The notes beneath the pieces were generated by a model. That model worked only from the letters and a program-made list of their open reading frames with translations. It was not told the origin of the DNA and did no database searches. The position numbers and the translations under genes are program-made. Source: Salegentibacter agarivorans (GTDB lineage Bacteria; Bacteroidota; Bacteroidia; Flavobacteriales; Flavobacteriaceae). From it: 64,000 nucleotides of DNA. The stretch covers positions 62,001 through 126,000 of the forward strand of contig NZ_FOOH01000003.1 of NCBI RefSeq assembly GCF_900113135.1. The letters are read 5' to 3'. Positions 1 through 64,000 of the stretch are shown one piece after another; positions within the stretch are counted from its first letter, which is position 1, and the number at the start of each line of letters is the position of its first letter.

Positions 1-51
1 AAAAACGGACATAAGGTGTTTGATTGGTGGAATTCTAAAATTAGGAATTAA
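1..51 (+). CDS. 3' end of an unidentified gene
   Basis: An open frame runs from the first base to a TAA at 49-51 and ends in ...FDWWNSKIRN. Only 16 residues are visible, so no family can be assigned. It converges on metK, and the hairpin at 92-121 lies between the two genes. The call rests on the open frame and sensible gene spacing only. Confidence 0.4.
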   Translation, partial: KNGHKVFDWWNSKIRN

Positions 52-91
52 AACTGCGTCCGGTTGTTAAAGCTTTCCGAAGAAAACGTCA

Positions 92-121
92 AAAAAAAAT
101 ACCGCTGAATGCAGCGGTATT
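92..121 (-). terminator. Intrinsic terminator of metK
   Basis: The arms AATACCGCTG (98-107) and CAGCGGTATT (112-121) form a 10-bp stem with a 4-nt loop. On the minus strand the stem is followed by a run of nine T. It lies 25 bp beyond the metK stop codon. Confidence 0.9.
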
Positions 122-145
122 TAAGTAATAATTATGGCTTAGAAT

Positions 146-1402
146 TTAGAGACTAAAGGCTTCCTTCACCTTGTCTACATAATCCAGTTTTTCCCAGGTA
201 AAAAGTTCTACTTCCTTTTTTACTTCCCCAGAATATGGACTTTTAAAGATTTTAGTGACCGTTCTTGGTTCTTTCCCCATATGCCCGTAAGCAGCAGTTT
301 CACGATAGATAGGACTCCTAAGTTTTAGACGATTTTCTATGGCCCAGGGGCGCATATCAAATATCTGGGCTACTTTTTTTGCAATTTCCCCATCCTTCAT
401 ATCCACTTTGGAAGTACCATAAGTTTCTACTGAAATTGAAGTAGGTTCTACCACCCCAATCGCATAAGAAACCTGTACTAAAACTTCGTCTGCAAGCCCG
501 GCGGCAACCAGGTTTTTGGCAACGTGACGCGATGCATAAGCAGCCGATCGGTCGACTTTACTTGGGTCTTTTCCCGAGAATGCACCACCACCGTGCGCGC
601 CTTTTCCGCCGTAGGTGTCTACAATAATTTTTCTTCCGGTAAGTCCCGCGTCCCCGTGAGGCCCCCCAATAACAAACTTTCCGGTAGGATTTATATGATA
701 AGTAATATCATCATTAAAAAGTTTCTGAACATAATCTGGTAATTGTTGTTTTACCCGCGGAATAAGAATTTCAAGAATATCTTTCTTGATCTTTTTCAAC
801 ATAGCATCATCATCTTCATCAAAATCGTCGTGCTGGGTAGAAACCACAATAGCCACAATTTTTTGCGGCACATTATCGTCACTATATTCTATAGTAACCT
901 GGCTTTTAGAATCGGGACGTAAGTAGGGGATATCTTTGCCTTCGCGTCTTAATTTTGCCAGCTCAATAAGTATTTTGTGAGAAATATCTAAAGCCAGCGG
1001 CATATAGTTTTCGGTTTCGTTGGTGGCGTAACCAAACATCATTCCCTGGTCTCCGGCGCCCTGTTCCTCCTTATTTTCACGATCTACACCCTGGTAAATT
1101 TCCTGGGATTGTTCGTGGATTAAAGAGATTACGCCACAAGAATCACCACTAAATTTGTATGCTCCTTTAGTATAACCAATATCATTAATTACTTCCCGGG
1201 CAATGTTTTGAACGTCTAAATAAGTGTCGCTTCTTACTTCACCGGCAAGCACCACCTGGCCGGTAGTTACTAAAGTTTCGCAGGCGACTTTAGAATTTTC
1301 ATCAAAAGCAAGGAAATTATCGAGTAAGGTATCGCTAATCTGATCGGCGATTTTATCGGGGTGTCCTTCAGAAACACTTTCTGAAGTAAATAAATAAGCC
1401 AT
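146..1402 (-). CDS. metK: S-adenosylmethionine synthetase (methionine adenosyltransferase)
   Basis: This cytosolic enzyme makes S-adenosylmethionine from methionine and ATP. The 418 residues are full length for the family. Visible signatures are GHPDK near residue 14, the active-site segment [12 protein letters not shown] near residue 116 and the glycine-rich phosphate loop [15 protein letters not shown] near residue 272. The ATG at 1402 starts the conserved [17 protein letters not shown]. The gene is transcribed alone, towards the left edge, with its own terminator. A SAM-II-like riboswitch lies 60 bp upstream, so expression is probably lowered when its product is abundant. It sits beside the methionine biosynthesis operon on the other strand, with both regulatory regions in the shared gap. 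Confidence 0.98.
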
Positions 1403-1461
1403 ATTTTTAATTTATTTTAAAAAATACGGGTTGAATTTGACGAAAAGCTAAGGGAGTAGTG

Positions 1462-1534
1462 ATACTGCTTTAGCATTTTTCTTATACTTTAAAAAGCATA
1501 AAAGGGTTGCAATCAGTCAAATCCTTCCCTTTAA
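1462..1534 (-). promoter_or_regulatory. SAM-II-like riboswitch upstream of metK
   Basis: Read on the minus strand, a 6-bp stem (AAAGGG at 1532-1527, CCCTTT at 1506-1501) encloses GATTTGACTGATTGCA (1523-1508). This matches the conserved GAUUU...AUUGCA core of SAM-II aptamers. The 3' part contains the hallmark GCTAAA within ATGCTAAAGCAGT (1476-1464). Its CAGT can pair with ACTG of the loop to form the required pseudoknot. An AT-rich insertion between P1 and the 3' strand resembles the long-loop variant of SAM-II. The start codon lies 59 bp downstream, so the usual tight overlap with the ribosome-binding site is not obvious. The identification comes from reading the sequence, not from a covariance search. 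Confidence 0.75.
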
Positions 1535-1545
1535 TAATTCGGTTA

Positions 1546-1553
1546 CAAATGTA
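1546..1553 (-). promoter_or_regulatory. Putative metK -7 promoter box
   Basis: On the minus strand this reads TACATTTG, a perfect match to the Bacteroidota -7 consensus TAnnTTTG. Transcription would start about 6 nt further on, just before the riboswitch stem at 1534. No clear TTTG is seen at the ideal -33 position. Confidence 0.55.
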
Positions 1554-1788
1554 TAAAAATAACCCAAACTCATACTTTCTTTAACTTTCTTTTTTATAGG
1601 GTTGAAGACTTTAAAATTTCGACTTCAATTTATAGCGTATAAAATTATAGTTTTATACTTCTGAAATATAGCTAATTAGGTTTGTGTTTTAGATAAAAAT
1701 AGATAATAAATAATTTTACAGCCATTAAATTATTGATTAATCAGTTTAAAGGAATAAAAATTTATTTTTCGTAAAAGTGAAGTTTGGA

Positions 1789-1821
1789 TTTGGTTATTAA
1801 AAATTTCTGCCCTTATCTTTG
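1789..1821 (+). promoter_or_regulatory. Promoter of the metY leader and operon
   Basis: The -33 element TTTG (1789-1792) and the -7 box TATCTTTG (1814-1821) are separated by 21 bp, fitting the Bacteroidota primary-sigma consensus TTTG-N19-21-TAnnTTTG. The predicted start near 1828 would give a leader RNA beginning about 12 nt before the first leader ORF. Confidence 0.65.
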
Positions 1822-1840
1822 TAACCAACAAAACAACGAA

Positions 1841-1912
1841 ATGTACCAGATAATTTGCAATATGATGCGTATGATGATGTGGAAAACTTCCGCAGCGCGC
1901 TCAATTGCTTAA
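1841..1912 (+). CDS. Methionine-rich leader peptide 1 (attenuator)
   Basis: A 23-codon ORF starts with ATG just after the promoter and contains the run MMRMMM (codons 8-13), a Cys at codon 6 and a Trp at codon 14. Codons 18-19 (GCAGCG, 1892-1897) are complementary to CGCTGC (1941-1946) in the 5' arm of the following terminator. A ribosome stalled on the Met codons would leave GCAGCG free to form the antiterminator. A ribosome reaching the TAA would cover it and let the terminator fold. This is the layout of ribosome-mediated attenuation. The peptide itself is expected to have no other function. Confidence 0.85.
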   Translation: MYQIICNMMRMMMWKTSAARSIA

Positions 1913-1935
1913 TTCTGAAAAGAGATAAATTGCAA

Positions 1936-1969
1936 AAAGCCGCTGCCAATCGCAGCGGCTTTTTTTTTA
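1936..1969 (+). terminator. Attenuator terminator 1
   Basis: AGCCGCTGC (1938-1946) pairs with GCAGCGGCT (1952-1960) around a 5-nt loop, followed by eight T. It lies 24 nt after the stop of leader peptide 1 and upstream of all structural genes. Confidence 0.93.
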
Positions 1970-1980
1970 TTTAAAACTTA

Positions 1981-2006
1981 GTCATTTCCGCGGAGGCGGA
2001 AATCCA
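1981..2006 (+). repeat. Short palindromic repeat, copy 1
   Basis: The unit begins GTCATTTCCGCGGAGGCGGA and contains the inverted arms TTTCCGC and GCGGAAA. A second copy lies at 2241-2266, and a related half-copy lies inverted near 59313-59332. Copies 1 and 2 follow attenuator terminators 1 and 2 at nearly the same distance. Confidence 0.8.
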
Positions 2007-2068
2007 GATTAAGAAAATAGGTTAGTAAAAATTAGATTCCCATCGGTATGGGAATTACAAAAACAAAT

Positions 2069-2164
2069 ATGATGATTAAGGCAATAAATAAAATGATGAT
2101 GCGCACTATGATGATGTGTATGTGTATGCAACACATGAATTGCTATTGCCAAAACCGAATGTAA
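2069..2164 (+). CDS. Methionine/cysteine-rich leader peptide 2 (attenuator)
   Basis: A 31-codon ORF contains 12 Met and 4 Cys codons, including MMMCMCM at codons 14-20. An in-frame ATG at 2048 could extend it by seven residues. GCTATTGCCAA (2142-2152, spanning the last Cys codons) can pair with TTGGTAATAGC (2199-2209) in the loop and arm of the next terminator: 11 bp with one G-U. That pairing would stop the terminator from folding when a ribosome stalls upstream. No second promoter is evident, so RNA reaching this ORF has probably passed terminator 1. The two leaders would act in series. Confidence 0.85.
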   Translation: MMIKAINKMMMRTMMMCMCMQHMNCYCQNRM

Positions 2165-2191
2165 CTTAGTTTGTTTAGAGTTCAATTAAAA

Positions 2192-2228
2192 GGTCCCCTT
2201 GGTAATAGCTACTTAAGGGGACTTTTTT
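2192..2228 (+). terminator. Attenuator terminator 2
   Basis: GTCCCCTT (2193-2200) pairs with AAGGGGAC (2215-2222), followed by six T. The 14-nt loop carries the antiterminator target. It lies 29 nt after the leader 2 stop and about 100 nt before metY. Confidence 0.9.
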
Positions 2229-2240
2229 ATTTAAAACACC

Positions 2241-2266
2241 GTCATTTCCGTGAAGGCGGAAATCCA
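2241..2266 (+). repeat. Short palindromic repeat, copy 2
   Basis: This begins GTCATTTCCGTGAAGGCGGA and matches copy 1 at 1981-2006 except at two positions and its last flank. Both copies are preceded by the same TTTTTTATTTAAAAC tail of a terminator, which suggests that a leader-terminator-repeat unit was duplicated. Confidence 0.75.
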
Positions 2267-2324
2267 TAACAAAAACATAATCAAGCTTTCAAAATAGAAG
2301 CAAAACTTTAAAAAATTAGAAATT

Positions 2325-3617
2325 ATGAGTACTCAAAAATTTTCAACAAACGCATTACACGCAGGTCACGATACAAAAAAAAACGGAGGAACAAGGGCAG
2401 TACCAATTTACCAAACAACTTCTTATGTTTTTAATAATTCAGATCACGCTGCCAATCTCTTTTCCCTGGCAGAACCCGGTTATATCTACACCCGATTAAA
2501 TAATCCTACTAACGATATTTTAGAACAACGTCTTGCAGCACTGGAAGGCGGGATAGCAGCTGTAGTTACAGCTTCAGGCACAGCTGCAATTAATACCACG
2601 CTTTTAACGCTTTTAAAATCTGGAGATCATATTGTAGCATCCAGTAGTTTATATGGAGGAACTTATAATCTACTAAGTGTAACTTTACCAAGATTTGGAA
2701 TTACAACCACCTTTGTAGACCCTGAATATCCAGAAAATTTTAAAAAGGCTGCAAAAGAAAACACGCGTGCCATTTTTGTAGAATCGCTTGGAAACCCGAA
2801 GCTTGATGTTCTGGACCTTAAAGCAATTTCTGCTGAAGCCAACGCGCTCAAGGTTCCATTTATAGTGGATAATACCGTGGCTACACCTTCTTTGCTAAAA
2901 CCTATAGAGCACGGCGCCGATATTGTAATTGAATCGCTTACCAAATATATTAGCGGTAACGGAACTTCACTTGGAGGTGCCATTATAGACGCCGGTAATT
3001 TTAACTGGGCAAATGGGAAATTCCCCGAATTCACTGAACCTTCACCGGGTTATCACGGGCTAGTTTACCACGAAGCCTTAAAAGAAGCCGCATTTATTGC
3101 AAAAGTGAGAATTGAAGGGCTTCGAGATCACGGCGCGGCTTTAAGTCCGTACAATGCTTTTCAGATTTTACAGGGTTTAGAAACTCTTGAAATAAGGATA
3201 AAGCAGCATAGTCAGAATGCTTTGGAACTGGCCACCTGGCTGGAACAGCAAAAAGAAGTAAAATGGGTAAACTACCCTGGGCTGGAGAGCAGTAAATACA
3301 ATAAACTCGCTAAAGAGTATCTTTCTAAAGGGCAAAGCGGCGTAGTGACTTTTGGAGTTGAAGGAGGTTTTGAATCGGCTAAAGTTGTAGCCGATGAAAC
3401 CAAACTTTTCTCCCTCGTTGCCAATATTGGAGATACGAAATCACTAATTATTCATCCGGCAAGTACTACACACCAGCAACTGGACGAAAAACAACAGGCT
3501 ACTGCTGGAGTTACACAAGACCTTATTCGTATATCGGTTGGGCTGGAAGATGTTGAAGATTTAAAAACAGATTTAAAAGAAGCTTTTGCTAAAATTGAGA
3601 AAAAAGCTCTGGTATAA
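2325..3617 (+). CDS. metY: O-acetylhomoserine sulfhydrylase
   Basis: This PLP enzyme of the Cys/Met metabolism family (cytosol) condenses O-acetylhomoserine with sulfide to give homocysteine, so inorganic sulfur enters methionine directly. The 430-residue length fits MetY rather than the shorter MetB/MetZ (about 390). The PLP-binding lysine is K207 in SLTKYISGNG. The N-terminal YQTTSY and the NPTNDILEQRLAALEGG segment are typical. It is the first structural gene behind two tandem attenuators and is followed by metX, which makes its substrate. The sulfide comes from the sulfite reductase operon about 5 kb downstream. Confidence 0.95.
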   Translation: MSTQKFSTNALHAGHDTKKNGGTRAVPIYQTTSYVFNNSDHAANLFSLAEPGYIYTRLNNPTNDILEQRLAALEGGIAAVVTASGTAAINTTLLTLLKSGDHIVASSSLYGGTYNLLSVTLPRFGITTTFVDPEYPENFKKAAKENTRAIFVESLGNPKLDVLDLKAISAEANALKVPFIVDNTVATPSLLKPIEHGADIVIESLTKYISGNGTSLGGAIIDAGNFNWANGKFPEFTEPSPGYHGLVYHEALKEAAFIAKVRIEGLRDHGAALSPYNAFQILQGLETLEIRIKQHSQNALELATWLEQQKEVKWVNYPGLESSKYNKLAKEYLSKGQSGVVTFGVEGGFESAKVVADETKLFSLVANIGDTKSLIIHPASTTHQQLDEKQQATAGVTQDLIRISVGLEDVEDLKTDLKEAFAKIEKKALV

Positions 3618-3635
3618 TTTATTGTTGGTGGAAAG

Positions 3636-3676
3636 GCAAAGGAAAAAGCAGCCAGGTTAAGTCTTTTTCCTTTTGC
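3636..3676 (+). other. Stem-loop between metY and metX
   Basis: GCAAAGGAAAAAG (3636-3648) pairs with CTTTTTCCTTTTGC (3663-3676) with one bulged base, giving a stem of about 13 bp followed by TCTTTCT. It could be an RNA-processing or partial termination site that sets the metY to metX ratio. Function is inferred only from its position. Confidence 0.6.
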
Positions 3677-3702
3677 TCTTTCTAAATCAAAAAACGAAAA
3701 AA

Positions 3703-4716
3703 ATGCTTCAGGAACTCTGTTTAAAAGATTTTGAAAATTCCGCGGGAACGGTTCAGGATATTTATTTGAGCTTTCAGCAGTTTGGGAAAAACCCAGAAAC
3801 GGCGCCGGTGGTTTTAATAAATCATGCGCTTACGGGTAACTCTCAAATTACGGGAAAGCTTGGCTGGTGGACCAAAATTGTGGGGCCTCAAAAATGTATT
3901 GATACCGAAAAATTCAGCATTCTGGCTTTTAATATTCCGGGTAATGGTTTCAACGGAAAAAAAGAACATTTAATTGAAAATTATAAAGAATTTACGCTTA
4001 GAGATATTGCAAGAATCCAGGTTTTAGCACTTCAGCAATTAAAAATTGAGAAACTTTTTGCCATAATTGGAGGCTCAATAGGCGGCGCACTCGCCTGGGA
4101 ACTAGCCGCTTTAAAACCTGATCTAGCTGAAAATATTATTCCTATTGCCACAGATTATAAAGCCACAGATTGGGTTTTGGCAAACTGTAAAGTGCAGGAG
4201 CAAATTCTTAATAACTCTAAAGAGCCGGTGAAAGATGCAAGAATGCATGCAATGACCTTTTATCGTACTCCGCAATCTTTAAGTAAGAAATTTAACAGAA
4301 CAAAAGAAGAAATAAAACCTTGCTATAAAGTAGAAGGCTGGTTGCAATATCATGGTGTTAAACTGGAAGAACGTTTTCAACTCGCTTCCTATAAATTTAT
4401 GAACCACTTGCTAACTACTATAGACATTAGCAAAGGCAGCGGTAATTACCTGGAAGTCGCAAAGAAAATTGAGGGAAATATTCATATTGTAACAGTGAAT
4501 TCTGACTGGTTTTTCCTGGCCGATGAGAATTGGGAAACTTATGTAAACCTTTCCCTGATTAAAAATAATGTAAGTATTCACGAAATAAGATCAATTCACG
4601 GGCACGATGCTTTTTTAATAGAAGCCTCGCAACTGTCCAGATTTTTAAAACCCGTATTTAAAACCAACAATATAAAAAATGAAAAAAGTGAACATCATCT
4701 TGTTTGGAATAGGTAA
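3703..4716 (+). CDS. metX: Homoserine O-acetyltransferase (alpha/beta hydrolase)
   Basis: This enzyme acetylates homoserine with acetyl-CoA to make the MetY substrate. Family features are NHALTGNSQ near the N-terminus, the nucleophile elbow GGSIGG with S125, the acid NSDWFF and the catalytic histidine in HGHDAFLIE near the C-terminus. The ATG at 3703 follows an A-rich stretch typical of this phylum. The frame extends to a TTG at 3673, but that start would lie inside the intergenic hairpin and is less likely. The 3' end overlaps hom by 38 bp, which implies translational coupling. An acetyl rather than succinyl donor is assigned from family membership and the MetY partner. Confidence 0.92.
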   Translation: MLQELCLKDFENSAGTVQDIYLSFQQFGKNPETAPVVLINHALTGNSQITGKLGWWTKIVGPQKCIDTEKFSILAFNIPGNGFNGKKEHLIENYKEFTLRDIARIQVLALQQLKIEKLFAIIGGSIGGALAWELAALKPDLAENIIPIATDYKATDWVLANCKVQEQILNNSKEPVKDARMHAMTFYRTPQSLSKKFNRTKEEIKPCYKVEGWLQYHGVKLEERFQLASYKFMNHLLTTIDISKGSGNYLEVAKKIEGNIHIVTVNSDWFFLADENWETYVNLSLIKNNVSIHEIRSIHGHDAFLIEASQLSRFLKPVFKTNNIKNEKSEHHLVWNR

Positions 4717-5752
4717 TGTAGGAAGTACCTTAATTCAGCAATTACTCGACGCAAAAAAACAATGGGAAAAGCATTCGGGGGTTTCTGTAAATATTCCTGT
4801 GATTGCCAATTCAAAAAAAGCGCTTTTTAATGCTGAAGGTATTTCAGAAAACTGGAAAAAAGATTTTAAAAAATCTTCCGAAAAGTACAAACTGGAAGAT
4901 ATCCTGGATTTCACCAAAGAAAATGACCTGGAACATCTTATAGCAATAGATGCCACGGCCAGCAAGGAATTTGTTGAAATTTATATTCGGTTAATACAAA
5001 ATGGCTTTAACCTGGTAGCCGCCAATAAAGTTGCGAACACACTTTCTGCCGATTTCTACAACAAATTACGAAAAGAATTAGATTACCACGGCAAGTATTT
5101 TTATTATGAAACCAATGTGGGCGCAGGATTGCCAATTGTACAAACCGTACAGGGCTTGCACCAGGCGGGAGAAAAGGTTACCAAAATTCGAGGGGTCTTT
5201 TCCGGTTCGCTGAGCTTCATTTTTAATACTTATTCTGAAAATAAAGAGAAGTTTTCAGATGTATTGCGAAAAGCCGGAAGATTGGGATATACCGAGCCTG
5301 ATGCCCGCGAAGATCTTTCAGGAAATGATGTGGGAAGAAAATTATTGATTCTGGCTCGTGAGCTTCAGTTAGAAAAAGAATTTCAGGAGATTAAAATTCA
5401 ATCTTTAATTCCCGAAAAATTAAACGGACAAACTTCCGCAGAAGAATTTCAGCGAAGAATAGGGGAGCTGGATGAAATATTTTTTCAGCATAAAAAGGAA
5501 CAAAACAAAGATCATGTGCTACGATACATTGGGGAAATTGAAGTAGAGAGCGCCAACCTGGAGGCAAAACTTATTTCTGAACCAAAAAGTACCGCTCTGG
5601 GTCAAATTAAAGGCGCCGATAATATTTTTGAAATTTATACCGAGTCTTATGGCGACCAGCCACTGGTAATCCAGGGAGCCGGCGCAGGAGCAGCGGTAAC
5701 CGCTCGCGGTGTAGTTAGCGATGTGCTTAGATTATCGCAAAGACTTAATTAA
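4679..5752 (+). CDS. hom: Homoserine dehydrogenase
   Basis: This reduces aspartate semialdehyde to homoserine, the precursor acetylated by MetX. The Rossmann motif GIGNVGSTLIQQL is at the N-terminus. Core motifs are AANKVANT, GAGLPIVQTVQGL and GRLGYTEPDAREDLSGNDVGRK. At 357 residues it is a short form without the C-terminal ACT domain, so allosteric threonine inhibition through such a domain is not expected. The ATG lies within the metX 3' end (38-bp overlap). It may be a methionine-branch isoenzyme of a fused aspartokinase-homoserine dehydrogenase encoded elsewhere (inference). Confidence 0.93.
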   Translation: MKKVNIILFGIGNVGSTLIQQLLDAKKQWEKHSGVSVNIPVIANSKKALFNAEGISENWKKDFKKSSEKYKLEDILDFTKENDLEHLIAIDATASKEFVEIYIRLIQNGFNLVAANKVANTLSADFYNKLRKELDYHGKYFYYETNVGAGLPIVQTVQGLHQAGEKVTKIRGVFSGSLSFIFNTYSENKEKFSDVLRKAGRLGYTEPDAREDLSGNDVGRKLLILARELQLEKEFQEIKIQSLIPEKLNGQTSAEEFQRRIGELDEIFFQHKKEQNKDHVLRYIGEIEVESANLEAKLISEPKSTALGQIKGADNIFEIYTESYGDQPLVIQGAGAGAAVTARGVVSDVLRLSQRLN

Positions 5753-5774
5753 AAATCCAACAAAACCAACAATT

Positions 5775-6938
5775 ATGCATTTTGAAACCGAAGCCATTAG
5801 AACACAAAACGAACGTACACAGTTCCAGGAGCATTCCACGCCCCTGTACCTAACGTCCAGTTATGTTTTTGATGATGCCGAAGATATGAGAGCTTCATTT
5901 TCTGAAGAAAAGGAACGCAATATTTACAGCCGATTTACCAATCCCAATACTTCAGAATTTACTGAGAAAATAGCGAAGATGGAAGGGGCAGAGGCAGGTT
6001 TTGCTTTTGCCACGGGAATGAGTGCTGTTTTTTCAAGTTTGGCGGCTCTTTTAAATAGTGGAGATCATATCATTTCGGCTAGATCGGTTTTTGGTTCTAC
6101 GCATAGTTTGTTTACCAAGTTTTTTCCAAAATGGAATATTTCGCATTCCTATTTTAATGTGAATGAAGTTGATAAAATTGAAAGTTTAATAAAGCCCGAA
6201 ACCAAAATTATTTTTGCCGAAACACCTACTAATCCAGGTGTAGATGTATTGGATTTAGAAGTTTTGGGTGAAATAGCCAAAAAGCACAATCTTATATTAA
6301 TTATAGATAATTGTTTTGCCACGCCCTGGCTTCAGAATCCTATAAAATTCGGGGCGCATTTGGTAATACATTCGGCTACAAAATTAATAGACGGTCAGGG
6401 CCGCGTTTTGGGTGGTGTAACAGTAGGAAATGCCGATTTAATAAGGGAAATATACCTGTTCTCAAGAAATACGGGACCGGCTTTGTCGCCTTTTAACGCC
6501 TGGGTACTTTCTAAAAGTTTGGAAACTTTAGCGGTACGTTTAGATAAACATTGTGAAAACGCAGAAAAAGTTGCTCTATTCCTGGAAACCGAAGCCAATG
6601 CTGAAAATGTGAAATACCCTTTTTTAAAGTCGCATCCGCAATATGAAATTGCTAAAAAACAGATGAAAAAAGGTGGGAATATTGTTTCATTTGAGATTAA
6701 AGGAGGGATTGAAGCGGGTAGAAAGTTTATAGATGCTATAAAACTTTGTTCAAGATCGGCAAATCTTGGCGATACACGCAGTATTGTTACGCATCCAGCA
6801 TCTACAACACATAGTAAATTAAGTGAAGAAGACAGGTTAGAAGCCGGGATAAAGCCAGGATTGGTAAGAGTTTCAGTAGGATTGGAACATGCAGATGATG
6901 TAATAGCAGATTTAAAACAGGCTCTAAATTCAATTTAG
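5775..6938 (+). CDS. metZ: Trans-sulfuration family PLP enzyme (MetZ/MetB-like)
   Basis: This is a second Cys/Met metabolism PLP enzyme, 387 residues, resembling O-succinylhomoserine sulfhydrylase or cystathionine gamma-synthase. The PLP lysine is K203 in HSATKLIDGQGRVLGG, a motif usual in MetZ-type proteins. The C-terminal SRSANLGDTRSIVTHPASTTHS is typical. The ATG at 5775 begins MHFETEAIRTQNERTQ; an 18-residue upstream extension overlapping hom has no family support. It is 22 bp after hom and cotranscribed. Two parallel homocysteine-forming enzymes in one operon may differ in sulfur donor (sulfide or cysteine). The exact reaction cannot be fixed from sequence. Confidence 0.85.
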   Translation: MHFETEAIRTQNERTQFQEHSTPLYLTSSYVFDDAEDMRASFSEEKERNIYSRFTNPNTSEFTEKIAKMEGAEAGFAFATGMSAVFSSLAALLNSGDHIISARSVFGSTHSLFTKFFPKWNISHSYFNVNEVDKIESLIKPETKIIFAETPTNPGVDVLDLEVLGEIAKKHNLILIIDNCFATPWLQNPIKFGAHLVIHSATKLIDGQGRVLGGVTVGNADLIREIYLFSRNTGPALSPFNAWVLSKSLETLAVRLDKHCENAEKVALFLETEANAENVKYPFLKSHPQYEIAKKQMKKGGNIVSFEIKGGIEAGRKFIDAIKLCSRSANLGDTRSIVTHPASTTHSKLSEEDRLEAGIKPGLVRVSVGLEHADDVIADLKQALNSI

Positions 6939-7033
6939 TTATGGTAATTTCAGCAGACATAGGGCTTTTTGATTTTTCCGTAGAGAATTCAATAATAAAT
7001 GCGAAAAAGTCAATATTTAAGTATATTCGCAGT

Positions 7034-7450
7034 ATGCTTTCTAAAAAGACTAAATACGGTATTAAAGCCCTGGCGTTTATCGCAAAAAAAGGGGATAGAA
7101 AACCGGTGCAAACTTCTGAAATCTCAAAAAGTGAAAATATCTCGCAAAAATTCCTTGAAAGCATACTTCTGGAATTGCGTAAATCGGGATTTTTGGGGTC
7201 TAAAAAAGGTAAAGGCGGTGGCTATTATTTAATCAAGGAACCGGAAGATATCCGAATGACTTCGGTAATTAGAGTACTGGAAGGTCCTATAGCGATGGTG
7301 CCCTGTGTGAGCCTAAATTATTACGAAAAGTGCGACGATTGCCCCAGTGAAGAAGCCTGTTCTGTTCATAGTTTAATGATTCAGGTTAGGGATAGCACAT
7401 TAAAAGTGCTGGGCGATAACACTTTAGCTGATATTTCTGCGAAAAAATAA
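7034..7450 (+). CDS. Rrf2-family transcriptional regulator
   Basis: A 138-residue winged-helix regulator starts MLSKKTKYGIKALAFIA. The family recognition region follows (ISQKFLESILLELRKSGFLGSKKGKGGGY). Four cysteines near residues 90-115 (CVSLNYYEKCDDCPSEEAC) resemble the Fe-S or thiol-sensing loops of IscR/CymR relatives. The ATG at 7034 was chosen over an upstream in-frame ATG because Rrf2 proteins start at this position. It lies between the methionine operon and the sulfate assimilation operon, whose promoter carries an inverted repeat at 7534-7556. A role as a cysteine or iron-sulfur responsive regulator of sulfur assimilation is inferred. Confidence 0.85.
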   Translation: MLSKKTKYGIKALAFIAKKGDRKPVQTSEISKSENISQKFLESILLELRKSGFLGSKKGKGGGYYLIKEPEDIRMTSVIRVLEGPIAMVPCVSLNYYEKCDDCPSEEACSVHSLMIQVRDSTLKVLGDNTLADISAKK

Positions 7451-7497
7451 GAATTCAAAAATTAAATGTTAAATACTGAAATTTAGGCCTTTAATAG

Positions 7498-7528
7498 TTG
7501 GTCTGATAAAAAAACAAAGTTACTTTTG
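7498..7528 (+). promoter_or_regulatory. Promoter of the sulfate assimilation operon
   Basis: TTG (7498-7500) and TACTTTTG (7521-7528) fit the Bacteroidota -33/-7 consensus with 20 bp between them. The predicted start near 7534 falls at the edge of the inverted repeat at 7534-7556. Confidence 0.6.
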
Positions 7529-7533
7529 TTTTA

Positions 7534-7556
7534 TAACCTACTAATCCGATAGGTTA
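7534..7556 (+). promoter_or_regulatory. Probable Rrf2-type operator
   Basis: The perfect inverted repeat TAACCTA (7534-7540) and TAGGTTA (7550-7556) has a 9-bp spacer. It directly overlaps the predicted transcription start and lies 84 bp after the Rrf2 gene. A bound dimer would block transcription. The site-regulator pairing is inferred from position and symmetry. Confidence 0.6.
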
Positions 7557-7578
7557 ATAGAATTTAAACGAAGAGAGT

Positions 7579-7830
7579 ATGATACTGGATCAGGCAAAAT
7601 CTAAAACCACTTATAAAAAAGACAGGACTTCAGAAAAACCCTTACGCAGTATTTTAAAAACAGTGAGTTGGAGAATTGTAGGAACCGTAGATACCATAGT
7701 TATTTCGTGGGTTCTAACAGGAGAAATTGAAACTGCACTGGCCATTGGGTCGGTAGAATTGGTCACTAAAATGATCCTGTATTTTGGCCACGAGCGGCTT
7801 TGGAATATGATAAGTTTTGGAAAAGAATAG
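7579..7830 (+). CDS. DUF2061 small membrane protein
   Basis: This 83-residue protein matches the DUF2061 pattern: RSILKTVSWRIVGTVDTIVISWVLTG, then a second hydrophobic helix ending in FGHERLWNMI. It has two likely membrane segments (about residues 31-48 and 53-72). Members often sit in sulfate assimilation gene clusters, as here upstream of cysH, but the molecular function is unknown. A role in anion movement or membrane attachment of sulfur enzymes would be speculation. Confidence 0.85.
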   Translation: MILDQAKSKTTYKKDRTSEKPLRSILKTVSWRIVGTVDTIVISWVLTGEIETALAIGSVELVTKMILYFGHERLWNMISFGKE

Positions 7831-7896
7831 GAATATTTTTTAGAAAAGAATATAGAGTATAGTTAGGCTCGGGCAGGGCCAAAAAATTTATAAAAG

Positions 7897-8526
7897 ATGA
7901 AACGGTACAGCGAAAAAGAATTAAAAATCCTCAACCAGCAGTTTAAGGGAATTACGCCGGCTGAGATTGTACAGTGGGTAGTATCCAACTCGGCCAGGCC
8001 GGTGATTACCACTAATTTTAGACCTTATGAAGCTGCAATTTTACACGCAGTTTCAGAGATAGATCCGGTAATAAAAGTAATTTGGTGCGATACCGGTTAC
8101 AATACTCCTCAAACTTATAAGCACGCAAAGCAGGTGATAGACCAGTTGTCACTTAATGTTAAGCTTTACACCCCAAAGCAAACCGCTGCTTATCGTGATG
8201 CACTGTTTGGAGGAATCCCCGATATTAATAATCCGCAACACGAAGAATTTACCAAACAGGTAAAACTGGAACCTTTTTTACGCGCTATGCGCCAGCAAAA
8301 TCCGGATGTTTGGTTTACAAATCTTAGAAAGGGCCAAACCAGTTTTAGAGATAGTATAGATATTTTAAGCTATAGCAAAGACGGAATTTTAAAAGTGAGT
8401 CCGTTTTACCACTGGAGTGACGAAAAACTGGATGCCTATTTAGAAAAACATGAACTGCCAAACGAATTTAAATATTTTGATCCCACCAAAGTTTTAGAAA
8501 ACCGTGAATGTGGCCTCCACGCTTAA
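7897..8526 (+). CDS. cysH: Phosphoadenylyl-sulfate (PAPS/APS) reductase
   Basis: This cytosolic enzyme reduces activated sulfate to sulfite with thioredoxin or glutaredoxin as donor. The catalytic cysteine is in the C-terminal ECGLHA, the hallmark of the family. The 209 residues contain only one other cysteine (VIWCDTGYNTP), so the CC...CxxC ligands of the Fe-S APS-reductase type are absent, favouring PAPS as substrate. It follows the DUF2061 gene. The genes for ATP sulfurylase (cysD, cysN), often found here, are missing from this cluster. The stop overlaps an ATG, and the Cys leader region with its terminator separates it from the sulfite reductase gene. Confidence 0.92.
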   Translation: MKRYSEKELKILNQQFKGITPAEIVQWVVSNSARPVITTNFRPYEAAILHAVSEIDPVIKVIWCDTGYNTPQTYKHAKQVIDQLSLNVKLYTPKQTAAYRDALFGGIPDINNPQHEEFTKQVKLEPFLRAMRQQNPDVWFTNLRKGQTSFRDSIDILSYSKDGILKVSPFYHWSDEKLDAYLEKHELPNEFKYFDPTKVLENRECGLHA

Positions 8527-8535
8527 TGAATCCCA

Positions 8536-8598
8536 ATGAAAAAAGAGCAGAGTTATACCGAGATGTACCGTTCAAAAATGTGTATTCGCTGCACTTAA
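8536..8598 (+). CDS. Cysteine-codon leader peptide of the sulfite reductase operon
   Basis: A 20-codon ORF ends MYRSKMCIRCT, with two Cys codons near its stop and three Met codons overall. AAAGGA (8597-8602), right at the stop codon, can pair with TCCTTT (8629-8634) in the 5' arm of the terminator that follows. A ribosome stalled at the Cys codons would favour antitermination, and a terminating ribosome would mask AAAGGA. An alternative 32-codon ORF in another frame (8526-8624) overlaps the cysH stop and lacks Cys codons, so this frame is preferred on function. Confidence 0.7.
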   Translation: MKKEQSYTEMYRSKMCIRCT

Positions 8599-8625
8599 AG
8601 GAAACTTTTTATAAAAAAATATAGG

Positions 8626-8664
8626 AAGTCCTTTTAAATGAAAAATCAAAAAAGGACTTTTTTA
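8626..8664 (+). terminator. Attenuator terminator before sulfite reductase
   Basis: AAGTCCTTTT (8626-8635) pairs with AAAAGGACTT (8650-8659) in a 10-bp stem, continuing into six T. It lies within the operon, 43 bp before the sulfite reductase ATG, so it must be bypassed for sir expression from the upstream promoter. Confidence 0.88.
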
Positions 8665-8706
8665 TTAATACCTGTTTTTCAGGTTTCAATTTAAAAATTA
8701 TCGATA

Positions 8707-10800
8707 ATGCAAAGTTTTAGAACCGAAATAGAAAACCCAATCGTAGAGCAGGATATTCTTGATTTAGAAAAGAAAATCAGGTTGTTTCGTGAGGGAAAAG
8801 CAGATGAAGAGAAATTCCGAAGCCTTCGTTTAGCGCGTGGGGTATACGGGCAACGACAGGCGGGAGTACAAATGGTTCGAATAAAACTGCCATTTGGAAA
8901 AGTAACTTCAGAACAGCTGCACAGAATAGCCGATGTTTCTGATGAATATTCCAAAGGCCGTTTGCATATCACTACGCGCCAGGATATCCAGATTCACCAC
9001 GTGAGTTTAGACAGAACACCGGAGCTTTGGGCGCAGCTGGAAAGAGATGATATCACTTTGCGTGAAGCCTGCGGAAACACGGTAAGAAACGTAACCGCTT
9101 CGCCAACCGCGGGAATTGATGTAAACGAACCTTTTGATGTTTCTCCATACGCACATGGGACTTTTCAGTTTTTCCTTCGGAATCCAATTTGCCAGGAAAT
9201 GGGAAGAAAATTTAAAATTTCTTTCTCTTCTTCAGATGAAGATACTGCGCTGAGTTACATTCATGATCTTGGTTTTATCGCCAAGTTGAAAGACGGAAAA
9301 CGCGGATTTAAAGTGATGCTAGGCGGCGGGCTCGGTTCTCAACCAAGACACGCCGATGAACTCTATGATTTTCTTCCTGTGGAAGAAACCCTTCCTTTAA
9401 TTGAGGGTGTACTTCGGGTTTTTGATCGGTACGGCGAACGTGCAAAACGATTAAAAGCAAGGATGAAATTTCTTGTAAAAGATATAGGAAAAGAGGCTTT
9501 TATGGAACTTGTAGCCGAACAAAACACGGCGCTTTCAAAAAACCATCCTAAATTTGAAGTTGAAAAATTTGAAACTGCACCGCCGCTTCAGGATGTTGAG
9601 GTGCCTGCAGTAACAATTGAAGATAAGAAGGATTTTGAAACCTGGAAAAACACCAATGTTCTTCCGCAGAAACAGGAAGGCTTATTTGCGGTTGGAATCA
9701 GGGTTCCGTTAGGGGATTTTTATACCGGTGGCGCAAGAAAACTTGCCGATTTGGTAAAGAAATACGCCGGAAATGAGATCAGACTGAGTTTAAGACAGGA
9801 TATTTTAATTCGTCACGTTCGGGAAGAATTTTTGCCATTTTTCTATTCAGAATTAAAAAAACTGGGCTATGCTGATACCGGTTACGATAAAACCGTAGAC
9901 ATCACGGCCTGCCCCGGTACCGATACCTGTAACCTGGGGATTGCCAGTAGTACGGGAATTGCCGATGTACTGGAAGATGTTTTAAAAGAAGAGTATCCGC
10001 AGTTTATAAACGGAAAAGATATCACTATAAAAATAAGCGGTTGTATGAATGCCTGCGGGCAGCATAATATGGCGGAGATCGGTTTCCAGGGAATGTCGGT
10101 TAAAGTTGGCAAAACCGTGGCACCGGCACTTCAGGTTTTACTTGGTGGCGGAACCCTTGGGGACGGCCAGGGCCGTTTTGCTGATAAGGTGGTGAAAGTG
10201 CCCAGTAAACGCGGGCCAGAAGCTTTGCGATTCTTGCTAAACGACTTTGAAGCAAATGCCAATTCCGAAGAAAAATTTGCGGAATATTATGACAGGCAGG
10301 GCAAAACTTATTTCTATGATTTATTAAAAGAACTGGCCGATACTTCAAACCTAACAGAAAACGAATTTGTAGATTGGGGCCACGAAGAACCTTATATAAA
10401 AGCAGTAGGAGTAGGCGAATGTGCCGGCGTGGTTATAGACCTTATCGCAACACTTTTATTTGAAAGTGAAGAGAAAATTGATAACGCAAAAAGTGCACTG
10501 GAAAGAAAAGCCTGGGCCGATAGTATTTATCATTCCTATACCTCAATCGTAAATTCTGCTAAGGCTTTATTACTTGCTGAGGATGTAAAAACCAATACCC
10601 AGGCGGGAATTATTTCTCAGTTTGATGAGCTTTTTGTAGACACCGGTAAAATTGAATTATCGACTTCCTTCAAAGAATTCGCTTATCAAATGAACGAGCA
10701 CGAGCCAACCGAAGCTTTTGCCAATAAATATTTAGAAGACGCGCATTTGTTTTTAAAAAGAGTGGATGCATTTAGAACAAAGGAGGTACAAAATGTATAA
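8707..10800 (+). CDS. Ferredoxin-type sulfite reductase with C-terminal helical domain
   Basis: This siroheme and [4Fe-4S] enzyme makes sulfide from sulfite by six-electron reduction. Two nitrite/sulfite reductase half-repeats are visible: the siroheme side (LHITTRQDIQIHHV, EACGNTVRNVTASP) and a second ferredoxin-like half with LSLRQDILIRHV. The cluster ligands are C402, C408 (CPGTDTC), C446 and C450 (CMNAC). Residues from about 560 to 697 form an extra, mostly helical C-terminal domain that is HEPN-like in predicted helix pattern and is not part of CysI or Sir. The gene is followed by cobA with an 8-bp overlap, so siroheme synthesis is coupled to the apoenzyme. A nitrite substrate is possible, but the context favours sulfite. 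Confidence 0.9.
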   Translation: MQSFRTEIENPIVEQDILDLEKKIRLFREGKADEEKFRSLRLARGVYGQRQAGVQMVRIKLPFGKVTSEQLHRIADVSDEYSKGRLHITTRQDIQIHHVSLDRTPELWAQLERDDITLREACGNTVRNVTASPTAGIDVNEPFDVSPYAHGTFQFFLRNPICQEMGRKFKISFSSSDEDTALSYIHDLGFIAKLKDGKRGFKVMLGGGLGSQPRHADELYDFLPVEETLPLIEGVLRVFDRYGERAKRLKARMKFLVKDIGKEAFMELVAEQNTALSKNHPKFEVEKFETAPPLQDVEVPAVTIEDKKDFETWKNTNVLPQKQEGLFAVGIRVPLGDFYTGGARKLADLVKKYAGNEIRLSLRQDILIRHVREEFLPFFYSELKKLGYADTGYDKTVDITACPGTDTCNLGIASSTGIADVLEDVLKEEYPQFINGKDITIKISGCMNACGQHNMAEIGFQGMSVKVGKTVAPALQVLLGGGTLGDGQGRFADKVVKVPSKRGPEALRFLLNDFEANANSEEKFAEYYDRQGKTYFYDLLKELADTSNLTENEFVDWGHEEPYIKAVGVGECAGVVIDLIATLLFESEEKIDNAKSALERKAWADSIYHSYTSIVNSAKALLLAEDVKTNTQAGIISQFDELFVDTGKIELSTSFKEFAYQMNEHEPTEAFANKYLEDAHLFLKRVDAFRTKEVQNV

Positions 10801-11575
10801 TTCACCAAAATTAAGTGTGGTTGGTGCCGGGCCGGGAGATCCGGAACTAATCACCCTAAAGGCTTTAAATACTTTAAAAGATGCGAAAGTAGTGCTTTTT
10901 GATGCGCTTATAAACCGTGATCTTTTGGAATATGCACCGCAGGCTGAACATATTTTTGTTGGCAAACGAAAAGATAAACATAGATATTCTCAGGACGAAA
11001 TAAATGAGCTTATTGTAAAATATGCCTTGGAAAGAGGTCACGTGGTTCGGTTAAAAGGAGGAGATCCTTTTATTTTCGGAAGGGGATCTGAAGAAATCAA
11101 TTACGCTAAAAGTAAAGGTTTGGAAACTGCAGTTGTTTCCGGGATTACTTCTTCTATTGCGGTACCAGCCAATGTTGGAATTCCGCTAACCCAACGGGGA
11201 ACTTCCGAGAGTTTTTGGGTTATAACAGGAACCACAACTCAAAAGAAACTTTCAGAAGATGTTCGGCTGGCCGCACAATCTACCGCTACGGTGGTGATAC
11301 TGATGGGAATGGCGAAACTCGCTGAAATCGTGAACATTTTTAGCTACTACGGCAAAGAAGATACTCCGGTGGGGATTATTCAAAATGGAACTACCGATAA
11401 TGAAAAATCTGGTTTTGGGACCATTATAAGTATAGAAAAAGTAGTTGCCGAAAAACAACTTACCGCCCCGGCAATTATCGTGATTGGCGAAGTAGTAAAA
11501 GAAAGCGGACAGCTTAAAGCAGTTTTTGAAAACGTCAAGGAGTTTGAATTTAAAAATTCCCCCATTGGGGGCTAG
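10793..11575 (+). CDS. cobA: Uroporphyrinogen-III C-methyltransferase
   Basis: This SAM-dependent enzyme makes precorrin-2, the first committed step to the siroheme needed by the upstream sulfite reductase. Signature segments are VGAGPGDPELITLKAL at the N-terminus, VRLKGGDPFIFGRGSEE near residue 85 and GIPLTQRGTSESF. The 260-residue start at 10793 overlaps the preceding stop and has an AGGAGGT element 6 nt upstream, rare in this phylum. A start at 10766 lies inside the sulfite reductase frame and is rejected. The last residues (SPIGG) and the stop codon come from a dispersed palindromic repeat at 11557-11581. Confidence 0.95.
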   Translation: MYNSPKLSVVGAGPGDPELITLKALNTLKDAKVVLFDALINRDLLEYAPQAEHIFVGKRKDKHRYSQDEINELIVKYALERGHVVRLKGGDPFIFGRGSEEINYAKSKGLETAVVSGITSSIAVPANVGIPLTQRGTSESFWVITGTTTQKKLSEDVRLAAQSTATVVILMGMAKLAEIVNIFSYYGKEDTPVGIIQNGTTDNEKSGFGTIISIEKVVAEKQLTAPAIIVIGEVVKESGQLKAVFENVKEFEFKNSPIGG

Positions 11576-11581
11576 GGGGCC
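11557..11581 (-). repeat. Palindromic G/C-tract repeat, copy A
   Basis: The minus strand reads GGCCCCCTAGCCCCCAATGG and continues GGGAA. It matches copies B (24970-24993) and C (25078-25103). It encodes the last residues and the TAG of cobA and lies directly before the next gene's start. Confidence 0.85.
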
Positions 11582-11582
11582 T

Positions 11583-12176
11583 ATGGAAGAAAGAAACGAA
11601 TTATACCCGGTCTTTTTAAAGGTCAATAAGCTGAATATTCTGGTCGTTGGCGGCGGACAGGTGGGACACGAAAAATTGCATTTCCTGTTTAAATCGAGTC
11701 CTAATGCTAAGGTGGAAGTGGTCGCAAAATGGTTTTTACCGGAAACAGAAGAACTGGCAAAAAAACACGGCGCAAAATTAACAAAAGGCAGGTATAGAAG
11801 AAAATACCTTAAAAACCGTCATTTTGTAATTGCGGCTACGAACGATGCAAAATTGAATAAACGAGTTTACAAACATGCCAAAAAGCGTTATTTACTGGCT
11901 AATATAGCCGATACGCCCGAACTCTGCGATTTCTATATGGGCGGCATTGTAAATAAAGGCCACGTAAAAATCGCGATTTCCACCAACGGTAAATCGCCTA
12001 CCGCGGCAAAACGTTTACGGCAATTTTTTGAAGAAGTAATTCCCGAAAATGTAAACCAGATGGTAGAAAATTTAAATGAATACCGAAGTAATATAAAAGG
12101 TGATTTTGAGGCGAAAGTTGATCAAATGAATTCTATAACCGAATCTTTAAAAGTTAAAAACAAGAGTGATGATTAA
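11583..12176 (+). CDS. Precorrin-2 dehydrogenase / siroheme synthase N-domain
   Basis: This 197-residue NAD-dependent enzyme oxidises precorrin-2 to sirohydrochlorin and may also insert iron, as in the N-terminal half of CysG or Met8p. The N-terminal Rossmann motif is LNILVVGGGQVGHEKL. The conserved AATNDAKLN and STNGKSPTAAKRLRQFFEE follow. The ATG at 11583 comes right after the repeat. A longer frame from 11526 would translate through the repeat and the cobA end and is rejected. It lies between cobA and a ferredoxin reductase, completing siroheme supply in the operon. Confidence 0.9.
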   Translation: MEERNELYPVFLKVNKLNILVVGGGQVGHEKLHFLFKSSPNAKVEVVAKWFLPETEELAKKHGAKLTKGRYRRKYLKNRHFVIAATNDAKLNKRVYKHAKKRYLLANIADTPELCDFYMGGIVNKGHVKIAISTNGKSPTAAKRLRQFFEEVIPENVNQMVENLNEYRSNIKGDFEAKVDQMNSITESLKVKNKSDD

Positions 12177-13233
12177 AACAGATATCCTGATAATTGGGGC
12201 TGGCCCAACCGGTTTGTTTACCGTTTTTGAAGCGGGATTATTAAAACTAAAAACGCATTTAATAGACGCGCTGCCACAACCCGGCGGGCAATGTTCTGAG
12301 ATTTATCCTAAAAAACCAATTTATGATATTCCGGCATTTCCTGAAATTTTAGCGGGAGATTTGGTTGGAAATCTAATGGAACAAATAAAACCTTTTGAAC
12401 CAGGCTTCACTTTGGGAGAACGCGCCGAAACTTTGGAAAAACTGGACGACGGTACTTTTATAGTAACTACCAATAAAGGCACAAAACACCACGCGCCGGT
12501 AGTAGCAATTGCGGGTGGATTAGGTTCTTTTGAGCCAAGAAAACCCCCAATCGCTAATATTACCGATTTTGAAGATAAAGGCGTTTCTTATTTTATTAAA
12601 GATCCGGAAGTTTACCGCGATAAAAAAGTAGTGATTGCCGGTGGAGGGGATTCTGCATTAGACTGGGCCATTTACCTGGCCGATGTTGCTGCGGAAGTTG
12701 CCCTGGTGCACCGTAGAGCAGAGTTCCGTGGCGCATTGGATTCTGTGGAAAGGGTTTCAGAATTGGCTAAACTCGGTAAGATTGAAATGATTACCAATGC
12801 TGAAGTTGTTGGCCTTAGAGGTGAAGATCAATTGGAACAGGTGGTAATTAGGCATAAAGATGAAGCCCGCGGAGAGGAATTTAAAGATGTGGATGATTTT
12901 ATTCCACTTTTCGGATTGTCTCCAAAACTGGGCCCGATTGGAAGCTGGGGACTGGAAATAGAGAAAAACGCGATTAAAGTTGATAATTCTTACGATTATC
13001 AAACCAATATTCCCGGCGTTTATGCTATTGGTGATGTAAACACCTATAAAGGAAAATTAAAACTGATCCTTTCCGGTTTTCACGAAGCCGCGATTATGTG
13101 TCAAAGTGCTTACCAGCGAATTTTCCCTGATAAAAAATATGTACTTAAATACACCACCGTTGGCGGCGTGACCGGATTTGACGGTAGTAAAAAAGAAGCC
13201 AAAAAAGAAGTGGTACAGAGTATTGGCATGTAA
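12169..13233 (+). CDS. Ferredoxin-NADP reductase (thioredoxin reductase-like)
   Basis: This FAD/NADPH flavoprotein of 354 residues has the FAD motif ILIIGAGPTGLFTVFEAG, the NADPH motif VVIAGGGDSALDWA and a C-terminal FAD motif GVYAIGDVNTY. The redox-active CxxC of thioredoxin reductase is absent, which marks the ferredoxin-NADP reductase branch. It would supply reduced ferredoxin to the sulfite reductase of the same operon. The ATG at 12169 overlaps the previous stop; a GTG one codon earlier is an alternative. It is the last gene before the accessory islet. Confidence 0.9.
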   Translation: MIKTDILIIGAGPTGLFTVFEAGLLKLKTHLIDALPQPGGQCSEIYPKKPIYDIPAFPEILAGDLVGNLMEQIKPFEPGFTLGERAETLEKLDDGTFIVTTNKGTKHHAPVVAIAGGLGSFEPRKPPIANITDFEDKGVSYFIKDPEVYRDKKVVIAGGGDSALDWAIYLADVAAEVALVHRRAEFRGALDSVERVSELAKLGKIEMITNAEVVGLRGEDQLEQVVIRHKDEARGEEFKDVDDFIPLFGLSPKLGPIGSWGLEIEKNAIKVDNSYDYQTNIPGVYAIGDVNTYKGKLKLILSGFHEAAIMCQSAYQRIFPDKKYVLKYTTVGGVTGFDGSKKEAKKEVVQSIGM

Positions 13234-13297
13234 GCCACCTGGCGCCGAAGGGGGAATTAATTAGAATAAAATACAATGATTTTTAAAGCTTATTAAG

Positions 13298-13345
13298 CTC
13301 CCCTCCTTTTAAGGAGGGGTGGCCTATAGGCCGGGGTGGTTGAAG
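13298..13345 (+). repeat. Double-hairpin intergenic repeat
   Basis: CCCCTCCTT (13300-13308) pairs with AAGGAGGGG (13311-13319). A second short palindrome, GGCCTATAGGCC (13321-13332), follows and then GGGGTGGTTGAAG. This form is typical of dispersed repeats in Flavobacteriaceae. A partial copy of the G/C-tract family (CCGAAGGGGGAA) lies just upstream at 13242-13253. Either could serve as the operon terminator. Confidence 0.75.
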
Positions 13346-13359
13346 CATTTCGTCATTCC

Positions 13360-13584
13360 TTATTTTAAGTCTTCTATTTTTTGCCGAGAGCCCCTATCAT
13401 ATTCTATTCCACCCTTAATATTAAATTTATGTAAATTTTCTCTGGAATAGAAAATTTTATAATCTCTTGTTTGCATTATCTATTCCGTAAATCTTTATTT
13501 TTCCTGAGGTTAAATTTTTCTATTTTCTTCTTTGCAAGAGCTTAAAATTATTAAAGCAATTAATATGATTTGGAGTCTTTTCAT
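13360..13584 (-). pseudogene. Degraded small lipoprotein gene (two frameshifts)
   Basis: On the minus strand the ATG at 13584 opens a convincing lipoprotein signal (MKRLQIILIALIILSSCKEE), but the frame stops after 24 codons. The next frame continues with NLTSGKIKIYGIDNANKR and the third with DYKIFYSRENLHKF through to a TAA at 13362-13360. Joined, they give a protein of about 75 residues. Two single-base shifts explain it. It lies 8 bp after the neighbouring secreted-protein gene on the same strand. No family was recognised. Sequencing error is an alternative explanation. Confidence 0.5.
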
Positions 13585-13591
13585 TTCAAGT

Positions 13592-14014
13592 TTATTCAAT
13601 ACACATTCTACCATCTAGCCTTTGTTCCTCTCCTTCAATGCTTAAAGTTGAAAGGAAATAGAAACATCCATCTTCTATCTTTTTCATTTTTACTTTAATT
13701 CCACCATTGCTATTTACGAAATGTTGAAATTCTGTTAATTCCATTTTAGTTCCATCATATTTTCCAATGTAAGAACAATCATTAATCCACTTGAGGTTGA
13801 TAAATTCTGCTTTCTTGTTTTTGTCTGGTAAGCCTTCTTCATTTAAAGGTATTTCAATTTGATAATTCCCGTTTCTTTCGATCCGGACACTTGAAAATCC
13901 ATCTTCTGCCGGCATAATAAAGTTTCCATTTCTAAAGTCTTCACAATTTAATTCCTGGGCTGTAGAATTTAAAAATGTAAATATTAGTGCGGTAAATAGA
14001 TATAGTGTTTTCAT
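13592..14014 (-). CDS. Secreted protein of unknown function
   Basis: This 140-residue protein has an N-terminal signal peptide (MKTLYLFTALIFTFLNSTAQ, cleavage after the Ala before Gln). The mature part is about 120 residues with two cysteines near the start (LNCEDF, NDCSYIG) and two near the end (DGCFYF, RMCIE), suggesting disulfides. It is periplasmic or exported. No family was recognised. It heads a two-gene unit whose second member is the lipoprotein remnant at 13360-13584, in an islet unrelated to the sulfur genes on either side. Confidence 0.65.
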   Translation of the reverse strand: MKTLYLFTALIFTFLNSTAQELNCEDFRNGNFIMPAEDGFSSVRIERNGNYQIEIPLNEEGLPDKNKKAEFINLKWINDCSYIGKYDGTKMELTEFQHFVNSNGGIKVKMKKIEDGCFYFLSTLSIEGEEQRLDGRMCIE

Positions 14015-14149
14015 TGATATTGGTTATGGAAAAGTAGCGGAAATAGGGAGACGGGCTTGTCGGATTAATGCTTTCTTTCCTGGTTTCTAAAATTACACTT
14101 TTTCGGCAAAAAGGGTTATTTACGATGAAACGACTTGGCAATTGTTTAT

Positions 14150-14902
14150 TTAGTTCGAACTATAATGGGATAATACAAAATCTATATAGGAAATCATTGA
14201 AATTACTTTTAATGAATTAGTTTCATTTCCATATTGAATATCAACACCGTGTAAAATTTCATGACGGTTTAATCGAATTGGGAATTTTTCAATTTCCTTT
14301 TCCCAACTATTAATACTTGCTTTTTTAATTATAGGAGATAATATAAAGTCTGAATATTTTAGATTTTTACTCTCTAATTTTTCTTTAATCTGTGGCAAGT
14401 AATTCTTATTTATAAAAAATTTAGCATCTAAAACATCATTACAAATTCCATCAATTTGAGTTAATAATATACAAATAGAAGCGTGGTAAAGTCCTTTATT
14501 ATGAGCATCAAAAGCTTCATTTAAAATTTGTTTTCTGTTTGAATATTTCTCAGTTAACATTTTTCTAATCTCATCAATTTTACCTCTGTAATAATCTGAA
14601 AAATAAAGATCAAGTTTTTCGGGAAGATTATTATAGATATGTTTAAGGCAAGTGTTTATTTTTAATTCACTGTTTTTTGAGAAATCATCTACATACCATC
14701 CATATGTTGCAGTTTTGTAGATGACCATTTCAACTTTTTCAGTGTTTAAATGCTTATATTGATCAAATAATCTATTAACCTCATATAGCCTGATTAAAGC
14801 TTTAACGAGTGTTTCAGATCCTTCTTTAATTTCACTATGATTTACAGAATATTTCATTAATAAATTGTTGTCAAATCCTTGTATTCCTATTTTTACAATC
14901 AC
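14150..14902 (-). CDS. HEPN-like protein of unknown function
   Basis: This 250-residue soluble protein has a largely helical middle and a C-terminal RLNRHEILHG (from about residue 218). The RHEILH part fits the Rx4H catalytic motif of HEPN ribonuclease folds, including a polar residue right after the arginine. The following YGNETNSLKVISMISYI helix is usual in such proteins. No partner nucleotidyltransferase or antitoxin is adjacent, so a classical HEPN/MNT pair is not present. Base composition is more AT-rich than the surrounding sulfur genes, consistent with acquisition. The function may be RNA cleavage in stress or phage response (inference). Confidence 0.6.
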   Translation of the reverse strand: MIVKIGIQGFDNNLLMKYSVNHSEIKEGSETLVKALIRLYEVNRLFDQYKHLNTEKVEMVIYKTATYGWYVDDFSKNSELKINTCLKHIYNNLPEKLDLYFSDYYRGKIDEIRKMLTEKYSNRKQILNEAFDAHNKGLYHASICILLTQIDGICNDVLDAKFFINKNYLPQIKEKLESKNLKYSDFILSPIIKKASINSWEKEIEKFPIRLNRHEILHGVDIQYGNETNSLKVISMISYIDFVLSHYSSN

Positions 14903-15013
14903 ACGTAAATTACTAGGATAAAATCAGATTCATTTCCAAGCTTCCCTGTAAATCTATTAAAAATTTGTTAATATCGTTTACGGAAAACCCTAACCCGGTA
15001 TAAGCTTTAGAAC

Positions 15014-15047
15014 TTTGAGGTTTTTTAATAAGCTTTAGCTAAATTTG
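15014..15047 (+). promoter_or_regulatory. Promoter of the osmC-like gene
   Basis: TTTG (15014-15017) and TAAATTTG (15040-15047) are spaced 22 bp apart. The -7 box is a perfect match to TAnnTTTG and lies 18 bp before the ATG. Confidence 0.6.
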
Positions 15048-15065
15048 TTTAAAACAAGATTTATT

Positions 15066-15488
15066 ATGAAGATCAACCTTAAAAGACTTAATAAAGATTA
15101 TCATTTTGAAACCGTAAACGAGCGTGGAGACATTGTTCATTTAGATAATAAAACCGATGCCGAACCAAAGGGAGCCAGCCCAATGGATTTATTACTGCGA
15201 GCCATTGCCGGTTGTAGCAGTATTGATATCGTAATGATTCTAAAAAAGCAACATCTGGAACTGGAAGATCTCCAGGTGGAAGTTGAAGGCTTTAGAGAAG
15301 ATGGCGCAGTGCCTAATGTTTTTAAGAAAATTCAGCTTAATTTTCTTTTAAAAGGAGATGTGCCTGCGGCGAAAGCCAAACGTGCCGTAGATCTTTCTAT
15401 GGAAAAATATTGTTCGGTTTCTAAAATGCTGGAAAAAGCAGCTGAAATCAATTATGCGATCACTTTAAATGGCGAGCTTATCAATTAA
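15066..15488 (+). CDS. OsmC/Ohr-family thiol peroxidase
   Basis: This 140-residue small cytosolic thiol-dependent peroxidase-like protein keeps the two reactive cysteines, in AIAGCSSIDIV (about residue 51) and EKYCSVSKML (about residue 118). ASPMDLLLRAIAGC is the characteristic helix. The ATG at 15066 is preferred over the TTG at 15045, which would overlap the -7 promoter box. Its TAA overlaps the next gene's ATG, so the two are translated together. The substrate (organic hydroperoxide, or persulfide as in some OsmC-like proteins) cannot be told; the sulfur context makes persulfide a thought only. Confidence 0.88.
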   Translation: MKINLKRLNKDYHFETVNERGDIVHLDNKTDAEPKGASPMDLLLRAIAGCSSIDIVMILKKQHLELEDLQVEVEGFREDGAVPNVFKKIQLNFLLKGDVPAAKAKRAVDLSMEKYCSVSKMLEKAAEINYAITLNGELIN

Positions 15489-15994
15489 TGAACTCTTTTG
15501 AAACCAGGATAGTTAAAACCTGGAAGCCTTCGGTGTTTTTAAGGATTGTTTTTATTATTCTCCTTCTGGGAGGTAGTGCGCTCACATCGATTTTCGAGGT
15601 AGAGGAAAAGTGGCTTCGGCTTACCGGTAGTTTTGCTTTTATGCTGGGAATGTTTGGAGCTTTAAGTCAGTCGTTTGTTAAACCCAAATATCTTGGGGAT
15701 ATGGAGATAGATGAAACCAGGGTTAAAATAGATTTAGCCAATTTCGGGAAAGAATTTTTAATTTCCGAGCTGCAGGAAATCGGTTTCAAATATGGAGGTT
15801 ACGCCAGTTTCTGGAAGTATACTTTATACGGAAATAAAAATCATATTTATTTTACTACGCTTTCAGGTGAAAAATATAATTACGAAATAATTCTTCAGAA
15901 TAAACAGAAGAAAGAAGAGCTGAAATCTTTTCTAAACGAATTAAATACCACTGATACTATTCAAATTAAGAAGTTTGGTAATTCGGCTTTTTAA
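15488..15994 (+). CDS. Small membrane protein of unknown function
   Basis: A 168-residue protein overlaps the upstream OsmC-family gene by one base (TAATG). Two hydrophobic segments (about residues 16-34 and 46-62) near the N-terminus are followed by a soluble domain rich in charged residues and ending in a Lys-rich helix. The layout resembles small PH-like or DUF proteins anchored by a two-helix hairpin, but no family can be named. Cotranscription with the peroxidase gene is the only functional hint. Confidence 0.75.
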   Translation: MNSFETRIVKTWKPSVFLRIVFIILLLGGSALTSIFEVEEKWLRLTGSFAFMLGMFGALSQSFVKPKYLGDMEIDETRVKIDLANFGKEFLISELQEIGFKYGGYASFWKYTLYGNKNHIYFTTLSGEKYNYEIILQNKQKKEELKSFLNELNTTDTIQIKKFGNSAF

Positions 15995-16131
15995 GTCAAT
16001 AGAAACTTTGGAAATTAAAGCAGTATTTGGAAGTAATCTTTAATTTTTATCCCTTCTTTTTCCTGTTTTATTAAAAATATAATTCAGTAAATCATATAAA
16101 ATACATTATCCATAAAAATTACTCTTAGCCC

Positions 16132-16161
16132 TTGCATTTAAATGGCTGTGCCGTATATTTG
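16132..16161 (+). promoter_or_regulatory. Promoter of the metH-metF leader
   Basis: TTG (16132-16134) and TATATTTG (16154-16161) have 19 bp between them, an ideal Bacteroidota promoter. The start would be near 16168, about 20 nt before the SAM-I riboswitch. Confidence 0.7.
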
Positions 16162-16189
16162 CTGGTTCAAGTTCATTGTTTATAACATC

Positions 16190-16296
16190 GTTATCAAGAA
16201 AGGTTGAGGGAATAGACCCGTTGAAACCTTGGCAACCCTCCTGTAATGGGAGAAGGTGCTACATTCTACTTCGCTTCTTTGGCGCAGATAGATAAC
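16190..16296 (+). promoter_or_regulatory. SAM-I (S-box) riboswitch
   Basis: P1 is formed by GTTATC (16190-16195) and GATAAC (16291-16296). Conserved S-box segments are visible: the AAGAAAGGTTGAGGGA 5' side, GACCCGTTGAAACCTTGGCA (16215-16234) and GGTGCTACATTCTAC (16255-16269), whose order and spacing fit the family. It lies 54 bp before metH. The palindrome GAAAGAATTCTTTC (16299-16312) and the following CTTCTTTTTTT may belong to the expression platform, but no clear terminator is visible, so translational control is possible. Confidence 0.93.
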
Positions 16297-16350
16297 AAGA
16301 AAGAATTCTTTCCCGCTTCTTTTTTTGATAGTGATTTTAGATAAAATTAT

Positions 16351-17367
16351 ATGTCAAAATTAGAAGAACAACTTCAAAAAAATATACTCATTTTAGACGG
16401 TGCCATGGGCACGATGCTTCAGGATTATAAATTTTCTGAAGAAGACTTCCGTGGAAAACGTTTTGGAGATTGGCCGGTTTCCGTACAGGGAAATAACGAC
16501 CTGTTATCCATTACCCAGCCTGAAGCAATCGCTACCATTCATCGTAAATATTTTGAAGCCGGTGCCGATATTGTAGAAACCAATACGTTTTCTGCAACCA
16601 CAATCGCCATGGCCGATTATAAAATGGAAGAACTGGTAGATGAGCTCAATTATGAGTCGGCCAGGATTGCCAAAGAAGTCGCCGTAAAAATGACTGAAGA
16701 AAATCCGGAAAAACCTCGGTTTGTGGCCGGCGCGATTGGGCCCACCAATAAAACCGCCAGTATGAGCCCCGATGTTAACGATCCCGGATTTCGTGCAATT
16801 TCCTTTGAAGAATTGCGGGTAGCTTATAAGCAACAAGCCAGCGCTTTAATAAAAGGCGGCGTGGATATTCTTCTGGTAGAAACTGTTTTTGATACCCTAA
16901 ACGCTAAAGCCGCGCTTTTTGCCATTGATGAACTTAAAGAAGAATTACAGCTAGATATTCCCATAATGGTAAGTGGAACGATTACCGATGCTTCCGGGAG
17001 AACGCTTTCGGGGCAAACCGCGGAAGCTTTTCTTATTTCGGTATCGCATATTCCCCTGTTAAGTGTTGGTTTTAACTGTGCTTTGGGTGCTAAACAACTA
17101 ACACCGCACCTCGAGGTTTTAAACCGTTTTGCAAGTTGTGGTGTGTCAGCTTATCCTAATGCAGGGTTGCCAAATGCTTTTGGAGAATACGACCAGGATG
17201 CTGAAGAAATGGCAAGACAGATTAGGGAATATTTAGAAAAGGGTTTGGTGAATATTCTTGGTGGTTGCTGTGGTACCACACCAGAGCATATTAGCGCTAT
17301 TGCTGAAATTGCCAAAGATTATAGTCCAAGAAAAATAGTGAAACCTGAATTTTCCACCGCGTTATGA
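16351..17367 (+). CDS. metH: Methionine synthase, homocysteine-binding subunit
   Basis: This is the 338-residue homocysteine S-methyltransferase module of B12-dependent methionine synthase, here a separate protein. The zinc ligands C243 (GFNCALG) and C306/C307 (GGCCGTT) bind homocysteine thiolate. The N-terminal [12 protein letters not shown] and later [18 protein letters not shown] are diagnostic. Its stop overlaps the ATG of the second subunit, and the two proteins together equal a complete MetH. A split of this kind is common in Bacteroidota, so it is not read as a frameshift. The SAM-I riboswitch upstream should control the pair. Confidence 0.95.
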
Positions 17368-20099
17368 TAGAAACAGTGAATCAAGAAAATATACAGGAAG
17401 AAATTTCCCCGGAAAAAGAACAACAAGAGACTAGGCCTTTAAAATTATCTGGTCTCGAACCGCTTATAATTACCCCCGATAGCAATTTTGTAAATGTTGG
17501 GGAAAGGACTAATGTAGCCGGTTCCAAAAAATTCCTTCGCCTAATTAAAGAGGAGAATTTTGAGGAAGCCCTGGAAGTAGCAAGAGATCAGGTAGACGGT
17601 GGTGCCCAGATCATCGATATTAATATGGACGATGGTCTTATTGAAGGCAAAGAGGCGATGGTAAAATTCCTTAACCTTATTGTTGCCGAGCCCGATATTG
17701 CCCGTGTACCCATCATGATAGATAGTTCTAAATGGGAAATTATAGAAGCCGGTTTACAGGTGGTGCAGGGGAAATGTGTTGTGAATTCTATAAGCCTTAA
17801 AGAAGGCGAAGCAGAATTTATTGAACACGCTAAAAAAATAAAGCGTTACGGTGCTGCGGTAATCGTTATGGCTTTTGACGAAGTTGGGCAGGCCGATAAT
17901 TTTGAACGTAGAATTGAAATAGCAAAGCGTTCTTATGATATCCTGGTTAATACAGTAAAACTACCACCAGAAGACATCATTTTTGACCTGAATATTTTCC
18001 CGGTAGGTACGGGGATGGACGAGCATAAACGCAATGCCATAGATTTTATTGAAGGAACCCGTTGGGTAAAAGAAAATCTTCCGCATTGCAGTATTAGTGG
18101 TGGTGTGAGTAATGTTTCATTTTCTTTCCGCGGAAATAATCCGGTGCGGGAAGCGATGCATTCGGTGTTTTTATATTATGCGATTAAAGCGGGAATGAAT
18201 ATCGGGATCGTAAACCCCGCACTTCTGGAAGTGTATGATAATATTCCCAAAGATCTTTTAGAACACGTAGAAGATGTAATTCTTGACAGAAGAGAAGATG
18301 CCACAGAGCGCTTGCTTGAATTTGCTGAAACCGTAGTGGGCTCTAAAAAGGCAAGCAAAGTAGACCTTTCCTGGAGGGAAAATCCGCTTCAGGACAGGAT
18401 TACCCACGCTTTGGTTAAAGGAATTGACGCTTATATTTTAGAGGATATAGAACAGGCCCGCCAGGAAGCTGACAAACCTATTGAAGTAATTGAAGGTCAT
18501 TTAATGATTGGAATGAATGTGGTAGGCGATCTCTTTGGAAGCGGAAAAATGTTTCTTCCGCAGGTAGTAAAATCGGCCAGGGTAATGAAGAAAGCAGTGG
18601 CCTACCTTCTTCCTTATATTGAAGCAGATAAGTCCAGTAAGCGCTCCTCGGCTGGAAAAGTTCTTATGGCTACGGTTAAAGGAGATGTGCACGATATTGG
18701 GAAGAATATTGTAAGTGTGGTTTTGGGCTGTAATAATTACGAAATTATTGACCTGGGCGTAATGGTGCCTCCGGAAAAAATTATAGAAACTGCAAAAGCT
18801 GAAGGTGTTGATGCCATTGGTCTCAGCGGATTAATAACACCTTCTTTAGACGAGATGGTGTTTTTAGCCAAGGAAATGGAACGCCAGAATTTTGACGTGC
18901 CTTTACTTATTGGTGGCGCCACAACTTCAAAAGCGCATACGGCGGTAAAAATAGACCCGCAGTATAAAAATGCGGTTGCTCATGTGAATGATGCATCGCG
19001 TGCAGTGACGGTAATTGGGGATCTTTTAAAGGAAGAAACACGCACTAAATATATGAGCGATCTTAAAGCCGAATATGATAAATTCAGGCTTAATTTTAAG
19101 AAAAGAAGTAAAGTGAAATCTTTTCTTCCAATTGGAGAAGCGCGAAAAAATAAGTATTCCATAGACTGGAAATCAACCCAGATTACAGAGCCAAACAAAA
19201 TAGGAATTCAGCAAATAGATAATTTCGATTTAAAGGAACTGGAAGCTTTTATAGACTGGAGCCCATTTTTTAGAAGCTGGGATCTCCACGGGCGTTATCC
19301 GGATATTTTAACCGATAAAGTGGTGGGGGAACAGGCAACTTCTTTGTTCAAAGATGCAAAAGTTTTACTGAAAAGAATTCTGGATGAAAAGTTACTAAAA
19401 GCGAAAGCTGTCTACGGATTATTTCCGGCGAATACGGTTAATGATGATGATATTGAAGTGGAATATGAAGAAAATTCCGAAGAAAAAAAGATGCTTTTCA
19501 GAACGCTTCGGCAGCAATTAAAAAAACACGGCGGAAAGCCAAATTTTGCACTTTCCGACTTTATTGCGCCAAAGGAAAGCGGAATCCAGGATTATATAGG
19601 TTGTTTTTGTGTGACTACAGGTTTTGGTACTGCAGAATTAGCTAAAAAGTTTGAGGAAGATTTTGACGATTATAATTCAATAATGATAAAAGCCCTTGCC
19701 GATCGTCTCGCAGAAGCTTTTGCTGAATATTTACACAAAAAAATAAGACGGGAAGACTGGGGCTACGCGCCCGAAGAGAATTTAAGCAACCAGGAATTAA
19801 TAAAAGAAACTTATAAAGGAATTCGCCCGGCTCCGGGTTATCCTGCCTGCCCAGATCATTTAGAGAAAATAAGTATTTGGGAAATTTTAAAGGTAAAGGA
19901 ACGAATTGGAGTTGAACTTACCGAAAGTTTAGCGATGTGGCCGGCTGCGAGTGTAAGCGGATATTATTTTGCCAATCCCGAAGCGCGTTATTTTGGCCTG
20001 GGAAAAATTAAAGATGACCAGGTGAAAGATTTTGCTGAAAGAAAAGGAATTCCGCTGAAAAAGGCCGAAAAATGGCTTAATCCAAATATTGCAGATTAA
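17364..20099 (+). CDS. metH: Methionine synthase, folate/B12/activation subunit
   Basis: This 911-residue protein carries the remaining MetH modules in order. The pterin-binding domain (about 30-300) starts with [15 protein letters not shown]. The B12 cap and cobalamin-binding Rossmann domain (about 320-560) has DVHDIGKN, where H443 ligates cobalt. The activation domain (about 590-911) ends with the SAM-binding [12 protein letters not shown]. It transfers the methyl group of 5-methyl-tetrahydrofolate to homocysteine bound by the first subunit. A Glu-rich linker of about 25 residues at the N-terminus probably replaces the covalent hinge. MetF, which makes the methyl donor, is next. Confidence 0.96.
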
Positions 20100-20206
20100 G
20101 AGCTCTTGCTAGCCTCCCCAAAGGGAAGGAATCGGAAAAAATAAATTTAGATTAATTAATAATCCAACCAATATTTTCCTATTGGATAAAGAACTGGGAA
20201 GTATTT

Positions 20207-21163
20207 ATGAAAGTAACAGAACATATAAACCGGGCAAAAGGAGAAACATTGTTTTCTTTTGAAATTGTTCCGCCGCAAAAAGGAAGAAGTATACAGGATC
20301 TTTATAATAATATAGATCCACTAATGGAATTTAATCCGCCGTTTATAGATGTAACTACCTCGCGGGAAGAACACGTTTACATTAAAAAAGATGATGGTTT
20401 ACTGGAAAGAAAGATTACCCGTATGCGCCCGGGTACGGTTGGTATTTGTGCTGCAATAAAGCAAAAATATAATGTAGACACCATTCCGCATGTGCTCTGT
20501 GGAGGGTTTACCCGTGAAGAAACCGAGTATTTACTGGTAGACTGTCACTATTTGGGGATTGAAAATGTAATGGCACTTCGCGGGGATGCTATGAAACACC
20601 AACGCTATTTTGAACCAACCCACGGGGGGAATTGTTTTGCCAGTGAATTGGTAACCCAAATTAAAGATTTGGGAGAAGGAAAATATTTAAACGAAGTTAT
20701 TGAATCTAATAACAATGCCGATTTTTGTATTGGCGTGGCCGGTTATCCTGAGAAGCACCTGGAAGCTCCTTCTTTACAAACAGATCTAAAACGCCTTAAG
20801 GAGAAAATTAATGCAGGCGCAGATTATGTGGTTACACAAATGTTTTTTAATAATAAAGCTTACTTTGATTTTGTAGAACAGGCAAGGGAAGCAGGAATTA
20901 CTGTTCCCATTATTCCCGGTATTAAACCCATAGCCGTTAAGAGGCATTTGCAATTATTACCACAGGTTTTCAGCATAGATATACCCGAGGATTTAATTAA
21001 AAATGTAGAAGCCTGTAAAGATAATAAAGAGGTAAGAGAAGTGGGTATTGAATGGGCTATAGCACAATCTAAGGAGCTTAAAGCTTCCGGTGTTCCGGTT
21101 TTACATTATTATTCAATGGGAAAAAGCACCAATATTCAAAAAATTGCGAAAGCGGTTTTTTAA
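20207..21163 (+). CDS. metF: 5,10-methylenetetrahydrofolate reductase
   Basis: This 318-residue FAD enzyme supplies 5-methyl-tetrahydrofolate to MetH. Visible family segments are LFSFEIVPPQKGRS near the N-terminus (catalytic Glu), ALRGDAMKHQ and VTQMFFNNKAYFDF, with PIIPGIKPI for the barrel C-terminal side. It follows metH by 107 bp with no terminator between them, although a partial G/C-tract repeat lies at about 20108-20130. It is therefore probably under the same SAM-I riboswitch. Confidence 0.96.
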   Translation: MKVTEHINRAKGETLFSFEIVPPQKGRSIQDLYNNIDPLMEFNPPFIDVTTSREEHVYIKKDDGLLERKITRMRPGTVGICAAIKQKYNVDTIPHVLCGGFTREETEYLLVDCHYLGIENVMALRGDAMKHQRYFEPTHGGNCFASELVTQIKDLGEGKYLNEVIESNNNADFCIGVAGYPEKHLEAPSLQTDLKRLKEKINAGADYVVTQMFFNNKAYFDFVEQAREAGITVPIIPGIKPIAVKRHLQLLPQVFSIDIPEDLIKNVEACKDNKEVREVGIEWAIAQSKELKASGVPVLHYYSMGKSTNIQKIAKAVF

Positions 21164-21187
21164 AATATTAGGCTACATTTGCGGGTA

Positions 21188-22288
21188 ATGAAGAAAATTA
21201 CCGCCCTTATTTTTCTTTTCAGCATTTTTAATAGTTCTGCCCAGGAGTTCGGGAAGAACTATTATTCTTTTGATGCCAGTTATTTCTACGGAACCATTGC
21301 CGAACATAATCCTGATATTGCCCATTTAATTACCGGGCATCCAACAGGTTTAATTCTTGGTTTTAATAAAAAAAGTTTCGGATTTGAAGATTGGGAAAAG
21401 CGCTATAATTATCCCGATGTTGGCGCTTCTTTTACCTATCAGGATATGAAAAATCCCAGTTTAGGTGAAAATTACGGACTCTATGCGCATATGAATTTCT
21501 ACCTTTTTAAAAGAAATTTAATGTTTAGAATAGGGCAGGGCCTGGCGTATGCTTCCAATCCATATCATCCAGATGATAATTATAAGAATAATGCCTACGG
21601 TTCGCGCTTGCTAAGTTCTACTTACTTAATGGCGAATTACAAAAAAGAAAACATTTTTGAAGGTTTGGGACTACAGGCCGGGCTTTCCCTGATTCATTAT
21701 TCCAACGCCGATTTTAAATCGCCGAATGCCAGTACAAATACCATCACTTTTAACCTGGGAGTGAATTATGCTTTAGATCATCAAAATCTGCCCAATTATA
21801 TTCCAAAAGGGCCAAGAGAAAAATATACAGAACCCATTCATTTTAATTTTGTGTTGCGAAGTGGCGTAAATACTATGGGGATTATTGGTTCTAAACAATA
21901 TCCATTCTTAACCTTTTCAGCTTATGCCGATAAGGTGCTTAATCATAAAAGTACTCTGCAGGCAGGAACTGAAGTTTTCTTTTCCAAAGCTATGGAAGAA
22001 CGAATTTATTATCAATCGGTAGCTTTTCCTTCCGGAAATACCACTGGGGAAGAAGATTCCAAACGAGTAGGCGTTTTCGTTGGCCATCAGCTAAACTTCG
22101 ATAAATTATCGGTAATTACGCATTTAGGTTATTATGCGTATTTTCCCTACGAGCATTTTGTAGATCAGTTATATAACAGGGTTGGTCTGCAAAGAAAAAT
22201 CACCGAAGATCTTTGGGCATCCCTTACTGTTCGCTCTCATTATGCGAATGCCGAAGCCGTAGAATTTTCAATTGGCTATCGTTTATGA
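21188..22288 (+). CDS. PagL-like lipid A deacylase / acyloxyacyl hydrolase family outer-membrane protein
   Basis: This 366-residue protein has a signal peptide (MKKITALIFLFSIFNSSAQ) and alternating beta-strand pattern ending in SIGYRL, as expected of an outer-membrane barrel. The segment GLSLIHYSNADFKSPN carries the His-x-Ser pair (H170, S172) and downstream Asn-Pro pattern of PagL-type lipid A 3-O-deacylases. It may trim lipid A acyl chains. The ATG at 21188 is preferred over the TTG at 21179. A perfect -7 box TACATTTG (21174-21181) ends 6 bp before it, so a leaderless transcript is possible besides cotranscription with metF (24-bp gap). Confidence 0.8.
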   Translation: MKKITALIFLFSIFNSSAQEFGKNYYSFDASYFYGTIAEHNPDIAHLITGHPTGLILGFNKKSFGFEDWEKRYNYPDVGASFTYQDMKNPSLGENYGLYAHMNFYLFKRNLMFRIGQGLAYASNPYHPDDNYKNNAYGSRLLSSTYLMANYKKENIFEGLGLQAGLSLIHYSNADFKSPNASTNTITFNLGVNYALDHQNLPNYIPKGPREKYTEPIHFNFVLRSGVNTMGIIGSKQYPFLTFSAYADKVLNHKSTLQAGTEVFFSKAMEERIYYQSVAFPSGNTTGEEDSKRVGVFVGHQLNFDKLSVITHLGYYAYFPYEHFVDQLYNRVGLQRKITEDLWASLTVRSHYANAEAVEFSIGYRL

Positions 22289-22447
22289 GTAGCTTGAGCG
22301 GAAGTTTGTAGTTGGGGCAAGCGGAATTGTATCCTTAGAAGCTTGTGGAATAATAATTTCCTTTAAATATTTTTTGAGGGTAATCACCCTTTTTTATCTA
22401 TTATATGAATTAAATAACATATATTTACAGGGTAAATTCTCTTTTTT

Positions 22448-23641
22448 ATGAATGAGTCAAGTTTAGATAATCTATTGAAGTCAATTTTCTCTGACAGCGA
22501 AGACCTTGATGTCAGAGGGGAATTTGAGCAGAAATTAAATGAGTATAATATAAGTAAAACAAAAGCACTAAAACTGCTGAAAATTGATAAGGATGTTTTT
22601 GAACAGATTATCTCAGGTACTGCGAAACAACCTAATTTAATTCATGTTATTAAACTTGCTGAGTTTTTAGATATTGAAATTAATCGATTCGTTCAAGTGG
22701 TTTTAAAAAATCAAAATGAAGAGAATATAACCTCGATTGATAACGCCAGAAAGACCACTTTCTTGTTGAAGAATTTTGATGTTAAAATGTTAACAAAATT
22801 AGGCTTTTTTGAATCTGATTATGGAACGGATGAACTTATACGAAAAGTTTTAGATTTTTTCGGATACGAGTCTATTCAAGAATATGAGCAGCAGTTAGAA
22901 GAACCTCTATACAGCCAAACTAAAAGAAATTTTTCGGATAGAATGAAAGATTTCTGGGTAAAATCAGCTTATCAAACCTTTAAAATCATTGATAATCCTA
23001 ATGAATATGACAGGGGGAAATTAAAAGATTTAATAATAAAATTAAAACCTTACTCACAAAATGTTCAGAATGGGTTATTTACTGTGTGTAAAGCTTTATA
23101 TAACATTGGAATTACGGTAATCTTTCAAGATTACTTATCTACCACACAAGTTAGAGGTGGGACATTTATAATAAACGGTAAACCTTGCGTAGTAATTACA
23201 GATTTTAATAAAAAATATTCAACAATCTGGTTTACACTTATGCATGAACTGCATCACGTTTTATTTGATTTTGATCTGATTGAGAAGAATAGTTTTCATC
23301 TAACAGGAGACGATGATTTATTTCTTATAGAGGAAAAGGCAGACTCTTTTGCAAGAGATTACTTTTTATCTGTAGATAAATTCAAGTATATCAAAAAGTA
23401 CATTAATAACCCTTTTTTAGTTTCAAAATTTGCAAATGAAAATGAAATTCATGAGTCATTAGTGTACACATTCTTTACTTGGTACATGAATAAGCTATAC
23501 GGTAAAAGTTATCACGGAGCGTTTCGCGAGTTTTATCCAAATTATAAAAATGCAGTGGGTAAGTTAAATCCAATCGCTTGGAATGATGATAGTATAAAAG
23601 TAGCAAGCGAAAGAATTAAAAATATATTAGAAATTAAATAA
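22448..23641 (+). CDS. HTH-containing ImmA/IrrE-family metallopeptidase
   Basis: This 397-residue protein has a probable helix-turn-helix near residues 30-75 (KLNEYNISKTKALKLLKIDK...) and a C-terminal ImmA/IrrE zinc peptidase domain. The HELHH motif (H266, E267, H270) is followed by a downstream Glu in EEKADSFARDYFL. Such proteins cleave or relieve repressors, often in phage, mobile-element or toxin-antitoxin contexts. The gene is 8 bp before an unknown 187-residue partner and appears cotranscribed. Codon use is AT-richer than the metH genes. The pair interrupts an otherwise housekeeping stretch and looks like an acquired module. Confidence 0.85.
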   Translation: MNESSLDNLLKSIFSDSEDLDVRGEFEQKLNEYNISKTKALKLLKIDKDVFEQIISGTAKQPNLIHVIKLAEFLDIEINRFVQVVLKNQNEENITSIDNARKTTFLLKNFDVKMLTKLGFFESDYGTDELIRKVLDFFGYESIQEYEQQLEEPLYSQTKRNFSDRMKDFWVKSAYQTFKIIDNPNEYDRGKLKDLIIKLKPYSQNVQNGLFTVCKALYNIGITVIFQDYLSTTQVRGGTFIINGKPCVVITDFNKKYSTIWFTLMHELHHVLFDFDLIEKNSFHLTGDDDLFLIEEKADSFARDYFLSVDKFKYIKKYINNPFLVSKFANENEIHESLVYTFFTWYMNKLYGKSYHGAFREFYPNYKNAVGKLNPIAWNDDSIKVASERIKNILEIK

Positions 23642-23649
23642 AGGATAGC

Positions 23650-24213
23650 ATGGCTAAAGAGAATAACAAAAAAAGGAAAAAAGATAAGTTATCCGAAGCG
23701 GATATTGAGCGAATGGAATTACTGCAAAGGGCGAACGAAAAAGTCGGTAAACAGTTATCTATAAATACTGAAAAAGGTAATCTTGAGGAAGTAGATGAAT
23801 TGAGGGAACTTATTGGTAAAGAGTTTGAAGATCCTGAGGAAAAGTATAATATTTATTACAGAGGTATAAGAAGACTTTTGATGGACTTTTTGCCTAAGGG
23901 TCAAGAATTTAAAGAAGCAAGAGATATTATTTATGACGAAAAAAATATCTTTTTAAATCTGGGTAAAAAGAAATCAGATAATAATGGTATTAGAAAGTCA
24001 GATGGGCGTATGACATTTCAACCTGTTATGAATGAAATCCTGGATGTTATCGTTCAATGGGTGTCTGAATCTCAGAATCCATTTGATCTTTACAGAGAAT
24101 TTTATGAACTAAACGAAAGACATGGTTATGGCCATGAAAAATACGATAAAACTTCTCTTAGTATAGCAAAATCCATGTATAACTTAAGTGAAAAGGATCA
24201 GGATCTTGATTAA
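23650..24213 (+). CDS. Unknown partner of the ImmA/IrrE-family protein
   Basis: A 187-residue soluble protein with a Lys-rich N-terminus (MAKENNKKRKKDKLSEADIE), a long acidic helical stretch (about 15-75) and a C-terminal helical region ending in NLSEKDQDLD. No family was recognised. There are no cysteines and no membrane segments. It follows the HTH-peptidase gene by 8 bp, so it is a likely functional partner: substrate, toxin or repressor. Its 3' end overlaps the reading frame of the next lipoprotein. Confidence 0.7.
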   Translation: MAKENNKKRKKDKLSEADIERMELLQRANEKVGKQLSINTEKGNLEEVDELRELIGKEFEDPEEKYNIYYRGIRRLLMDFLPKGQEFKEARDIIYDEKNIFLNLGKKKSDNNGIRKSDGRMTFQPVMNEILDVIVQWVSESQNPFDLYREFYELNERHGYGHEKYDKTSLSIAKSMYNLSEKDQDLD

Positions 24214-24979
24214 AAATTGCATCAAGCAGGTTTTAGGAATAGCGATATTGATTTTTGTCTTTTTAGGATGTGATTCTGAAGAAGCGCCGACTTGTGTAAA
24301 GACTTCCGGAGAAATTATTTCTGAAGAATTTAGCGTTGATGCATTTGAAGAAATTATCGTTTATGAACGTGTAAAATTGTTTATTGAACAGGGCGATGAA
24401 TATAAAGTGGAGATCGTAACCGGGGAGAACCTTAAAGAAAATGTTTATGCTGAAGTTGTAGATAACCGACTTGAACTGAGAAATGAAAATTCCTGTAATC
24501 TTTTTCGTGATTACGAGATCACAAAAATCTATGTGACTACACCAACTTTAAACTGGTTACAGAATAGCAGTGGCAGCGCGATTGAAAGCTTAGGAACGCT
24601 TGACTTTCCTGAACTTTGGTTGCGGTCTTTTAACCAGGAACGAGATCCCGATATTCATACCAATGGAGATTTTATCCTTGATCTTGAAGTTGAAAACCTA
24701 AGAATTACCAACGACAATATTTCTAATTATTTCCTAACCGGAAACGCCGAAAATGTAAATCTGTTTTTTGCAAATGGTGACGGCAGGCTGGAAGCCGAAG
24801 AGCTGATCGTTCAGCATTACGATATTTTGCATCGAGGAACCAACAAATTAATTATCAATCCGCTGCAGTCTTTAAAAGGTGATATTTTTGGTTTTGGAGA
24901 TATAATTTCAAAAAACCGACCACCAGAGGTCGATATTGAAGAACACTACACCGGCCGACTAATATTTGAAGCCCCCTAA
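24188..24979 (+). CDS. DUF2807-like lipoprotein
   Basis: This is a lipoprotein of up to 263 residues with a hydrophobic segment and lipobox (IFVFLGCDS). The mature part has the FSVDAFEEIIVYERVKLFIEQG and VEIVTGENLKENV pattern of head GIN-domain (DUF2807) beta-helical proteins found on Bacteroidota cell surfaces. No ATG is available. The frame starts with GTG at 24188 inside the upstream gene, or TTG at 24206, so the native start may have been lost or replaced when the upstream module was inserted. The last residues (EAP) and stop come from repeat copy B. The function is unknown. Confidence 0.75.
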   Translation: MKRIRILIKNCIKQVLGIAILIFVFLGCDSEEAPTCVKTSGEIISEEFSVDAFEEIIVYERVKLFIEQGDEYKVEIVTGENLKENVYAEVVDNRLELRNENSCNLFRDYEITKIYVTTPTLNWLQNSSGSAIESLGTLDFPELWLRSFNQERDPDIHTNGDFILDLEVENLRITNDNISNYFLTGNAENVNLFFANGDGRLEAEELIVQHYDILHRGTNKLIINPLQSLKGDIFGFGDIISKNRPPEVDIEEHYTGRLIFEAP

Positions 24980-24993
24980 CCCCCGAAGGGGGA
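24970..24993 (+). repeat. Palindromic G/C-tract repeat, copy B
   Basis: GCCCCCTAACCCCCGAAGGG followed by GGAA, the same family as copies A and C. It supplies the C-terminal codons and TAA of the DUF2807-like lipoprotein gene. Confidence 0.85.
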
Positions 24994-25072
24994 ACTCTCA
25001 GCGCTTCGGAAATGATTCCCTGAAAAATAAATACTTCAAACTTTAAAAGAAATCTTTGCAGGTAAGAACAAA

Positions 25073-25999
25073 CTAAACTCCCCCTTTGGGGGCCTGGGGG
25101 GCTGTGAGTTCCGCGAACAGGCTTTCTAAATTCTTTGTTTTTTGATTTAGCTGTAAAGTTTTTAATCCATTATCGTGGGCGAAATCGAATACTGCGGGGC
25201 GCATATCTTTTTTGGTGTCGAACGTGAGTTCATAGGCAAATCCGCCTACATTTTTAGCTGAAATTAGGTTTGGAATTTTCTGAATGGCCACTTGCTCCAC
25301 CCTGTAATCGAATTCCACTAAAATAACCTGTTCATTTTCTTCCCTTAAATCTTTTAAATTTTTATCGGCAACTACCTTTCCTTTATTAATAATAATCACA
25401 CGGTCACAAACGGCTTCAACTTCCTGCATAATATGAGTAGAAAGAAATATGGTTTTTCCAGATTTTTCCTTTCCAATATTTTTAATAAGGTTCCTGATTT
25501 CCACCAATTGATTTGGGTCCAATCCAGTGGTAGGTTCGTCTAAAATCAAAACCTGGGGATCGTGCAGCAGGGCAGTGGCAAGGCCAACACGTTGGCGATA
25601 ACCTTTAGAAAGCTGCTCTATTTTTTTATTGGCTTCGGGTTTTAGCCCTGTGAGTTCTATTACTTGCTCAATTCGGGATTTATCGGTTTTAAAGATCCTG
25701 GAATTAAATTCCAAATATTCCCGAACGTACATTTCAGTATATAATGGATTGTGTTCTGGCAAATACCCAATTTGCTGTTGAATTTTATGTAAATCGTCTT
25801 CAAGGGAAATTCCGTTTACTTCCGCTTTTCCTTCCGAAGCAGTTAAATAACCGGTAAGGATTTTCATTAAAGTGGATTTTCCGGCGCCGTTTGGCCCCAA
25901 AAAGCCAACAATCTCTCCTTTGTTCAGCTTAAAAGAAACGGAGTCCAGCGCTTTTTGTTCACCATAAAACTTTGAAATTCCTTCAACATAAATAGACAT
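25073..25999 (-). CDS. gldA: Gliding motility ABC transporter ATPase GldA
   Basis: This 308-residue ABC ATPase closely follows the GldA pattern: SKFYGEQKALDSVSF, Walker A GPNGAGKS, the signature LSKGYRQRVGLA, Walker B LILDEPTTGLD and STHIMQEVEAVCDR. GldA works with GldF and GldG in flavobacterial gliding and type IX secretion physiology; those genes are not in the window. The ATG at 25999 (MSIYVEGISK) is chosen; an ATG three codons upstream is possible. The C-terminal tail (APQAPKGGV) and stop are encoded by repeat copy C and extend beyond the usual end of the family. Confidence 0.92.
   Translation of the reverse strand: MSIYVEGISKFYGEQKALDSVSFKLNKGEIVGFLGPNGAGKSTLMKILTGYLTASEGKAEVNGISLEDDLHKIQQQIGYLPEHNPLYTEMYVREYLEFNSRIFKTDKSRIEQVIELTGLKPEANKKIEQLSKGYRQRVGLATALLHDPQVLILDEPTTGLDPNQLVEIRNLIKNIGKEKSGKTIFLSTHIMQEVEAVCDRVIIINKGKVVADKNLKDLREENEQVILVEFDYRVEQVAIQKIPNLISAKNVGGFAYELTFDTKKDMRPAVFDFAHDNGLKTLQLNQKTKNLESLFAELTAPQAPKGGV
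25078..25103 (-). repeat. Palindromic G/C-tract repeat, copy C
   Basis: The minus strand reads AGCCCCCCAGGCCCCCAAAG followed by GGGGAG, the same family as copies A and B. It is translated as the last residues of GldA. Copies B and C face each other between convergent genes and may act as a bidirectional terminator. Confidence 0.85.
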
Positions 26000-26211
26000 A
26001 GCAAGCATTTTTTCAAAAGTAAGGATTTTTAACGCGCCAATAATAGTTCAAATTTAGATATAAAGGGTTTCAGAAAAGTCATCTCGTTAGGAATTTCGGA
26101 ATTACTAAGTGATTATTTTGAAAGCTATTATAAATCTTTCGATGAATCTTTATAAAAAAAATAAAGTCTGTAAAAAGCTTATGAAAGCTTAAAAAAATCT
26201 AAAAAATGGTT

Positions 26212-26240
26212 TTTGTTTAGGTAATAATATTCTAATTTAG
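26212..26240 (+). promoter_or_regulatory. Promoter of the aromatic amino-acid operon
   Basis: TTTG (26212-26215) and TAATTTAG (26233-26240; one mismatch to TAnnTTTG) have 17 bp between them. The predicted start is about 12 nt before the leader ORF. Confidence 0.5.
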
Positions 26241-26258
26241 CCCCATAACAACGAAACA

Positions 26259-26336
26259 ATGAATCACTTAATTAGCTGGAACGCATTTTACTTTTTTTAT
26301 TTCTATTTCAGAGATAGGAACGGGAATGCTATGTAA
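26259..26336 (+). CDS. Phe/Tyr leader peptide (attenuator)
   Basis: A 25-codon ORF contains the uninterrupted aromatic run FYFFYFYF (codons 10-17), plus a Trp at codon 7. CGGGA (26321-26325), near the end of the ORF, can pair with TCCCG (26362-26366) in the 5' arm of the following terminator, which gives a short antiterminator. Stalling at Phe/Tyr codons leaves CGGGA exposed; completion of the peptide covers it. The layout parallels enteric pheA/pheST attenuators but the sequence is unrelated. The downstream genes make Phe and Tyr, matching the codons counted. Confidence 0.92.
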   Translation: MNHLISWNAFYFFYFYFRDRNGNAM

Positions 26337-26360
26337 TTAAGTAAGAAATTATATAAAAAA

Positions 26361-26389
26361 GTCCCGATAAACATCGGGACTTTTTTTTT
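26361..26389 (+). terminator. Attenuator terminator before pheA
   Basis: GTCCCGAT (26361-26368) and ATCGGGAC (26373-26380) form a perfect 8-bp stem with an AAAC loop, followed by nine T. It lies 24 nt after the leader stop and 30 nt before pheA. Confidence 0.95.
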
Positions 26390-26418
26390 ACTCGATAATC
26401 GAGATTAATTAGAAATTA

Positions 26419-27243
26419 ATGGATAAAATTATCGCAATTCAGGGAGTGCAAGGCTCATTTCACCATTTGGTGGCCCAGGAATATTACCACCAGGAGGTTG
26501 AGGTTTTAGAGTGCATGTCTTTTGCTGAACTTACTAAAAGCCTTTTAAACGGTGATGCTACCGAAGGGGTGATGGCTATAGAAAACTCTATCGCCGGATC
26601 AATTTTGCCGAATTATGCACTTATAGATGAGAATAATCTAAAAGTGGTTGGCGAGCATTATATCCCGATAGATATGAATTTTATGGCTATGCCGGGACAA
26701 AAAATAGAGAATATTAAAAAGGTCCATTCGCACCCTATGGCACTTTTGCAGTGCAAGGAATTCTTTAAAAAACACCCACATATTAAGTTAATTGAAGACA
26801 GTGATACGGCCGAAGTAGCGCGAAGAATTTCAGAAAAAGGAAGTACAAAAGTTGCGGCGGTAGCGAGTAAAGCAGCGGCACAACTATTCGGACTGGAAAT
26901 TCTTGCAGAAAGTATTCATACCAAGAAAAGCAATGCGACTCGTTTTTTGATTATCAGTACTAAGAAAAAAGAGCCAAATGGCGATAAAATAGATAAAGCT
27001 TCTTTAAAATTTGAATTGGAAAGTAGGCGTGGTAGCCTGGTTTCAGTATTGAATATTTTACGGGATTTCAATCTGGATATGACCAAAATACAGAGTATGC
27101 CCATTATAGAATTTCCGTGGAAATATTCATTTTTTATCGATGTGACTTTTGAAGATTATTCCGAATTCCAGAAAGCGATGGATATTCTAGAAGTAATGAC
27201 CGAGCGATTAACAATTTTAGGAACCTACAAAAACAGTTTGTAA
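26419..27243 (+). CDS. pheA: Prephenate dehydratase
   Basis: This 274-residue cytosolic enzyme decarboxylates and dehydrates prephenate to phenylpyruvate. The catalytic domain shows GVQGSFHHLVAQEYY, ENSIAGSILPNYALI and SNATRFLIIS. A C-terminal ACT domain (about 195-270; SRRGSLVSVLNILRDFNLDMTKIQS) is the usual phenylalanine feedback site. It has no fused chorismate mutase; that activity is on the DAHP synthase protein at the operon's end. It is the first gene after the Phe/Tyr attenuator and its TAA overlaps the next ATG. Confidence 0.95.
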   Translation: MDKIIAIQGVQGSFHHLVAQEYYHQEVEVLECMSFAELTKSLLNGDATEGVMAIENSIAGSILPNYALIDENNLKVVGEHYIPIDMNFMAMPGQKIENIKKVHSHPMALLQCKEFFKKHPHIKLIEDSDTAEVARRISEKGSTKVAAVASKAAAQLFGLEILAESIHTKKSNATRFLIISTKKKEPNGDKIDKASLKFELESRRGSLVSVLNILRDFNLDMTKIQSMPIIEFPWKYSFFIDVTFEDYSEFQKAMDILEVMTERLTILGTYKNSL

Positions 27244-28391
27244 TGATAGAGCAGGCAAAAAGGTTGAGCAACGTAAAAGAGTACTATTTTTCTACAAAAT
27301 TGAAGGAAGTGCGTGCAATGGCAGCTGCCGGAAAAGATATTATTAATCTTGGTATTGGTAGCCCAGATTTGGCGCCACCGCAACAGGTTATCTCAGCTTT
27401 AAACTCAGCTTTGGTAAATACCGGTGCTCACCAATATCAGCCGTATAAAGGCACGCCAGATTTTAGAAATGCCATTGCTGAATTTTACCAAAATCATTAC
27501 CAGGTTTCCCTGGATGCTGAAACTGAGATCCTTCCGCTTATGGGAAGTAAAGAGGGAATCACCCATATTTCTATGGCTTTTTTAAATGAAGGCGATGAGG
27601 TATTAATTCCAAATCCCGGATATCCAACTTATTCTTCGGTTACTGAACTTGTAGGCGCCAAAGCAGTTTATTACGATCTAAATGCTGAAGGAAACTGGTT
27701 GCCGAATTTGGAAGAATTGATCCAAAAAGATTTGAGCAAAGTAAAACTTATGTGGGTTAATTATCCGCATATGCCAACCGGAGCTTCTGCGAATGAAAAG
27801 CTTTTTGCTGATTTGGTAAAGTTTGGAAAGGAAAACAACATCTTAATTGTCAATGATAATCCGTACAGTTTTATCCTGAACGATAACCCAAAAAGTATTT
27901 TAAAGGCTGAAGGAGCTAAAGACATAGTTTTAGAACTGAACTCTTTAAGCAAAAGCTTTAATATGGCCGGCTGGCGAATAGGAATGCTCTGCGGAAGCGA
28001 AAAAAACCTAAATACGGTTTTAAAAGTAAAAACCAATATGGATAGCGGAATGTTCTATCCGCTTCAGGCGGGTGCTGCAGCGGCATTGCGCTTAAACGGA
28101 GAATGGTTTTCTGCCCAAAATGAGGTTTATCAAAGCAGAAAAGAAAAAGTATTGAAATTAGCTGAAGCTTTGCAGTGTAAACCTGAAAAAGACCAAACCG
28201 GAATGTTCGTTTGGGCCAGGGTTCCGAAGGGAACAAACGCAGAAGCTTTTGTAGATTTTCTACTGAATAAATATCACATTTTTACCGCGCCGGGTTTTAT
28301 TTTTGGAAGTAATGGCGAAGGTTATATAAGATTTTCACTTTGCGCTACGGAAGAGAATATTCAACGAGCTATAAAAAGAGTTACATCATGA
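27243..28391 (+). CDS. Class I/II aminotransferase (probable aromatic or prephenate aminotransferase)
   Basis: This 382-residue PLP aminotransferase has the fold I motif NSLSKSFNMAGWRIGML, containing the PLP lysine, plus GIGSPDLAPP, NPGYPTY and the C-terminal arginine region GYIRFSLCATEENI. It resembles LL-diaminopimelate/aspartate aminotransferases. Its place between pheA and tyrA with one-base and ATGA overlaps suggests that it forms Phe and Tyr from their keto acids. Prephenate to arogenate is a possible alternative, but dehydratase and dehydrogenase genes are both present. Confidence 0.9.
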   Translation: MIEQAKRLSNVKEYYFSTKLKEVRAMAAAGKDIINLGIGSPDLAPPQQVISALNSALVNTGAHQYQPYKGTPDFRNAIAEFYQNHYQVSLDAETEILPLMGSKEGITHISMAFLNEGDEVLIPNPGYPTYSSVTELVGAKAVYYDLNAEGNWLPNLEELIQKDLSKVKLMWVNYPHMPTGASANEKLFADLVKFGKENNILIVNDNPYSFILNDNPKSILKAEGAKDIVLELNSLSKSFNMAGWRIGMLCGSEKNLNTVLKVKTNMDSGMFYPLQAGAAAALRLNGEWFSAQNEVYQSRKEKVLKLAEALQCKPEKDQTGMFVWARVPKGTNAEAFVDFLLNKYHIFTAPGFIFGSNGEGYIRFSLCATEENIQRAIKRVTS

Positions 28392-29236
28392 AAGTTCAAA
28401 TAATAGGAATAGGACTTATAGGCGGATCTTTTGCACTTGATATTAAATCGGCTTTTCCCGAAGCTGAAATCTACGGAAGCGATGCTGATGAAAAGAATTT
28501 AAAAAAAGCGAAGGAACTCGGTATTATAGATCACTTGGCTCATATTGAAGATGTTCAGCACGCTGATGTTGTTTTGGTGGCAGTTCCCGTAGATGTTGCA
28601 AATAAAGTGGTGACAGAAGTTTTAGACCTGGTGAATGAGAATACGCTGGTTTTTGATGCCGGGTCTACAAAATCGGGGCTTTGTAAAGAGATCGCTAATC
28701 ATCAAAACCGTAGAAATTTTTTAGCGGCTCACCCTATTGCAGGAACCGAGTTTTCCGGGCCTGAAGCGGCAATTTCTAACCTGTATAGGAATAAAACAAA
28801 TATAATTTGTGAAGTTGAAAAAACAGCTTTTAAACTTCAGGAAAGAGCGCTAAACATCTTTCAGAAACTGGGAATGCGAATTCGATATATGGATCCGGTT
28901 TCGCACGACAGGCATATTGCCTACGTCTCGCATCTATCACATATAAGTTCATTTATGCTTGGAAAAACGGTTTTGGAAAAAGAACGTAACGAGCGCGATA
29001 TTTTTGATTTGGCGGGCAGTGGATTTGCTTCTACGGTAAGACTTGCCAAAAGTTCGCCGGCAATGTGGTCGCCAATATTCAGGGAAAATAAGGAGAATGT
29101 GCTGGAAACTTTAACTGAATATATTAATAACCTTACGCATTTTAAAGACTTGCTGGAAAATGATGATTTCCAGGAAGTTTATAATGAAATGCAACGCACC
29201 AATCATATTAAATCAATTTTAAACGGAATAAATTAA
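28388..29236 (+). CDS. tyrA: Prephenate dehydrogenase
   Basis: This 282-residue NAD-dependent oxidative decarboxylase makes 4-hydroxyphenylpyruvate for tyrosine. The N-terminal motif is IIGIGLIGGSFALDI. HPIAGTEFSGPEAA and SHLSHISSFMLG hold catalytic histidines. The ATG at 28388 overlaps the preceding TGA. An upstream start at 28340 would read through the aminotransferase frame and is rejected. There is no ACT or chorismate mutase fusion. The next gene begins 24 bp on. Confidence 0.94.
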   Translation: MKVQIIGIGLIGGSFALDIKSAFPEAEIYGSDADEKNLKKAKELGIIDHLAHIEDVQHADVVLVAVPVDVANKVVTEVLDLVNENTLVFDAGSTKSGLCKEIANHQNRRNFLAAHPIAGTEFSGPEAAISNLYRNKTNIICEVEKTAFKLQERALNIFQKLGMRIRYMDPVSHDRHIAYVSHLSHISSFMLGKTVLEKERNERDIFDLAGSGFASTVRLAKSSPAMWSPIFRENKENVLETLTEYINNLTHFKDLLENDDFQEVYNEMQRTNHIKSILNGIN

Positions 29237-29259
29237 AAATCAGGATTAAATTTTAAATT

Positions 29260-30342
29260 ATGGAAAACAACAAAGAACAAAGAAAGTGGCTTGACGATTT
29301 CGGATTAGATCATCCGTTAGTAATCGCAGGACCTTGCAGCGCTGAAACCGAAGAACAGGTTTTAAAGATCGCTCACCAGTTAAAAGATACCGATGCCACG
29401 GTTTTACGTGCCGGAATTTGGAAACCCAGAACCAGACCGGGAAATTTTGAAGGAGTTGGAGCGCTAGGTTTAAAATGGTTAAAAAAGGCCAAAGAAGAAA
29501 CCGGAATGCTAACCACTACTGAAGTTGCGAATGCACACCACGTAGACCTTGCTTTAGAAAACGATGTGGATATTCTTTGGATTGGCGCCAGAACAACGGT
29601 TTCACCGTTTATTGTTCAGGATATCGCTGATGCTCTTAAGGGCACCGATAAAACTGTATTGGTGAAAAACCCGGTAAATCCAGATCTTTCACTTTGGTTG
29701 GGAGCTGTGGAAAGATTTCATACTGCCGATATCAAAAATTTAGGAGTAATTCACCGTGGATTTTCTGCTTACGAAAAAACCAAGTACAGAAATAACCCTG
29801 AATGGCAGATCGCTATTGAGCTTCAGAATAAATTTCCAGATCTTCCTTTAATTTTAGATCCGTCACATATTGCAGGACGTAGAGACATTATTTTTGATCT
29901 TTGCCAGACTGCTTTAGACCTGAATTACGACGGACTTATGGTTGAGACCCACCACACTCCCGATGATGCCTGGAGTGACGCTGCACAGCAAATCACCCCC
30001 GCAACACTTGTTCAGATTATGAAAGATTTGAAAATTAGAAAAGAGGTTTCAGAAAGTGAAGAATTTCAGAATAAATTAAGCACTTTAAGAGCTAAAATTG
30101 ATGTAGCCGATAATCAATTGATCGAGCTGCTTTCAAAAAGGATGAAAATTTCTGATGAAATTGGCCAGGTGAAAAAAGCACAGAACGTTTCGGTTTTACA
30201 AACCAAAAGATGGAATGAAATTCTTGGGAATATGGTTTTGGAAGGAGAGCAACACGGATTAAGTGAAGAATTTATTCTGCGTTTATTTAAAGCGGTTCAC
30301 CAGGAATCTATTAACCACCAGGAGAAAATTATGAAAGCTTAA
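29260..30342 (+). CDS. Bifunctional DAHP synthase / chorismate mutase
   Basis: This 360-residue fusion has a type I-beta DAHP synthase (about 1-265: AGPCSAE, PRTRPGNFEG, LILDPSHIAGRRD) and a C-terminal AroQ chorismate mutase (about 270-355: LSTLRAKIDVADNQLIELLSKRMKISDEIG). It thus catalyses the first step of the shikimate pathway and the branch step to prephenate. The mutase probably also serves as the allosteric domain for prephenate or aromatic amino acids, as in related fusions. It closes the attenuated operon, so both entry and branch flux answer to Phe/Tyr-tRNA charging. Confidence 0.95.
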   Translation: MENNKEQRKWLDDFGLDHPLVIAGPCSAETEEQVLKIAHQLKDTDATVLRAGIWKPRTRPGNFEGVGALGLKWLKKAKEETGMLTTTEVANAHHVDLALENDVDILWIGARTTVSPFIVQDIADALKGTDKTVLVKNPVNPDLSLWLGAVERFHTADIKNLGVIHRGFSAYEKTKYRNNPEWQIAIELQNKFPDLPLILDPSHIAGRRDIIFDLCQTALDLNYDGLMVETHHTPDDAWSDAAQQITPATLVQIMKDLKIRKEVSESEEFQNKLSTLRAKIDVADNQLIELLSKRMKISDEIGQVKKAQNVSVLQTKRWNEILGNMVLEGEQHGLSEEFILRLFKAVHQESINHQEKIMKA

Positions 30343-30408
30343 GAATCTTGTTTTCCATGATTTTTGGTTTAAAGGCAAGTAGTAAATGTTGCATTTGCTA
30401 TTTTAGCA

Positions 30409-30567
30409 AAGTGGTTGTTTGAAAAAAATTAAAGGACGTCATCCTGTCCCGAGACTTCGGGATTGTTTCCGTCAAGCTGAACTTGTTTCAGCTTCTAATA
30501 GGTTAACAACTTAGATCCTGAAACGAGTTCAGGATGACGGTTTAAGAAAACTTTCAAACAGCCACTT
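30409..30567 (+). repeat. Nested palindromic intergenic element (about 159 bp)
   Basis: The outer arms AAGTGGTTGTTTGAAA (30409-30424) and TTTCAAACAGCCACTT (30552-30567) pair with one mismatch. Inside them, CGTCATCCTG (30437-30446) and CAGGATGACG (30530-30539) are perfect inverted repeats. The core holds further small palindromes (AAGCTGAA and TTCAGCTT). Another hairpin, TTTGCTA and TAGCAAA, lies just upstream at 30394-30410. It fills the gap between the aromatic operon and rsgA and could act as terminator. It is MITE- or REP-like and has no coding capacity. Confidence 0.8.
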
Positions 30568-30583
30568 AAAAATCATAATGTGA

Positions 30584-31534
30584 ATGAAAGGAACCGTTTA
30601 TAAATCTACCGGAAGCTGGTATCAGGTGAAAAGTGAAGCGGGAACGTTTTATGACTGCCGAATTAAAGGAAAATTCAGGATTAAAGGTATTAAAAGTACC
30701 AATCCTGTGGCCGTTGGCGATAAGGTAGAATTTGATATTGAAGATAAGGAAGGTGCAGAGCAAGGAGTGATCAAAAAGATTGAAAAGCGGGAGAATTATA
30801 TTATTCGAAAATCGGTTAATCTTTCTAAGCAAACCCATATCATTGCCTCCAATATAGACCAGGTTTTTTTACTGGTTACGCTTAATAATCCTCCTACACT
30901 TACCACTTTTATAGATCGTTTTTTAGTTACTGCGGAAGCTTACCACGTAAAAGCGGTTTTGCTTTTCAATAAAGTTGATAGCTATAATGAAGATGAATTG
31001 GTAGAGGTGAAATACCTGGCGGCCATGTATAGAAATGCAGGTTACGATTGTATAGGAATTTCAGCCACTACCGGAAAAAATGTAGATAAAGTTAAGGAGA
31101 TGATGCTGGGTAAAACCAGTATGTTTGCCGGCCATAGCGGTACTGGAAAATCAACTTTAATTAATGCCATAGAACCCGGTTTAAATTTAAAAACTTCCCG
31201 GATTTCTGAACAGCATAAACAGGGGCAGCATACTACTACTTTTGCTGAAATGTTTGACCTTTCTTTTGATGCAAGAATTATTGATACCCCGGGAATTAAA
31301 GGTTTTGGGGTGGTAGAAATTGAGCGTGAAGAATTGGGTGACTATTTTCCTGAATTTTTCAGAATAAAACAAGATTGTAAATTTCATAATTGTTTACACC
31401 TGGAGGAACCAAAATGCGCTGTAAAAGACGCCCTGGAAGAAGGTGAAATTGCCTGGAGCCGTTATAAAAGTTATTTACAGATTTTGGAAGGAGAAGAAGA
31501 CAATTACAGAACAGATATTTATCCAAAGAAATGA
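30584..31534 (+). CDS. rsgA: Small ribosomal subunit biogenesis GTPase RsgA
   Basis: A circularly permuted GTPase of 316 residues: the OB-fold N-terminus (TVYKSTGSWYQVK) is followed by the G4 motif FNKVD, then the P-loop GHSGTGKS, the G3 DTPG and a C-terminal zinc site (DCKFHNCLHLEEPKC). It acts late in 30S maturation. It starts 16 bp after the nested palindrome and overlaps dtd by 4 bp (ATGA), forming an rsgA-dtd-mazG operon. Confidence 0.96.
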   Translation: MKGTVYKSTGSWYQVKSEAGTFYDCRIKGKFRIKGIKSTNPVAVGDKVEFDIEDKEGAEQGVIKKIEKRENYIIRKSVNLSKQTHIIASNIDQVFLLVTLNNPPTLTTFIDRFLVTAEAYHVKAVLLFNKVDSYNEDELVEVKYLAAMYRNAGYDCIGISATTGKNVDKVKEMMLGKTSMFAGHSGTGKSTLINAIEPGLNLKTSRISEQHKQGQHTTTFAEMFDLSFDARIIDTPGIKGFGVVEIEREELGDYFPEFFRIKQDCKFHNCLHLEEPKCAVKDALEEGEIAWSRYKSYLQILEGEEDNYRTDIYPKK

Positions 31535-31983
31535 GAGTAGTTTTACAGCGGGTTTCTAAAGCCTCCGTGCAAATAAACCACGAAATTAATGCGGTAATGC
31601 GCACCGGTTTATTGATTTTATTAGGAATAGAAAATGAAGACTCGCAGGAAGATATTGACTGGCTTTGCAATAAAATAGTGAAAATGCGCATTTTTAGCGA
31701 TGATAATAACGCGATGAATCTGTCTTTGTTAGATGTTGACGGCGATGCCATTGTAGTAAGTCAGTTTACCTTACATGCTTCTACCAAAAAAGGGAACAGA
31801 CCCAGTTTTATAAAAGCGGCCAAACCTGATGTTGCGGTTCCACTCTATGAAAAATTTATTGAAAAATTTGAAGAAACTTTAGGAAAACCAGTGGGAACCG
31901 GAGAATTTGGTGCAGATATGAAGGTGGAACTAATTAATGATGGGCCAGTGACAATAATTGTAGATTCTAAACAAAGGGAATAA
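31531..31983 (+). CDS. dtd: D-aminoacyl-tRNA deacylase
   Basis: A 150-residue DTD enzyme that hydrolyses D-aminoacyl-tRNAs and mischarged glycyl-tRNAs. The two active-site motifs are VSQFTL (about residue 78) and the C-terminal NDGPVTIIVDS region; KKGNRPSFIKA is also diagnostic. Start and length are standard. It overlaps the end of rsgA by 4 bp and is followed after 2 bp by mazG. Confidence 0.96.
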   Translation: MRVVLQRVSKASVQINHEINAVMRTGLLILLGIENEDSQEDIDWLCNKIVKMRIFSDDNNAMNLSLLDVDGDAIVVSQFTLHASTKKGNRPSFIKAAKPDVAVPLYEKFIEKFEETLGKPVGTGEFGADMKVELINDGPVTIIVDSKQRE

Positions 31984-31985
31984 AA

Positions 31986-32312
31986 ATGAACATAGAAAAC
32001 GCGCAAAAAGCGGTAGACGATTGGATAAATGAACACGGAGTTCGGTATTTTAACGAGCTTACCAATATGGCGCAACTTACCGAAGAAGTAGGTGAAGTTG
32101 CCCGAATTATTGCACGCCGTTATGGTGAGCAAAGTGAAAAAGAATCTGATAAAGATAAAGATTTAGGAGAAGAGCTGGCAGATGTAATTTTTGTAGTGCT
32201 TTGTCTTGCCAATCAAACCGGGGTTGATCTCCAGGAAGCTTTTGATAAAAAACTGGATTTAAAAACTAAAAGAGATCACGACAGGCATCATAACAACGAA
32301 AAGTTAAAATAA
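31986..32312 (+). CDS. MazG-like nucleotide pyrophosphohydrolase
   Basis: This short 108-residue all-alpha NTP-PPase has the metal-binding LTEEVGEVARII and GEELADVIFVVLC helices (ExxE...ExxD). A single-domain length suggests house-cleaning of abnormal nucleotides rather than full MazG activity. It is tightly packed between dtd and a small membrane protein gene (TAATG overlap). Confidence 0.92.
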   Translation: MNIENAQKAVDDWINEHGVRYFNELTNMAQLTEEVGEVARIIARRYGEQSEKESDKDKDLGEELADVIFVVLCLANQTGVDLQEAFDKKLDLKTKRDHDRHHNNEKLK

Positions 32313-32575
32313 TGAAATTCAAAGAGATGATTTCGCAAAAAGCCTTCTGGAAATCGGTTTTATTCCTCGGCCTGGGCTTTCTAATTGTGTATGATATTGT
32401 AAGTATGCTGTTTGAATACGGCGGATTTCATTTTGAAGCCTATTTCACTGAACGTACAGAAGATGGGAAGTTATTTCGCTTTATTGTGGGCCAATTTCTT
32501 GCAGCTTTTGTTTATGGATTCATCATTTCGTTTGGGCAATTCAGGGCAAAAAGAAAGAAGGATGCTGAAAATTAA
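32312..32575 (+). CDS. Small two-helix membrane protein
   Basis: An 87-residue protein with two hydrophobic helices (about 13-32 and 59-76), a charged loop between them (EAYFTERTEDGKLF) and a Lys/Arg-rich cytosolic tail. No characterised family was recognised, although similar small proteins often sit between mazG and aroA in Flavobacteriaceae. It is translationally coupled to the mazG stop. Confidence 0.75.
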   Translation: MKFKEMISQKAFWKSVLFLGLGFLIVYDIVSMLFEYGGFHFEAYFTERTEDGKLFRFIVGQFLAAFVYGFIISFGQFRAKRKKDAEN

Positions 32576-32587
32576 TATAAGCAATTA

Positions 32588-33817
32588 ATGAACTTAGAAA
32601 TTTCAAATACAAAGAAGCACCTTAGCGGCACTATAAAAGTTACCGGTTCTAAAAGTGAATCTAACCGTTTACTAATTTTACAGGCTTTATATCCAAACTT
32701 AAAGATTAGTAATCTTTCTAATAGTGACGATACCCATTATTTGCGAAAAGCTTTAAAATCTGAAGATGAATTAGTTGACATTCATCACGCGGGTACGGCA
32801 ATGAGATTTCTAACCGCTTATTTTTCAAGTCTGGAAGGTAGGGAAGTAGTTTTAACCGGAAGTAAAAGAATGACCGAGCGCCCTGTTAAACTCCTCGTAG
32901 ATGCACTAAAACAAATGGGAGCCGATATTTCTTATGAAAACAACGATGGCTACCCTCCAATTAGGATTAAAGGAAAAAAACTTACCGCAAATCGTGTTTC
33001 TTTACAGGCTAATATTAGTAGTCAGTATATTTCGGCCTTAATGCTTATTGCACCTTCACTTCCCAACGGTCTCGAAATAAATTTGGAAGGTGAAATTACT
33101 TCTAGCCCTTATATTAAAATGACATTAGAAATCTTGCAACGTGCAGGAATTAAAGGGGTTTTTCAAGGAAAAACGATTAAAATTGAACCTACTCAGGATG
33201 TAGAAAAGCAGACTCTGGCTGTTGAATCAGATTGGAGTTCAGCTTCATATTATTATAGTTTAGCTGCGATTAGCGATTCTGCCGATTTAAAATTAAGCAC
33301 TTATAGAAAAACCAGTTTACAGGGAGATTCCTGCCTGGCTAAAATTTATAAGCAATTTGGTGTAACCACCAGGTTTGAAAATGATCATATTATTTTAGAA
33401 AAACGTCCTGGTACTAAACCAAAACATATTGAAGAAAACCTTCAAAATTCGCCAGATATCGCCCAAACAATTGCAGTAAGCTGTTTGGCCTTAAATGTAC
33501 CCTGCCACCTTACCGGTTTACATACACTAAAAATTAAAGAAACCGATAGGCTGGTAGCTCTAAAAACCGAAATTGAAAAATTTGGCAGTCAGGTAAAAGT
33601 GACCAACAACAGTTTAGAACTTCTTCCGAAGCAAAATTTCTCTCAAAATGTTTCAGTAGGTACCTATAACGATCATCGTATGGCAATGGCTTTTGCGCCT
33701 TTAGGGCTTAAAATTCCTTTTGAAATTGAAGATGCTGAAGTGGTTTCAAAATCCTATCCCGGGTTTTGGGAAGATTTTGAAAAACTCGGTTTTAAGATTG
33801 AAAAAACTTCAATTTAA
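32588..33817 (+). CDS. aroA: 3-phosphoshikimate 1-carboxyvinyltransferase (EPSP synthase)
   Basis: This shikimate pathway enzyme makes EPSP from shikimate 3-phosphate and PEP. The 409 residues include the substrate-binding KVTGSKSESNRLLIL, the AGTAMRFLTAYF loop, TERPV and NDHRMAMAFAPL near the C-terminus. It is somewhat short and divergent, as in other Bacteroidota. It belongs to the rsgA-dtd-mazG run rather than the attenuated aromatic operon. Confidence 0.94.
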   Translation: MNLEISNTKKHLSGTIKVTGSKSESNRLLILQALYPNLKISNLSNSDDTHYLRKALKSEDELVDIHHAGTAMRFLTAYFSSLEGREVVLTGSKRMTERPVKLLVDALKQMGADISYENNDGYPPIRIKGKKLTANRVSLQANISSQYISALMLIAPSLPNGLEINLEGEITSSPYIKMTLEILQRAGIKGVFQGKTIKIEPTQDVEKQTLAVESDWSSASYYYSLAAISDSADLKLSTYRKTSLQGDSCLAKIYKQFGVTTRFENDHIILEKRPGTKPKHIEENLQNSPDIAQTIAVSCLALNVPCHLTGLHTLKIKETDRLVALKTEIEKFGSQVKVTNNSLELLPKQNFSQNVSVGTYNDHRMAMAFAPLGLKIPFEIEDAEVVSKSYPGFWEDFEKLGFKIEKTSI

Positions 33818-33846
33818 AAGCTTTTTTTAAATAAACCGTTAATTAC

Positions 33847-33878
33847 TTGACAACCCCTATCTTGAGATTGTATATTTG
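33847..33878 (+). promoter_or_regulatory. Promoter of queA
   Basis: TTG (33847-33849) and TATATTTG (33871-33878) are 21 bp apart. The -7 box is a perfect consensus match 20 bp before the ATG. Confidence 0.65.
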
Positions 33879-33898
33879 CCGCTTCTAAAAATGCAATT

Positions 33899-34954
33899 AT
33901 GGGAATGAAACTTTCACACTTCAATTTTGAACTTCCGGATGAACTTCTGGCAGAGTACCCTTCAGAAAACAGGGACGAAGCCAGGCTAATGGTTCTAAAC
34001 AGGAAAGAACAAACAATTGAACATAAACAATTTAAAGATATTCTAGATTATTTCGAGCCTGAAGATGTTATGGTATTGAACAATACCAAAGTATTTCCGG
34101 CACGTTTATATGGTAATAAAGAAAAAACCGGTGCGAGAATCGAAGTTTTTCTTTTAAGGGAATTAAATCCTGAAACCAAACTTTGGGATGTTCTTGTAGA
34201 TCCTGCGAGAAAAATTAGAATCGGGAATAAACTTTATTTTGGAGATGACGAAAGTTTAGTTGCTGAGGTTATAGACAACACTACTTCCCGTGGAAGAACA
34301 CTTCGTTTTCTTTACGATGGTTCTTACGAAGATTTCAGAAAAAAATTAAAGGAATTGGGAGAAACTCCACTTCCAAAATATATTAAGCGTAATGTTGAAC
34401 CTGAAGATCAGGAGCGTTACCAAACTATCTATGCAAAAGAAGAAGGGGCTGTAGCAGCACCAACTGCCGGGCTTCATTTTTCTAAACACCTTTTAAAGCG
34501 TTTGGAAATTAAAGGAGTAGATTTTGCTGAAGTTACATTACACGTAGGTTTGGGAACGTTTAGTCCGGTTGAGGTAGAAGATCTTAGCAAACATAAAATG
34601 GATAGTGAAGAAGCTTTTATTGAAAAGAAAGCTACACAAACCATTAACAAAGCAAAACTGGAAAACAGGCGGGTTTGTGCTGTGGGTACTACGGTAATGC
34701 GTGTTCTGGAAAGCTCGGTTTCTTCAAACCATACTTTGAATGAGTTTGGTGGATGGACCAATAAATTTATCTTTCCTCCTTACGATTTTAGTATAGCGAA
34801 CTGTATGATTACTAATTTCCATACTCCAAAATCTACGCTGCTTATGATGATCTCGGCTTTTGCCGGTCACGATTTTATGAAGCGAGCTTACGAAGAGGCG
34901 GTAAAAGAGAAATACCGTTTCTATACTTATGGAGACGCCATGTTGATTATCTAG
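33899..34954 (+). CDS. queA: tRNA preQ1(34) S-adenosylmethionine ribosyltransferase-isomerase
   Basis: A 351-residue enzyme that builds epoxyqueuosine on tRNA from preQ1 and the ribosyl part of SAM. Motifs are [25 protein letters not shown] near the start, [25 protein letters not shown] and the C-terminal [17 protein letters not shown] second ATG two codons in is an alternative start. It is transcribed alone from its own promoter, with a strong terminator after it. Confidence 0.96.
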
Positions 34955-34977
34955 TTTTTAATTTGATATAATCTTAA

Positions 34978-35022
34978 GCCACGAATTCATTAATGTTAGT
35001 GAATTCGTGGCTCTTTTATTTT
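34978..35022 (+). terminator. Terminator of queA
   Basis: GCCACGAATTCA (34978-34989) and TGAATTCGTGGC (35000-35011) form a perfect 12-bp stem with a 10-nt loop, followed by CTCTTTTATTTTTT. Confidence 0.92.
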
Positions 35023-35154
35023 TTAGAAAAAAGGATATTTTTCGTGTACGTCTTTAAGTAGTTTTTTAACTTCAAATTTTTCTTATCATCACCATTTAAA
35101 ACACTTAGCTTCAGCTTAACTTAAAAATCCTTTAATTCTTAGTACTTTTGCAGC

Positions 35155-36198
35155 GTGAAAAACAAGAAGAAAGACATACGGGCACTTACCAAAGCACAAC
35201 TGCAGGAATTTTTTGTAGCCAATGGCGATAAATCTTTCCGCGGAAGCCAGGTATATGAATGGCTTTGGAATAAAGGTGCGCACAGTTTTGAGGCGATGAC
35301 CAATATCTCTAAGGCTACCCGCGAAATGCTGGACGAGAATTTTGTGATTAATCATATTCGTGTAGATCAAATGCAGCGCAGCAGTGACGGTACCATTAAA
35401 AATGCCGTAAAATTACACGATCAACTTACGGTAGAATCGGTTTTAATTCCTACAGCTAACCGAACCACGGCCTGCGTTTCTTCGCAAGTAGGCTGCAGCT
35501 TAGATTGCCAGTTTTGTGCTACCGCAAAGTTAAAAAGAATGCGAAACCTTAATCCTGATGAAATTTACGATCAGGTGGTTGCTATAGATAATGAAAGTCG
35601 TTTGTATTTTGACAGGCCGCTGAGCAATATTGTTTTTATGGGAATGGGTGAGCCGCTTATGAACTACAATAATGTAATGAAGGCGGTAGAAAAGATCACT
35701 TCCCCCGAAGGTTTAGGAATGTCCCCAAAGCGAATTACTATTTCTACCTCGGGCGTTCCAAAAATGATTAAAAAACTGGCTGACGATGAAGCGAAGATTA
35801 AGCTCGCTGTTTCCCTTCACTCTGCTATAGATGAAGTGCGAACCCAAATAATGCCTTTTAATGAAACCTTTCCTTTAAAAGATCTTCGGGAAGCTTTAGA
35901 ATATTGGTATTCTAAAACTAAAAGCCGAATTACTTACGAATACATTGTTTGGAAAGATATTAACGACACTCGAAAAGATGCCGAAGCCTTGCTGCGCTTC
36001 TGTCAATATGTGCCGTGCAAGGTGAATTTAATTGAATACAATCCTATAGACGATGGTAATTTTCAACAGGCTTCTTCCCGGGCTACAGATATGTACCAGC
36101 AAATTCTAGAAAGCAATGGGATTACGGTAACTGTAAGGCGCTCCCGCGGAAAAGATATAGATGCTGCCTGTGGTCAATTAGCTAATAAATCGGCTTAA
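35155..36198 (+). CDS. rlmN: 23S rRNA (adenine-C2)-methyltransferase RlmN
   Basis: A 347-residue radical SAM enzyme that methylates A2503 of 23S rRNA and A37 of some tRNAs. The CxxxCxxC cluster is in VGCSLDCQFCATAKLKR, with GMGEPLMNY and the two mechanistic cysteines, the last near the C-terminal IDAACGQLA. The start is GTG at 35155, since no ATG fits. A -7 box TACTTTTG (35143-35150) ends 4 bp before it, so the transcript may be leaderless or nearly so. Confidence 0.95.
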   Translation: MKNKKKDIRALTKAQLQEFFVANGDKSFRGSQVYEWLWNKGAHSFEAMTNISKATREMLDENFVINHIRVDQMQRSSDGTIKNAVKLHDQLTVESVLIPTANRTTACVSSQVGCSLDCQFCATAKLKRMRNLNPDEIYDQVVAIDNESRLYFDRPLSNIVFMGMGEPLMNYNNVMKAVEKITSPEGLGMSPKRITISTSGVPKMIKKLADDEAKIKLAVSLHSAIDEVRTQIMPFNETFPLKDLREALEYWYSKTKSRITYEYIVWKDINDTRKDAEALLRFCQYVPCKVNLIEYNPIDDGNFQQASSRATDMYQQILESNGITVTVRRSRGKDIDAACGQLANKSA

Positions 36199-36263
36199 TT
36201 TACGCTTTAAAATTACTTAATCTTTGAAAGAAAAACCACTGATGAATATTCTCTATAAATAAT

Positions 36264-36271
36264 TATCTTTG
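36264..36271 (+). promoter_or_regulatory. -7 box of the polyprenyl synthetase gene
   Basis: TATCTTTG is a perfect TAnnTTTG match ending 8 bp before the ATG at 36280. No ideal -33 TTTG is present. Confidence 0.5.
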
Positions 36272-36279
36272 GTGGCTTA

Positions 36280-37257
36280 ATGAAAGTAATTTCCCAAATA
36301 AAACTTCCGGTTGAGAAAGAGATGGAGCTTTTTGAAAAAAAGTTCCTGGAATCAATGTCCTCCAAAGTTGCACTGCTCAATAGGATAACGCATTATATTG
36401 TTAACCGCAAAGGAAAGCAGATGCGACCTATGTTTGTTTTCCTGGTTGCCAAAATGGTTTCGGACGGGAGCGTGAACGAGCGTACTTATCGCGGTGCATC
36501 GGTAATAGAGCTTATTCATACCGCTACTTTGGTTCACGATGATGTGGTAGACGATTCTAATCGCCGCCGTGGATTCTTCAGCATAAATGCATTATGGAAG
36601 AACAAGATTGCCGTTTTAGTAGGCGATTATTTACTTTCTAAAGGTTTACTACTTTCTATAGATAATAATGATTTTGACCTGCTTAAAATTATTTCAGTCG
36701 CGGTTCGGGAAATGAGTGAAGGTGAATTGCTTCAAATAGAAAAAGCTAGGCGTTTAGATATTACTGAAGCTGTTTATTACGATATTATTCGACAAAAAAC
36801 CGCTACTCTTATTGCTGCTTGTTGCAGTTTGGGAGCGGCCTCGGTGAAACCAGATTCTGATGCGATTGCTAAAATGAGACGATTTGGCGAATTAATAGGG
36901 ATGGCATTTCAGATTAAAGATGACCTTTTTGATTATGGCGATGAGCAAATTGGTAAACCCACAGGAATTGATATTAAAGAACAAAAAATGACTTTGCCTT
37001 TAATTTACGCCCTTAATAATTCGACTAAAAAAGAGAAGGATTGGGTGATTAATTCGGTTAAAAATCGCAATAAAGATAAGAAGCGGGTAAAAGAAGTAAT
37101 CCAGTTTGTAAAAGACAAAAACGGTCTTGATTACGCAGTAAAGCGTATGGAAGAATTTCAACGGGAAGCTTTATTAATCCTGGAAGATTACCCGTCATCA
37201 CCTTATCGCGAATCGCTGGAACTCATGGTAAATTACGTGATAGAGCGTAAAAAATAA
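36280..37257 (+). CDS. Long-chain polyprenyl diphosphate synthase
   Basis: This trans-prenyltransferase of 325 residues has the first aspartate-rich motif in LVHDDVVDDSNRRRG and the second in QIKDDLFDYG. It makes the isoprenoid tail of menaquinone. Product length cannot be determined from the motifs with certainty. It stands alone, with a convergent lipoprotein gene downstream and a shared hairpin. Confidence 0.93.
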   Translation: MKVISQIKLPVEKEMELFEKKFLESMSSKVALLNRITHYIVNRKGKQMRPMFVFLVAKMVSDGSVNERTYRGASVIELIHTATLVHDDVVDDSNRRRGFFSINALWKNKIAVLVGDYLLSKGLLLSIDNNDFDLLKIISVAVREMSEGELLQIEKARRLDITEAVYYDIIRQKTATLIAACCSLGAASVKPDSDAIAKMRRFGELIGMAFQIKDDLFDYGDEQIGKPTGIDIKEQKMTLPLIYALNNSTKKEKDWVINSVKNRNKDKKRVKEVIQFVKDKNGLDYAVKRMEEFQREALLILEDYPSSPYRESLELMVNYVIERKK

Positions 37258-37296
37258 GGCTGTTCGTTAGGTTTAATGAAGTAACGAAACAGCCTT
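37256..37296 (-). terminator. Terminator between the polyprenyl synthetase and lipoprotein genes
   Basis: AAGGCTGTTCGTTA (37256-37269) pairs with TAACGAAACAGCCTT (37282-37296) with one bulge. On the minus strand it is followed by TTATTTTTT; the plus side has only a short A/T tail. Confidence 0.75.
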
Positions 37297-37321
37297 AAAT
37301 AGTTCTTAGAGAAATTATAGA

Positions 37322-37552
37322 TTAGTTATCGTCTTCGTGAATTTCTTCATCTATTTCTCTTTCTACTTTTTCTGCACCTTCTTCAACTTTTTTGGCGCCT
37401 TCTTTCACTTTTTCTCCGGCTTTATTCACATTGTCTTCAATGTCTTTGCCTATTGCTTCTACGGCATCTTCTGTTTTTTCCTGGGTAGTTTCACGGCAGG
37501 AATATAAACTAAGCGTAAAAATGCTAATTAATAATAAAACTAACTTTTTCAT
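37322..37552 (-). CDS. Small charged lipoprotein (paralogue 1)
   Basis: A 76-residue lipoprotein with signal and lipobox MKKLVLLLISIFTLSLYSC. The mature part, RETTQEKTEDAVEAIGKD and on, is a single amphipathic, Lys/Glu-rich helix likely to form a coiled coil. The frame extends upstream to 37588, but the extra 12 residues lack a signal-like pattern and are left out. It is a paralogue of the next gene: the RETTxExTEDAxExxGxDIE core is shared. The function is unknown; an envelope-associated stress or spacer role is possible. Confidence 0.85.
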   Translation of the reverse strand: MKKLVLLLISIFTLSLYSCRETTQEKTEDAVEAIGKDIEDNVNKAGEKVKEGAKKVEEGAEKVEREIDEEIHEDDN

Positions 37553-37576
37553 TGAAATTTGATTTTGGTTTAAACT

Positions 37577-37610
37577 AAAAAAAGCCACTTTCTATTACAA
37601 AAGTGGCTTT
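37577..37610 (-). terminator. Terminator between the two small lipoprotein genes
   Basis: Minus-strand arms AAAGCCACTTTT and AAAGTGGCTTT are followed by a T run (the A tract at 37577-37583 on the plus strand). Each paralogue is therefore probably an independent transcript. Confidence 0.85.
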
Positions 37611-37632
37611 AGAATTTCTTAGAAAGAAACGA

Positions 37633-37869
37633 TTACATGTTATCGTCTTCGTTCATTTCTTCTTCCATTTCTTGCTCAGCTTCATTAGCTTCAGCTTCTA
37701 TTTCGTTACCAGCTTCTTCCATCTCGTTTCCTGCTTCATCAGCAGCGTTTTCGATGTCTTCACCAGCAGACTCTATAGCGTCTTCTGTGTTTTCTTCAGT
37801 AGTTTCTCTACAAGAGTAGATAGAAAGTGACATTGTTGCAACAGCAAAAAGTAAAAATAATTTTTTCAT
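37633..37869 (-). CDS. Small acidic lipoprotein (paralogue 2)
   Basis: A 78-residue lipoprotein, MKKLFLLFAVATMSLSIYSC, then RETTEENTEDAIESAGEDIE and an extremely acidic helix built of (E/A/N)-rich heptads such as EAGNEIEAEANEAEQ. The first 20 mature residues match paralogue 1, but this copy has lost nearly all lysines, so one is zwitterionic and one is polyanionic. Tandem duplication followed by charge divergence is the simplest reading. The function is unknown. Confidence 0.87.
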   Translation of the reverse strand: MKKLFLLFAVATMSLSIYSCRETTEENTEDAIESAGEDIENAADEAGNEMEEAGNEIEAEANEAEQEMEEEMNEDDNM

Positions 37870-37914
37870 TTTAGAATATGTTAATTAGTTGAAGGAACAA
37901 ATTTAAACTATTTT

Positions 37915-38697
37915 TTAATTGTGCAAGGGATTCTTTTCAATCAAATATTTCCAATATCTTTTGGGGACGTGTTGGTGATGAAGCCTAATGTTTATGCGGG
38001 ATTTGATGGTAGTGGCTTCAAAATAATTCTTCCATAATTTCTGAAAATCCTGTTCGTGGGAATCAAAGAAATAATCATTTTCTTCTGAAGAACCCGAATT
38101 TTTAGCAAAATCAATATTGATAATATTGGTGGTAGTTAGATTATAATAGAGACCGAATTTACGTTTCAAGTCATAAATTATCCATTCCTGGTCGCTATAG
38201 CGGGAGGTAAAATGATGCTTTATAACCGGAAGCACATTAAAATCGGGTTCAATCGTTGCAAAATAGATACTGTCTTTTGTAAGTTGAAATCTTACAAAAG
38301 CTTCCATACGGTGTTTTTCCCGGCTTACCTTTTTAGCCGTTTGCGCAATTTTAAGCACGTGCGAATTGGCGAAATCCCCGTCTATACTCTCTTTACGCTG
38401 AAATGTATGCTGAAAATATTTTAAAATTTCTAATTCAATTCCCGGTTCTTCACTTAAATAAGCGAAATATATGTTTTTTACACCGCGAGCTGTTGCAATT
38501 TTTTTAAAAGCTTTCCAAACCCTTTCAGCCTTTGGTTTTTCAGTTATTACTTCAAGGTGGTTGCTAAATAATTCTTCACTGGCTATCCCGGGAGGATGTA
38601 TTGCCACTACCTGCAATTTTTCCTCATAATTAAGGAATATGCAGGTAAGTAATCCATTCAAACTACCATCGTAACTTAATGAAGTTGTAGAATTCAT
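37915..38697 (-). CDS. DUF4130 protein, putative DNA repair partner of the radical SAM protein
   Basis: A 260-residue protein that matches the family annotated as a probable DNA metabolism protein (TIGR03915/DUF4130): LSYDGSLNGLLTCIF at the N-terminus, the central RMEAFVRFQLTKD and a C-terminal HHQHVPKRYWKYL. It directly follows, without any gap, the radical SAM gene with which it co-occurs. The biochemical role is unproven. It could bind or process a modified DNA base acted on by the partner. Confidence 0.85.
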   Translation of the reverse strand: MNSTTSLSYDGSLNGLLTCIFLNYEEKLQVVAIHPPGIASEELFSNHLEVITEKPKAERVWKAFKKIATARGVKNIYFAYLSEEPGIELEILKYFQHTFQRKESIDGDFANSHVLKIAQTAKKVSREKHRMEAFVRFQLTKDSIYFATIEPDFNVLPVIKHHFTSRYSDQEWIIYDLKRKFGLYYNLTTTNIINIDFAKNSGSSEENDYFFDSHEQDFQKLWKNYFEATTIKSRINIRLHHQHVPKRYWKYLIEKNPLHN

Positions 38698-39957
38698 TTA
38701 AAATAAACTTAACTGGCTGCTATATTCTTTCCTGAATTTCCCAACCGAATTTCGAAGAATAAGCGATTTGATTTTTGCTGAACCCAGATCTTTTGTTTCC
38801 CAACCGCGGGAATCACAAATTATAAAATATTTCGCCCGGTTAAGGGCAACGCCAATTGCCTTTAAATGATCATAGTTCAATTTGCGGTATTTTCTTGCGT
38901 TTAAAATCTTGCTTACCGATTTTAAACCAACTCCTGGAATTCTCAACAAAGTTTCTTTTTCAGCCCGATTAATATCTACTGGGAAATGCTGCGGATTTCT
39001 TAAAGCCCAGCTTAATTTTGGATCTACTTCTACATCTAAATTTGGAAACTGCGGGTTTAATAATTCGTTTACTTCAAACCCGTAAAAACGCATTAGCCAA
39101 TCGGTTTGATAGAGCCGATTTTCCCTAAGCATTGGTACTTGCGAGCCAAGCGAAGGTAACCGCGGATCGTTTCTAATTGGCACATAACCGGAATAATAGA
39201 CCCGCTTCATATTATAATTCTTATAATAATGATTTGCCGAAAGCATAATCTCCCGGTCACTTTCTCCCGTGGCTCCCACAATCATTTGTGTGCTCTGGCC
39301 GGCCGGGGCATATTTTGGTGTGCTTTTAATTAATTTTTTCTCAGAATTATATTGAATAATTTCATTCTTCACCTTTTCCATAGGTTTTATAAAATCGGCG
39401 TGATCTTTTTCGGGAGCAAGTTTTTTTAATCCCGACACTGTTGGAATTTCAATATTTACACTTAACCTATCAGCGTAAAGTCCGGCTTCGTGCATAAGCT
39501 CGTCGCTGGCTCCAGGAATTGATTTTAAATGAATATAGCCGTTAAAATTTTCTTCCAGTCGAAGTTTTTTTGCCACCTGGATTAGACGTTCCATCGTAAA
39601 ATCGGCATCTTTAAAAATTCCTGAACTAAGAAATAATCCTTCAATATAATTACGCCTGTAAAAATTGATGGTGAGATCTACCACTTCCTGAACTTTAAAA
39701 GCTGCTCGTTTAATATCGTTACTGCGGCGGGTTACACAATAAGCGCAATCAAAAATACAATGATTGGTAAGCAAAATTTTAAGCAGAGACACGCAACGAC
39801 CATCTTCGGTATAGGAATGGCAAATTCCCATTCCGTCAGAATTTCCAAGGCCTTTATTTTTATTTGAGCGCTTACTGCCACTACTGGAACAGGAAACATC
39901 GTATTTTGCAGCATCAGCCAGAATTTCCAGTTTTTCCTTAATTCGGTCGAACATCAT
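38698..39957 (-). CDS. Putative DNA modification/repair radical SAM protein
   Basis: A 419-residue radical SAM protein of the TIGR03916 type. The cluster motif is HCIFDCAYCVTRR (CxxxCxxC), preceded by the typical KYDVSCSSSGSKR. A C-terminal helix-hairpin-helix segment, LLRIPGVGLKSVSKIL, suggests DNA binding. The ATG at 39957 (MMFDRIKEKLEILADAAKYD) is chosen. A TTG at 39978 would add seven residues. It is paired with the DUF4130 gene downstream. The proposed function in DNA base repair or modification comes from the family name and the HhH motif only. Confidence 0.87.
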   Translation of the reverse strand: MMFDRIKEKLEILADAAKYDVSCSSSGSKRSNKNKGLGNSDGMGICHSYTEDGRCVSLLKILLTNHCIFDCAYCVTRRSNDIKRAAFKVQEVVDLTINFYRRNYIEGLFLSSGIFKDADFTMERLIQVAKKLRLEENFNGYIHLKSIPGASDELMHEAGLYADRLSVNIEIPTVSGLKKLAPEKDHADFIKPMEKVKNEIIQYNSEKKLIKSTPKYAPAGQSTQMIVGATGESDREIMLSANHYYKNYNMKRVYYSGYVPIRNDPRLPSLGSQVPMLRENRLYQTDWLMRFYGFEVNELLNPQFPNLDVEVDPKLSWALRNPQHFPVDINRAEKETLLRIPGVGLKSVSKILNARKYRKLNYDHLKAIGVALNRAKYFIICDSRGWETKDLGSAKIKSLILRNSVGKFRKEYSSQLSLF

Positions 39958-40012
39958 ACTATTCGAAGTTTGAGTCAAAAATAGGAAAAAATCCGATAAA
40001 TTGGAATAAATA

Positions 40013-41695
40013 CTAATTTTTAAAATCCGGATAATTTTCAGGATCTTCCCCCGCCAGTTTCGCGAAATTACGATAAGCCCGTTCTACCTGTTCTTCTGGA
40101 GTTGTATTAAATTCTTCCTCGGTAACATTATATTTTTGCTGAAGGGAATCCAGGCTTTGGTGCATTTCTTCCCTAACTTCGGCATAATCTGGATGGTTAT
40201 ATAGGTTGGTCATTTCTGTTGGATCTTCTTTGAGGTCGTATAATTCCCATTCATCTATATCATCATAAAAATGTATTAATTTAAAGCGATTGGTTCTAAT
40301 ACCGTAGTGTCTTTTCACCATATGAAAGGCCGGGAAATCGTAATAATGATAATAAATTGCATTCCTAAAATCTTTATCTGAAACTGAATTATTCATTAAA
40401 GTGCGTAAAGATTTTCCCTGCATATCTTGGGGAATTTCTGCATTCGCAAAATCGAGAAAAGTTGGCGCAAAATCCAGGTTTTGCGTTAGCGCATTTATTT
40501 CGCTTCCTGCTTCAATTTCGCCTGGAAGTTGCATTAACATAGGCATCGCCAAAGATTCTTCGTACATAAACCGCTTGTCAAAAAATCCTTTTTCACCTAA
40601 ATAAAAGCCCTGGTCTGTGGTATAAACAATTAGGGTATTTTCATCTAAACCCGATTCTTCAAGATAATCTAAGATTTCCCCAACCCCTTCGTCTACCGAA
40701 GCAACAGTGGCAAGATAATCTCTTAAATAACGCTGGCCTTTCCATTTTGCTAATTCTTTCCCGGTCAAATTAGCTTCGTGAAAAGCATCATTTTTAGGTC
40801 GGTAAGCTGCATTCCAGGTATCGCGTTGTTCTTTCGTCATTCTGCCAAAATCTGTTTTCCAGGGATTATGCCTTAAAGAATCGCTACCTTTCTCTACACT
40901 CATTTTTAGATCGTGACCTTCGTACATATCTTCATAAATGGTTTGCAGCTGTTGTTGTGCGGCTACCTGGCCCTTGTGATCTGAAAAATAACTATCGGGT
41001 AAAGGGAATTCAATAGAATCATATTTATTTAAATGCCTTAAAGCAGGCATCCAGTTTCTGTGGGGAGCCTTATGTTGCACCATAAGCATAAAGGGTTTGT
41101 CTTTTGCACGGTTATTTTTTAACCAGTCCAGGCCCATTTCGGTAATAATATCGGTAGCATAACCTTCAATCCTGGTCGTATCTTTTCCTTTAATGAAATC
41201 TGGATTATAATAATTTCCCTGATCTACAAGTATATTCCAGTGGTCAAAACCTTCAGGTAAACCATGAAGATGCCATTTTCCTACCAGGGCGGTTTGATAG
41301 CCCACTTCTTTTAGGAATTTTGGTAGGGTAGGTTGGGAACCATCAAACACTTCCCCATTCATTCTAAATCCGTTTTCGTGGCTATGTTTTCCTGTTAAGA
41401 TTACAGCGCGGCTGGGCCCGCAAATGGAATTAGTGCAAAAGTTATTATTAAATTTTACGCCATTTTGGGCAATTCTATCAATATTAGGCGTAGGAGCTAA
41501 TTTACTAACGGGATGACCGTATGCACTAATCGCCTGTGCAGCATGATCATCGGTCATTATAAAAACTATATTGGGTCGTTTTGTTTCAAATTTTTTGTCT
41601 TCTTCTTTTTCTGAATTATTGTTCTTACAGGAAATCAAAGAAATACTTAGTAGAAAAAAGCTTAAAAATTGAAGAGAAATTTTGTTAGAAAACAT
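40013..41695 (-). CDS. Arylsulfatase-type sulfatase lipoprotein
   Basis: A 560-residue type I sulfatase with a lipoprotein signal (LLSISLISCKN). The metal-binding FIMTDDHAAQ is near residue 45. The formylglycine site CGPSR has C92, and GKWHLHG and DQGFYLGEKGFFDKR complete the active site. A start at 41731 would add 12 residues. It would remove sulfate esters from a polysaccharide at the cell surface or in the periplasm. It is divergent from the SusR-like regulator and starts the PUL side of the window. No anaerobic or FGE maturase gene is visible here. The sugar substrate is unknown. Confidence 0.93.
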   Translation of the reverse strand: MFSNKISLQFLSFFLLSISLISCKNNNSEKEEDKKFETKRPNIVFIMTDDHAAQAISAYGHPVSKLAPTPNIDRIAQNGVKFNNNFCTNSICGPSRAVILTGKHSHENGFRMNGEVFDGSQPTLPKFLKEVGYQTALVGKWHLHGLPEGFDHWNILVDQGNYYNPDFIKGKDTTRIEGYATDIITEMGLDWLKNNRAKDKPFMLMVQHKAPHRNWMPALRHLNKYDSIEFPLPDSYFSDHKGQVAAQQQLQTIYEDMYEGHDLKMSVEKGSDSLRHNPWKTDFGRMTKEQRDTWNAAYRPKNDAFHEANLTGKELAKWKGQRYLRDYLATVASVDEGVGEILDYLEESGLDENTLIVYTTDQGFYLGEKGFFDKRFMYEESLAMPMLMQLPGEIEAGSEINALTQNLDFAPTFLDFANAEIPQDMQGKSLRTLMNNSVSDKDFRNAIYYHYYDFPAFHMVKRHYGIRTNRFKLIHFYDDIDEWELYDLKEDPTEMTNLYNHPDYAEVREEMHQSLDSLQQKYNVTEEEFNTTPEEQVERAYRNFAKLAGEDPENYPDFKN

Positions 41696-41788
41696 AAAGG
41701 AAGATTTTGGTGAGGAAGAACTAATGTACAAAAAGTATGTAATTTTGTTTTAAATTAGACCTATACAAGAACTGCTCAATTGGATTTT

Positions 41789-44539
41789 ATGAAGTTTTTT
41801 CAACTGAAAATATTATTTATTTTATTATTTGGTTTTCAGTGCTATAGCTTGCTTTCACAACAGCTTACGCCTCCCATACATAATTATTCTTCTACCACGT
41901 ATGAAGCGGCCAGCCAGAACTGGGATATTGATGTAGACGAAGAAGGTGTGATTTACGCGGCGAATAATCAGGGCCTACTAAGTTTTGATGGTCAAACCTG
42001 GGAATTGTCTTCTTTGCCCAATGGTAGTATTATTCGTTCGGTTTTTGTTTATGAGGATAAAATCTTTACGGGATCTTATAAGGAATTTGGATATTGGAAG
42101 AAGGATGATACGGGAGAATTGTTCTATACTTCCCTTATCCCAAAGCTTGGAAAATACGCAATGCAAAGTGAAGAATTTTGGGAAATCCTGGAGTTTAACG
42201 GTGATATCTATTTTCGATCTTTTGGAGCAATTTATAAATATGATAATAAGACTATAAAACCTATTCAGAATATTGTAAGTAATAAGATGTTGGTTTATAG
42301 AGATAAGCTCCTGTTCGCGGTGAGAAAGAATGGGATACATTTTTTAGATGAGAATAACGAATTACAAAAGCTTCCAAATCAGGAAATTTTAAATGATGAA
42401 GTAATCGTAGATATGGCAATCCAGGGAGAAAACCTCATTATTGGAACCAGGGAGAAGCTATTTAAGTATAACGCCACTGGCTGCAAATTGTTGAAGGATA
42501 CTAAATTGATGAATGAGTTGGAAAGTTCTGAACTTAATCACATCATGACCTTAGATAACCAAAGAATACTTTTAGGTACTGTTAAGAACGGAATAATAAA
42601 CTATGATGAAGCAACGCAATCTTACACTATTTTTAACCGAAATAGCGGACTTCAGAATAATACCGTCCTGGGCTTTGTAGAGAAACATGGTAATATTTGG
42701 TTAGGCCTGGATAACGGAATAGACCGGATAGAAATTGACTCTCCAGTAGAGTTTTACACCGATGATACCGGCGAATTAGGAGCAGTTTATGATCTTGTTT
42801 TTTATAATGATAAAATGTTCCTGGCCAGTAATACCGGCGTTTATACTTTTAATAATAATCAGCTTGAAATTATTAAAGGTGCAGAGGGCCATACCTGGAA
42901 CCTCGAGATCCTGAACGATACATTATATGTAAACCATAATACGGGCACTTATTACTTAATTCAGGATAGACTGATGCCTGTAGAAACTTCTACAGGAAGT
43001 TTTAAAATTAGTGCGGTACCCTACAGCAGAAATGAATATTTAATTAGCAGTTATACCGGAATTCGAAATTTTAGCAGAAAAGATGACAGCATCCATAATC
43101 TTGACAGTTTAAATTTTCCGGTTAAAAATGTTGTTTTTGAAAATGAAACCAGCCTTTGGGCAGCACACCCTTACGAAGGTCTTTACAGGGTAGGATTAAA
43201 AAATAACTTCAAGGAAACTCAGTTTATAGATAAAATCAAAATCCCCGACTGCGGCAACAGTATTAATACAAATGTTTTTGTAATTAATAATCAAATAGCT
43301 GTTTTTAATGGCGACCAATGGTTTAAATACAATTCTTTTAAAGATTCATTATTTGTTTTTGAAGAATTACAGGCTTTTAGAAAACATAAAATGTTACTGA
43401 AAGATGAAGGTTCATATTGGTTTAGCCATACCGAAAACAATTCGCTTAAATTAACCAATTTTGATGATGAAAATATTGTAATTGCTCCCGGAAACCTCAA
43501 TAACAGGCTGGTAAAGAATTATGAGGAAATATTAAAAAATGGAGATTCGCTCTACTATATTGCCTTAAATGATGGTTTCGCAAGATTAGACCTGGCCAGA
43601 TATGTAAAAAATTTAGATGATGTTCATATTAGCACGCCTACAGTTAAGGGTTTTCTTAATATTAATGGCCGCCATTCTCTGGAAAATAATATTGAGATTC
43701 CTTATAAAAGTTCAAGGGACCTAAATATATATACTTCTTTTCCGGTTTCTGAAGCTATGGGATTACGGTATCGTTTAAGGGGAGAAGATACGCTAAGCGG
43801 GGAAGTTAAAAATGGAGTGATAAATCTGCAAAACCTTAATCATGGCGATTATGAGTTACAACTTCTGGCCGTAGGTCCGCAAGCTAAAATAGCAAAAAAG
43901 AACAGTTTTAATTTTAGTATTCAGCCCCCGTGGTATCTATCTAAATTAATGAAACTGGTTTATATGCTTATTATTCTTTCTTTGGTGGTTTTGGTGTATT
44001 GGTATAACCAGCTGAAACTTAGAAAACACCAACGAGTTTTAGAAGAAAAATTTGAAAAGGAACACCAGGAACGTCTCAATAATCTTGAAAAAGAAAGATT
44101 AAAGAATCAAATAAACTTAAAAAGAAAAGAGTTGGCTAATACTACTATGGTGGCGGCAAAGAAAAATGAAATGTTGATGGAAATTCAAAATGAATTGAAT
44201 AAAGATAAAAGTAATTTTCCCAATCAATTTAAAATGAAGCATATATTAAATAAGATAAACCGTGCTATTAAAAATAAGGATGAATGGCAGGTATTTGAAA
44301 CTAATTTTAATGAATTGCACCAGGATTTTTTTAAAGATATTCTGGATAGTTACCCTCATCTTACTAGCAAAGATTTAAAGCTTTGCTCTTATCTTAAAAT
44401 GAACCTTACTTCAAAAGAAATTGCCCCATTAATGGGTATTTCTGTGCGCGGTGTAGAAGTACATCGTTATCGCCTTCGAAAGAAAATGGATCTGGATAAA
44501 AAGGAGAATTTGACAAATTTTCTGATTAAAAATTTCTAA
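41789..44539 (+). CDS. SusR-like membrane regulator (sensor propeller, Y_Y_Y, LuxR-type HTH)
   Basis: A 916-residue one-protein signalling system. In order it has: a signal peptide (to about residue 24); a periplasmic sensor of Reg_prop beta-propeller repeats (to about 620); a Y_Y_Y domain (about 640-710); one membrane helix (about 720-740); a coiled coil rich in Glu/Lys (about 745-830); and a C-terminal LuxR-type HTH (about 855-916, LTSKDLKLCSYLKMNLTSKEIAPLMGI). It lacks histidine kinase and receiver domains, as in SusR. It probably senses an oligosaccharide and activates susC 225 bp downstream. The ATG at 41789 is preferred over a TTG at 41780. Confidence 0.92.
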   Translation: MKFFQLKILFILLFGFQCYSLLSQQLTPPIHNYSSTTYEAASQNWDIDVDEEGVIYAANNQGLLSFDGQTWELSSLPNGSIIRSVFVYEDKIFTGSYKEFGYWKKDDTGELFYTSLIPKLGKYAMQSEEFWEILEFNGDIYFRSFGAIYKYDNKTIKPIQNIVSNKMLVYRDKLLFAVRKNGIHFLDENNELQKLPNQEILNDEVIVDMAIQGENLIIGTREKLFKYNATGCKLLKDTKLMNELESSELNHIMTLDNQRILLGTVKNGIINYDEATQSYTIFNRNSGLQNNTVLGFVEKHGNIWLGLDNGIDRIEIDSPVEFYTDDTGELGAVYDLVFYNDKMFLASNTGVYTFNNNQLEIIKGAEGHTWNLEILNDTLYVNHNTGTYYLIQDRLMPVETSTGSFKISAVPYSRNEYLISSYTGIRNFSRKDDSIHNLDSLNFPVKNVVFENETSLWAAHPYEGLYRVGLKNNFKETQFIDKIKIPDCGNSINTNVFVINNQIAVFNGDQWFKYNSFKDSLFVFEELQAFRKHKMLLKDEGSYWFSHTENNSLKLTNFDDENIVIAPGNLNNRLVKNYEEILKNGDSLYYIALNDGFARLDLARYVKNLDDVHISTPTVKGFLNINGRHSLENNIEIPYKSSRDLNIYTSFPVSEAMGLRYRLRGEDTLSGEVKNGVINLQNLNHGDYELQLLAVGPQAKIAKKNSFNFSIQPPWYLSKLMKLVYMLIILSLVVLVYWYNQLKLRKHQRVLEEKFEKEHQERLNNLEKERLKNQINLKRKELANTTMVAAKKNEMLMEIQNELNKDKSNFPNQFKMKHILNKINRAIKNKDEWQVFETNFNELHQDFFKDILDSYPHLTSKDLKLCSYLKMNLTSKEIAPLMGISVRGVEVHRYRLRKKMDLDKKENLTNFLIKNF

Positions 44540-44585
44540 GTTCTCAAATTAAGCCTATTTAATTAACATAAAATAACTACGTCAT

Positions 44586-44735
44586 TACTACATCAGCCCT
44601 TTAAGTCTTTGTTAAATAATTACTTCAAATAGTTAGTAAAAAACTGTTAATCAGTAATTTAAAGGCTTAATTTTTTTGATGTAGCAGTAGTGTACTATAT
44701 CGTTTGCGTGAACACTAAGCTTGGTTGTATCTTTC
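44586..44735 (+). promoter_or_regulatory. susC control region: inverted repeats and promoter
   Basis: CTACATCA (44588-44595) and TGATGTAG (44677-44684) are perfect 8-bp inverted copies 81 bp apart. Nearby GCCCTTTAA and TTAAAGGC (44596-44667) extend an imperfect symmetry. GTTA motifs recur at 44611, 44632 and 44646. The promoter is TTTG (44703-44706), 21 bp, TATCTTTC (44728-44735; last base off consensus). The repeats are candidate binding sites for the SusR-like regulator. Confidence 0.6.
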
Positions 44736-44763
44736 TGTTAAAATTCAGTAAAAATTCAACCGT

Positions 44764-47700
44764 ATGAAATTAAAATTATTTGCCTTTTGTATGGTCATAT
44801 TTTCCAGTTTTGGATTTGCACAGGAAACCAAATCTATTACCGGAATAATAACTGACCAGAATGATATGCCTTTACCGGGAGCCGAAGTGAAGGTTATTGA
44901 CAAAGAGATTTTTGATGTAACCGACTTTGATGGGAATTTCAGTCTAGAGAATGTTGAAGTGGGTGATGCCGTAAGAGTAACCTTCCTTGGTTTTTTACCT
45001 CAGGAATTTACAGTGGCAGGAAGTAATCAATATACAATAGCATTGGAAGAAGATACCGATCAACTTGATGAAGTTGTGGTTGTTGGTTATGGTAGACAAC
45101 GTAAACAAGATCTAACCGGTGCCATTAGCCAGGTCTCTTCGCAGGAAATTATGAAACAACCTGCTTCTACTGCTACTCAGGCCTTGCAAGGTAAAGTTGC
45201 CGGTGTAAACATAATAAATAGTGATGCACCTGGTTCCACACCCACTGTAGCAATTAGGGGGTTAGGAACCGCACTTGGAGGACGTGATCCTCTATATGTA
45301 GTAGATGGTGTTCCAGTTAATGACATTCAAAATATTAGTCCTTCTAATATTGAATCCATGGACTTCCTTAAAGATGCCTCTTCTGCGGCTATTTATGGTG
45401 TAAGAGCGGCTAACGGGGTGGTAATCGTTACTACTAAACAGGGTGAGTCTGGTAAGCCTAAAATGAATATTAGAAGTTTTTATGGTGTAAAGCCTATATT
45501 AAATGAAGTAGACATGGCAAATGCCAGCCAGTACATTACTTATTTTAATGAGGAAAATGCTGCAATTGGCGGGGATCAATTAAATCAAACCCAACAATAT
45601 AATACCGATTGGTATGATGAAATTGTTCAAACAGGTTTTGTAAATAATACTGTTTTTGATATTAATGGTGGAGGAGACAATATTAATTATTTTTTCAGTT
45701 ATGATTATTACGAAGAAGGCGGATTATTGGAAGATCAGAAATTTAGGAGATCTACAATCACCAGTAATAATACTTTTGATCTTTTTGATGATCGTCTCAA
45801 GATTATTCAAAACTTAAATGTTTCTATTAGGGATGAAAATCGTAAACCCTTTGGTGCCTTCAATACGGCTTACCGTCAATCTCCTTTAGTTCCTGTTTTT
45901 TACCCCAATGGAAGATACGGGGGATCATATTACAACAGAACAACTGGGGAAGCTACATATATTGCGGGACCTGATGAAAGTATTGGCAACTTAACCAGTC
46001 ACGGAAACCCGGTTTCTGCCGTAGACTTTGAAAATCAAATTTTCAACGCTGTCAGATTACAGGGTAGCGTAACTGCAGAGCTAAGTATTACTGATGATAT
46101 TACCTTCACCTCTCGATTTGGTGCAAGAAAGGAATTTACCAGTGGTAGAACATACAATCCTATTCAGCAGCGTTGGTTAAATAGTGACCCTACTCGAACC
46201 GTAGAGCAATTTGAGAGTTTAAAAGCTCAAAACCCTGAACAATTGCAATATGCTTATAATCAGTTGTCCTTTGAATCAAGTGAGAACTACAAATACAACT
46301 GGGATAATTTTATAAACTATAATACCAATTTCGGTGACCATAACCTTGATGTTACTTTAGGTGGATCTAAAGAACAAATTGGAATTGGTATGAGAGACGA
46401 TTATCAAACCTGGGATGTTCCCGAACAGGAACAATATTGGAGCTTAAAACATGCCAGTGACCAATATGATAAACAGGTTAATCAAACCTATTTAACCCCT
46501 ACAAATTTCTTGTCTTACTTCGGAAGGGTTCAGTATAACTTTAATAGCAAGTATTATTTTACCGGTACTTTGCGTCGTGATGGGTCCAGCACCTTTCAAA
46601 ATAATGCTAATTACTGGGGAACATTTCCAGCATTGGGTGTAGGTTGGACTTTGACCGAAGAAGAATTTCTGGCAGATAATGAAAGCATAAACTTTTTGAA
46701 ATTAAGAGGTTCCTGGGGGGAATTAGGAAATGCTAATGTACCTATAAATACTACTCAAATCCTTACCGAACCAAACAGCGGTAACCAAAACTATGTATTT
46801 GGTCCCGGTCAGGATCTTATCTTTGGAGCATATATAGGTTCTCCGGCTCAAAACCTTAGCTGGGAAGTAGTTAGTGAATATAGTGCAGGTCTAGACTATG
46901 AATTATTTGATTATAAATTAACAGGTAGTTTCGATTATTATATTCGAACCACGGAAAACACCATTCTTCAGGTTCAACCTTTACTGAACTCTACATTCTC
47001 TACAGATTTTTATGATCACGGAGCAGAGGTAGTTAACGAAGGTTTTGAATTGGCTATAAACTGGAGTGATGAGTTTTCAGATGATTTCAGCTATAATATT
47101 GGAACTAATTTTTCTTTTAATGAAAATACAGTTAAAAATGTTCAACAAAACTATGAAGGACAGCTAGGTGGAAGTCTTGGGAATGGTCAAATTACAAAAC
47201 GTCTTGCCGAGGGCCAACCCTTAGGCGCCTGGTGGTTATTTGAAACCGAAGGTGTATGGCAAACACAGCAAGAGATAGATAATAATGCCGCTATTGGAGG
47301 AGCAAGACCCGGCCACCTAAGATATACGGATCAGAATAACGATGGTGTCATAGATGATCGTGACAAGATTTATCACGGTTCATACATTCCAAAATATAAT
47401 TATGGTGTTAATATTGGACTTAACTATAGAAATTGGGACTTCAGTTTAGATGGTTATGGCGTAGGAGGCAATAAAGTCTATAATGCATTACTGAACACCA
47501 GAATTGGAGGCGAGAATGTGCCGGTAGACGTTTTTAATGAGAGATGGACCGGACCTGGAACTTCTAATACAAATCCGGGAGCCGATCGTGATGCCAGATC
47601 TTCTGATTACTATTTGGAAGATGGAGATTTCTTCAGGATAAATAATATTACTTTGGGATATACATTGCCAGAGATGACGGAGTTTATTTCTCAAGCGCGA

Positions 47701-47880
47701 GTTTATGTGTCTGCCCAAAACCCGTTTATATTCACAAAGTATTCAGGTTTTACTCCAGAAATATCAGGTTACGATCCAAATGATACCAATGCACAAGGTC
47801 CTTACAGAACCACAGGTGTGGAACTTTCAGCATATCCATTAACCAGCACATTCCTGCTTGGAGTTAATATTCAATTATAA
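44764..47880 (+). CDS. susC: SusC-family TonB-dependent outer-membrane transporter
   Basis: A 1038-residue transporter with a signal peptide (to about residue 20), a carboxypeptidase-regulatory-like domain (about 22-95: ITGIITDQNDMPLPGAEV), the SusC signature DEVVVVGYGRQRKQDLTGAIS, a plug domain and a beta-barrel ending in TSTFLLGVNIQL. It imports oligosaccharides across the outer membrane using TonB energy together with SusD, whose gene starts 19 bp downstream. It has no N-terminal STN domain, so anti-sigma signalling is not expected. Confidence 0.97.
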   Translation: MKLKLFAFCMVIFSSFGFAQETKSITGIITDQNDMPLPGAEVKVIDKEIFDVTDFDGNFSLENVEVGDAVRVTFLGFLPQEFTVAGSNQYTIALEEDTDQLDEVVVVGYGRQRKQDLTGAISQVSSQEIMKQPASTATQALQGKVAGVNIINSDAPGSTPTVAIRGLGTALGGRDPLYVVDGVPVNDIQNISPSNIESMDFLKDASSAAIYGVRAANGVVIVTTKQGESGKPKMNIRSFYGVKPILNEVDMANASQYITYFNEENAAIGGDQLNQTQQYNTDWYDEIVQTGFVNNTVFDINGGGDNINYFFSYDYYEEGGLLEDQKFRRSTITSNNTFDLFDDRLKIIQNLNVSIRDENRKPFGAFNTAYRQSPLVPVFYPNGRYGGSYYNRTTGEATYIAGPDESIGNLTSHGNPVSAVDFENQIFNAVRLQGSVTAELSITDDITFTSRFGARKEFTSGRTYNPIQQRWLNSDPTRTVEQFESLKAQNPEQLQYAYNQLSFESSENYKYNWDNFINYNTNFGDHNLDVTLGGSKEQIGIGMRDDYQTWDVPEQEQYWSLKHASDQYDKQVNQTYLTPTNFLSYFGRVQYNFNSKYYFTGTLRRDGSSTFQNNANYWGTFPALGVGWTLTEEEFLADNESINFLKLRGSWGELGNANVPINTTQILTEPNSGNQNYVFGPGQDLIFGAYIGSPAQNLSWEVVSEYSAGLDYELFDYKLTGSFDYYIRTTENTILQVQPLLNSTFSTDFYDHGAEVVNEGFELAINWSDEFSDDFSYNIGTNFSFNENTVKNVQQNYEGQLGGSLGNGQITKRLAEGQPLGAWWLFETEGVWQTQQEIDNNAAIGGARPGHLRYTDQNNDGVIDDRDKIYHGSYIPKYNYGVNIGLNYRNWDFSLDGYGVGGNKVYNALLNTRIGGENVPVDVFNERWTGPGTSNTNPGADRDARSSDYYLEDGDFFRINNITLGYTLPEMTEFISQARVYVSAQNPFIFTKYSGFTPEISGYDPNDTNAQGPYRTTGVELSAYPLTSTFLLGVNIQL

Positions 47881-47899
47881 AATTTTAAATATATACTGT

Positions 47900-49354
47900 A
47901 TGAAACGAATATATAAAATAGCAGTTTTCACATTTACATCCCTATTTATTTTAGGGTGTAGTGAAGATTTTCTGGAAGTAGACTCCAGGGAAAATATAGA
48001 GGCAGAGGACAGGGATGAAAACTTTTCTCCGGAAGATTTTGTAACCGGAGTCTATGGTCAGTTTACCGATTTTAATTATGCCTTTTCTTATTTAGGAATT
48101 ACTGAAATTATTTCAGATAATGCCGATAAAGGTAGTGCGCCTACCGATACAGGAACGGACAAGCATTTGCTAGACGATTTGGAATTTACAAGTACTGCAC
48201 CATCGGTTTCCAATATGTGGGAGCATTGGTATAAAACCATTGGCCGGGCCAATTATGCTATAGCTTATGCTGAAGAAGAAGGTGGGCCAGATACAGGTCG
48301 ACTCATTGCCGAAGCCAAATTTTTAAGAGCGTATACCTATTTCTTTTTAGTGCGCGGTTTCGGTGGTGTTACTATTCAAGGTGAAGTTGAGTTTGTAGAT
48401 GGAGAACCTATTATAGATCCAGATGTAGATCTTTCTGCCAGAAACACTCAAGAAGAAGTATATACCTATATTGAGCAAGATTTGATGGATGCTATAAGTG
48501 TTTTACCTGCCAAAAGTGAATACCCTCCCCAAGATTTGGGTAGAGCTACACGTGGTGCAGCTCAGGCATTACTCTCAAAGGTTCACTTATACCAGGAAGA
48601 ATGGAGCGAAGCCTTAGAACAGGCCAACGCTGTCATCTCTTCTGGTGAGTATGGGCTTGAACCAAACTATGAAGATGTCTGGAGAGAATATTCTGAAAAT
48701 GGAATAGAGTCTATTTTTGAAATTCAGGGTCGTGGAGAACCTATTGTTCACGGTGTTCAGCAATATTCCACCACTCAAGGTGCCAGAGGTACCAGTGGAT
48801 GGGGATGGGGTTTTAACACACCATCAGAAAGTCTTGTAGATGCATTTGATGCTGAAGGAGATTCTATAAGAAAAGATGCCACTATTATTTTTGCTGGCGA
48901 GACATTATGGGATGGTCGTGAAGTTAGTTCTTCCGTAGAAAATCCACGTTATAATGAAAAAGCATATTCGAGTGCAAATGCCGGTGATGGTGATGGTGAT
49001 AAGAATATTCGCGTTTTGAGATATGCTGAAATTCTTTTAATCAAAGCTGAAGCTGAGGCTCAATTAGGCAACCTGGCAGCTGCTATGGATGCCCTTAATG
49101 AAGTTAGAGAGCGAGTAGATCTTGATCCTGTAAGTGGCCTGGGCCAACAGGAATTACTTGAGAAGATATGGAACGAAAGAAGGCTAGAACTTGCCTTTGA
49201 GCACGATCGTTGGTTTGATCTTACCCGTACAGGGCAGGCTCCGGAAGCTATGGCTGCACACGGAAAAGATTTTCAGGAGAGACACTATTTATTTCCAATC
49301 CCTGAGAATCAAAGAATTCAAACACCAGGTATGGAGCAGAATCCAGGCTGGTAA
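47900..49354 (+). CDS. susD: SusD/RagB-family glycan-binding lipoprotein
   Basis: A 484-residue surface lipoprotein (lipobox LFILGCSEDFLEVDSREN) with the N-terminal SusD-like tetratricopeptide scaffold and the C-terminal RagB motif (ILLIKAEAEAQLGN, NEVRERV, IWNERRLELAFEHDRWFDL). It binds the glycan over the SusC pore. The ATG at 47900 (MKRIYKIAV) is used rather than the upstream in-frame start at 47858, which would lie inside susC. A terminator follows. Confidence 0.96.
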   Translation: MKRIYKIAVFTFTSLFILGCSEDFLEVDSRENIEAEDRDENFSPEDFVTGVYGQFTDFNYAFSYLGITEIISDNADKGSAPTDTGTDKHLLDDLEFTSTAPSVSNMWEHWYKTIGRANYAIAYAEEEGGPDTGRLIAEAKFLRAYTYFFLVRGFGGVTIQGEVEFVDGEPIIDPDVDLSARNTQEEVYTYIEQDLMDAISVLPAKSEYPPQDLGRATRGAAQALLSKVHLYQEEWSEALEQANAVISSGEYGLEPNYEDVWREYSENGIESIFEIQGRGEPIVHGVQQYSTTQGARGTSGWGWGFNTPSESLVDAFDAEGDSIRKDATIIFAGETLWDGREVSSSVENPRYNEKAYSSANAGDGDGDKNIRVLRYAEILLIKAEAEAQLGNLAAAMDALNEVRERVDLDPVSGLGQQELLEKIWNERRLELAFEHDRWFDLTRTGQAPEAMAAHGKDFQERHYLFPIPENQRIQTPGMEQNPGW

Positions 49355-49370
49355 TAGCATTTAATTTTAA

Positions 49371-49405
49371 AAGTTCCGCAGTCATTTGAGACTCGCGGAA
49401 CTTTT
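49371..49405 (+). terminator. Intra-PUL terminator after susD
   Basis: AAGTTCCGC (49371-49379) pairs with GCGGAACTT (49395-49403). An inner AGTC/GACT pair extends the stem past one bulged base, and five T follow from 49402. Partial termination here would set high susCD relative to the enzyme genes. Confidence 0.85.
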
Positions 49406-49429
49406 TCCATCATTTAAATTCATTTTCTT

Positions 49430-50773
49430 TTGAATATTAAATTTCTATACATACTTATTTTTTCAATTTTTGTAATAAGCTGTAGTTCATCTGGTAACGA
49501 AGCTGATGATTTTTCTGATGATGCACCTAAAGAAATTCCAGATGAAGAAAACTCTGAAGAACCCGTTGAAGAATTCCCTTCGCTTACTGACCAAGAGCTA
49601 CTTGATGAGGTTCAGGAAAAAACTTTTAATTATTTCTGGGAATTTGCTGGTACCAATTCAGGCCTAGCTAAAGAAAGATCAAGTGATAATACTACGATCA
49701 CCACAGGAGGTTCCGGTTTTGGTCTTGCATCTTTTCCTGCAGCGGTAGAACGGGGCTGGATAAGTAGAACTGATGCTTTACAGCGCTTAGATAAAATACT
49801 TACTTATCTTGAAAATATAGAAACCTACCATGGAGCTTTTGCGCATTGGTATCGGGACGATACTGGTGCAACGTTGCCTTTCTCAGCAAATGATGATGGT
49901 GGGGATATTGTAGAAACAGCTTTTTTAATTCAAGGCTTGTTAATTAACAGAAGCTATTTTTCCAAAGAAACGGAAATAAAAAACAGGATTACCCATATTT
50001 GGGAAGATGTAGAATGGGATTGGTATACTCAAGGCGAAAATGTAATTTATTGGCATTGGTCACCAAATTTTGAATTTGAGAAGAATCTGCAGGTAAAAGG
50101 CTGGAATGAGTCGCTTATGGTATACGTACTTGCAGCTTCATCTCCCACCCATCCCGTAGATGCTGATGTGTACCACCAAGGTTGGGCTTCTAATGGAAAT
50201 ATGCAGACGGGCCGAAGTTATTATGGAAATCAGTTGCCTTTAGGTTCAGAACTGGGAGGGCCTTTGTTTTTTGCCCATTATTCATTTATTGGTTTAGACC
50301 CCAGAAATCTAAGTGACCAATATGCCGATTATTGGCAACAAAATACCTCGCACAGCTTTATTAATTATGAATATGCGGTGAGCAATCCCAATAATTATGA
50401 AGGTTATAGCGAAGATTCCTGGGGTTTAACAGCAAGTACCGGTTACGACGGATACGCTGCTCACAGTCCTACAAATGATAAAGGGATAATTGCACCAACA
50501 GCTTCTCTATCCTCTTTCCCTTATACGCCGGATAAATCTATGCGTGCCTTACGTTATTTTTATGAAGATTTAGGAGAAAATCTTTGGGGGGAATATGGCT
50601 TTTACGATGCGTTTTCGCAAGAAGTGGGTTGGTTTTCTGATAGCTATCTAGCAATAGATCAGGGTCCCATTGTCGCAATGATAGAAAACTATCGAACTGG
50701 TTTACTATGGGATCTTTTTATGCAGGATGAAGAAATTAAAGCTGGATTAGATAAACTGGATTTTAAATACTAA
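49430..50773 (+). CDS. GH144-type endo-glucanase lipoprotein (glucoamylase-like fold), first copy
   Basis: A 447-residue lipoprotein (VISCSSSGNEAD) with an acidic linker (about 25-50) and a glucoamylase-like (alpha/alpha)6 barrel. Visible family segments are TTGGSGFGL, HGAFAHWYRDDTG, NDDGGDIVETAFLIQGLL, YWHWSPNFEF, KGWNESLMVYVLAASSP and LAIDQGPIVAMIENYRTGLLW. Bacteroidota proteins of this type include GH144 endo-beta-1,2-glucanases, so cleavage of beta-1,2-glucan is the leading assignment. The start is TTG at 49430, as no ATG precedes the signal. It follows susD and the terminator, and a paralogue is next. Confidence 0.85.
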   Translation: MNIKFLYILIFSIFVISCSSSGNEADDFSDDAPKEIPDEENSEEPVEEFPSLTDQELLDEVQEKTFNYFWEFAGTNSGLAKERSSDNTTITTGGSGFGLASFPAAVERGWISRTDALQRLDKILTYLENIETYHGAFAHWYRDDTGATLPFSANDDGGDIVETAFLIQGLLINRSYFSKETEIKNRITHIWEDVEWDWYTQGENVIYWHWSPNFEFEKNLQVKGWNESLMVYVLAASSPTHPVDADVYHQGWASNGNMQTGRSYYGNQLPLGSELGGPLFFAHYSFIGLDPRNLSDQYADYWQQNTSHSFINYEYAVSNPNNYEGYSEDSWGLTASTGYDGYAAHSPTNDKGIIAPTASLSSFPYTPDKSMRALRYFYEDLGENLWGEYGFYDAFSQEVGWFSDSYLAIDQGPIVAMIENYRTGLLWDLFMQDEEIKAGLDKLDFKY

Positions 50774-50873
50774 TTCTTGAATGTACTTTATATTAATCTC
50801 ACTGTCCTATCATAGGAGGTTTTTTCAATTCCAGGCATAAAATAATTTTGAACCGAAAATTAAATTATATAAA

Positions 50874-52250
50874 ATGACATCAATTAAATCAACCATCTTT
50901 GTTTTAATCCTTTTAATTAGCGTAGGCTGCAAGAATGAGAATAACAAGGAAGCTACAAATAGAAATAAAGAAATTAAGGCTTCTTTAATCTCAGAAGAAG
51001 CTTTATTAGATACAGTTCAAAAGCAAAGCCTCAAATATTTTTGGGAGTATGCCGAACCTAATTCAGGAATGGCGCGAGAACGCTATCATCCTGATGGGGA
51101 GTATCCGAAAAACGATGCCCACGTGGTAACCACAGGAGGCTCTGGATTCGGACTTATGGCTATAGTTTCCGGAATGGAACGCCAATGGATTCCCCGCGAT
51201 TCGGCCGTGGCTCGTTTAAACAAAATCGCAGATTTTTTAGATAATGCACCAAGATTTCACGGGGTATGGCCACACTGGTTAAATGGCGAGACAGGTGAGG
51301 TCCAGGCCTTCAGCGATAAGGATAATGGTGGAGACCTAGTGGAAACTTCATTTTTGGCGCAGGGCTTTATTGTCGTTCGTGAATATTTAAAAAATGGAAA
51401 CCAAGATGAACAGGCGGTTGCAGCAAAGTACGATGAGCTTTGGAAAGGTATAGAATGGGAATGGTACACCAACAATAAAAACGGACTTTACTGGCACTGG
51501 TCGCCAGATTACCAGTGGGAAATGGACTTTATGATAGAAGGCTATAACGAATGTTTGATCACTTACGTAATGGCTGCTTCTTCTCCAGATCACGCGATTG
51601 ATGCTAAAGCTTATCACGAAGGTTGGGCTCGTAGCGGTAATATTGTAAGCGATAAAGAAGCTTATGGAATTCCGTTAATTCTAAAGCATAACACCCGTGG
51701 CGATAAAGCCGGACCGCTTTTTTGGGCGCATTATTCTTATTTAGGGTTGAATCCGAAGGGACTTGAAGACAAATATGCTAATTACTGGGATTTGAATGTA
51801 AATCATACCCGAATTAACTATGAGTATACCCAGGAAAATCCGAAGGATTTTGAAACCTATTCAGAAAATTCCTGGGGTCTAACCGCAAGCTATACCCGAA
51901 ATGAAGATAATGGCATTGGCTATACCGCCCATTCCCCAGATGATGACAAGGGAGTGGTATCACCAACTGCGGCGATCAGTTCTATCCCTTATACACCAGA
52001 ACTTTCTTTGAATGCGATGAGGTATTTCTTTGAAGATCAAAACGAATTGCTATGGGGACCAGCCGGATTTTATGATGCTTATAGCCTTGAAGGGGAGGAT
52101 TGGGTAGCTCCAAAATACCTGGCAATAGACCAGGGGCCACAGGTAGTAATGATAGAAAATTACAGATCAGGCTTGATATGGGATCTATTTATGGGCGCTC
52201 CCGAAGTGCAAAATGGTCTCGAAAAATTAGGATTTAATACTTCTGATTAA
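50874..52250 (+). CDS. GH144-type endo-glucanase lipoprotein, second copy
   Basis: A 458-residue paralogue of the preceding gene: TTGGSGFGL, HGVWPHWLNGETG, DNGGDLVETSFLAQGF, YWHWSPDYQWEMDF, EGYNECLITYVMAASSP and YLAIDQGPQVVMIENYRSG are all shared. It has a lipobox (LISVGCKNEN) and no acidic linker. Differences around the cleft loop (for instance an added KHNTRGDKAGP segment) suggest different product length or attack on substituted regions. It begins 100 bp after the first copy. A small hairpin, TCCTA and TAGGA, in that gap is weak. Confidence 0.85.
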   Translation: MTSIKSTIFVLILLISVGCKNENNKEATNRNKEIKASLISEEALLDTVQKQSLKYFWEYAEPNSGMARERYHPDGEYPKNDAHVVTTGGSGFGLMAIVSGMERQWIPRDSAVARLNKIADFLDNAPRFHGVWPHWLNGETGEVQAFSDKDNGGDLVETSFLAQGFIVVREYLKNGNQDEQAVAAKYDELWKGIEWEWYTNNKNGLYWHWSPDYQWEMDFMIEGYNECLITYVMAASSPDHAIDAKAYHEGWARSGNIVSDKEAYGIPLILKHNTRGDKAGPLFWAHYSYLGLNPKGLEDKYANYWDLNVNHTRINYEYTQENPKDFETYSENSWGLTASYTRNEDNGIGYTAHSPDDDKGVVSPTAAISSIPYTPELSLNAMRYFFEDQNELLWGPAGFYDAYSLEGEDWVAPKYLAIDQGPQVVMIENYRSGLIWDLFMGAPEVQNGLEKLGFNTSD

Positions 52251-52255
52251 TTTTT

Positions 52256-53254
52256 ATGAATTACCATCTAACATATTTTAACCGTATTCGAAGTCTTATT
52301 CTGATTCTTGTAGCAGTAATGATTACAGGGTCTTCTCTGGCTCAACAAAAGTCTTTTGAATTTGTAGTACTGCCAGATACCCAGACTTATGTTGAAGAAT
52401 ATCCAGAAATCTATTTGCATCAAATGCGTTGGTTGGCCAATAATAAAGATAGATTTTCCTTTGCCCTGCACGTGGGAGACATTACCCAGAATAACAATGG
52501 GAAAGAATGGGATATTGCTAAAAAAGGATTCAATATAATTGAAGGGAAGCTGCCTTATTCTTTTGCTTTGGGAAATCACGATATGGGAAGTGCCAGCGGT
52601 AAATTTGCCGATACCCGGAATACCGCTATGGCCAATGCCTACTTTTCACCAAATGAGATTCCTAATCTTGTAGCTTCATTCCCTGAAGGAAAAATTGATA
52701 ATCTTTTAAGTGAGTTTAAGATCGGGGATCAAAATTGGATGGTATTGTCCTTAGAGTTTGGCCCCAGGAATAAAACGATTAAGTGGGCAGATGGGATGAT
52801 AGAAAAATATTCTCAGCATAATTTCATCATTGTAACCCACGCTTATGTTTACGAAGATAGCACGCTGCATAACGGTGAGGACTGGTGGCTTCCTGAAAAC
52901 TACGGAATAGGGAAAGATACCGGAGAAGAAGCTCCAAATAACGGTGGTCAGCTTTGGGAAAAGCTAATTAAAAAGCACGATAATATTTCCATGGTATTTT
53001 CTGGACATATACTTAAATCTGGCGTTGGAACTTTAGTAAGCGAAGGTGAAAATGGAAATAAGGTTTACCAGATGCTCGCCAACTATCAAAAAGGGGTAGA
53101 AGGCTCAGAGAATGGCGGAAATGGTATTTTAAGAATTATTAAAGTTAATCCAGAAAAACAAAGAATTGAAGTAAAAACTTACTCGCCATGGCTTGATGAG
53201 TTTAAGACAGAAAAAGAGCATAATTTTACATTTGAAAATATTCAATTAAAATAA
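52256..53254 (+). CDS. Secreted metallophosphoesterase
   Basis: A 332-residue calcineurin-like phosphoesterase with a signal peptide (ending MITGSSLAQQ). Metal-binding motifs in order are VVLPDTQ, HVGDITQNNNG, LGNHDMG, VTHAYVY and FSGHILKSG. It is in the middle of the glucanase operon, 6 bp after the second GH144 gene, so it should act on the same polymer in the periplasm. A possible job is removal of phosphoglycerol or phosphoethanolamine substituents from beta-1,2-glucans (inference). Confidence 0.88.
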   Translation: MNYHLTYFNRIRSLILILVAVMITGSSLAQQKSFEFVVLPDTQTYVEEYPEIYLHQMRWLANNKDRFSFALHVGDITQNNNGKEWDIAKKGFNIIEGKLPYSFALGNHDMGSASGKFADTRNTAMANAYFSPNEIPNLVASFPEGKIDNLLSEFKIGDQNWMVLSLEFGPRNKTIKWADGMIEKYSQHNFIIVTHAYVYEDSTLHNGEDWWLPENYGIGKDTGEEAPNNGGQLWEKLIKKHDNISMVFSGHILKSGVGTLVSEGENGNKVYQMLANYQKGVEGSENGGNGILRIIKVNPEKQRIEVKTYSPWLDEFKTEKEHNFTFENIQLK

Positions 53255-53275
53255 CAGCATCAAAAAAAAACAATT

Positions 53276-54085
53276 ATGAAAAAAAGATTTTTATACATCT
53301 TAGCAGTTTTACTGTTCATTTTACTTATCGTACCAGCTTCAGTAGAAGCACAGGAAAATGAAGCTTTTATAAAAGAACACTTTATTAAAGATTCTGATAC
53401 TCTGAATTACCGTATTCTTTTTCCGAAGGATTTTTCAGAAGAAAAGAAATACCCTGTGGTTTTGTTTCTGCACGGGGCGGGAGAAAGAGGTAAGGATAAC
53501 CAGTCACAATTAACCCACGGCAGTGATTTATTTTTAAAACATCAGGAAGAATTTCCCGCAATAGTTATTTTTCCGCAGGCACCAAAAGAAGACTATTGGG
53601 CAAGAGTGGATGTGAATCGCGATACGGTTCCTCTTCAATTCGAATTTATGAATGAGAAGTCAGCTACTAACTCTTTAGAATTAGTCATGGAACTTATGGA
53701 TAAAATGGCTTCAGAGAGCTACGTCAATAAAGATCGAATTTATGTTGGCGGACTTTCCATGGGAGGAATGGGAACCTTTGAGATTGTCTATAAAAAACCT
53801 AAAATGTTTGCAGCAGCCTTCGCTATTTGCGGTGGTGCTAATCCGGAAATAGCGAAAGAATATCCGGAAGGGTTCAATATTTGGCTTTTCCACGGAAAAA
53901 AAGATGATGTTGTACTTCCAAAATATTCTGAAGCAATGGCCCGGTCTATTAATCACTACGGTGGCAATGCCAAGCTTTCTTTATATCCCGACGATAATCA
54001 TAACAGCTGGGATTCAGCATTTTCAGAACCTAATTTATTACCCTGGTTATTTTCGCATAGTCTGGAAAATGAAAATGGAAAATAA
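53276..54085 (+). CDS. Secreted alpha/beta-hydrolase esterase
   Basis: A 269-residue hydrolase with a signal peptide (ending SVEAQE). It has an esterase/PHB-depolymerase-like fold with the oxyanion strand VVLFLHGAGERG, the nucleophile elbow GGLSMGGMGTFE, an acid in HGKKDDVVLP and the catalytic His in PDDNHNSWDSAF. It may remove acyl groups (acetyl, succinyl or feruloyl-like) from the glycan. It lies between the phosphoesterase and GH43-like genes, with short spacers (21 bp upstream and 7 bp downstream). Confidence 0.87.
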   Translation: MKKRFLYILAVLLFILLIVPASVEAQENEAFIKEHFIKDSDTLNYRILFPKDFSEEKKYPVVLFLHGAGERGKDNQSQLTHGSDLFLKHQEEFPAIVIFPQAPKEDYWARVDVNRDTVPLQFEFMNEKSATNSLELVMELMDKMASESYVNKDRIYVGGLSMGGMGTFEIVYKKPKMFAAAFAICGGANPEIAKEYPEGFNIWLFHGKKDDVVLPKYSEAMARSINHYGGNAKLSLYPDDNHNSWDSAFSEPNLLPWLFSHSLENENGK

Positions 54086-54092
54086 TTAGTAG

Positions 54093-55898
54093 ATGAAAAC
54101 TTTCAAAAACATACTTACAGGCACGGCCTTGCTTATTAGTTCTTTTATAAGTGCACAAGAAGTAGTCCCGGAAACCTATATCAATCCCCTGGATATTGAT
54201 TACACCTATATGGTTTATAATTCCAGTAAGAATATTTCCTATCGTTCGGGTGCTGATCCCGCGGTAATTGAATTTCAGGGCGAATATTATATGTTTGTTA
54301 CCCGTTCTTTTGGATACTGGCATTCCAAAGATCTGATAAACTGGGAATTTATTAAACCAGAACAATGGTATTTTGAAGGTTCCAATGCGCCAACCGCTTT
54401 TAATTATAATGACTCCTTAGTTTATTTTGCAGGTGATCCCGCAGGTTACGGCAGTATTCTTTATACCGATGATCCTAAAAGTGGTAAATGGACTCCCACG
54501 GCTTCAATTTCTAATAATATCCAGGATTCAGAATTATTTATTGATGATGACGGGAAAACCTATTTGTATTGGGGTTCATCCAATGTACATCCACTTAAGG
54601 TTAAAATGCTGGACAAAGACGATCGTTTTCTTGAAACCGGGGTAGAAAAGGAACTTATTAACCTGGTAGAAGAAGAACACGGCTGGGAACGCTTTGGCGA
54701 AAATAATTACCATCCAACCTTAAAAGAAGGATATATGGAAGGTGCTTCCATGACCAAGCACGACGGGAAATACTATTTGCAGTATGCAGCTCCGGGGACC
54801 CAGTTTAATGTTTATGCCGATGCCGCTTATGTAGGCGAAACGCCACTTGGCCCGTTTAAATACATGAAAAACAATCCTATGAGTTTAAAGCCGGGCGGAT
54901 TTACCAATGGTGCCGGCCACGGGATTACCATGCAACAAACCAACGGACAATACTGGCATTTTGCAACCATGGCCCTGGCTTCTAATTCTCATTGGGAACG
55001 CAGGCTGGCTATGTTTCCAACCTATTTTGATGACGAAGGTTTAATGTACACCATTACCAGCTATGGCGATTATCCTTTGTACGGTCCAGATCATCCTACA
55101 AAAGCAGGACTGCACAATGGCTGGATGTTGCTTTCCTATAAAGGAAAAACAACCGTCTCCTCTTCACAAATGCAGGTTAGAAAAAGCACTGCCACAGATG
55201 GTGATTTTGATATAACCGAAATGCCACTGGAAAAGAATAATGAAGGTGAAATTATTTCGAAATTATTAACCGATGAAAGTCCGAAATCTTTTTGGGTTGC
55301 GGAAGCTAATGAGGATAATCAATGGGTGGAGATAGAAATGCTGGCGCCCGGAAATATCTATGCGTTTCAACTGAATTTTCACGACCAGGAATCTGGTATT
55401 TATACCCGTACCCAAGGTTTACGACACCGGTATACCTTAGAGGTTTCAGAAGATGGTAATAACTGGAAAACTGTTGTAGACAGAAGTAAAAGTTTTGAAG
55501 ATACACCGAATGCCTACATTCCGCTTAATCAGCCAGTAAGGGCTAAATACGTGCGCTATAATAATATTGAAGTTCCGGGGAATAACTTGGCTTTATCTGA
55601 AATTAGGGTTTTTGGTAAAGGTTTAGGTCAAAAGCCTGCGAAGGTTAAGGGATTCGAAATTTCTCGAGAGGAAGACAGGAGAGATATTTCCCTGGAATGG
55701 CAGCCGGTAAAAGGTGCCCAGGGTTATAACATTCGCTGGGGAATCGCTCCAGATAAATTATACCATTCCTGGTTAATTTATGATGAAAATGAACATTTTA
55801 TGCGCAGCCTGGACCGTGATACAGAGTATTATTTCAGTATTGAAGCATTCAATGAAAATGGCATATCTGAAAGATCTGAAATATTACAAGCAAAATAA
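54093..55898 (+). CDS. GH43-like glycosidase with C-terminal discoidin and FN3-like domains
   Basis: A 601-residue secreted enzyme (signal ending SSFISAQE). The five-bladed propeller has the GH43 acidic triad candidates in SGADPAVIEF, NIQDSELFID and YMEGASMTKH. A discoidin/CBM32-like domain (about 380-510: ESPKSFWVAEANEDNQWVEI, RHRYTLEVSEDGNNW, AKYVRYNNI) and a short FN3-like domain (about 525-600) follow. The substrate is not deducible. GH43 enzymes usually act on arabinose, xylose or galactose side chains, which is unexpected beside GH144. It may handle a side sugar. Confidence 0.85.
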   Translation: MKTFKNILTGTALLISSFISAQEVVPETYINPLDIDYTYMVYNSSKNISYRSGADPAVIEFQGEYYMFVTRSFGYWHSKDLINWEFIKPEQWYFEGSNAPTAFNYNDSLVYFAGDPAGYGSILYTDDPKSGKWTPTASISNNIQDSELFIDDDGKTYLYWGSSNVHPLKVKMLDKDDRFLETGVEKELINLVEEEHGWERFGENNYHPTLKEGYMEGASMTKHDGKYYLQYAAPGTQFNVYADAAYVGETPLGPFKYMKNNPMSLKPGGFTNGAGHGITMQQTNGQYWHFATMALASNSHWERRLAMFPTYFDDEGLMYTITSYGDYPLYGPDHPTKAGLHNGWMLLSYKGKTTVSSSQMQVRKSTATDGDFDITEMPLEKNNEGEIISKLLTDESPKSFWVAEANEDNQWVEIEMLAPGNIYAFQLNFHDQESGIYTRTQGLRHRYTLEVSEDGNNWKTVVDRSKSFEDTPNAYIPLNQPVRAKYVRYNNIEVPGNNLALSEIRVFGKGLGQKPAKVKGFEISREEDRRDISLEWQPVKGAQGYNIRWGIAPDKLYHSWLIYDENEHFMRSLDRDTEYYFSIEAFNENGISERSEILQAK

Positions 55899-55935
55899 CC
55901 GAAAAACCAAATTATAAAATTTAAAGAATAGGAAA

Positions 55936-58209
55936 ATGAGAAGAATTTATCTATCAATGAGCCTCATAATTTTTATGGGAATATCATTTCTTAATGCCCA
56001 GGAAAAAGTTCCGGAGGTTGAGGAATTACTAAAGAAGATGACGCTGGAAGAAAAAATTGGCCAGCTTAACCTGCTTACTCCCGGTGGCGGCGTTGCTACA
56101 GGATCTGTAGTGAGTGAAGGCGTAGAAAACAAAATAAAAGAAGGAAATGTTGGTGGCGTTTTTGGTGTTTCCAGCCCCGAAAAAGTTAGGCAGGCACAAA
56201 AGCTTGCGGTTGAAAATTCCCGTCTTGGAATTCCGTTATTAATCGGGTCTGATGTTATTCACGGTTATAAAACCACATTCCCGATTCCTCTTGGACTTTC
56301 TTCCAGTTGGGATATGGATTTGATAAAAGAAACCGCTCAAATTGCGGCTAAAGAAGCTACGGCCGATGGGATTAACTGGAATTTCTCGCCAATGGTAGAT
56401 ATAGCTCGAGATCCGCGTTGGGGGCGAATTGCTGAAGGTGCCGGGGAAGATCCTTATTTGGGTTCCCAGGTTGCAAAAGCAATGGTTGAGGGTTATCAGG
56501 GAAATGATTTTACAGCGCCTAATACAATGATCGCTACCGTAAAGCATTTAGCGCTTTATGGAGCTTCTGAGGCCGGCCGGGATTACAATTCGGTAGATAT
56601 GAGTAAGATAAAAATGTTCAATGAATATTTGCCACCTTATAAAGCAGCAGTAGACGCAGGTGTTGCCAGCGCAATGACTTCTTTTAACGATATTCACGGG
56701 GTTCCTGCTTCAGGGAATAAATGGTTAATTACCGATTTGCTTCGTGAGCGTTGGGGGTTTGAAGGATTTGTAGTTTCTGATTATACTTCGGTAAACGAAA
56801 TGATTGCCCACGGAATGGGAGACCTGCAGGATGTTTCTGCTTTGGCCATAAACGCCGGACTGGATATGGATATGGTTGGAGAAGGATTTTTAACGACTCT
56901 GAAGAAATCTGTGGAAGAAGGCAAAGTTTCCGAAGAACAGATCACCAAAGCGGCTCGCCGAATTCTGGAAGCAAAACATAAATTGGGTCTTTTAGATGAT
57001 CCGTATTTATATTCAGATGAAAGCAGGCCAGAAAAAGATATTCTTTCCGAAGAAAATAGGTCGGTAGCCAGGAAAGCAGCAAAACGTTCTTTTGTGCTTT
57101 TAAAGAAGCATGAAAACACACTTCCATTGGCCAAAAATGCAAAAATTGCATTGGTTGGGCCGCTGGCAAATAATAAAAATAATATGCTTGGAACCTGGGC
57201 ACCAACCGGAGATCCACAGCTTTCGATTCCTGTTTTGGAAGGTATTAAAAATGTAGCTCCAGAGGCTGAAATTTCTTATGCAAAGGGCGCAAACATAAGT
57301 AACGATACCACTTATGCTAAGAACGTAAATGTTTTTGGACCGCGTATCGAGATTTCTGAGGAATCTCCTGAAACAATGATACAAGAAGCCTTAGAGGTTT
57401 CTCAAAATGCCGATGTAATTGTTGCCGTAGTTGGAGAAGCTACCGAAATGAGCGGGGAAGCTGCCAGCCGTACCAATTTAAATATTCCTGATAGTCAGAA
57501 GAAATTGATTAGAGAACTAGTGAGAACCGGGAAGCCTGTAGTTTTAGTATTAATGAGTGGTCGCCCTTTGGTGATTTCCGAAGAAATGGAAATGCCATTG
57601 AGTATCTTACAGGTTTGGCATCCAGGTGTTGAAGCAGGAAATGCCATAGCCGATGTGCTTTTTGGAGATTATAATCCTTCAGGAAAGTTAACGGCTACCT
57701 GGCCCAGAAATGTTGGCCAGATCCCGATTTATTATAGGATGAAAACCACGGGAAGACCGGCCGCATCACCATCGCAGTTCGAGAAGTTTAAATCAAATTA
57801 TTTAGATGTTGAAAACACTCCGCAATTGCCTTTTGGTTACGGACTTTCTTATACTGATTTTGAATATGGTGAAACTACTGCAAGTACCGATAAATTAAAT
57901 AAAGACGGAAGCATCACCATTGCTACTACAGTAACCAATACAGGTGATTATGAAGGAGAGGAAGTGGTGCAGTTGTATATTCACGATAAAGTGAGAAGTA
58001 TCACACCGCCAATGAAAGAATTAAAAGCCTTTAAAAAGATAAGTTTAAAGAAAGGAGAATCTAAAGAGGTGAGGTTTGAAATCACTGTAGAAGATTTGAA
58101 ATTCTATAATGCAGATTTGGAATTTGTAGCTGAACCTGGCGAATTCGAGTTTTTTGTTGCCGGAAGTTCAGACCACGAATTTCAGGGAACTTTTATTGTA
58201 GTGGAGTAG
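55936..58209 (+). CDS. GH3 beta-glucosidase (BglX-like)
   Basis: A 757-residue secreted exo-enzyme (signal ending FLNAQE). The GH3 N-domain has KHLALYGASEAGRDYN and the nucleophile D282 in FVVSDYTSVNEM. The C-domain contains the acid-base region, and a C-terminal FN3-like domain starts near residue 660 (TVTNTGDYEGEEVVQLYIHD). It would release glucose from oligosaccharides made by the GH144 enzymes. It ends the PUL operon, with a terminator 52 bp after. Confidence 0.95.
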   Translation: MRRIYLSMSLIIFMGISFLNAQEKVPEVEELLKKMTLEEKIGQLNLLTPGGGVATGSVVSEGVENKIKEGNVGGVFGVSSPEKVRQAQKLAVENSRLGIPLLIGSDVIHGYKTTFPIPLGLSSSWDMDLIKETAQIAAKEATADGINWNFSPMVDIARDPRWGRIAEGAGEDPYLGSQVAKAMVEGYQGNDFTAPNTMIATVKHLALYGASEAGRDYNSVDMSKIKMFNEYLPPYKAAVDAGVASAMTSFNDIHGVPASGNKWLITDLLRERWGFEGFVVSDYTSVNEMIAHGMGDLQDVSALAINAGLDMDMVGEGFLTTLKKSVEEGKVSEEQITKAARRILEAKHKLGLLDDPYLYSDESRPEKDILSEENRSVARKAAKRSFVLLKKHENTLPLAKNAKIALVGPLANNKNNMLGTWAPTGDPQLSIPVLEGIKNVAPEAEISYAKGANISNDTTYAKNVNVFGPRIEISEESPETMIQEALEVSQNADVIVAVVGEATEMSGEAASRTNLNIPDSQKKLIRELVRTGKPVVLVLMSGRPLVISEEMEMPLSILQVWHPGVEAGNAIADVLFGDYNPSGKLTATWPRNVGQIPIYYRMKTTGRPAASPSQFEKFKSNYLDVENTPQLPFGYGLSYTDFEYGETTASTDKLNKDGSITIATTVTNTGDYEGEEVVQLYIHDKVRSITPPMKELKAFKKISLKKGESKEVRFEITVEDLKFYNADLEFVAEPGEFEFFVAGSSDHEFQGTFIVVE

Positions 58210-58260
58210 ATTTTTTATTAATGCAAAACCCTGAGATACCCTACTGTCTTGGGGCTTACT

Positions 58261-58284
58261 AATCCTGCTTCGGCGGGATTTTTG
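58261..58284 (+). terminator. Terminator of the PUL operon
   Basis: AATCCTGC (58261-58268) and GCGGGATT (58273-58280) pair (one G-U) around a TTCG tetraloop, followed by five T including the last T of the stem. Confidence 0.85.
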
Positions 58285-58337
58285 TATATAAGCCTTAATT
58301 GAACTCTTTGATCATTCTTTACTAAAGCGGTGTGCTC

Positions 58338-59237
58338 TTATTTCCATACTTCAATCTGCTTACTTTCTCCATTCAAAAATACCGAATTGAAAAACTGGAA
58401 AACTTTGGGAAGATGTTCGAATGGCATTCCGGAGTGTTCGTGTTTTCCACCTTCGAAACTGTAAAGTAGGTATGAGGTATTTAGTTTTTTAAGTTTTTCA
58501 GTAATTGTCTTGGAGCCGTCCAACATGATATATCCTGGTTGGTCCCGATCACACCAGTGATGAGGTGCGCTTGCATAAGGCACAAGATTATCTTCAGTAC
58601 CGTGGAAAAATACCCCGGGAATAGCGTTTTCTTCAGTAATATATCGCGCATCTACAATAGCACCGGCAAGAGAGAAAACCCCGGCAAAATCAAAGTTTTG
58701 GTATTTAGAAAAATCCTCGAGCATAAGTTTTTCGTTGTATACCGCGTTTAAAACTGCTTCTGCGCCAGCACTACTTCCGCCCACAATTATCTTTGCTGGA
58801 TTTATATTAAATTCTTCTTTATTTTTAACCATAAAATTCACGGCATCCATAAAATCTTCAGCAGCCATTTTAAAGGTTTCCATTTTTCCGGAAGCTTCGT
58901 AATCACAACCAAAAGATTGTCCTTTTCGGGTTAACCGGTAAGAAATCTGTACGGCTACATAGCCTTTTTTAGCCGCGCTTTCTGCAAAATTTATTTCACC
59001 AGGGTTAGTTCGGGTTCCGCCTGCAAATCCGCCCCCGTGCATAAAAACAATTAGCGGTCTTTGCTGCATCGTATCATTTTCAGGCTGATAAATGTCCAGC
59101 TTTAAAGCTTCCCCATTTTTGGTTGCGTAGGTTTTAGTTTCAGTTTCTTTTAACTGAAAAGATTCGTCTATAAATCTTTGCTGGGCTGAAATTGAAAAAC
59201 TTAGCAAGAACAGGAGGATGAAAATCGGGTTTTTCAT
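58338..59237 (-). CDS. Secreted alpha/beta-hydrolase (esterase/lipase family)
   Basis: A 299-residue hydrolase with a signal peptide (ending FSISAQQ). The oxyanion motif HGGGFAGG (about residue 66), the nucleophile GGSSAGAEAVL and HGTEDNLVPY with a late GGKHEHSG give the catalytic triad of carbohydrate-esterase-like members of the HSL/BD-FAE families. It is convergent with the PUL operon and may deacylate the same glycan. No operon partner is seen on its own strand. Confidence 0.85.
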   Translation of the reverse strand: MKNPIFILLFLLSFSISAQQRFIDESFQLKETETKTYATKNGEALKLDIYQPENDTMQQRPLIVFMHGGGFAGGTRTNPGEINFAESAAKKGYVAVQISYRLTRKGQSFGCDYEASGKMETFKMAAEDFMDAVNFMVKNKEEFNINPAKIIVGGSSAGAEAVLNAVYNEKLMLEDFSKYQNFDFAGVFSLAGAIVDARYITEENAIPGVFFHGTEDNLVPYASAPHHWCDRDQPGYIMLDGSKTITEKLKKLNTSYLLYSFEGGKHEHSGMPFEHLPKVFQFFNSVFLNGESKQIEVWK

Positions 59238-59345
59238 AAATGAATTATAATTTAGCGTCTCAAGATACTTAATTTTGCAGGGAGAATAAGTGGGGATTTT
59301 AATTTTAATATTTTATCTTCGCTGCGGAAATGACACTTATAAGTT

Positions 59346-59798
59346 ATGAGTTTACAGGATAAAGTAATGGCAGAGATGAAAGCTGCTATGAAAGCTAAAG
59401 ACAGCGAAAAGCTTGAAGCTTTACGATCGGTTAAAAGTGCTATTTTATTAGCCAATACTGAAAGCGCTGCAAAGGAGGGTTTGACTGAGGATGAAGAACT
59501 TAAAATTTTGCAGAAGCTTGTAAAGCAACGCAAGGAAAGCGCTGCGATATACCGGGAGCAAAACAGGGCAGATTTGGCCGAACCGGAAGAAAAACAGGCT
59601 GCCGTGATCGAATCTTTTTTACCTGAGCAGTTAAGTGAAGCTGAAATTGAATCCAAAGTAGATGAAATTATCGCGAAAACCGGAGCCAGCGGAATGCAGG
59701 ATATGGGAAAGGTGATGGGAATGGCCAGCAACGAATTAGCCGGCAAAGCTGACGGAAAAACGATTTCTACAATTGTAAAAAGTAAATTGAGTAAATAA
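59346..59798 (+). CDS. GatB/YqeY domain protein
   Basis: A 150-residue YqeY-type helical protein (SLQDKVMAEMKAAMKAKDSEKLEALRSVKSAI; C-terminal MGKVMGMASNELAGKADGKTISTIVKSKL). The domain resembles the tRNA-binding tail of GatB and probably binds tRNA. A separate gene like this is common in Bacteroidota. A hairpin terminator and then tRNA-Arg follow. Confidence 0.95.
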   Translation: MSLQDKVMAEMKAAMKAKDSEKLEALRSVKSAILLANTESAAKEGLTEDEELKILQKLVKQRKESAAIYREQNRADLAEPEEKQAAVIESFLPEQLSEAEIESKVDEIIAKTGASGMQDMGKVMGMASNELAGKADGKTISTIVKSKLSK

Positions 59799-59804
59799 AT
59801 ATTG

Positions 59805-59837
59805 AGACCTCCAAGGTTTCCAAAACCTGGGAGGTCT
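59805..59837 (+). terminator. Hairpin between the yqeY-like gene and tRNA-Arg
   Basis: AGACCTCCAAGGTTT (59805-59819) pairs with AAACCTGGGAGGTCT (59823-59837) with one mismatch. The T tract is poor, so it may be a weak terminator or RNA-processing signal 6 bp before the tRNA. Confidence 0.65.
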
Positions 59838-59843
59838 TGAAAA

Positions 59844-59917
59844 GGCCCCGTGGCGCAACTGAATAGCGCATCAGATTTCGGCTCTGAGGGTTGCAGGTTT
59901 GAATCCTGCCGGGGTCA
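59844..59917 (+). tRNA. tRNA-Arg (anticodon TCG)
   Basis: A 74-nt cloverleaf: acceptor GGCCCCG/CGGGGTC, D-stem GCGC/GCGC, anticodon stem TCAGA/TCTGA with loop TTTCGGC (anticodon TCG) and T-stem GCAGG/CCTGC with loop TTTGAAT. The CCA end is not encoded. It lies directly upstream of a tyrosine recombinase, as is common at island insertion sites. Confidence 0.96.
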
Positions 59918-59942
59918 CTCTTAAGATTACCAAATCTTATCA

Positions 59943-59977
59943 AAACCGCGCAAATCTTATGATTAGCGCGGTTTTTT
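59943..59977 (+). terminator. Terminator after tRNA-Arg
   Basis: AAACCGCGC (59943-59951) and GCGCGGTTT (59966-59974) form a perfect 9-bp stem, and the T run continues to 59977. Confidence 0.9.
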
Positions 59978-60032
59978 AGGTTTTGGGTTTTCATTTTATT
60001 TCATATTATTTAAATTGAAATGAGAACTAAAA

Positions 60033-60091
60033 GGTTACCTTAATTTTTAAATGTAACCTAAGGTTACATTTAAGGTTAAAGCTTATATTTG
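60033..60091 (+). promoter_or_regulatory. Palindrome and iterons over the integrase promoter
   Basis: AAATGTAACCT (60049-60059) and AGGTTACATTT (60061-60071) are perfect 11-bp arms around one base. The element GGTTA occurs at 60033, 60062 and 60074 and inverted at 60054. The -7 box TATATTTG (60084-60091) follows, so the palindrome covers the -33 region. It is likely an operator or integrase arm-type site. Confidence 0.7.
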
Positions 60092-60152
60092 AACTTGTAT
60101 TGTTGATTTGACTTCATCTGAATATTAAATGTTTAATTTAAAGATGACAGCA

Positions 60153-61418
60153 ATGCGAACTAAAAACACATTTTCAGTACATTTTTGGGTGAAACCCACA
60201 AATGAAAAGGTCAACCAGGGAATTATCTATGCCAGGATAACTGTGAACCAAAGAAGGGTTCTTGTCAGTTTAAAGCGTAAAATTTCATTTGATTTATGGG
60301 ATTCTTCGAAAAAGAAGGTAAAAGGAACTTCTTCAGAGGCAAAACAAATAAATCATTATTTGGATTCTGCAAAATCCCAAATTTTCCAATGTTATCAGGA
60401 ATTGAATTTGAAGGGTAAGAAAATTAGTGCTCAGCTAATTAAAGCTACTTACCTAGGAGAGGATGAGAACTCTAAATCACTTCAGGATCTTATAGATTAT
60501 CATTCCAGAAAAATCAATAATACGCATGCTGAAGGGTCAATTCGAAATTATCGGGTATCTGAGAAGTATTTTTTTAAATTTTTAAAAAGAGAACGTAAAA
60601 CCTCTGATATTTATTTAAGAGAGTTGAATTACCAATTTCTTTGTGATTTCCAGGATTTTCTTGGCTCATACTATCCAAAAGGACATCCAAAAGCTATGGG
60701 ACATAATACTATTATGAAGCATATTCAGCGCTTACGAAAAATGGTTACACTAGCTTATAATATGGAATGGATAAATAAAGATCCCTTTAGCCGTTGGAAA
60801 AATACTTTTGAGAAAAAAGAACGGGAATTTTTATCAGTTGGTGAGTTGTCCAATTTAGAAACTTATGAGTTCCCAGTAGAAAGGATTGACCGTGTTCGCG
60901 ATCTATTTGTCTTCAGTTGTTATACAGGTATCAGTTACACTGATATAATGAAGCTTACTAAAGATAATATTACCATTGGTTTAGATAGAAATAAATGGAT
61001 TATTTCAAAAAGGCAAAAAACCAATACACCAATTAAGGTACCTTTATTAGATCCTGTTTTAGAATTGATAAAGAAATACGAAGATCATCCTATGACCTTA
61101 ATCTCAGGAACCTTATTACCTAAAATCACTAATGAGAAATTAAACGTTTACTTAAAAGAAGTAGCTATTCTATGCGGAATAAAGAAGAATTTGACCTTTC
61201 ATATGGCTAGACATACCTTTGCAACTACGGTTACTTTAAGTAATGGTGTACCAATAGAGACAGTTTCTAAACTCTTAGGACATACTAAAATTTCTACAAC
61301 TCAAATTTATGCCAGAGTTTTAGAAAACAAGATTAGTCAGGACATGAATGTTCTACGTGGAATTCTGAAACAGAGAAAAGATGACGATTCCGCTCAAAAT
61401 CCAAACGTTGCATCTTGA
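60153..61418 (+). CDS. Tyrosine recombinase / site-specific integrase (IntDOT-like)
   Basis: A 421-residue Bacteroidota-type integrase. It has an N-terminal arm-binding region (MRTKNTFSVHFWVKP), a SAM-like core-binding domain (about 105-205) and a catalytic domain (about 215-410). Catalytic residues visible are HMARHTF (H and Arg II), LGHTKISTTQIYA (H and nucleophile Tyr) and the beta-hairpin Lys region SKRQKTNTP. The Arg I position in YTGISYTD is Ser, as in the CTnDOT integrase. In-frame ATGs at 60129 and 60144 are alternative starts. It lies 235 bp after tRNA-Arg and presumably moves the island starting here. Confidence 0.9.
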   Translation: MRTKNTFSVHFWVKPTNEKVNQGIIYARITVNQRRVLVSLKRKISFDLWDSSKKKVKGTSSEAKQINHYLDSAKSQIFQCYQELNLKGKKISAQLIKATYLGEDENSKSLQDLIDYHSRKINNTHAEGSIRNYRVSEKYFFKFLKRERKTSDIYLRELNYQFLCDFQDFLGSYYPKGHPKAMGHNTIMKHIQRLRKMVTLAYNMEWINKDPFSRWKNTFEKKEREFLSVGELSNLETYEFPVERIDRVRDLFVFSCYTGISYTDIMKLTKDNITIGLDRNKWIISKRQKTNTPIKVPLLDPVLELIKKYEDHPMTLISGTLLPKITNEKLNVYLKEVAILCGIKKNLTFHMARHTFATTVTLSNGVPIETVSKLLGHTKISTTQIYARVLENKISQDMNVLRGILKQRKDDDSAQNPNVAS

Positions 61419-61734
61419 AAAGCAAATAATGTTAGAAAAACCATCAATGGTTCTTCTTCCACTATTAATTATTTGGCGATTTTTTTAAAATTTTTATTTA
61501 AGTATAAAAATATATCTCAAACATATTATTTTATTTCTTAATTTTCTGATGCCCAAACGATTGGAAGGCAAAAGTGAATTTTCTCATTAGTATCTTAGCT
61601 ACAACTCGTAAGTGTTAAGGATAGATGTTCCCTAAATTCTATTCAAAATGCACGTGATTTATAAATCAACGAGTGTATGAGAAGAAACCTATTCAATTCC
61701 AAATTAAATTTAATTCAATTTAGTTTCATTTGTT
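61419..61734. other. AT-rich gap between integrase and exporter genes
   Basis: This 316-bp stretch has no convincing gene. It holds a weak hairpin (AACCAT and ATGGTT near 61440-61453) that may end integrase transcription, and a perfect 14-bp palindrome TGATTTATAAATCA (61655-61668) as a candidate operator. A 13-codon ORF near 61547 lacks support. No double-glycine precursor peptide was found. Confidence 0.5.
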
Positions 61735-63921
61735 ATGTTTAGGACTGCCGATTTTCCTGTATATCGCCAATTGGATCAAATGGATTGTGGGCCATCTTGT
61801 TTAAAGATGCTCACAGAATTCTTCGGAAAAAAATATGATCTGCAATATTTAAGACAAATCTCTTTTTTGCAAAAGGATGGAGCGTCTTTGGGAGGACTTT
61901 CCGAGGCATTAAGCAAATTGGGAATAGAATCAGTCGGAATCAAAGTAAATTTTCAGGAATTAATTTCAGAAGTACCTCTTCCCGCTATTGCACATTGGGA
62001 AGGGAATCATTTTATAATTATTTATAAGGCTAACCACAAGTTCATTTATGTATCAGACCCGGCCTACGGCAAGTTGAAATACCGCCACAGTGAATTCATC
62101 AGTAAATGGGCAGAAGCAGAGAAAGAACAGGGTGTTCTTCTTCTTGTAGAACCCACTGATCACTTCCTGGACGAAGAACCTCCAGAAATGGATAAGAAAA
62201 GTAGTCTGGGATTCCTGCTTGATTACCTTAAACCTTACAAAAGATATATAAACCAGTTATTCCTGGGTTTAATAATTGCTGCCACTATTCAGTTAATGCT
62301 TCCTTTCCTTACGCAAAGCCTGGTGGACTATGGAATTAATTATGAAGACTTTGGTTTTATCAACCTTATATTATTAGCGCAGTTCTTTTTGTTTCTTACG
62401 CGTTCTGCATCAGAAGTGATTAGAGACTGGATTTTATTGTATATAAGTACACGTATAAATATTCAAATGCTTTCAGATTTTTTGGGGAAACTACTAAGCC
62501 TTCCTTTAGCATATTTTGAATCAAAAGACACCGGTGATTTTATGCAAAGAATCTATGATCATCAAAGGATAGATGAGTTTCTAACGGGCCGTGGTTTAAA
62601 TATTCCTTTTGATATCTTTTCTATTTTAGTATTCGGAATAGTGCTGTTCTACTTTCATCCACATATTGCACTTATCTTTTTTACAGGAACTTGTTTATTT
62701 TTCGGTTGGTCACTATTATTTATGAAAAGGAAGGAACTTTTGGATAACCAGCTTTTCGACCTTAACAGAAAAGACCAATCCCTATTTCTGCAGATCATTC
62801 TGGCAGTTTCAGAAATTAAATTAAACAATTCAGAAAACAGGAGAAAAGGGGAGTGGGAAGTTAATCAAAATGGTCTTTTCAGGATAAAGTCAAAGATTTT
62901 AAGCGTAGGACAGGCTCAAATTAAAGGAGGTTTATTCCTTAATGAATTAACCAATATTTTAATAATCTTCTGGTCTGCAAAGGCTGTAATCACAGGGCAA
63001 ATTACATTGGGGGCTATGCTGGCTATCCAATTTATTATCGGCTCATTATCCTTACCTATTTCAAATATCATCAATTTTCTTACAGATTATCAGAGCGCCA
63101 GACTCTCTTTTGACAGGTTGTCTGAAGTCCATAATCAAAAACCTGAAGATAACAGAAGGGGCTATGAGAATAACCTACCCACTGGAGATCTTAACATAAG
63201 GAATCTAAGTTTCGGATATGGAAACCCTTCCTTACCTCCATTGCTAAATGAACTGAATATTACTATCCCTAAGGGGAAGATTACTGCAATTGTTGGTTCA
63301 AGCGGTTCAGGAAAGACAACTTTGTTAAAACTGCTTCTGAAATTTTATATACCCTGGAAGGGTAATTTAAAAGTTGGGGATGATGATCTTAGAGATATTA
63401 ATACATCCCTTTGGAGAAGTAGATGTGGAGTTGTAATGCAGGACGGCTGTCTTTTTAACGATACTATTGAGAGGAATATCACAGAATCACAACCGGATAT
63501 TCCTGTGGATCGAAGCTCGTTACGAAAAGCTGTGGAAATGGTTAATCTAAATGAATTCATTGAGAAGCTTCCCCTTGGGGATCAAACTAAGATTGGGGAA
63601 AATGGACAGCTCCTTAGTGGTGGAGAGAGACAAAGAATTTTACTTGCGAGGGCAATCTATAAAGATCCAGATTATTTATTTCTTGACGAGGCTACCAGCT
63701 CTTTAGATTCAGAAAACGAAAAATTCATTACTGACAATTTAATTTCCTTCTATAAAAATAGAACTGTGGTGATTATTGCCCATAGGCTATCTACAGTCTT
63801 GACTGCTGATCAAATACTGGTTATGAACAAGGGTGAGATTGTAGAACGGGGGAATCACCAGGATTTAATTCAAAATAAAGGTGTTTACCATAACCTGATT
63901 AAATATCAACTAAAGATTTGA
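61735..63921 (+). CDS. C39-peptidase ABC exporter (bacteriocin/RiPP type)
   Basis: A 728-residue transporter with an N-terminal C39 peptidase domain (about 1-140: QMDCGPSCLKML with C18, and HWEGNHFIIIY with H92). It has six membrane helices (about 165-440) and an ATPase domain (about 480-728: Walker A GSSGSGKTT, signature LLSGGERQRILLARA, Walker B YLFLDEATSSLD). It should cleave a double-glycine leader and export the peptide, probably with an HlyD-like adaptor encoded downstream. It directly follows the integrase and is likely island cargo. Confidence 0.94.
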   Translation: MFRTADFPVYRQLDQMDCGPSCLKMLTEFFGKKYDLQYLRQISFLQKDGASLGGLSEALSKLGIESVGIKVNFQELISEVPLPAIAHWEGNHFIIIYKANHKFIYVSDPAYGKLKYRHSEFISKWAEAEKEQGVLLLVEPTDHFLDEEPPEMDKKSSLGFLLDYLKPYKRYINQLFLGLIIAATIQLMLPFLTQSLVDYGINYEDFGFINLILLAQFFLFLTRSASEVIRDWILLYISTRINIQMLSDFLGKLLSLPLAYFESKDTGDFMQRIYDHQRIDEFLTGRGLNIPFDIFSILVFGIVLFYFHPHIALIFFTGTCLFFGWSLLFMKRKELLDNQLFDLNRKDQSLFLQIILAVSEIKLNNSENRRKGEWEVNQNGLFRIKSKILSVGQAQIKGGLFLNELTNILIIFWSAKAVITGQITLGAMLAIQFIIGSLSLPISNIINFLTDYQSARLSFDRLSEVHNQKPEDNRRGYENNLPTGDLNIRNLSFGYGNPSLPPLLNELNITIPKGKITAIVGSSGSGKTTLLKLLLKFYIPWKGNLKVGDDDLRDINTSLWRSRCGVVMQDGCLFNDTIERNITESQPDIPVDRSSLRKAVEMVNLNEFIEKLPLGDQTKIGENGQLLSGGERQRILLARAIYKDPDYLFLDEATSSLDSENEKFITDNLISFYKNRTVVIIAHRLSTVLTADQILVMNKGEIVERGNHQDLIQNKGVYHNLIKYQLKI

Positions 63922-63925
63922 GAAG

Positions 63926-64000
63926 GTGGAAAATAGGAAATATAATAGCAGCGGGAGTAACCCATTGAATATTGAACCCGGTTATTTACTACGCCGAGGT
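63926..64000 (+). CDS. Start of an unidentified gene (partial)
   Basis: A frame open to the window end starts with GTG at 63926, 4 bp after the exporter stop, and reads MENRKYNSSGSNPLNIEPGY onward. No ATG is present. An HlyD-type adaptor or a RiPP-modifying enzyme would be expected by context, but the 25 residues match nothing recognised. Confidence 0.35.
   Translation, partial: MENRKYNSSGSNPLNIEPGYLLRRG

Follow-up and report, generated by a model that had tools for sequence, protein, structure and literature searches.

Genes of methionine metabolism are classic riboswitch targets. The mechanism considered here for such genes is of another, known class, ribosome-mediated transcription attenuation, as in the trp, his, thr, leu, ilv and phe attenuators, in which a short ORF with many codons for the regulated amino acid and four RNA segments (1 to 4) provide alternative antiterminator and terminator helices with a biosynthetic operon behind them. 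One survey gives His, Leu, Thr and Trp as attenuator specificities and Ile/Val and Phe as further ones (PMC3766115). Leader-peptide elements before amino-acid operons have been described in Flavobacteriaceae, with conserved 5′ elements before pheA and hisG; methionine is absent from the main text of that paper, and a met leader may be in its supplement (PMC9723704). Two ORFs in one leader are known from mgtCBR of Salmonella, where the signals are ribosome-dependent, independent and additive (PMC3641672), and in mycobacteria attenuation has been proposed, as a speculation, from Cys codons in an upstream ORF before cysteine genes (PMC4633059). A literature search, mainly of open-access papers and of their main texts, returned no Met leader-peptide attenuator, no Met/Cys specificity, no serial layout and no exchange with riboswitches.

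The locus reported here lies in a window of 64,000 nucleotides from Salegentibacter agarivorans (the whole stretch of DNA that was analysed). It shares with the classic attenuators the features listed above and differs from them in that its leaders are coded for Met and Cys, belong to the Bacteroidota, stand two in series and have no Rfam match. The two ORFs of mgtCBR sense different signals, ATP and proline-tRNA, whereas the Salegentibacter leaders appear as two like-coded attenuators with terminators of their own (PMC3641672); the mycobacterial Cys-rich ORFs, unlike these leaders, are actinobacterial and have no Met code (PMC4633059). With a probability of roughly 0.85, we read the locus as a pair of ribosome-mediated transcription attenuators that act one after the other on a single transcript ahead of a met operon, and whose inputs would be charged tRNA-Met and, probably, charged tRNA-Cys. 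The features are collected in Table 1.

Table 1. Leader features and neighbouring elements, in window positions
Feature	Position	Strand	Description and evidence
SAM-II riboswitch	1460-1536	-	Rfam scan of the window; before metK
-7 promoter box	1815-1822	+	TATCTTTG (TAnnTTTG); 27 nt before leader 1
Leader 1 ORF	1841-1912	+	MYQIICNMMRMMMWKTSAARSIA, then stop; kept in 15/15 Salegentibacter genomes examined and in other genera
Leader 1 segment 1	1857-1861	+	GCAAT; pairs with 1904-1908; 93.9% of cells paired in 23 sequences
Leader 1 segment 2	1892-1908	+	GCAGCG with 1941-1946 (CGCTGC); ATTGC with 1857-1861
Leader 1 intrinsic terminator (segments 3, 4)	1934-1964	+	Two scans; 4/13 pairs doubly changed in 23 sequences
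Leader 2 ORF	2069-2164	+	MMIKAINKMMMRTMMMCMCMQHMNCYCQNRM, then stop; 31 codons, 12 Met, 4 Cys
Leader 2 segment 1	2080-2086	+	GGCAATA; pairs with TATTGCC 2144-2150; minimum-energy fold
Leader 2 segment 2	2142-2152	+	GCTATTGCCAA; antiterminator 5′ arm; covariation in 32 sequences
Leader 2 segment 3	2199-2209	+	TTGGTAATAGC; overlaps terminator 5′ arm; covariation and permutation
Leader 2 intrinsic terminator	2191-2228	+	Segment 4 at about 2215-2222, then T-run; fold and covariation
metY	2325-3617	+	First gene of the controlled operon; TIGR01326, 635.5 bits against a cutoff of 495.1
metX-like, homoserine dehydrogenase-like and O-succinylhomoserine sulfhydrylase (metB/metZ)-like genes	3673-6938	+	NCBIfam matches below curated cutoffs
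SAM-I riboswitch	16188-16298	+	Rfam scan of the window; before genes presumed metH-like

On the plus strand the order is leader 1 with its terminator, leader 2 with its terminator, metY, and the metX-like, homoserine dehydrogenase-like and metB/metZ-like genes, followed by an Rrf2 regulator and sulfate-assimilation genes. A biosynthetic operon for the leaders' amino acid thus stands directly behind them, metY matching above its cutoff and the other genes below theirs; TIGR01326 is O-acetylhomoserine aminocarboxypropyltransferase/cysteine synthase, and on this assignment the metY product makes homocysteine or cysteine. The metK gene, which a SAM-II riboswitch precedes, is on the minus strand and divergent from leader 1, so neither terminator is the end of a preceding gene on the same strand. 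No SAM riboswitch or T-box and none of the known Rfam leader families (Trp, His, Leu, Thr, Phe) reached the gathering score within 1800-2330, where the best leader scores were 21.9 bits for Phe_leader (gathering 55), 21.8 for Thr_leader (55) and 18.3 for Trp_leader (41), and a known riboswitch or Rfam leader at this site was therefore rejected. Over the whole window the Rfam scan gave only the two SAM elements of Table 1 and one tRNA. The genes behind SAM-I are presumably metH-like (they were named from the sequence) and, with SAM-II at metK in the same window, three kinds of RNA sensor would serve one pathway. Each of the two terminators is followed by a copy of a dispersed repeat, GTCATTTCC...GGCGGAAATCCA (1981-2010 and 2232-2266), with similar stretches elsewhere in the genome.

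Leader 2 had been described in an initial annotation as a Met- and Cys-rich ORF followed by a terminator, and both the translation and the fold agree with that description. The ORF may start at ATG 2069, at ATG 2072 or, in a longer version, at the in-frame ATG 2048. Against the codon background of the 37 window ORFs of at least 250 aa (Met 2.09%, Cys 0.59%), the presence in 30 codons of at least 11 further Met has a p of about 1e-11 and that of at least 4 Cys a p of about 3e-5, both as values for a single ORF. The 11-bp antiterminator proposed by the annotation is likewise found, all 11 positions being able to pair, one of them as G-U. The 2:3 pairing was right in that anatomy, which had missed the partner of segment 2 towards the start of the ORF; this segment 1, by pairing with segment 2, completes a design of the trp type: the ORF holds segment 1 in its early part and segment 2 towards its end, and the terminator holds segment 3 in its 5′ arm and loop and segment 4 in its 3′ arm. 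The RNA folds better than shuffled sequences (z -2.99; an equally good fold in 2 of 200 shuffles), and the terminator is part of its fold. A simple terminator scan of the window, restricted to loops of 3-8, listed the terminator of leader 1 and not that of leader 2, which a separate terminator finder also missed in the window and in several relatives; the leader calls rest on the models R1 and R2 and on the ORFs, and not on the terminator finder.

Compensatory changes in relatives had been set beforehand as the test of the 11-bp pairing, and they are present: across 32 sequences 95.6% of the cells of the antiterminator are paired and 7 of the 11 pairs are changed on both sides, as high a value being reached in 0 of 500 shuffles. 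The helix reads GCTATTGCC:GGTAATAGC in the window, CGTATTACC:GGTAATACG in locus L142 and GGTATTACC:GGTAATACC in L140. In the terminator core (3:4) 7 of 8 pairs are changed on both sides, with the qualification that the core slid by one column scores nearly the same on covariation (0.326 vs 0.332); in one locus (L032) the second terminator is weak. Without recourse to the alignment, 0 of 20000 permutations were as strong as the own-species 2:3 pairing and 7 of 20000 as the own-species 1:2 pairing, in 15 of the 32 rows picked by hand as representatives, with 17 dropped. These representatives were permuted because many rows are near-identical, for which reason a row-by-row test that the own pairing be the best did not hold throughout (2:3, 3 of 32 rows; 1:2, 4 of 32).

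Leader 1 follows the same segment plan and folds better than shuffles to a greater degree than leader 2 (z -5.14). Its antiterminator is paired in 99.3% of cells, with 2 of 6 pairs doubly changed (23 of 500 shuffles have as many) and a covariation score reached by none of 500 shuffles. In its 1:2 helix, 1 of 5 pairs is doubly changed, a number that 469 of 500 shuffles equal, and the covariation score is above all 500.

The leader 2 ORF looks translated, to judge from the conservation of its frame: in 11 Salegentibacter sequences, one of them that of the window, all 15 gap runs inside the ORF zone have a length divisible by three, compared with 14 of 34 in the flank before it and 1 of 20 in the flank after it, the runs being counted per sequence so that several stem from one shared event. 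At its end the RNA is kept while the frame differs. Segment 2 is read as CYCQ in the window and in L009 and as AIAKK in L030, and the constraint therefore acts on the RNA. Codons 25 and 27 (2141-2143 and 2147-2149), two of the four Cys codons that the annotation had correctly counted, overlap the 5′ arm of the antiterminator and, being part of this differently read RNA segment, look dictated by base pairing.

Upstream of segment 2 the picture is one of codon placement. The sensing zone was taken to comprise all codons lying 13 nt or more ahead of segment 2, a limit derived from an assumed ribosome footprint. Among the 1310 zone codons of 62 distinct leader-2 peptides, from 69 rows, 29.5% are Met and 11.1% Cys (29.2% and 11.3% over the 69 rows), figures that keep in a few rows with a misplaced boundary (L190, L212, L188 and L206 by inspection) and some ORFs with long N-terminal extensions; in leader 1 the zone holds 35.3% Met and 12.7% Cys (68 rows, one of which, L147, was misread as empty). 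In the leader-2 peptides of relatives both amino acids are most frequent some 50 to 16 nt ahead of segment 2 and become scarcer at the boundary, with the exceptions of Met just past it (0.36 of peptides) and Cys inside segment 2. The sensor codons are thus so placed that a ribosome stalled on them leaves segment 2 free and one at the stop codon covers it.

From this arrangement the following mechanism is proposed for each attenuator. RNA polymerase would first make the short Met/Cys-rich ORF and then the intrinsic terminator. When Met (and Cys) is plentiful, the ribosome would reach the stop codon and cover segment 2, which lets the terminator 3:4 form; a shortage of charged tRNA-Met or tRNA-Cys would stall it on the Met/Cys run, where it covers or has outrun segment 1, and the free segment 2 would pair with segment 3 before segment 4 is made, letting the polymerase read on. 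If the ORF were left untranslated, 1:2 would form first and termination would ensue. In folding at equilibrium with a blocked ribosome footprint of 30 nt, the 2:3 helix of leader 2 is possible with the ribosome at codons 2-21 (0.97), reduced at codons 22-23 and gone from codon 24, and a ribosome that stalls towards the end of the run, at codons 14-20, has already left segment 1 uncovered. In the RNA made before segment 4 and free of ribosomes, the probabilities of 2:3 and 1:2 at equilibrium are 0.97 vs 0.00 in leader 2 and 0.68 vs 0.00 in leader 1. For the full RNA, 2:3 never formed at equilibrium whatever the ribosome position, as 3:4 excludes it; equilibrium folding was thus rejected as proof of the switch, which it does not reproduce by itself, and the mechanism would need a co-transcriptional order of folding. 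A methionine leader is also a paradox, since a lack of Met should starve initiation too: Met starvation would probably limit initiation on the leaders themselves, which speaks against the mechanism, and the long Met runs and the second leader might offset this loss.

It is important to distinguish whether the attenuators sense methionine alone, the Cys codons being tolerated neighbours or a by-product of RNA pairing, or cysteine as well. The annotation had proposed double sensing. From the blocked-footprint folding, Cys codons 17 and 19 of leader 2, in the zone, can sense, while codons 25 and 27, in segment 2, cannot, because stalling there would prevent the antiterminator, and the proposal holds for the first pair only. 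The reading with methionine alone draws on this second pair and on the variability of the first: the number of zone Cys codons runs from 0 to 2 within Salegentibacter, 6 of 69 leader-2 rows have none while 65 of 69 have at least 4 zone Met, and at least 2 Cys in the 19 zone codons of the window leader alone give only a single-ORF p of 6e-3. On the other side, zone Cys stands at 11.1% in leader 2, and likewise at 12.7% in leader 1, against the background of 0.59%, at least one zone Cys is found in 57 of the 62 distinct leader-2 peptides, and the family of the first enzyme of the operon includes a cysteine synthase activity. We therefore regard the sensing of methionine alone as rather unlikely and lean towards the sensing of Cys as well as Met, which the variation within Salegentibacter leaves probable rather than established.

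The hairpins might instead control translation or RNA stability, or insulate the operon from the divergent metK promoter. This is quite improbable: transcription termination is indeed a prediction from the sequence here, but each terminator has a T-run at its end, and the metY start, about 95 nt downstream, is untouched by the alternative helices.

A single transcript through both attenuators is suggested by the promoter signals. The flavobacterial -7 box is TAnnTTTG (PMC9723704), and such a box lies at most 70 nt before leader 1 in 49 of 68 loci. Of 39 loci with tandem leaders, 28 have it ahead of leader 1 and a single one has it between the two (1.1 expected from shuffles), which supports a single -7 box serving the whole transcript of leaders and operon and bears out the placement of leader 2 in series after the first attenuator that had been claimed for it. 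Full expression would then need read-through at both terminators, and the two fractions would multiply, lowering basal expression and making the response steeper. The annotation had left a choice between multiplied control and a two-input gate; since both leaders carry Met and Cys codons across relatives, the sequences do not assign a separate input to each leader and are better matched by a single combined Met/Cys signal that is multiplied in series.

Both leader ORFs precede metY in 15 of 15 Salegentibacter genomes examined (the window MetY is 95-99% identical to that of 7 of 10 Salegentibacter loci compared and 85-88% to the other 3) and are found in loci of other genera. Two sets of metY loci were compared. 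A set of 80, ranked by likeness to the window MetY and so favouring leaders, divided into loci with both leaders (39), leader 2 alone (13), leader 1 alone (3), SAM-I (24) and neither leaders nor SAM-I (1); a set of 90, from 171 genomes with a match, divided in the same order into 8, 0, 2, 73 and 7. Leaders 1 and 2 are about 3.3 kb apart in seven genomes (G329, G572, G602, G639, G679, G708 and G716), a spacing that, against the 2.5-kb flank, may explain some of the 13 loci with leader 2 only. Among the seven, the gene behind leader 1 was read in five and is TonB-dependent receptor-like in all of these (one checked, with a Plug domain, in L141); these Flavobacteriaceae loci, with leader 2 about 3.3 kb on, are L141, L256, L258, L259 and L260.

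On these counts it may be asked whether leader 2 is a redundant or non-functional duplicate in decay, with leader 1 alone regulating. Leader 1 occurs alone in 5 of 170 metY loci and also in L138, L145 and L147, which with L043 and L096 have it without leader 2 before metY (in L148 before a metX-like gene), and the leader-1 model matches leader 2 in L184 (2112-2263, E 2.5e-8) and L030 (3077-3229, E 2.7e-7), as duplication would have it and as hints that the tandem leaders arose in this way. However, the antiterminator and terminator of leader 2 covary, its ORF frame is kept, and 13 of 80 metY loci have leader 2 with no leader 1 inside the 2.5-kb flank, so that a decaying leader 2 is very improbable. 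Just as remote is an action of the ORF peptides in trans, with a Met/Cys content that serves the peptide itself, for instance in binding metal; for this there are the kept frames and the published precedent of peTrpL (PMC7298713), but against it stand the C-terminal parts in different frames over one kept RNA segment (L009, L030), the free variation of order and number of Met/Cys codons across leader-2 peptides and the covariation of the alternative helices.

Two attenuators in series remaining the preferred reading, their distribution can be set beside that of SAM-I, which binds SAM and, unlike the leaders, needs no ORF. In the 170 metY loci combined, SAM-I, called by a profile of our own built from 32 Rfam matches, occupies the same place before metY in 97, leaders are present in 65, both together in 0, and 8 have neither; some species may be in both sets, and the loci within the 97 and the 65 do not count as independent events. 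That a different sensor for sulfur amino acids takes this position in the 97 speaks for the attenuator reading. Among the 8, L185 and L076 carry SAM-II directly before metY, a third kind of sensor there, and L027 (G021) has metY at a contig start and its leaders on another contig. On a MetY tree of 108 rows the distribution of leaders versus SAM-I needs at least 4 changes, swaps being counted without direction, and was never as low in shuffles; for groups against all others, well-supported branches force at least 3. Such an exchange before one orthologous gene, repeated within one family, amounts to a natural experiment on metabolite versus charged-tRNA sensing, and serial attenuators, if true, would be a simple RNA-only way to sharpen a response. 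We put at even odds the wider proposal of a doubly checked serial sensor, in which two complete Met+Cys attenuators gate the operon multiplicatively and the device has repeatedly been exchanged with SAM-I before the same gene, flavobacteria switching between sensing SAM and charged tRNA. Before a metX-like gene SAM-I does occur in series with leader 1: in L129 (G156, oriented about 1501-1950) a leader-1 attenuator comes first and SAM-I second, an arrangement that makes this locus a candidate for a two-ligand gate responding to charged tRNA and SAM.

Among 345 genomes drawn from the phylum, Flavobacteriaceae included, the 21 genomes with R1 matches and the 15 with R2 matches all belong to Flavobacteriaceae. 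Counting leader 1 by R1 at E 0.01, which 280 of 397 genomes pass, was rejected: the opposite strand of the leader 1 terminator itself scores 5.8e-5, so most matches at that level must be generic terminators. With strong matches only, leader 1 (R1, at most 3.4e-10) is found in 31 of 397 genomes and leader 2 (R2, 1e-6) in 22 of 397.

Further leader-like arrangements occur at other genes. In L135 (G313) leader 1 and then a second short ORF with a terminator, to which R2 gave no match at E 1e-6, stand before a metB/metZ-like gene and not before metY. In Flavobacterium loci (L197:5390-5528, L207:5330-5469, L211:5359-5501, L195, L192 and L210), further leader-like ORFs with terminators, MNLKVNKMFCAISVKTEAGVSIA and ...NKMFTVALICAYVC, follow a homoserine dehydrogenase-like ORF and are in turn followed by a small ORF.
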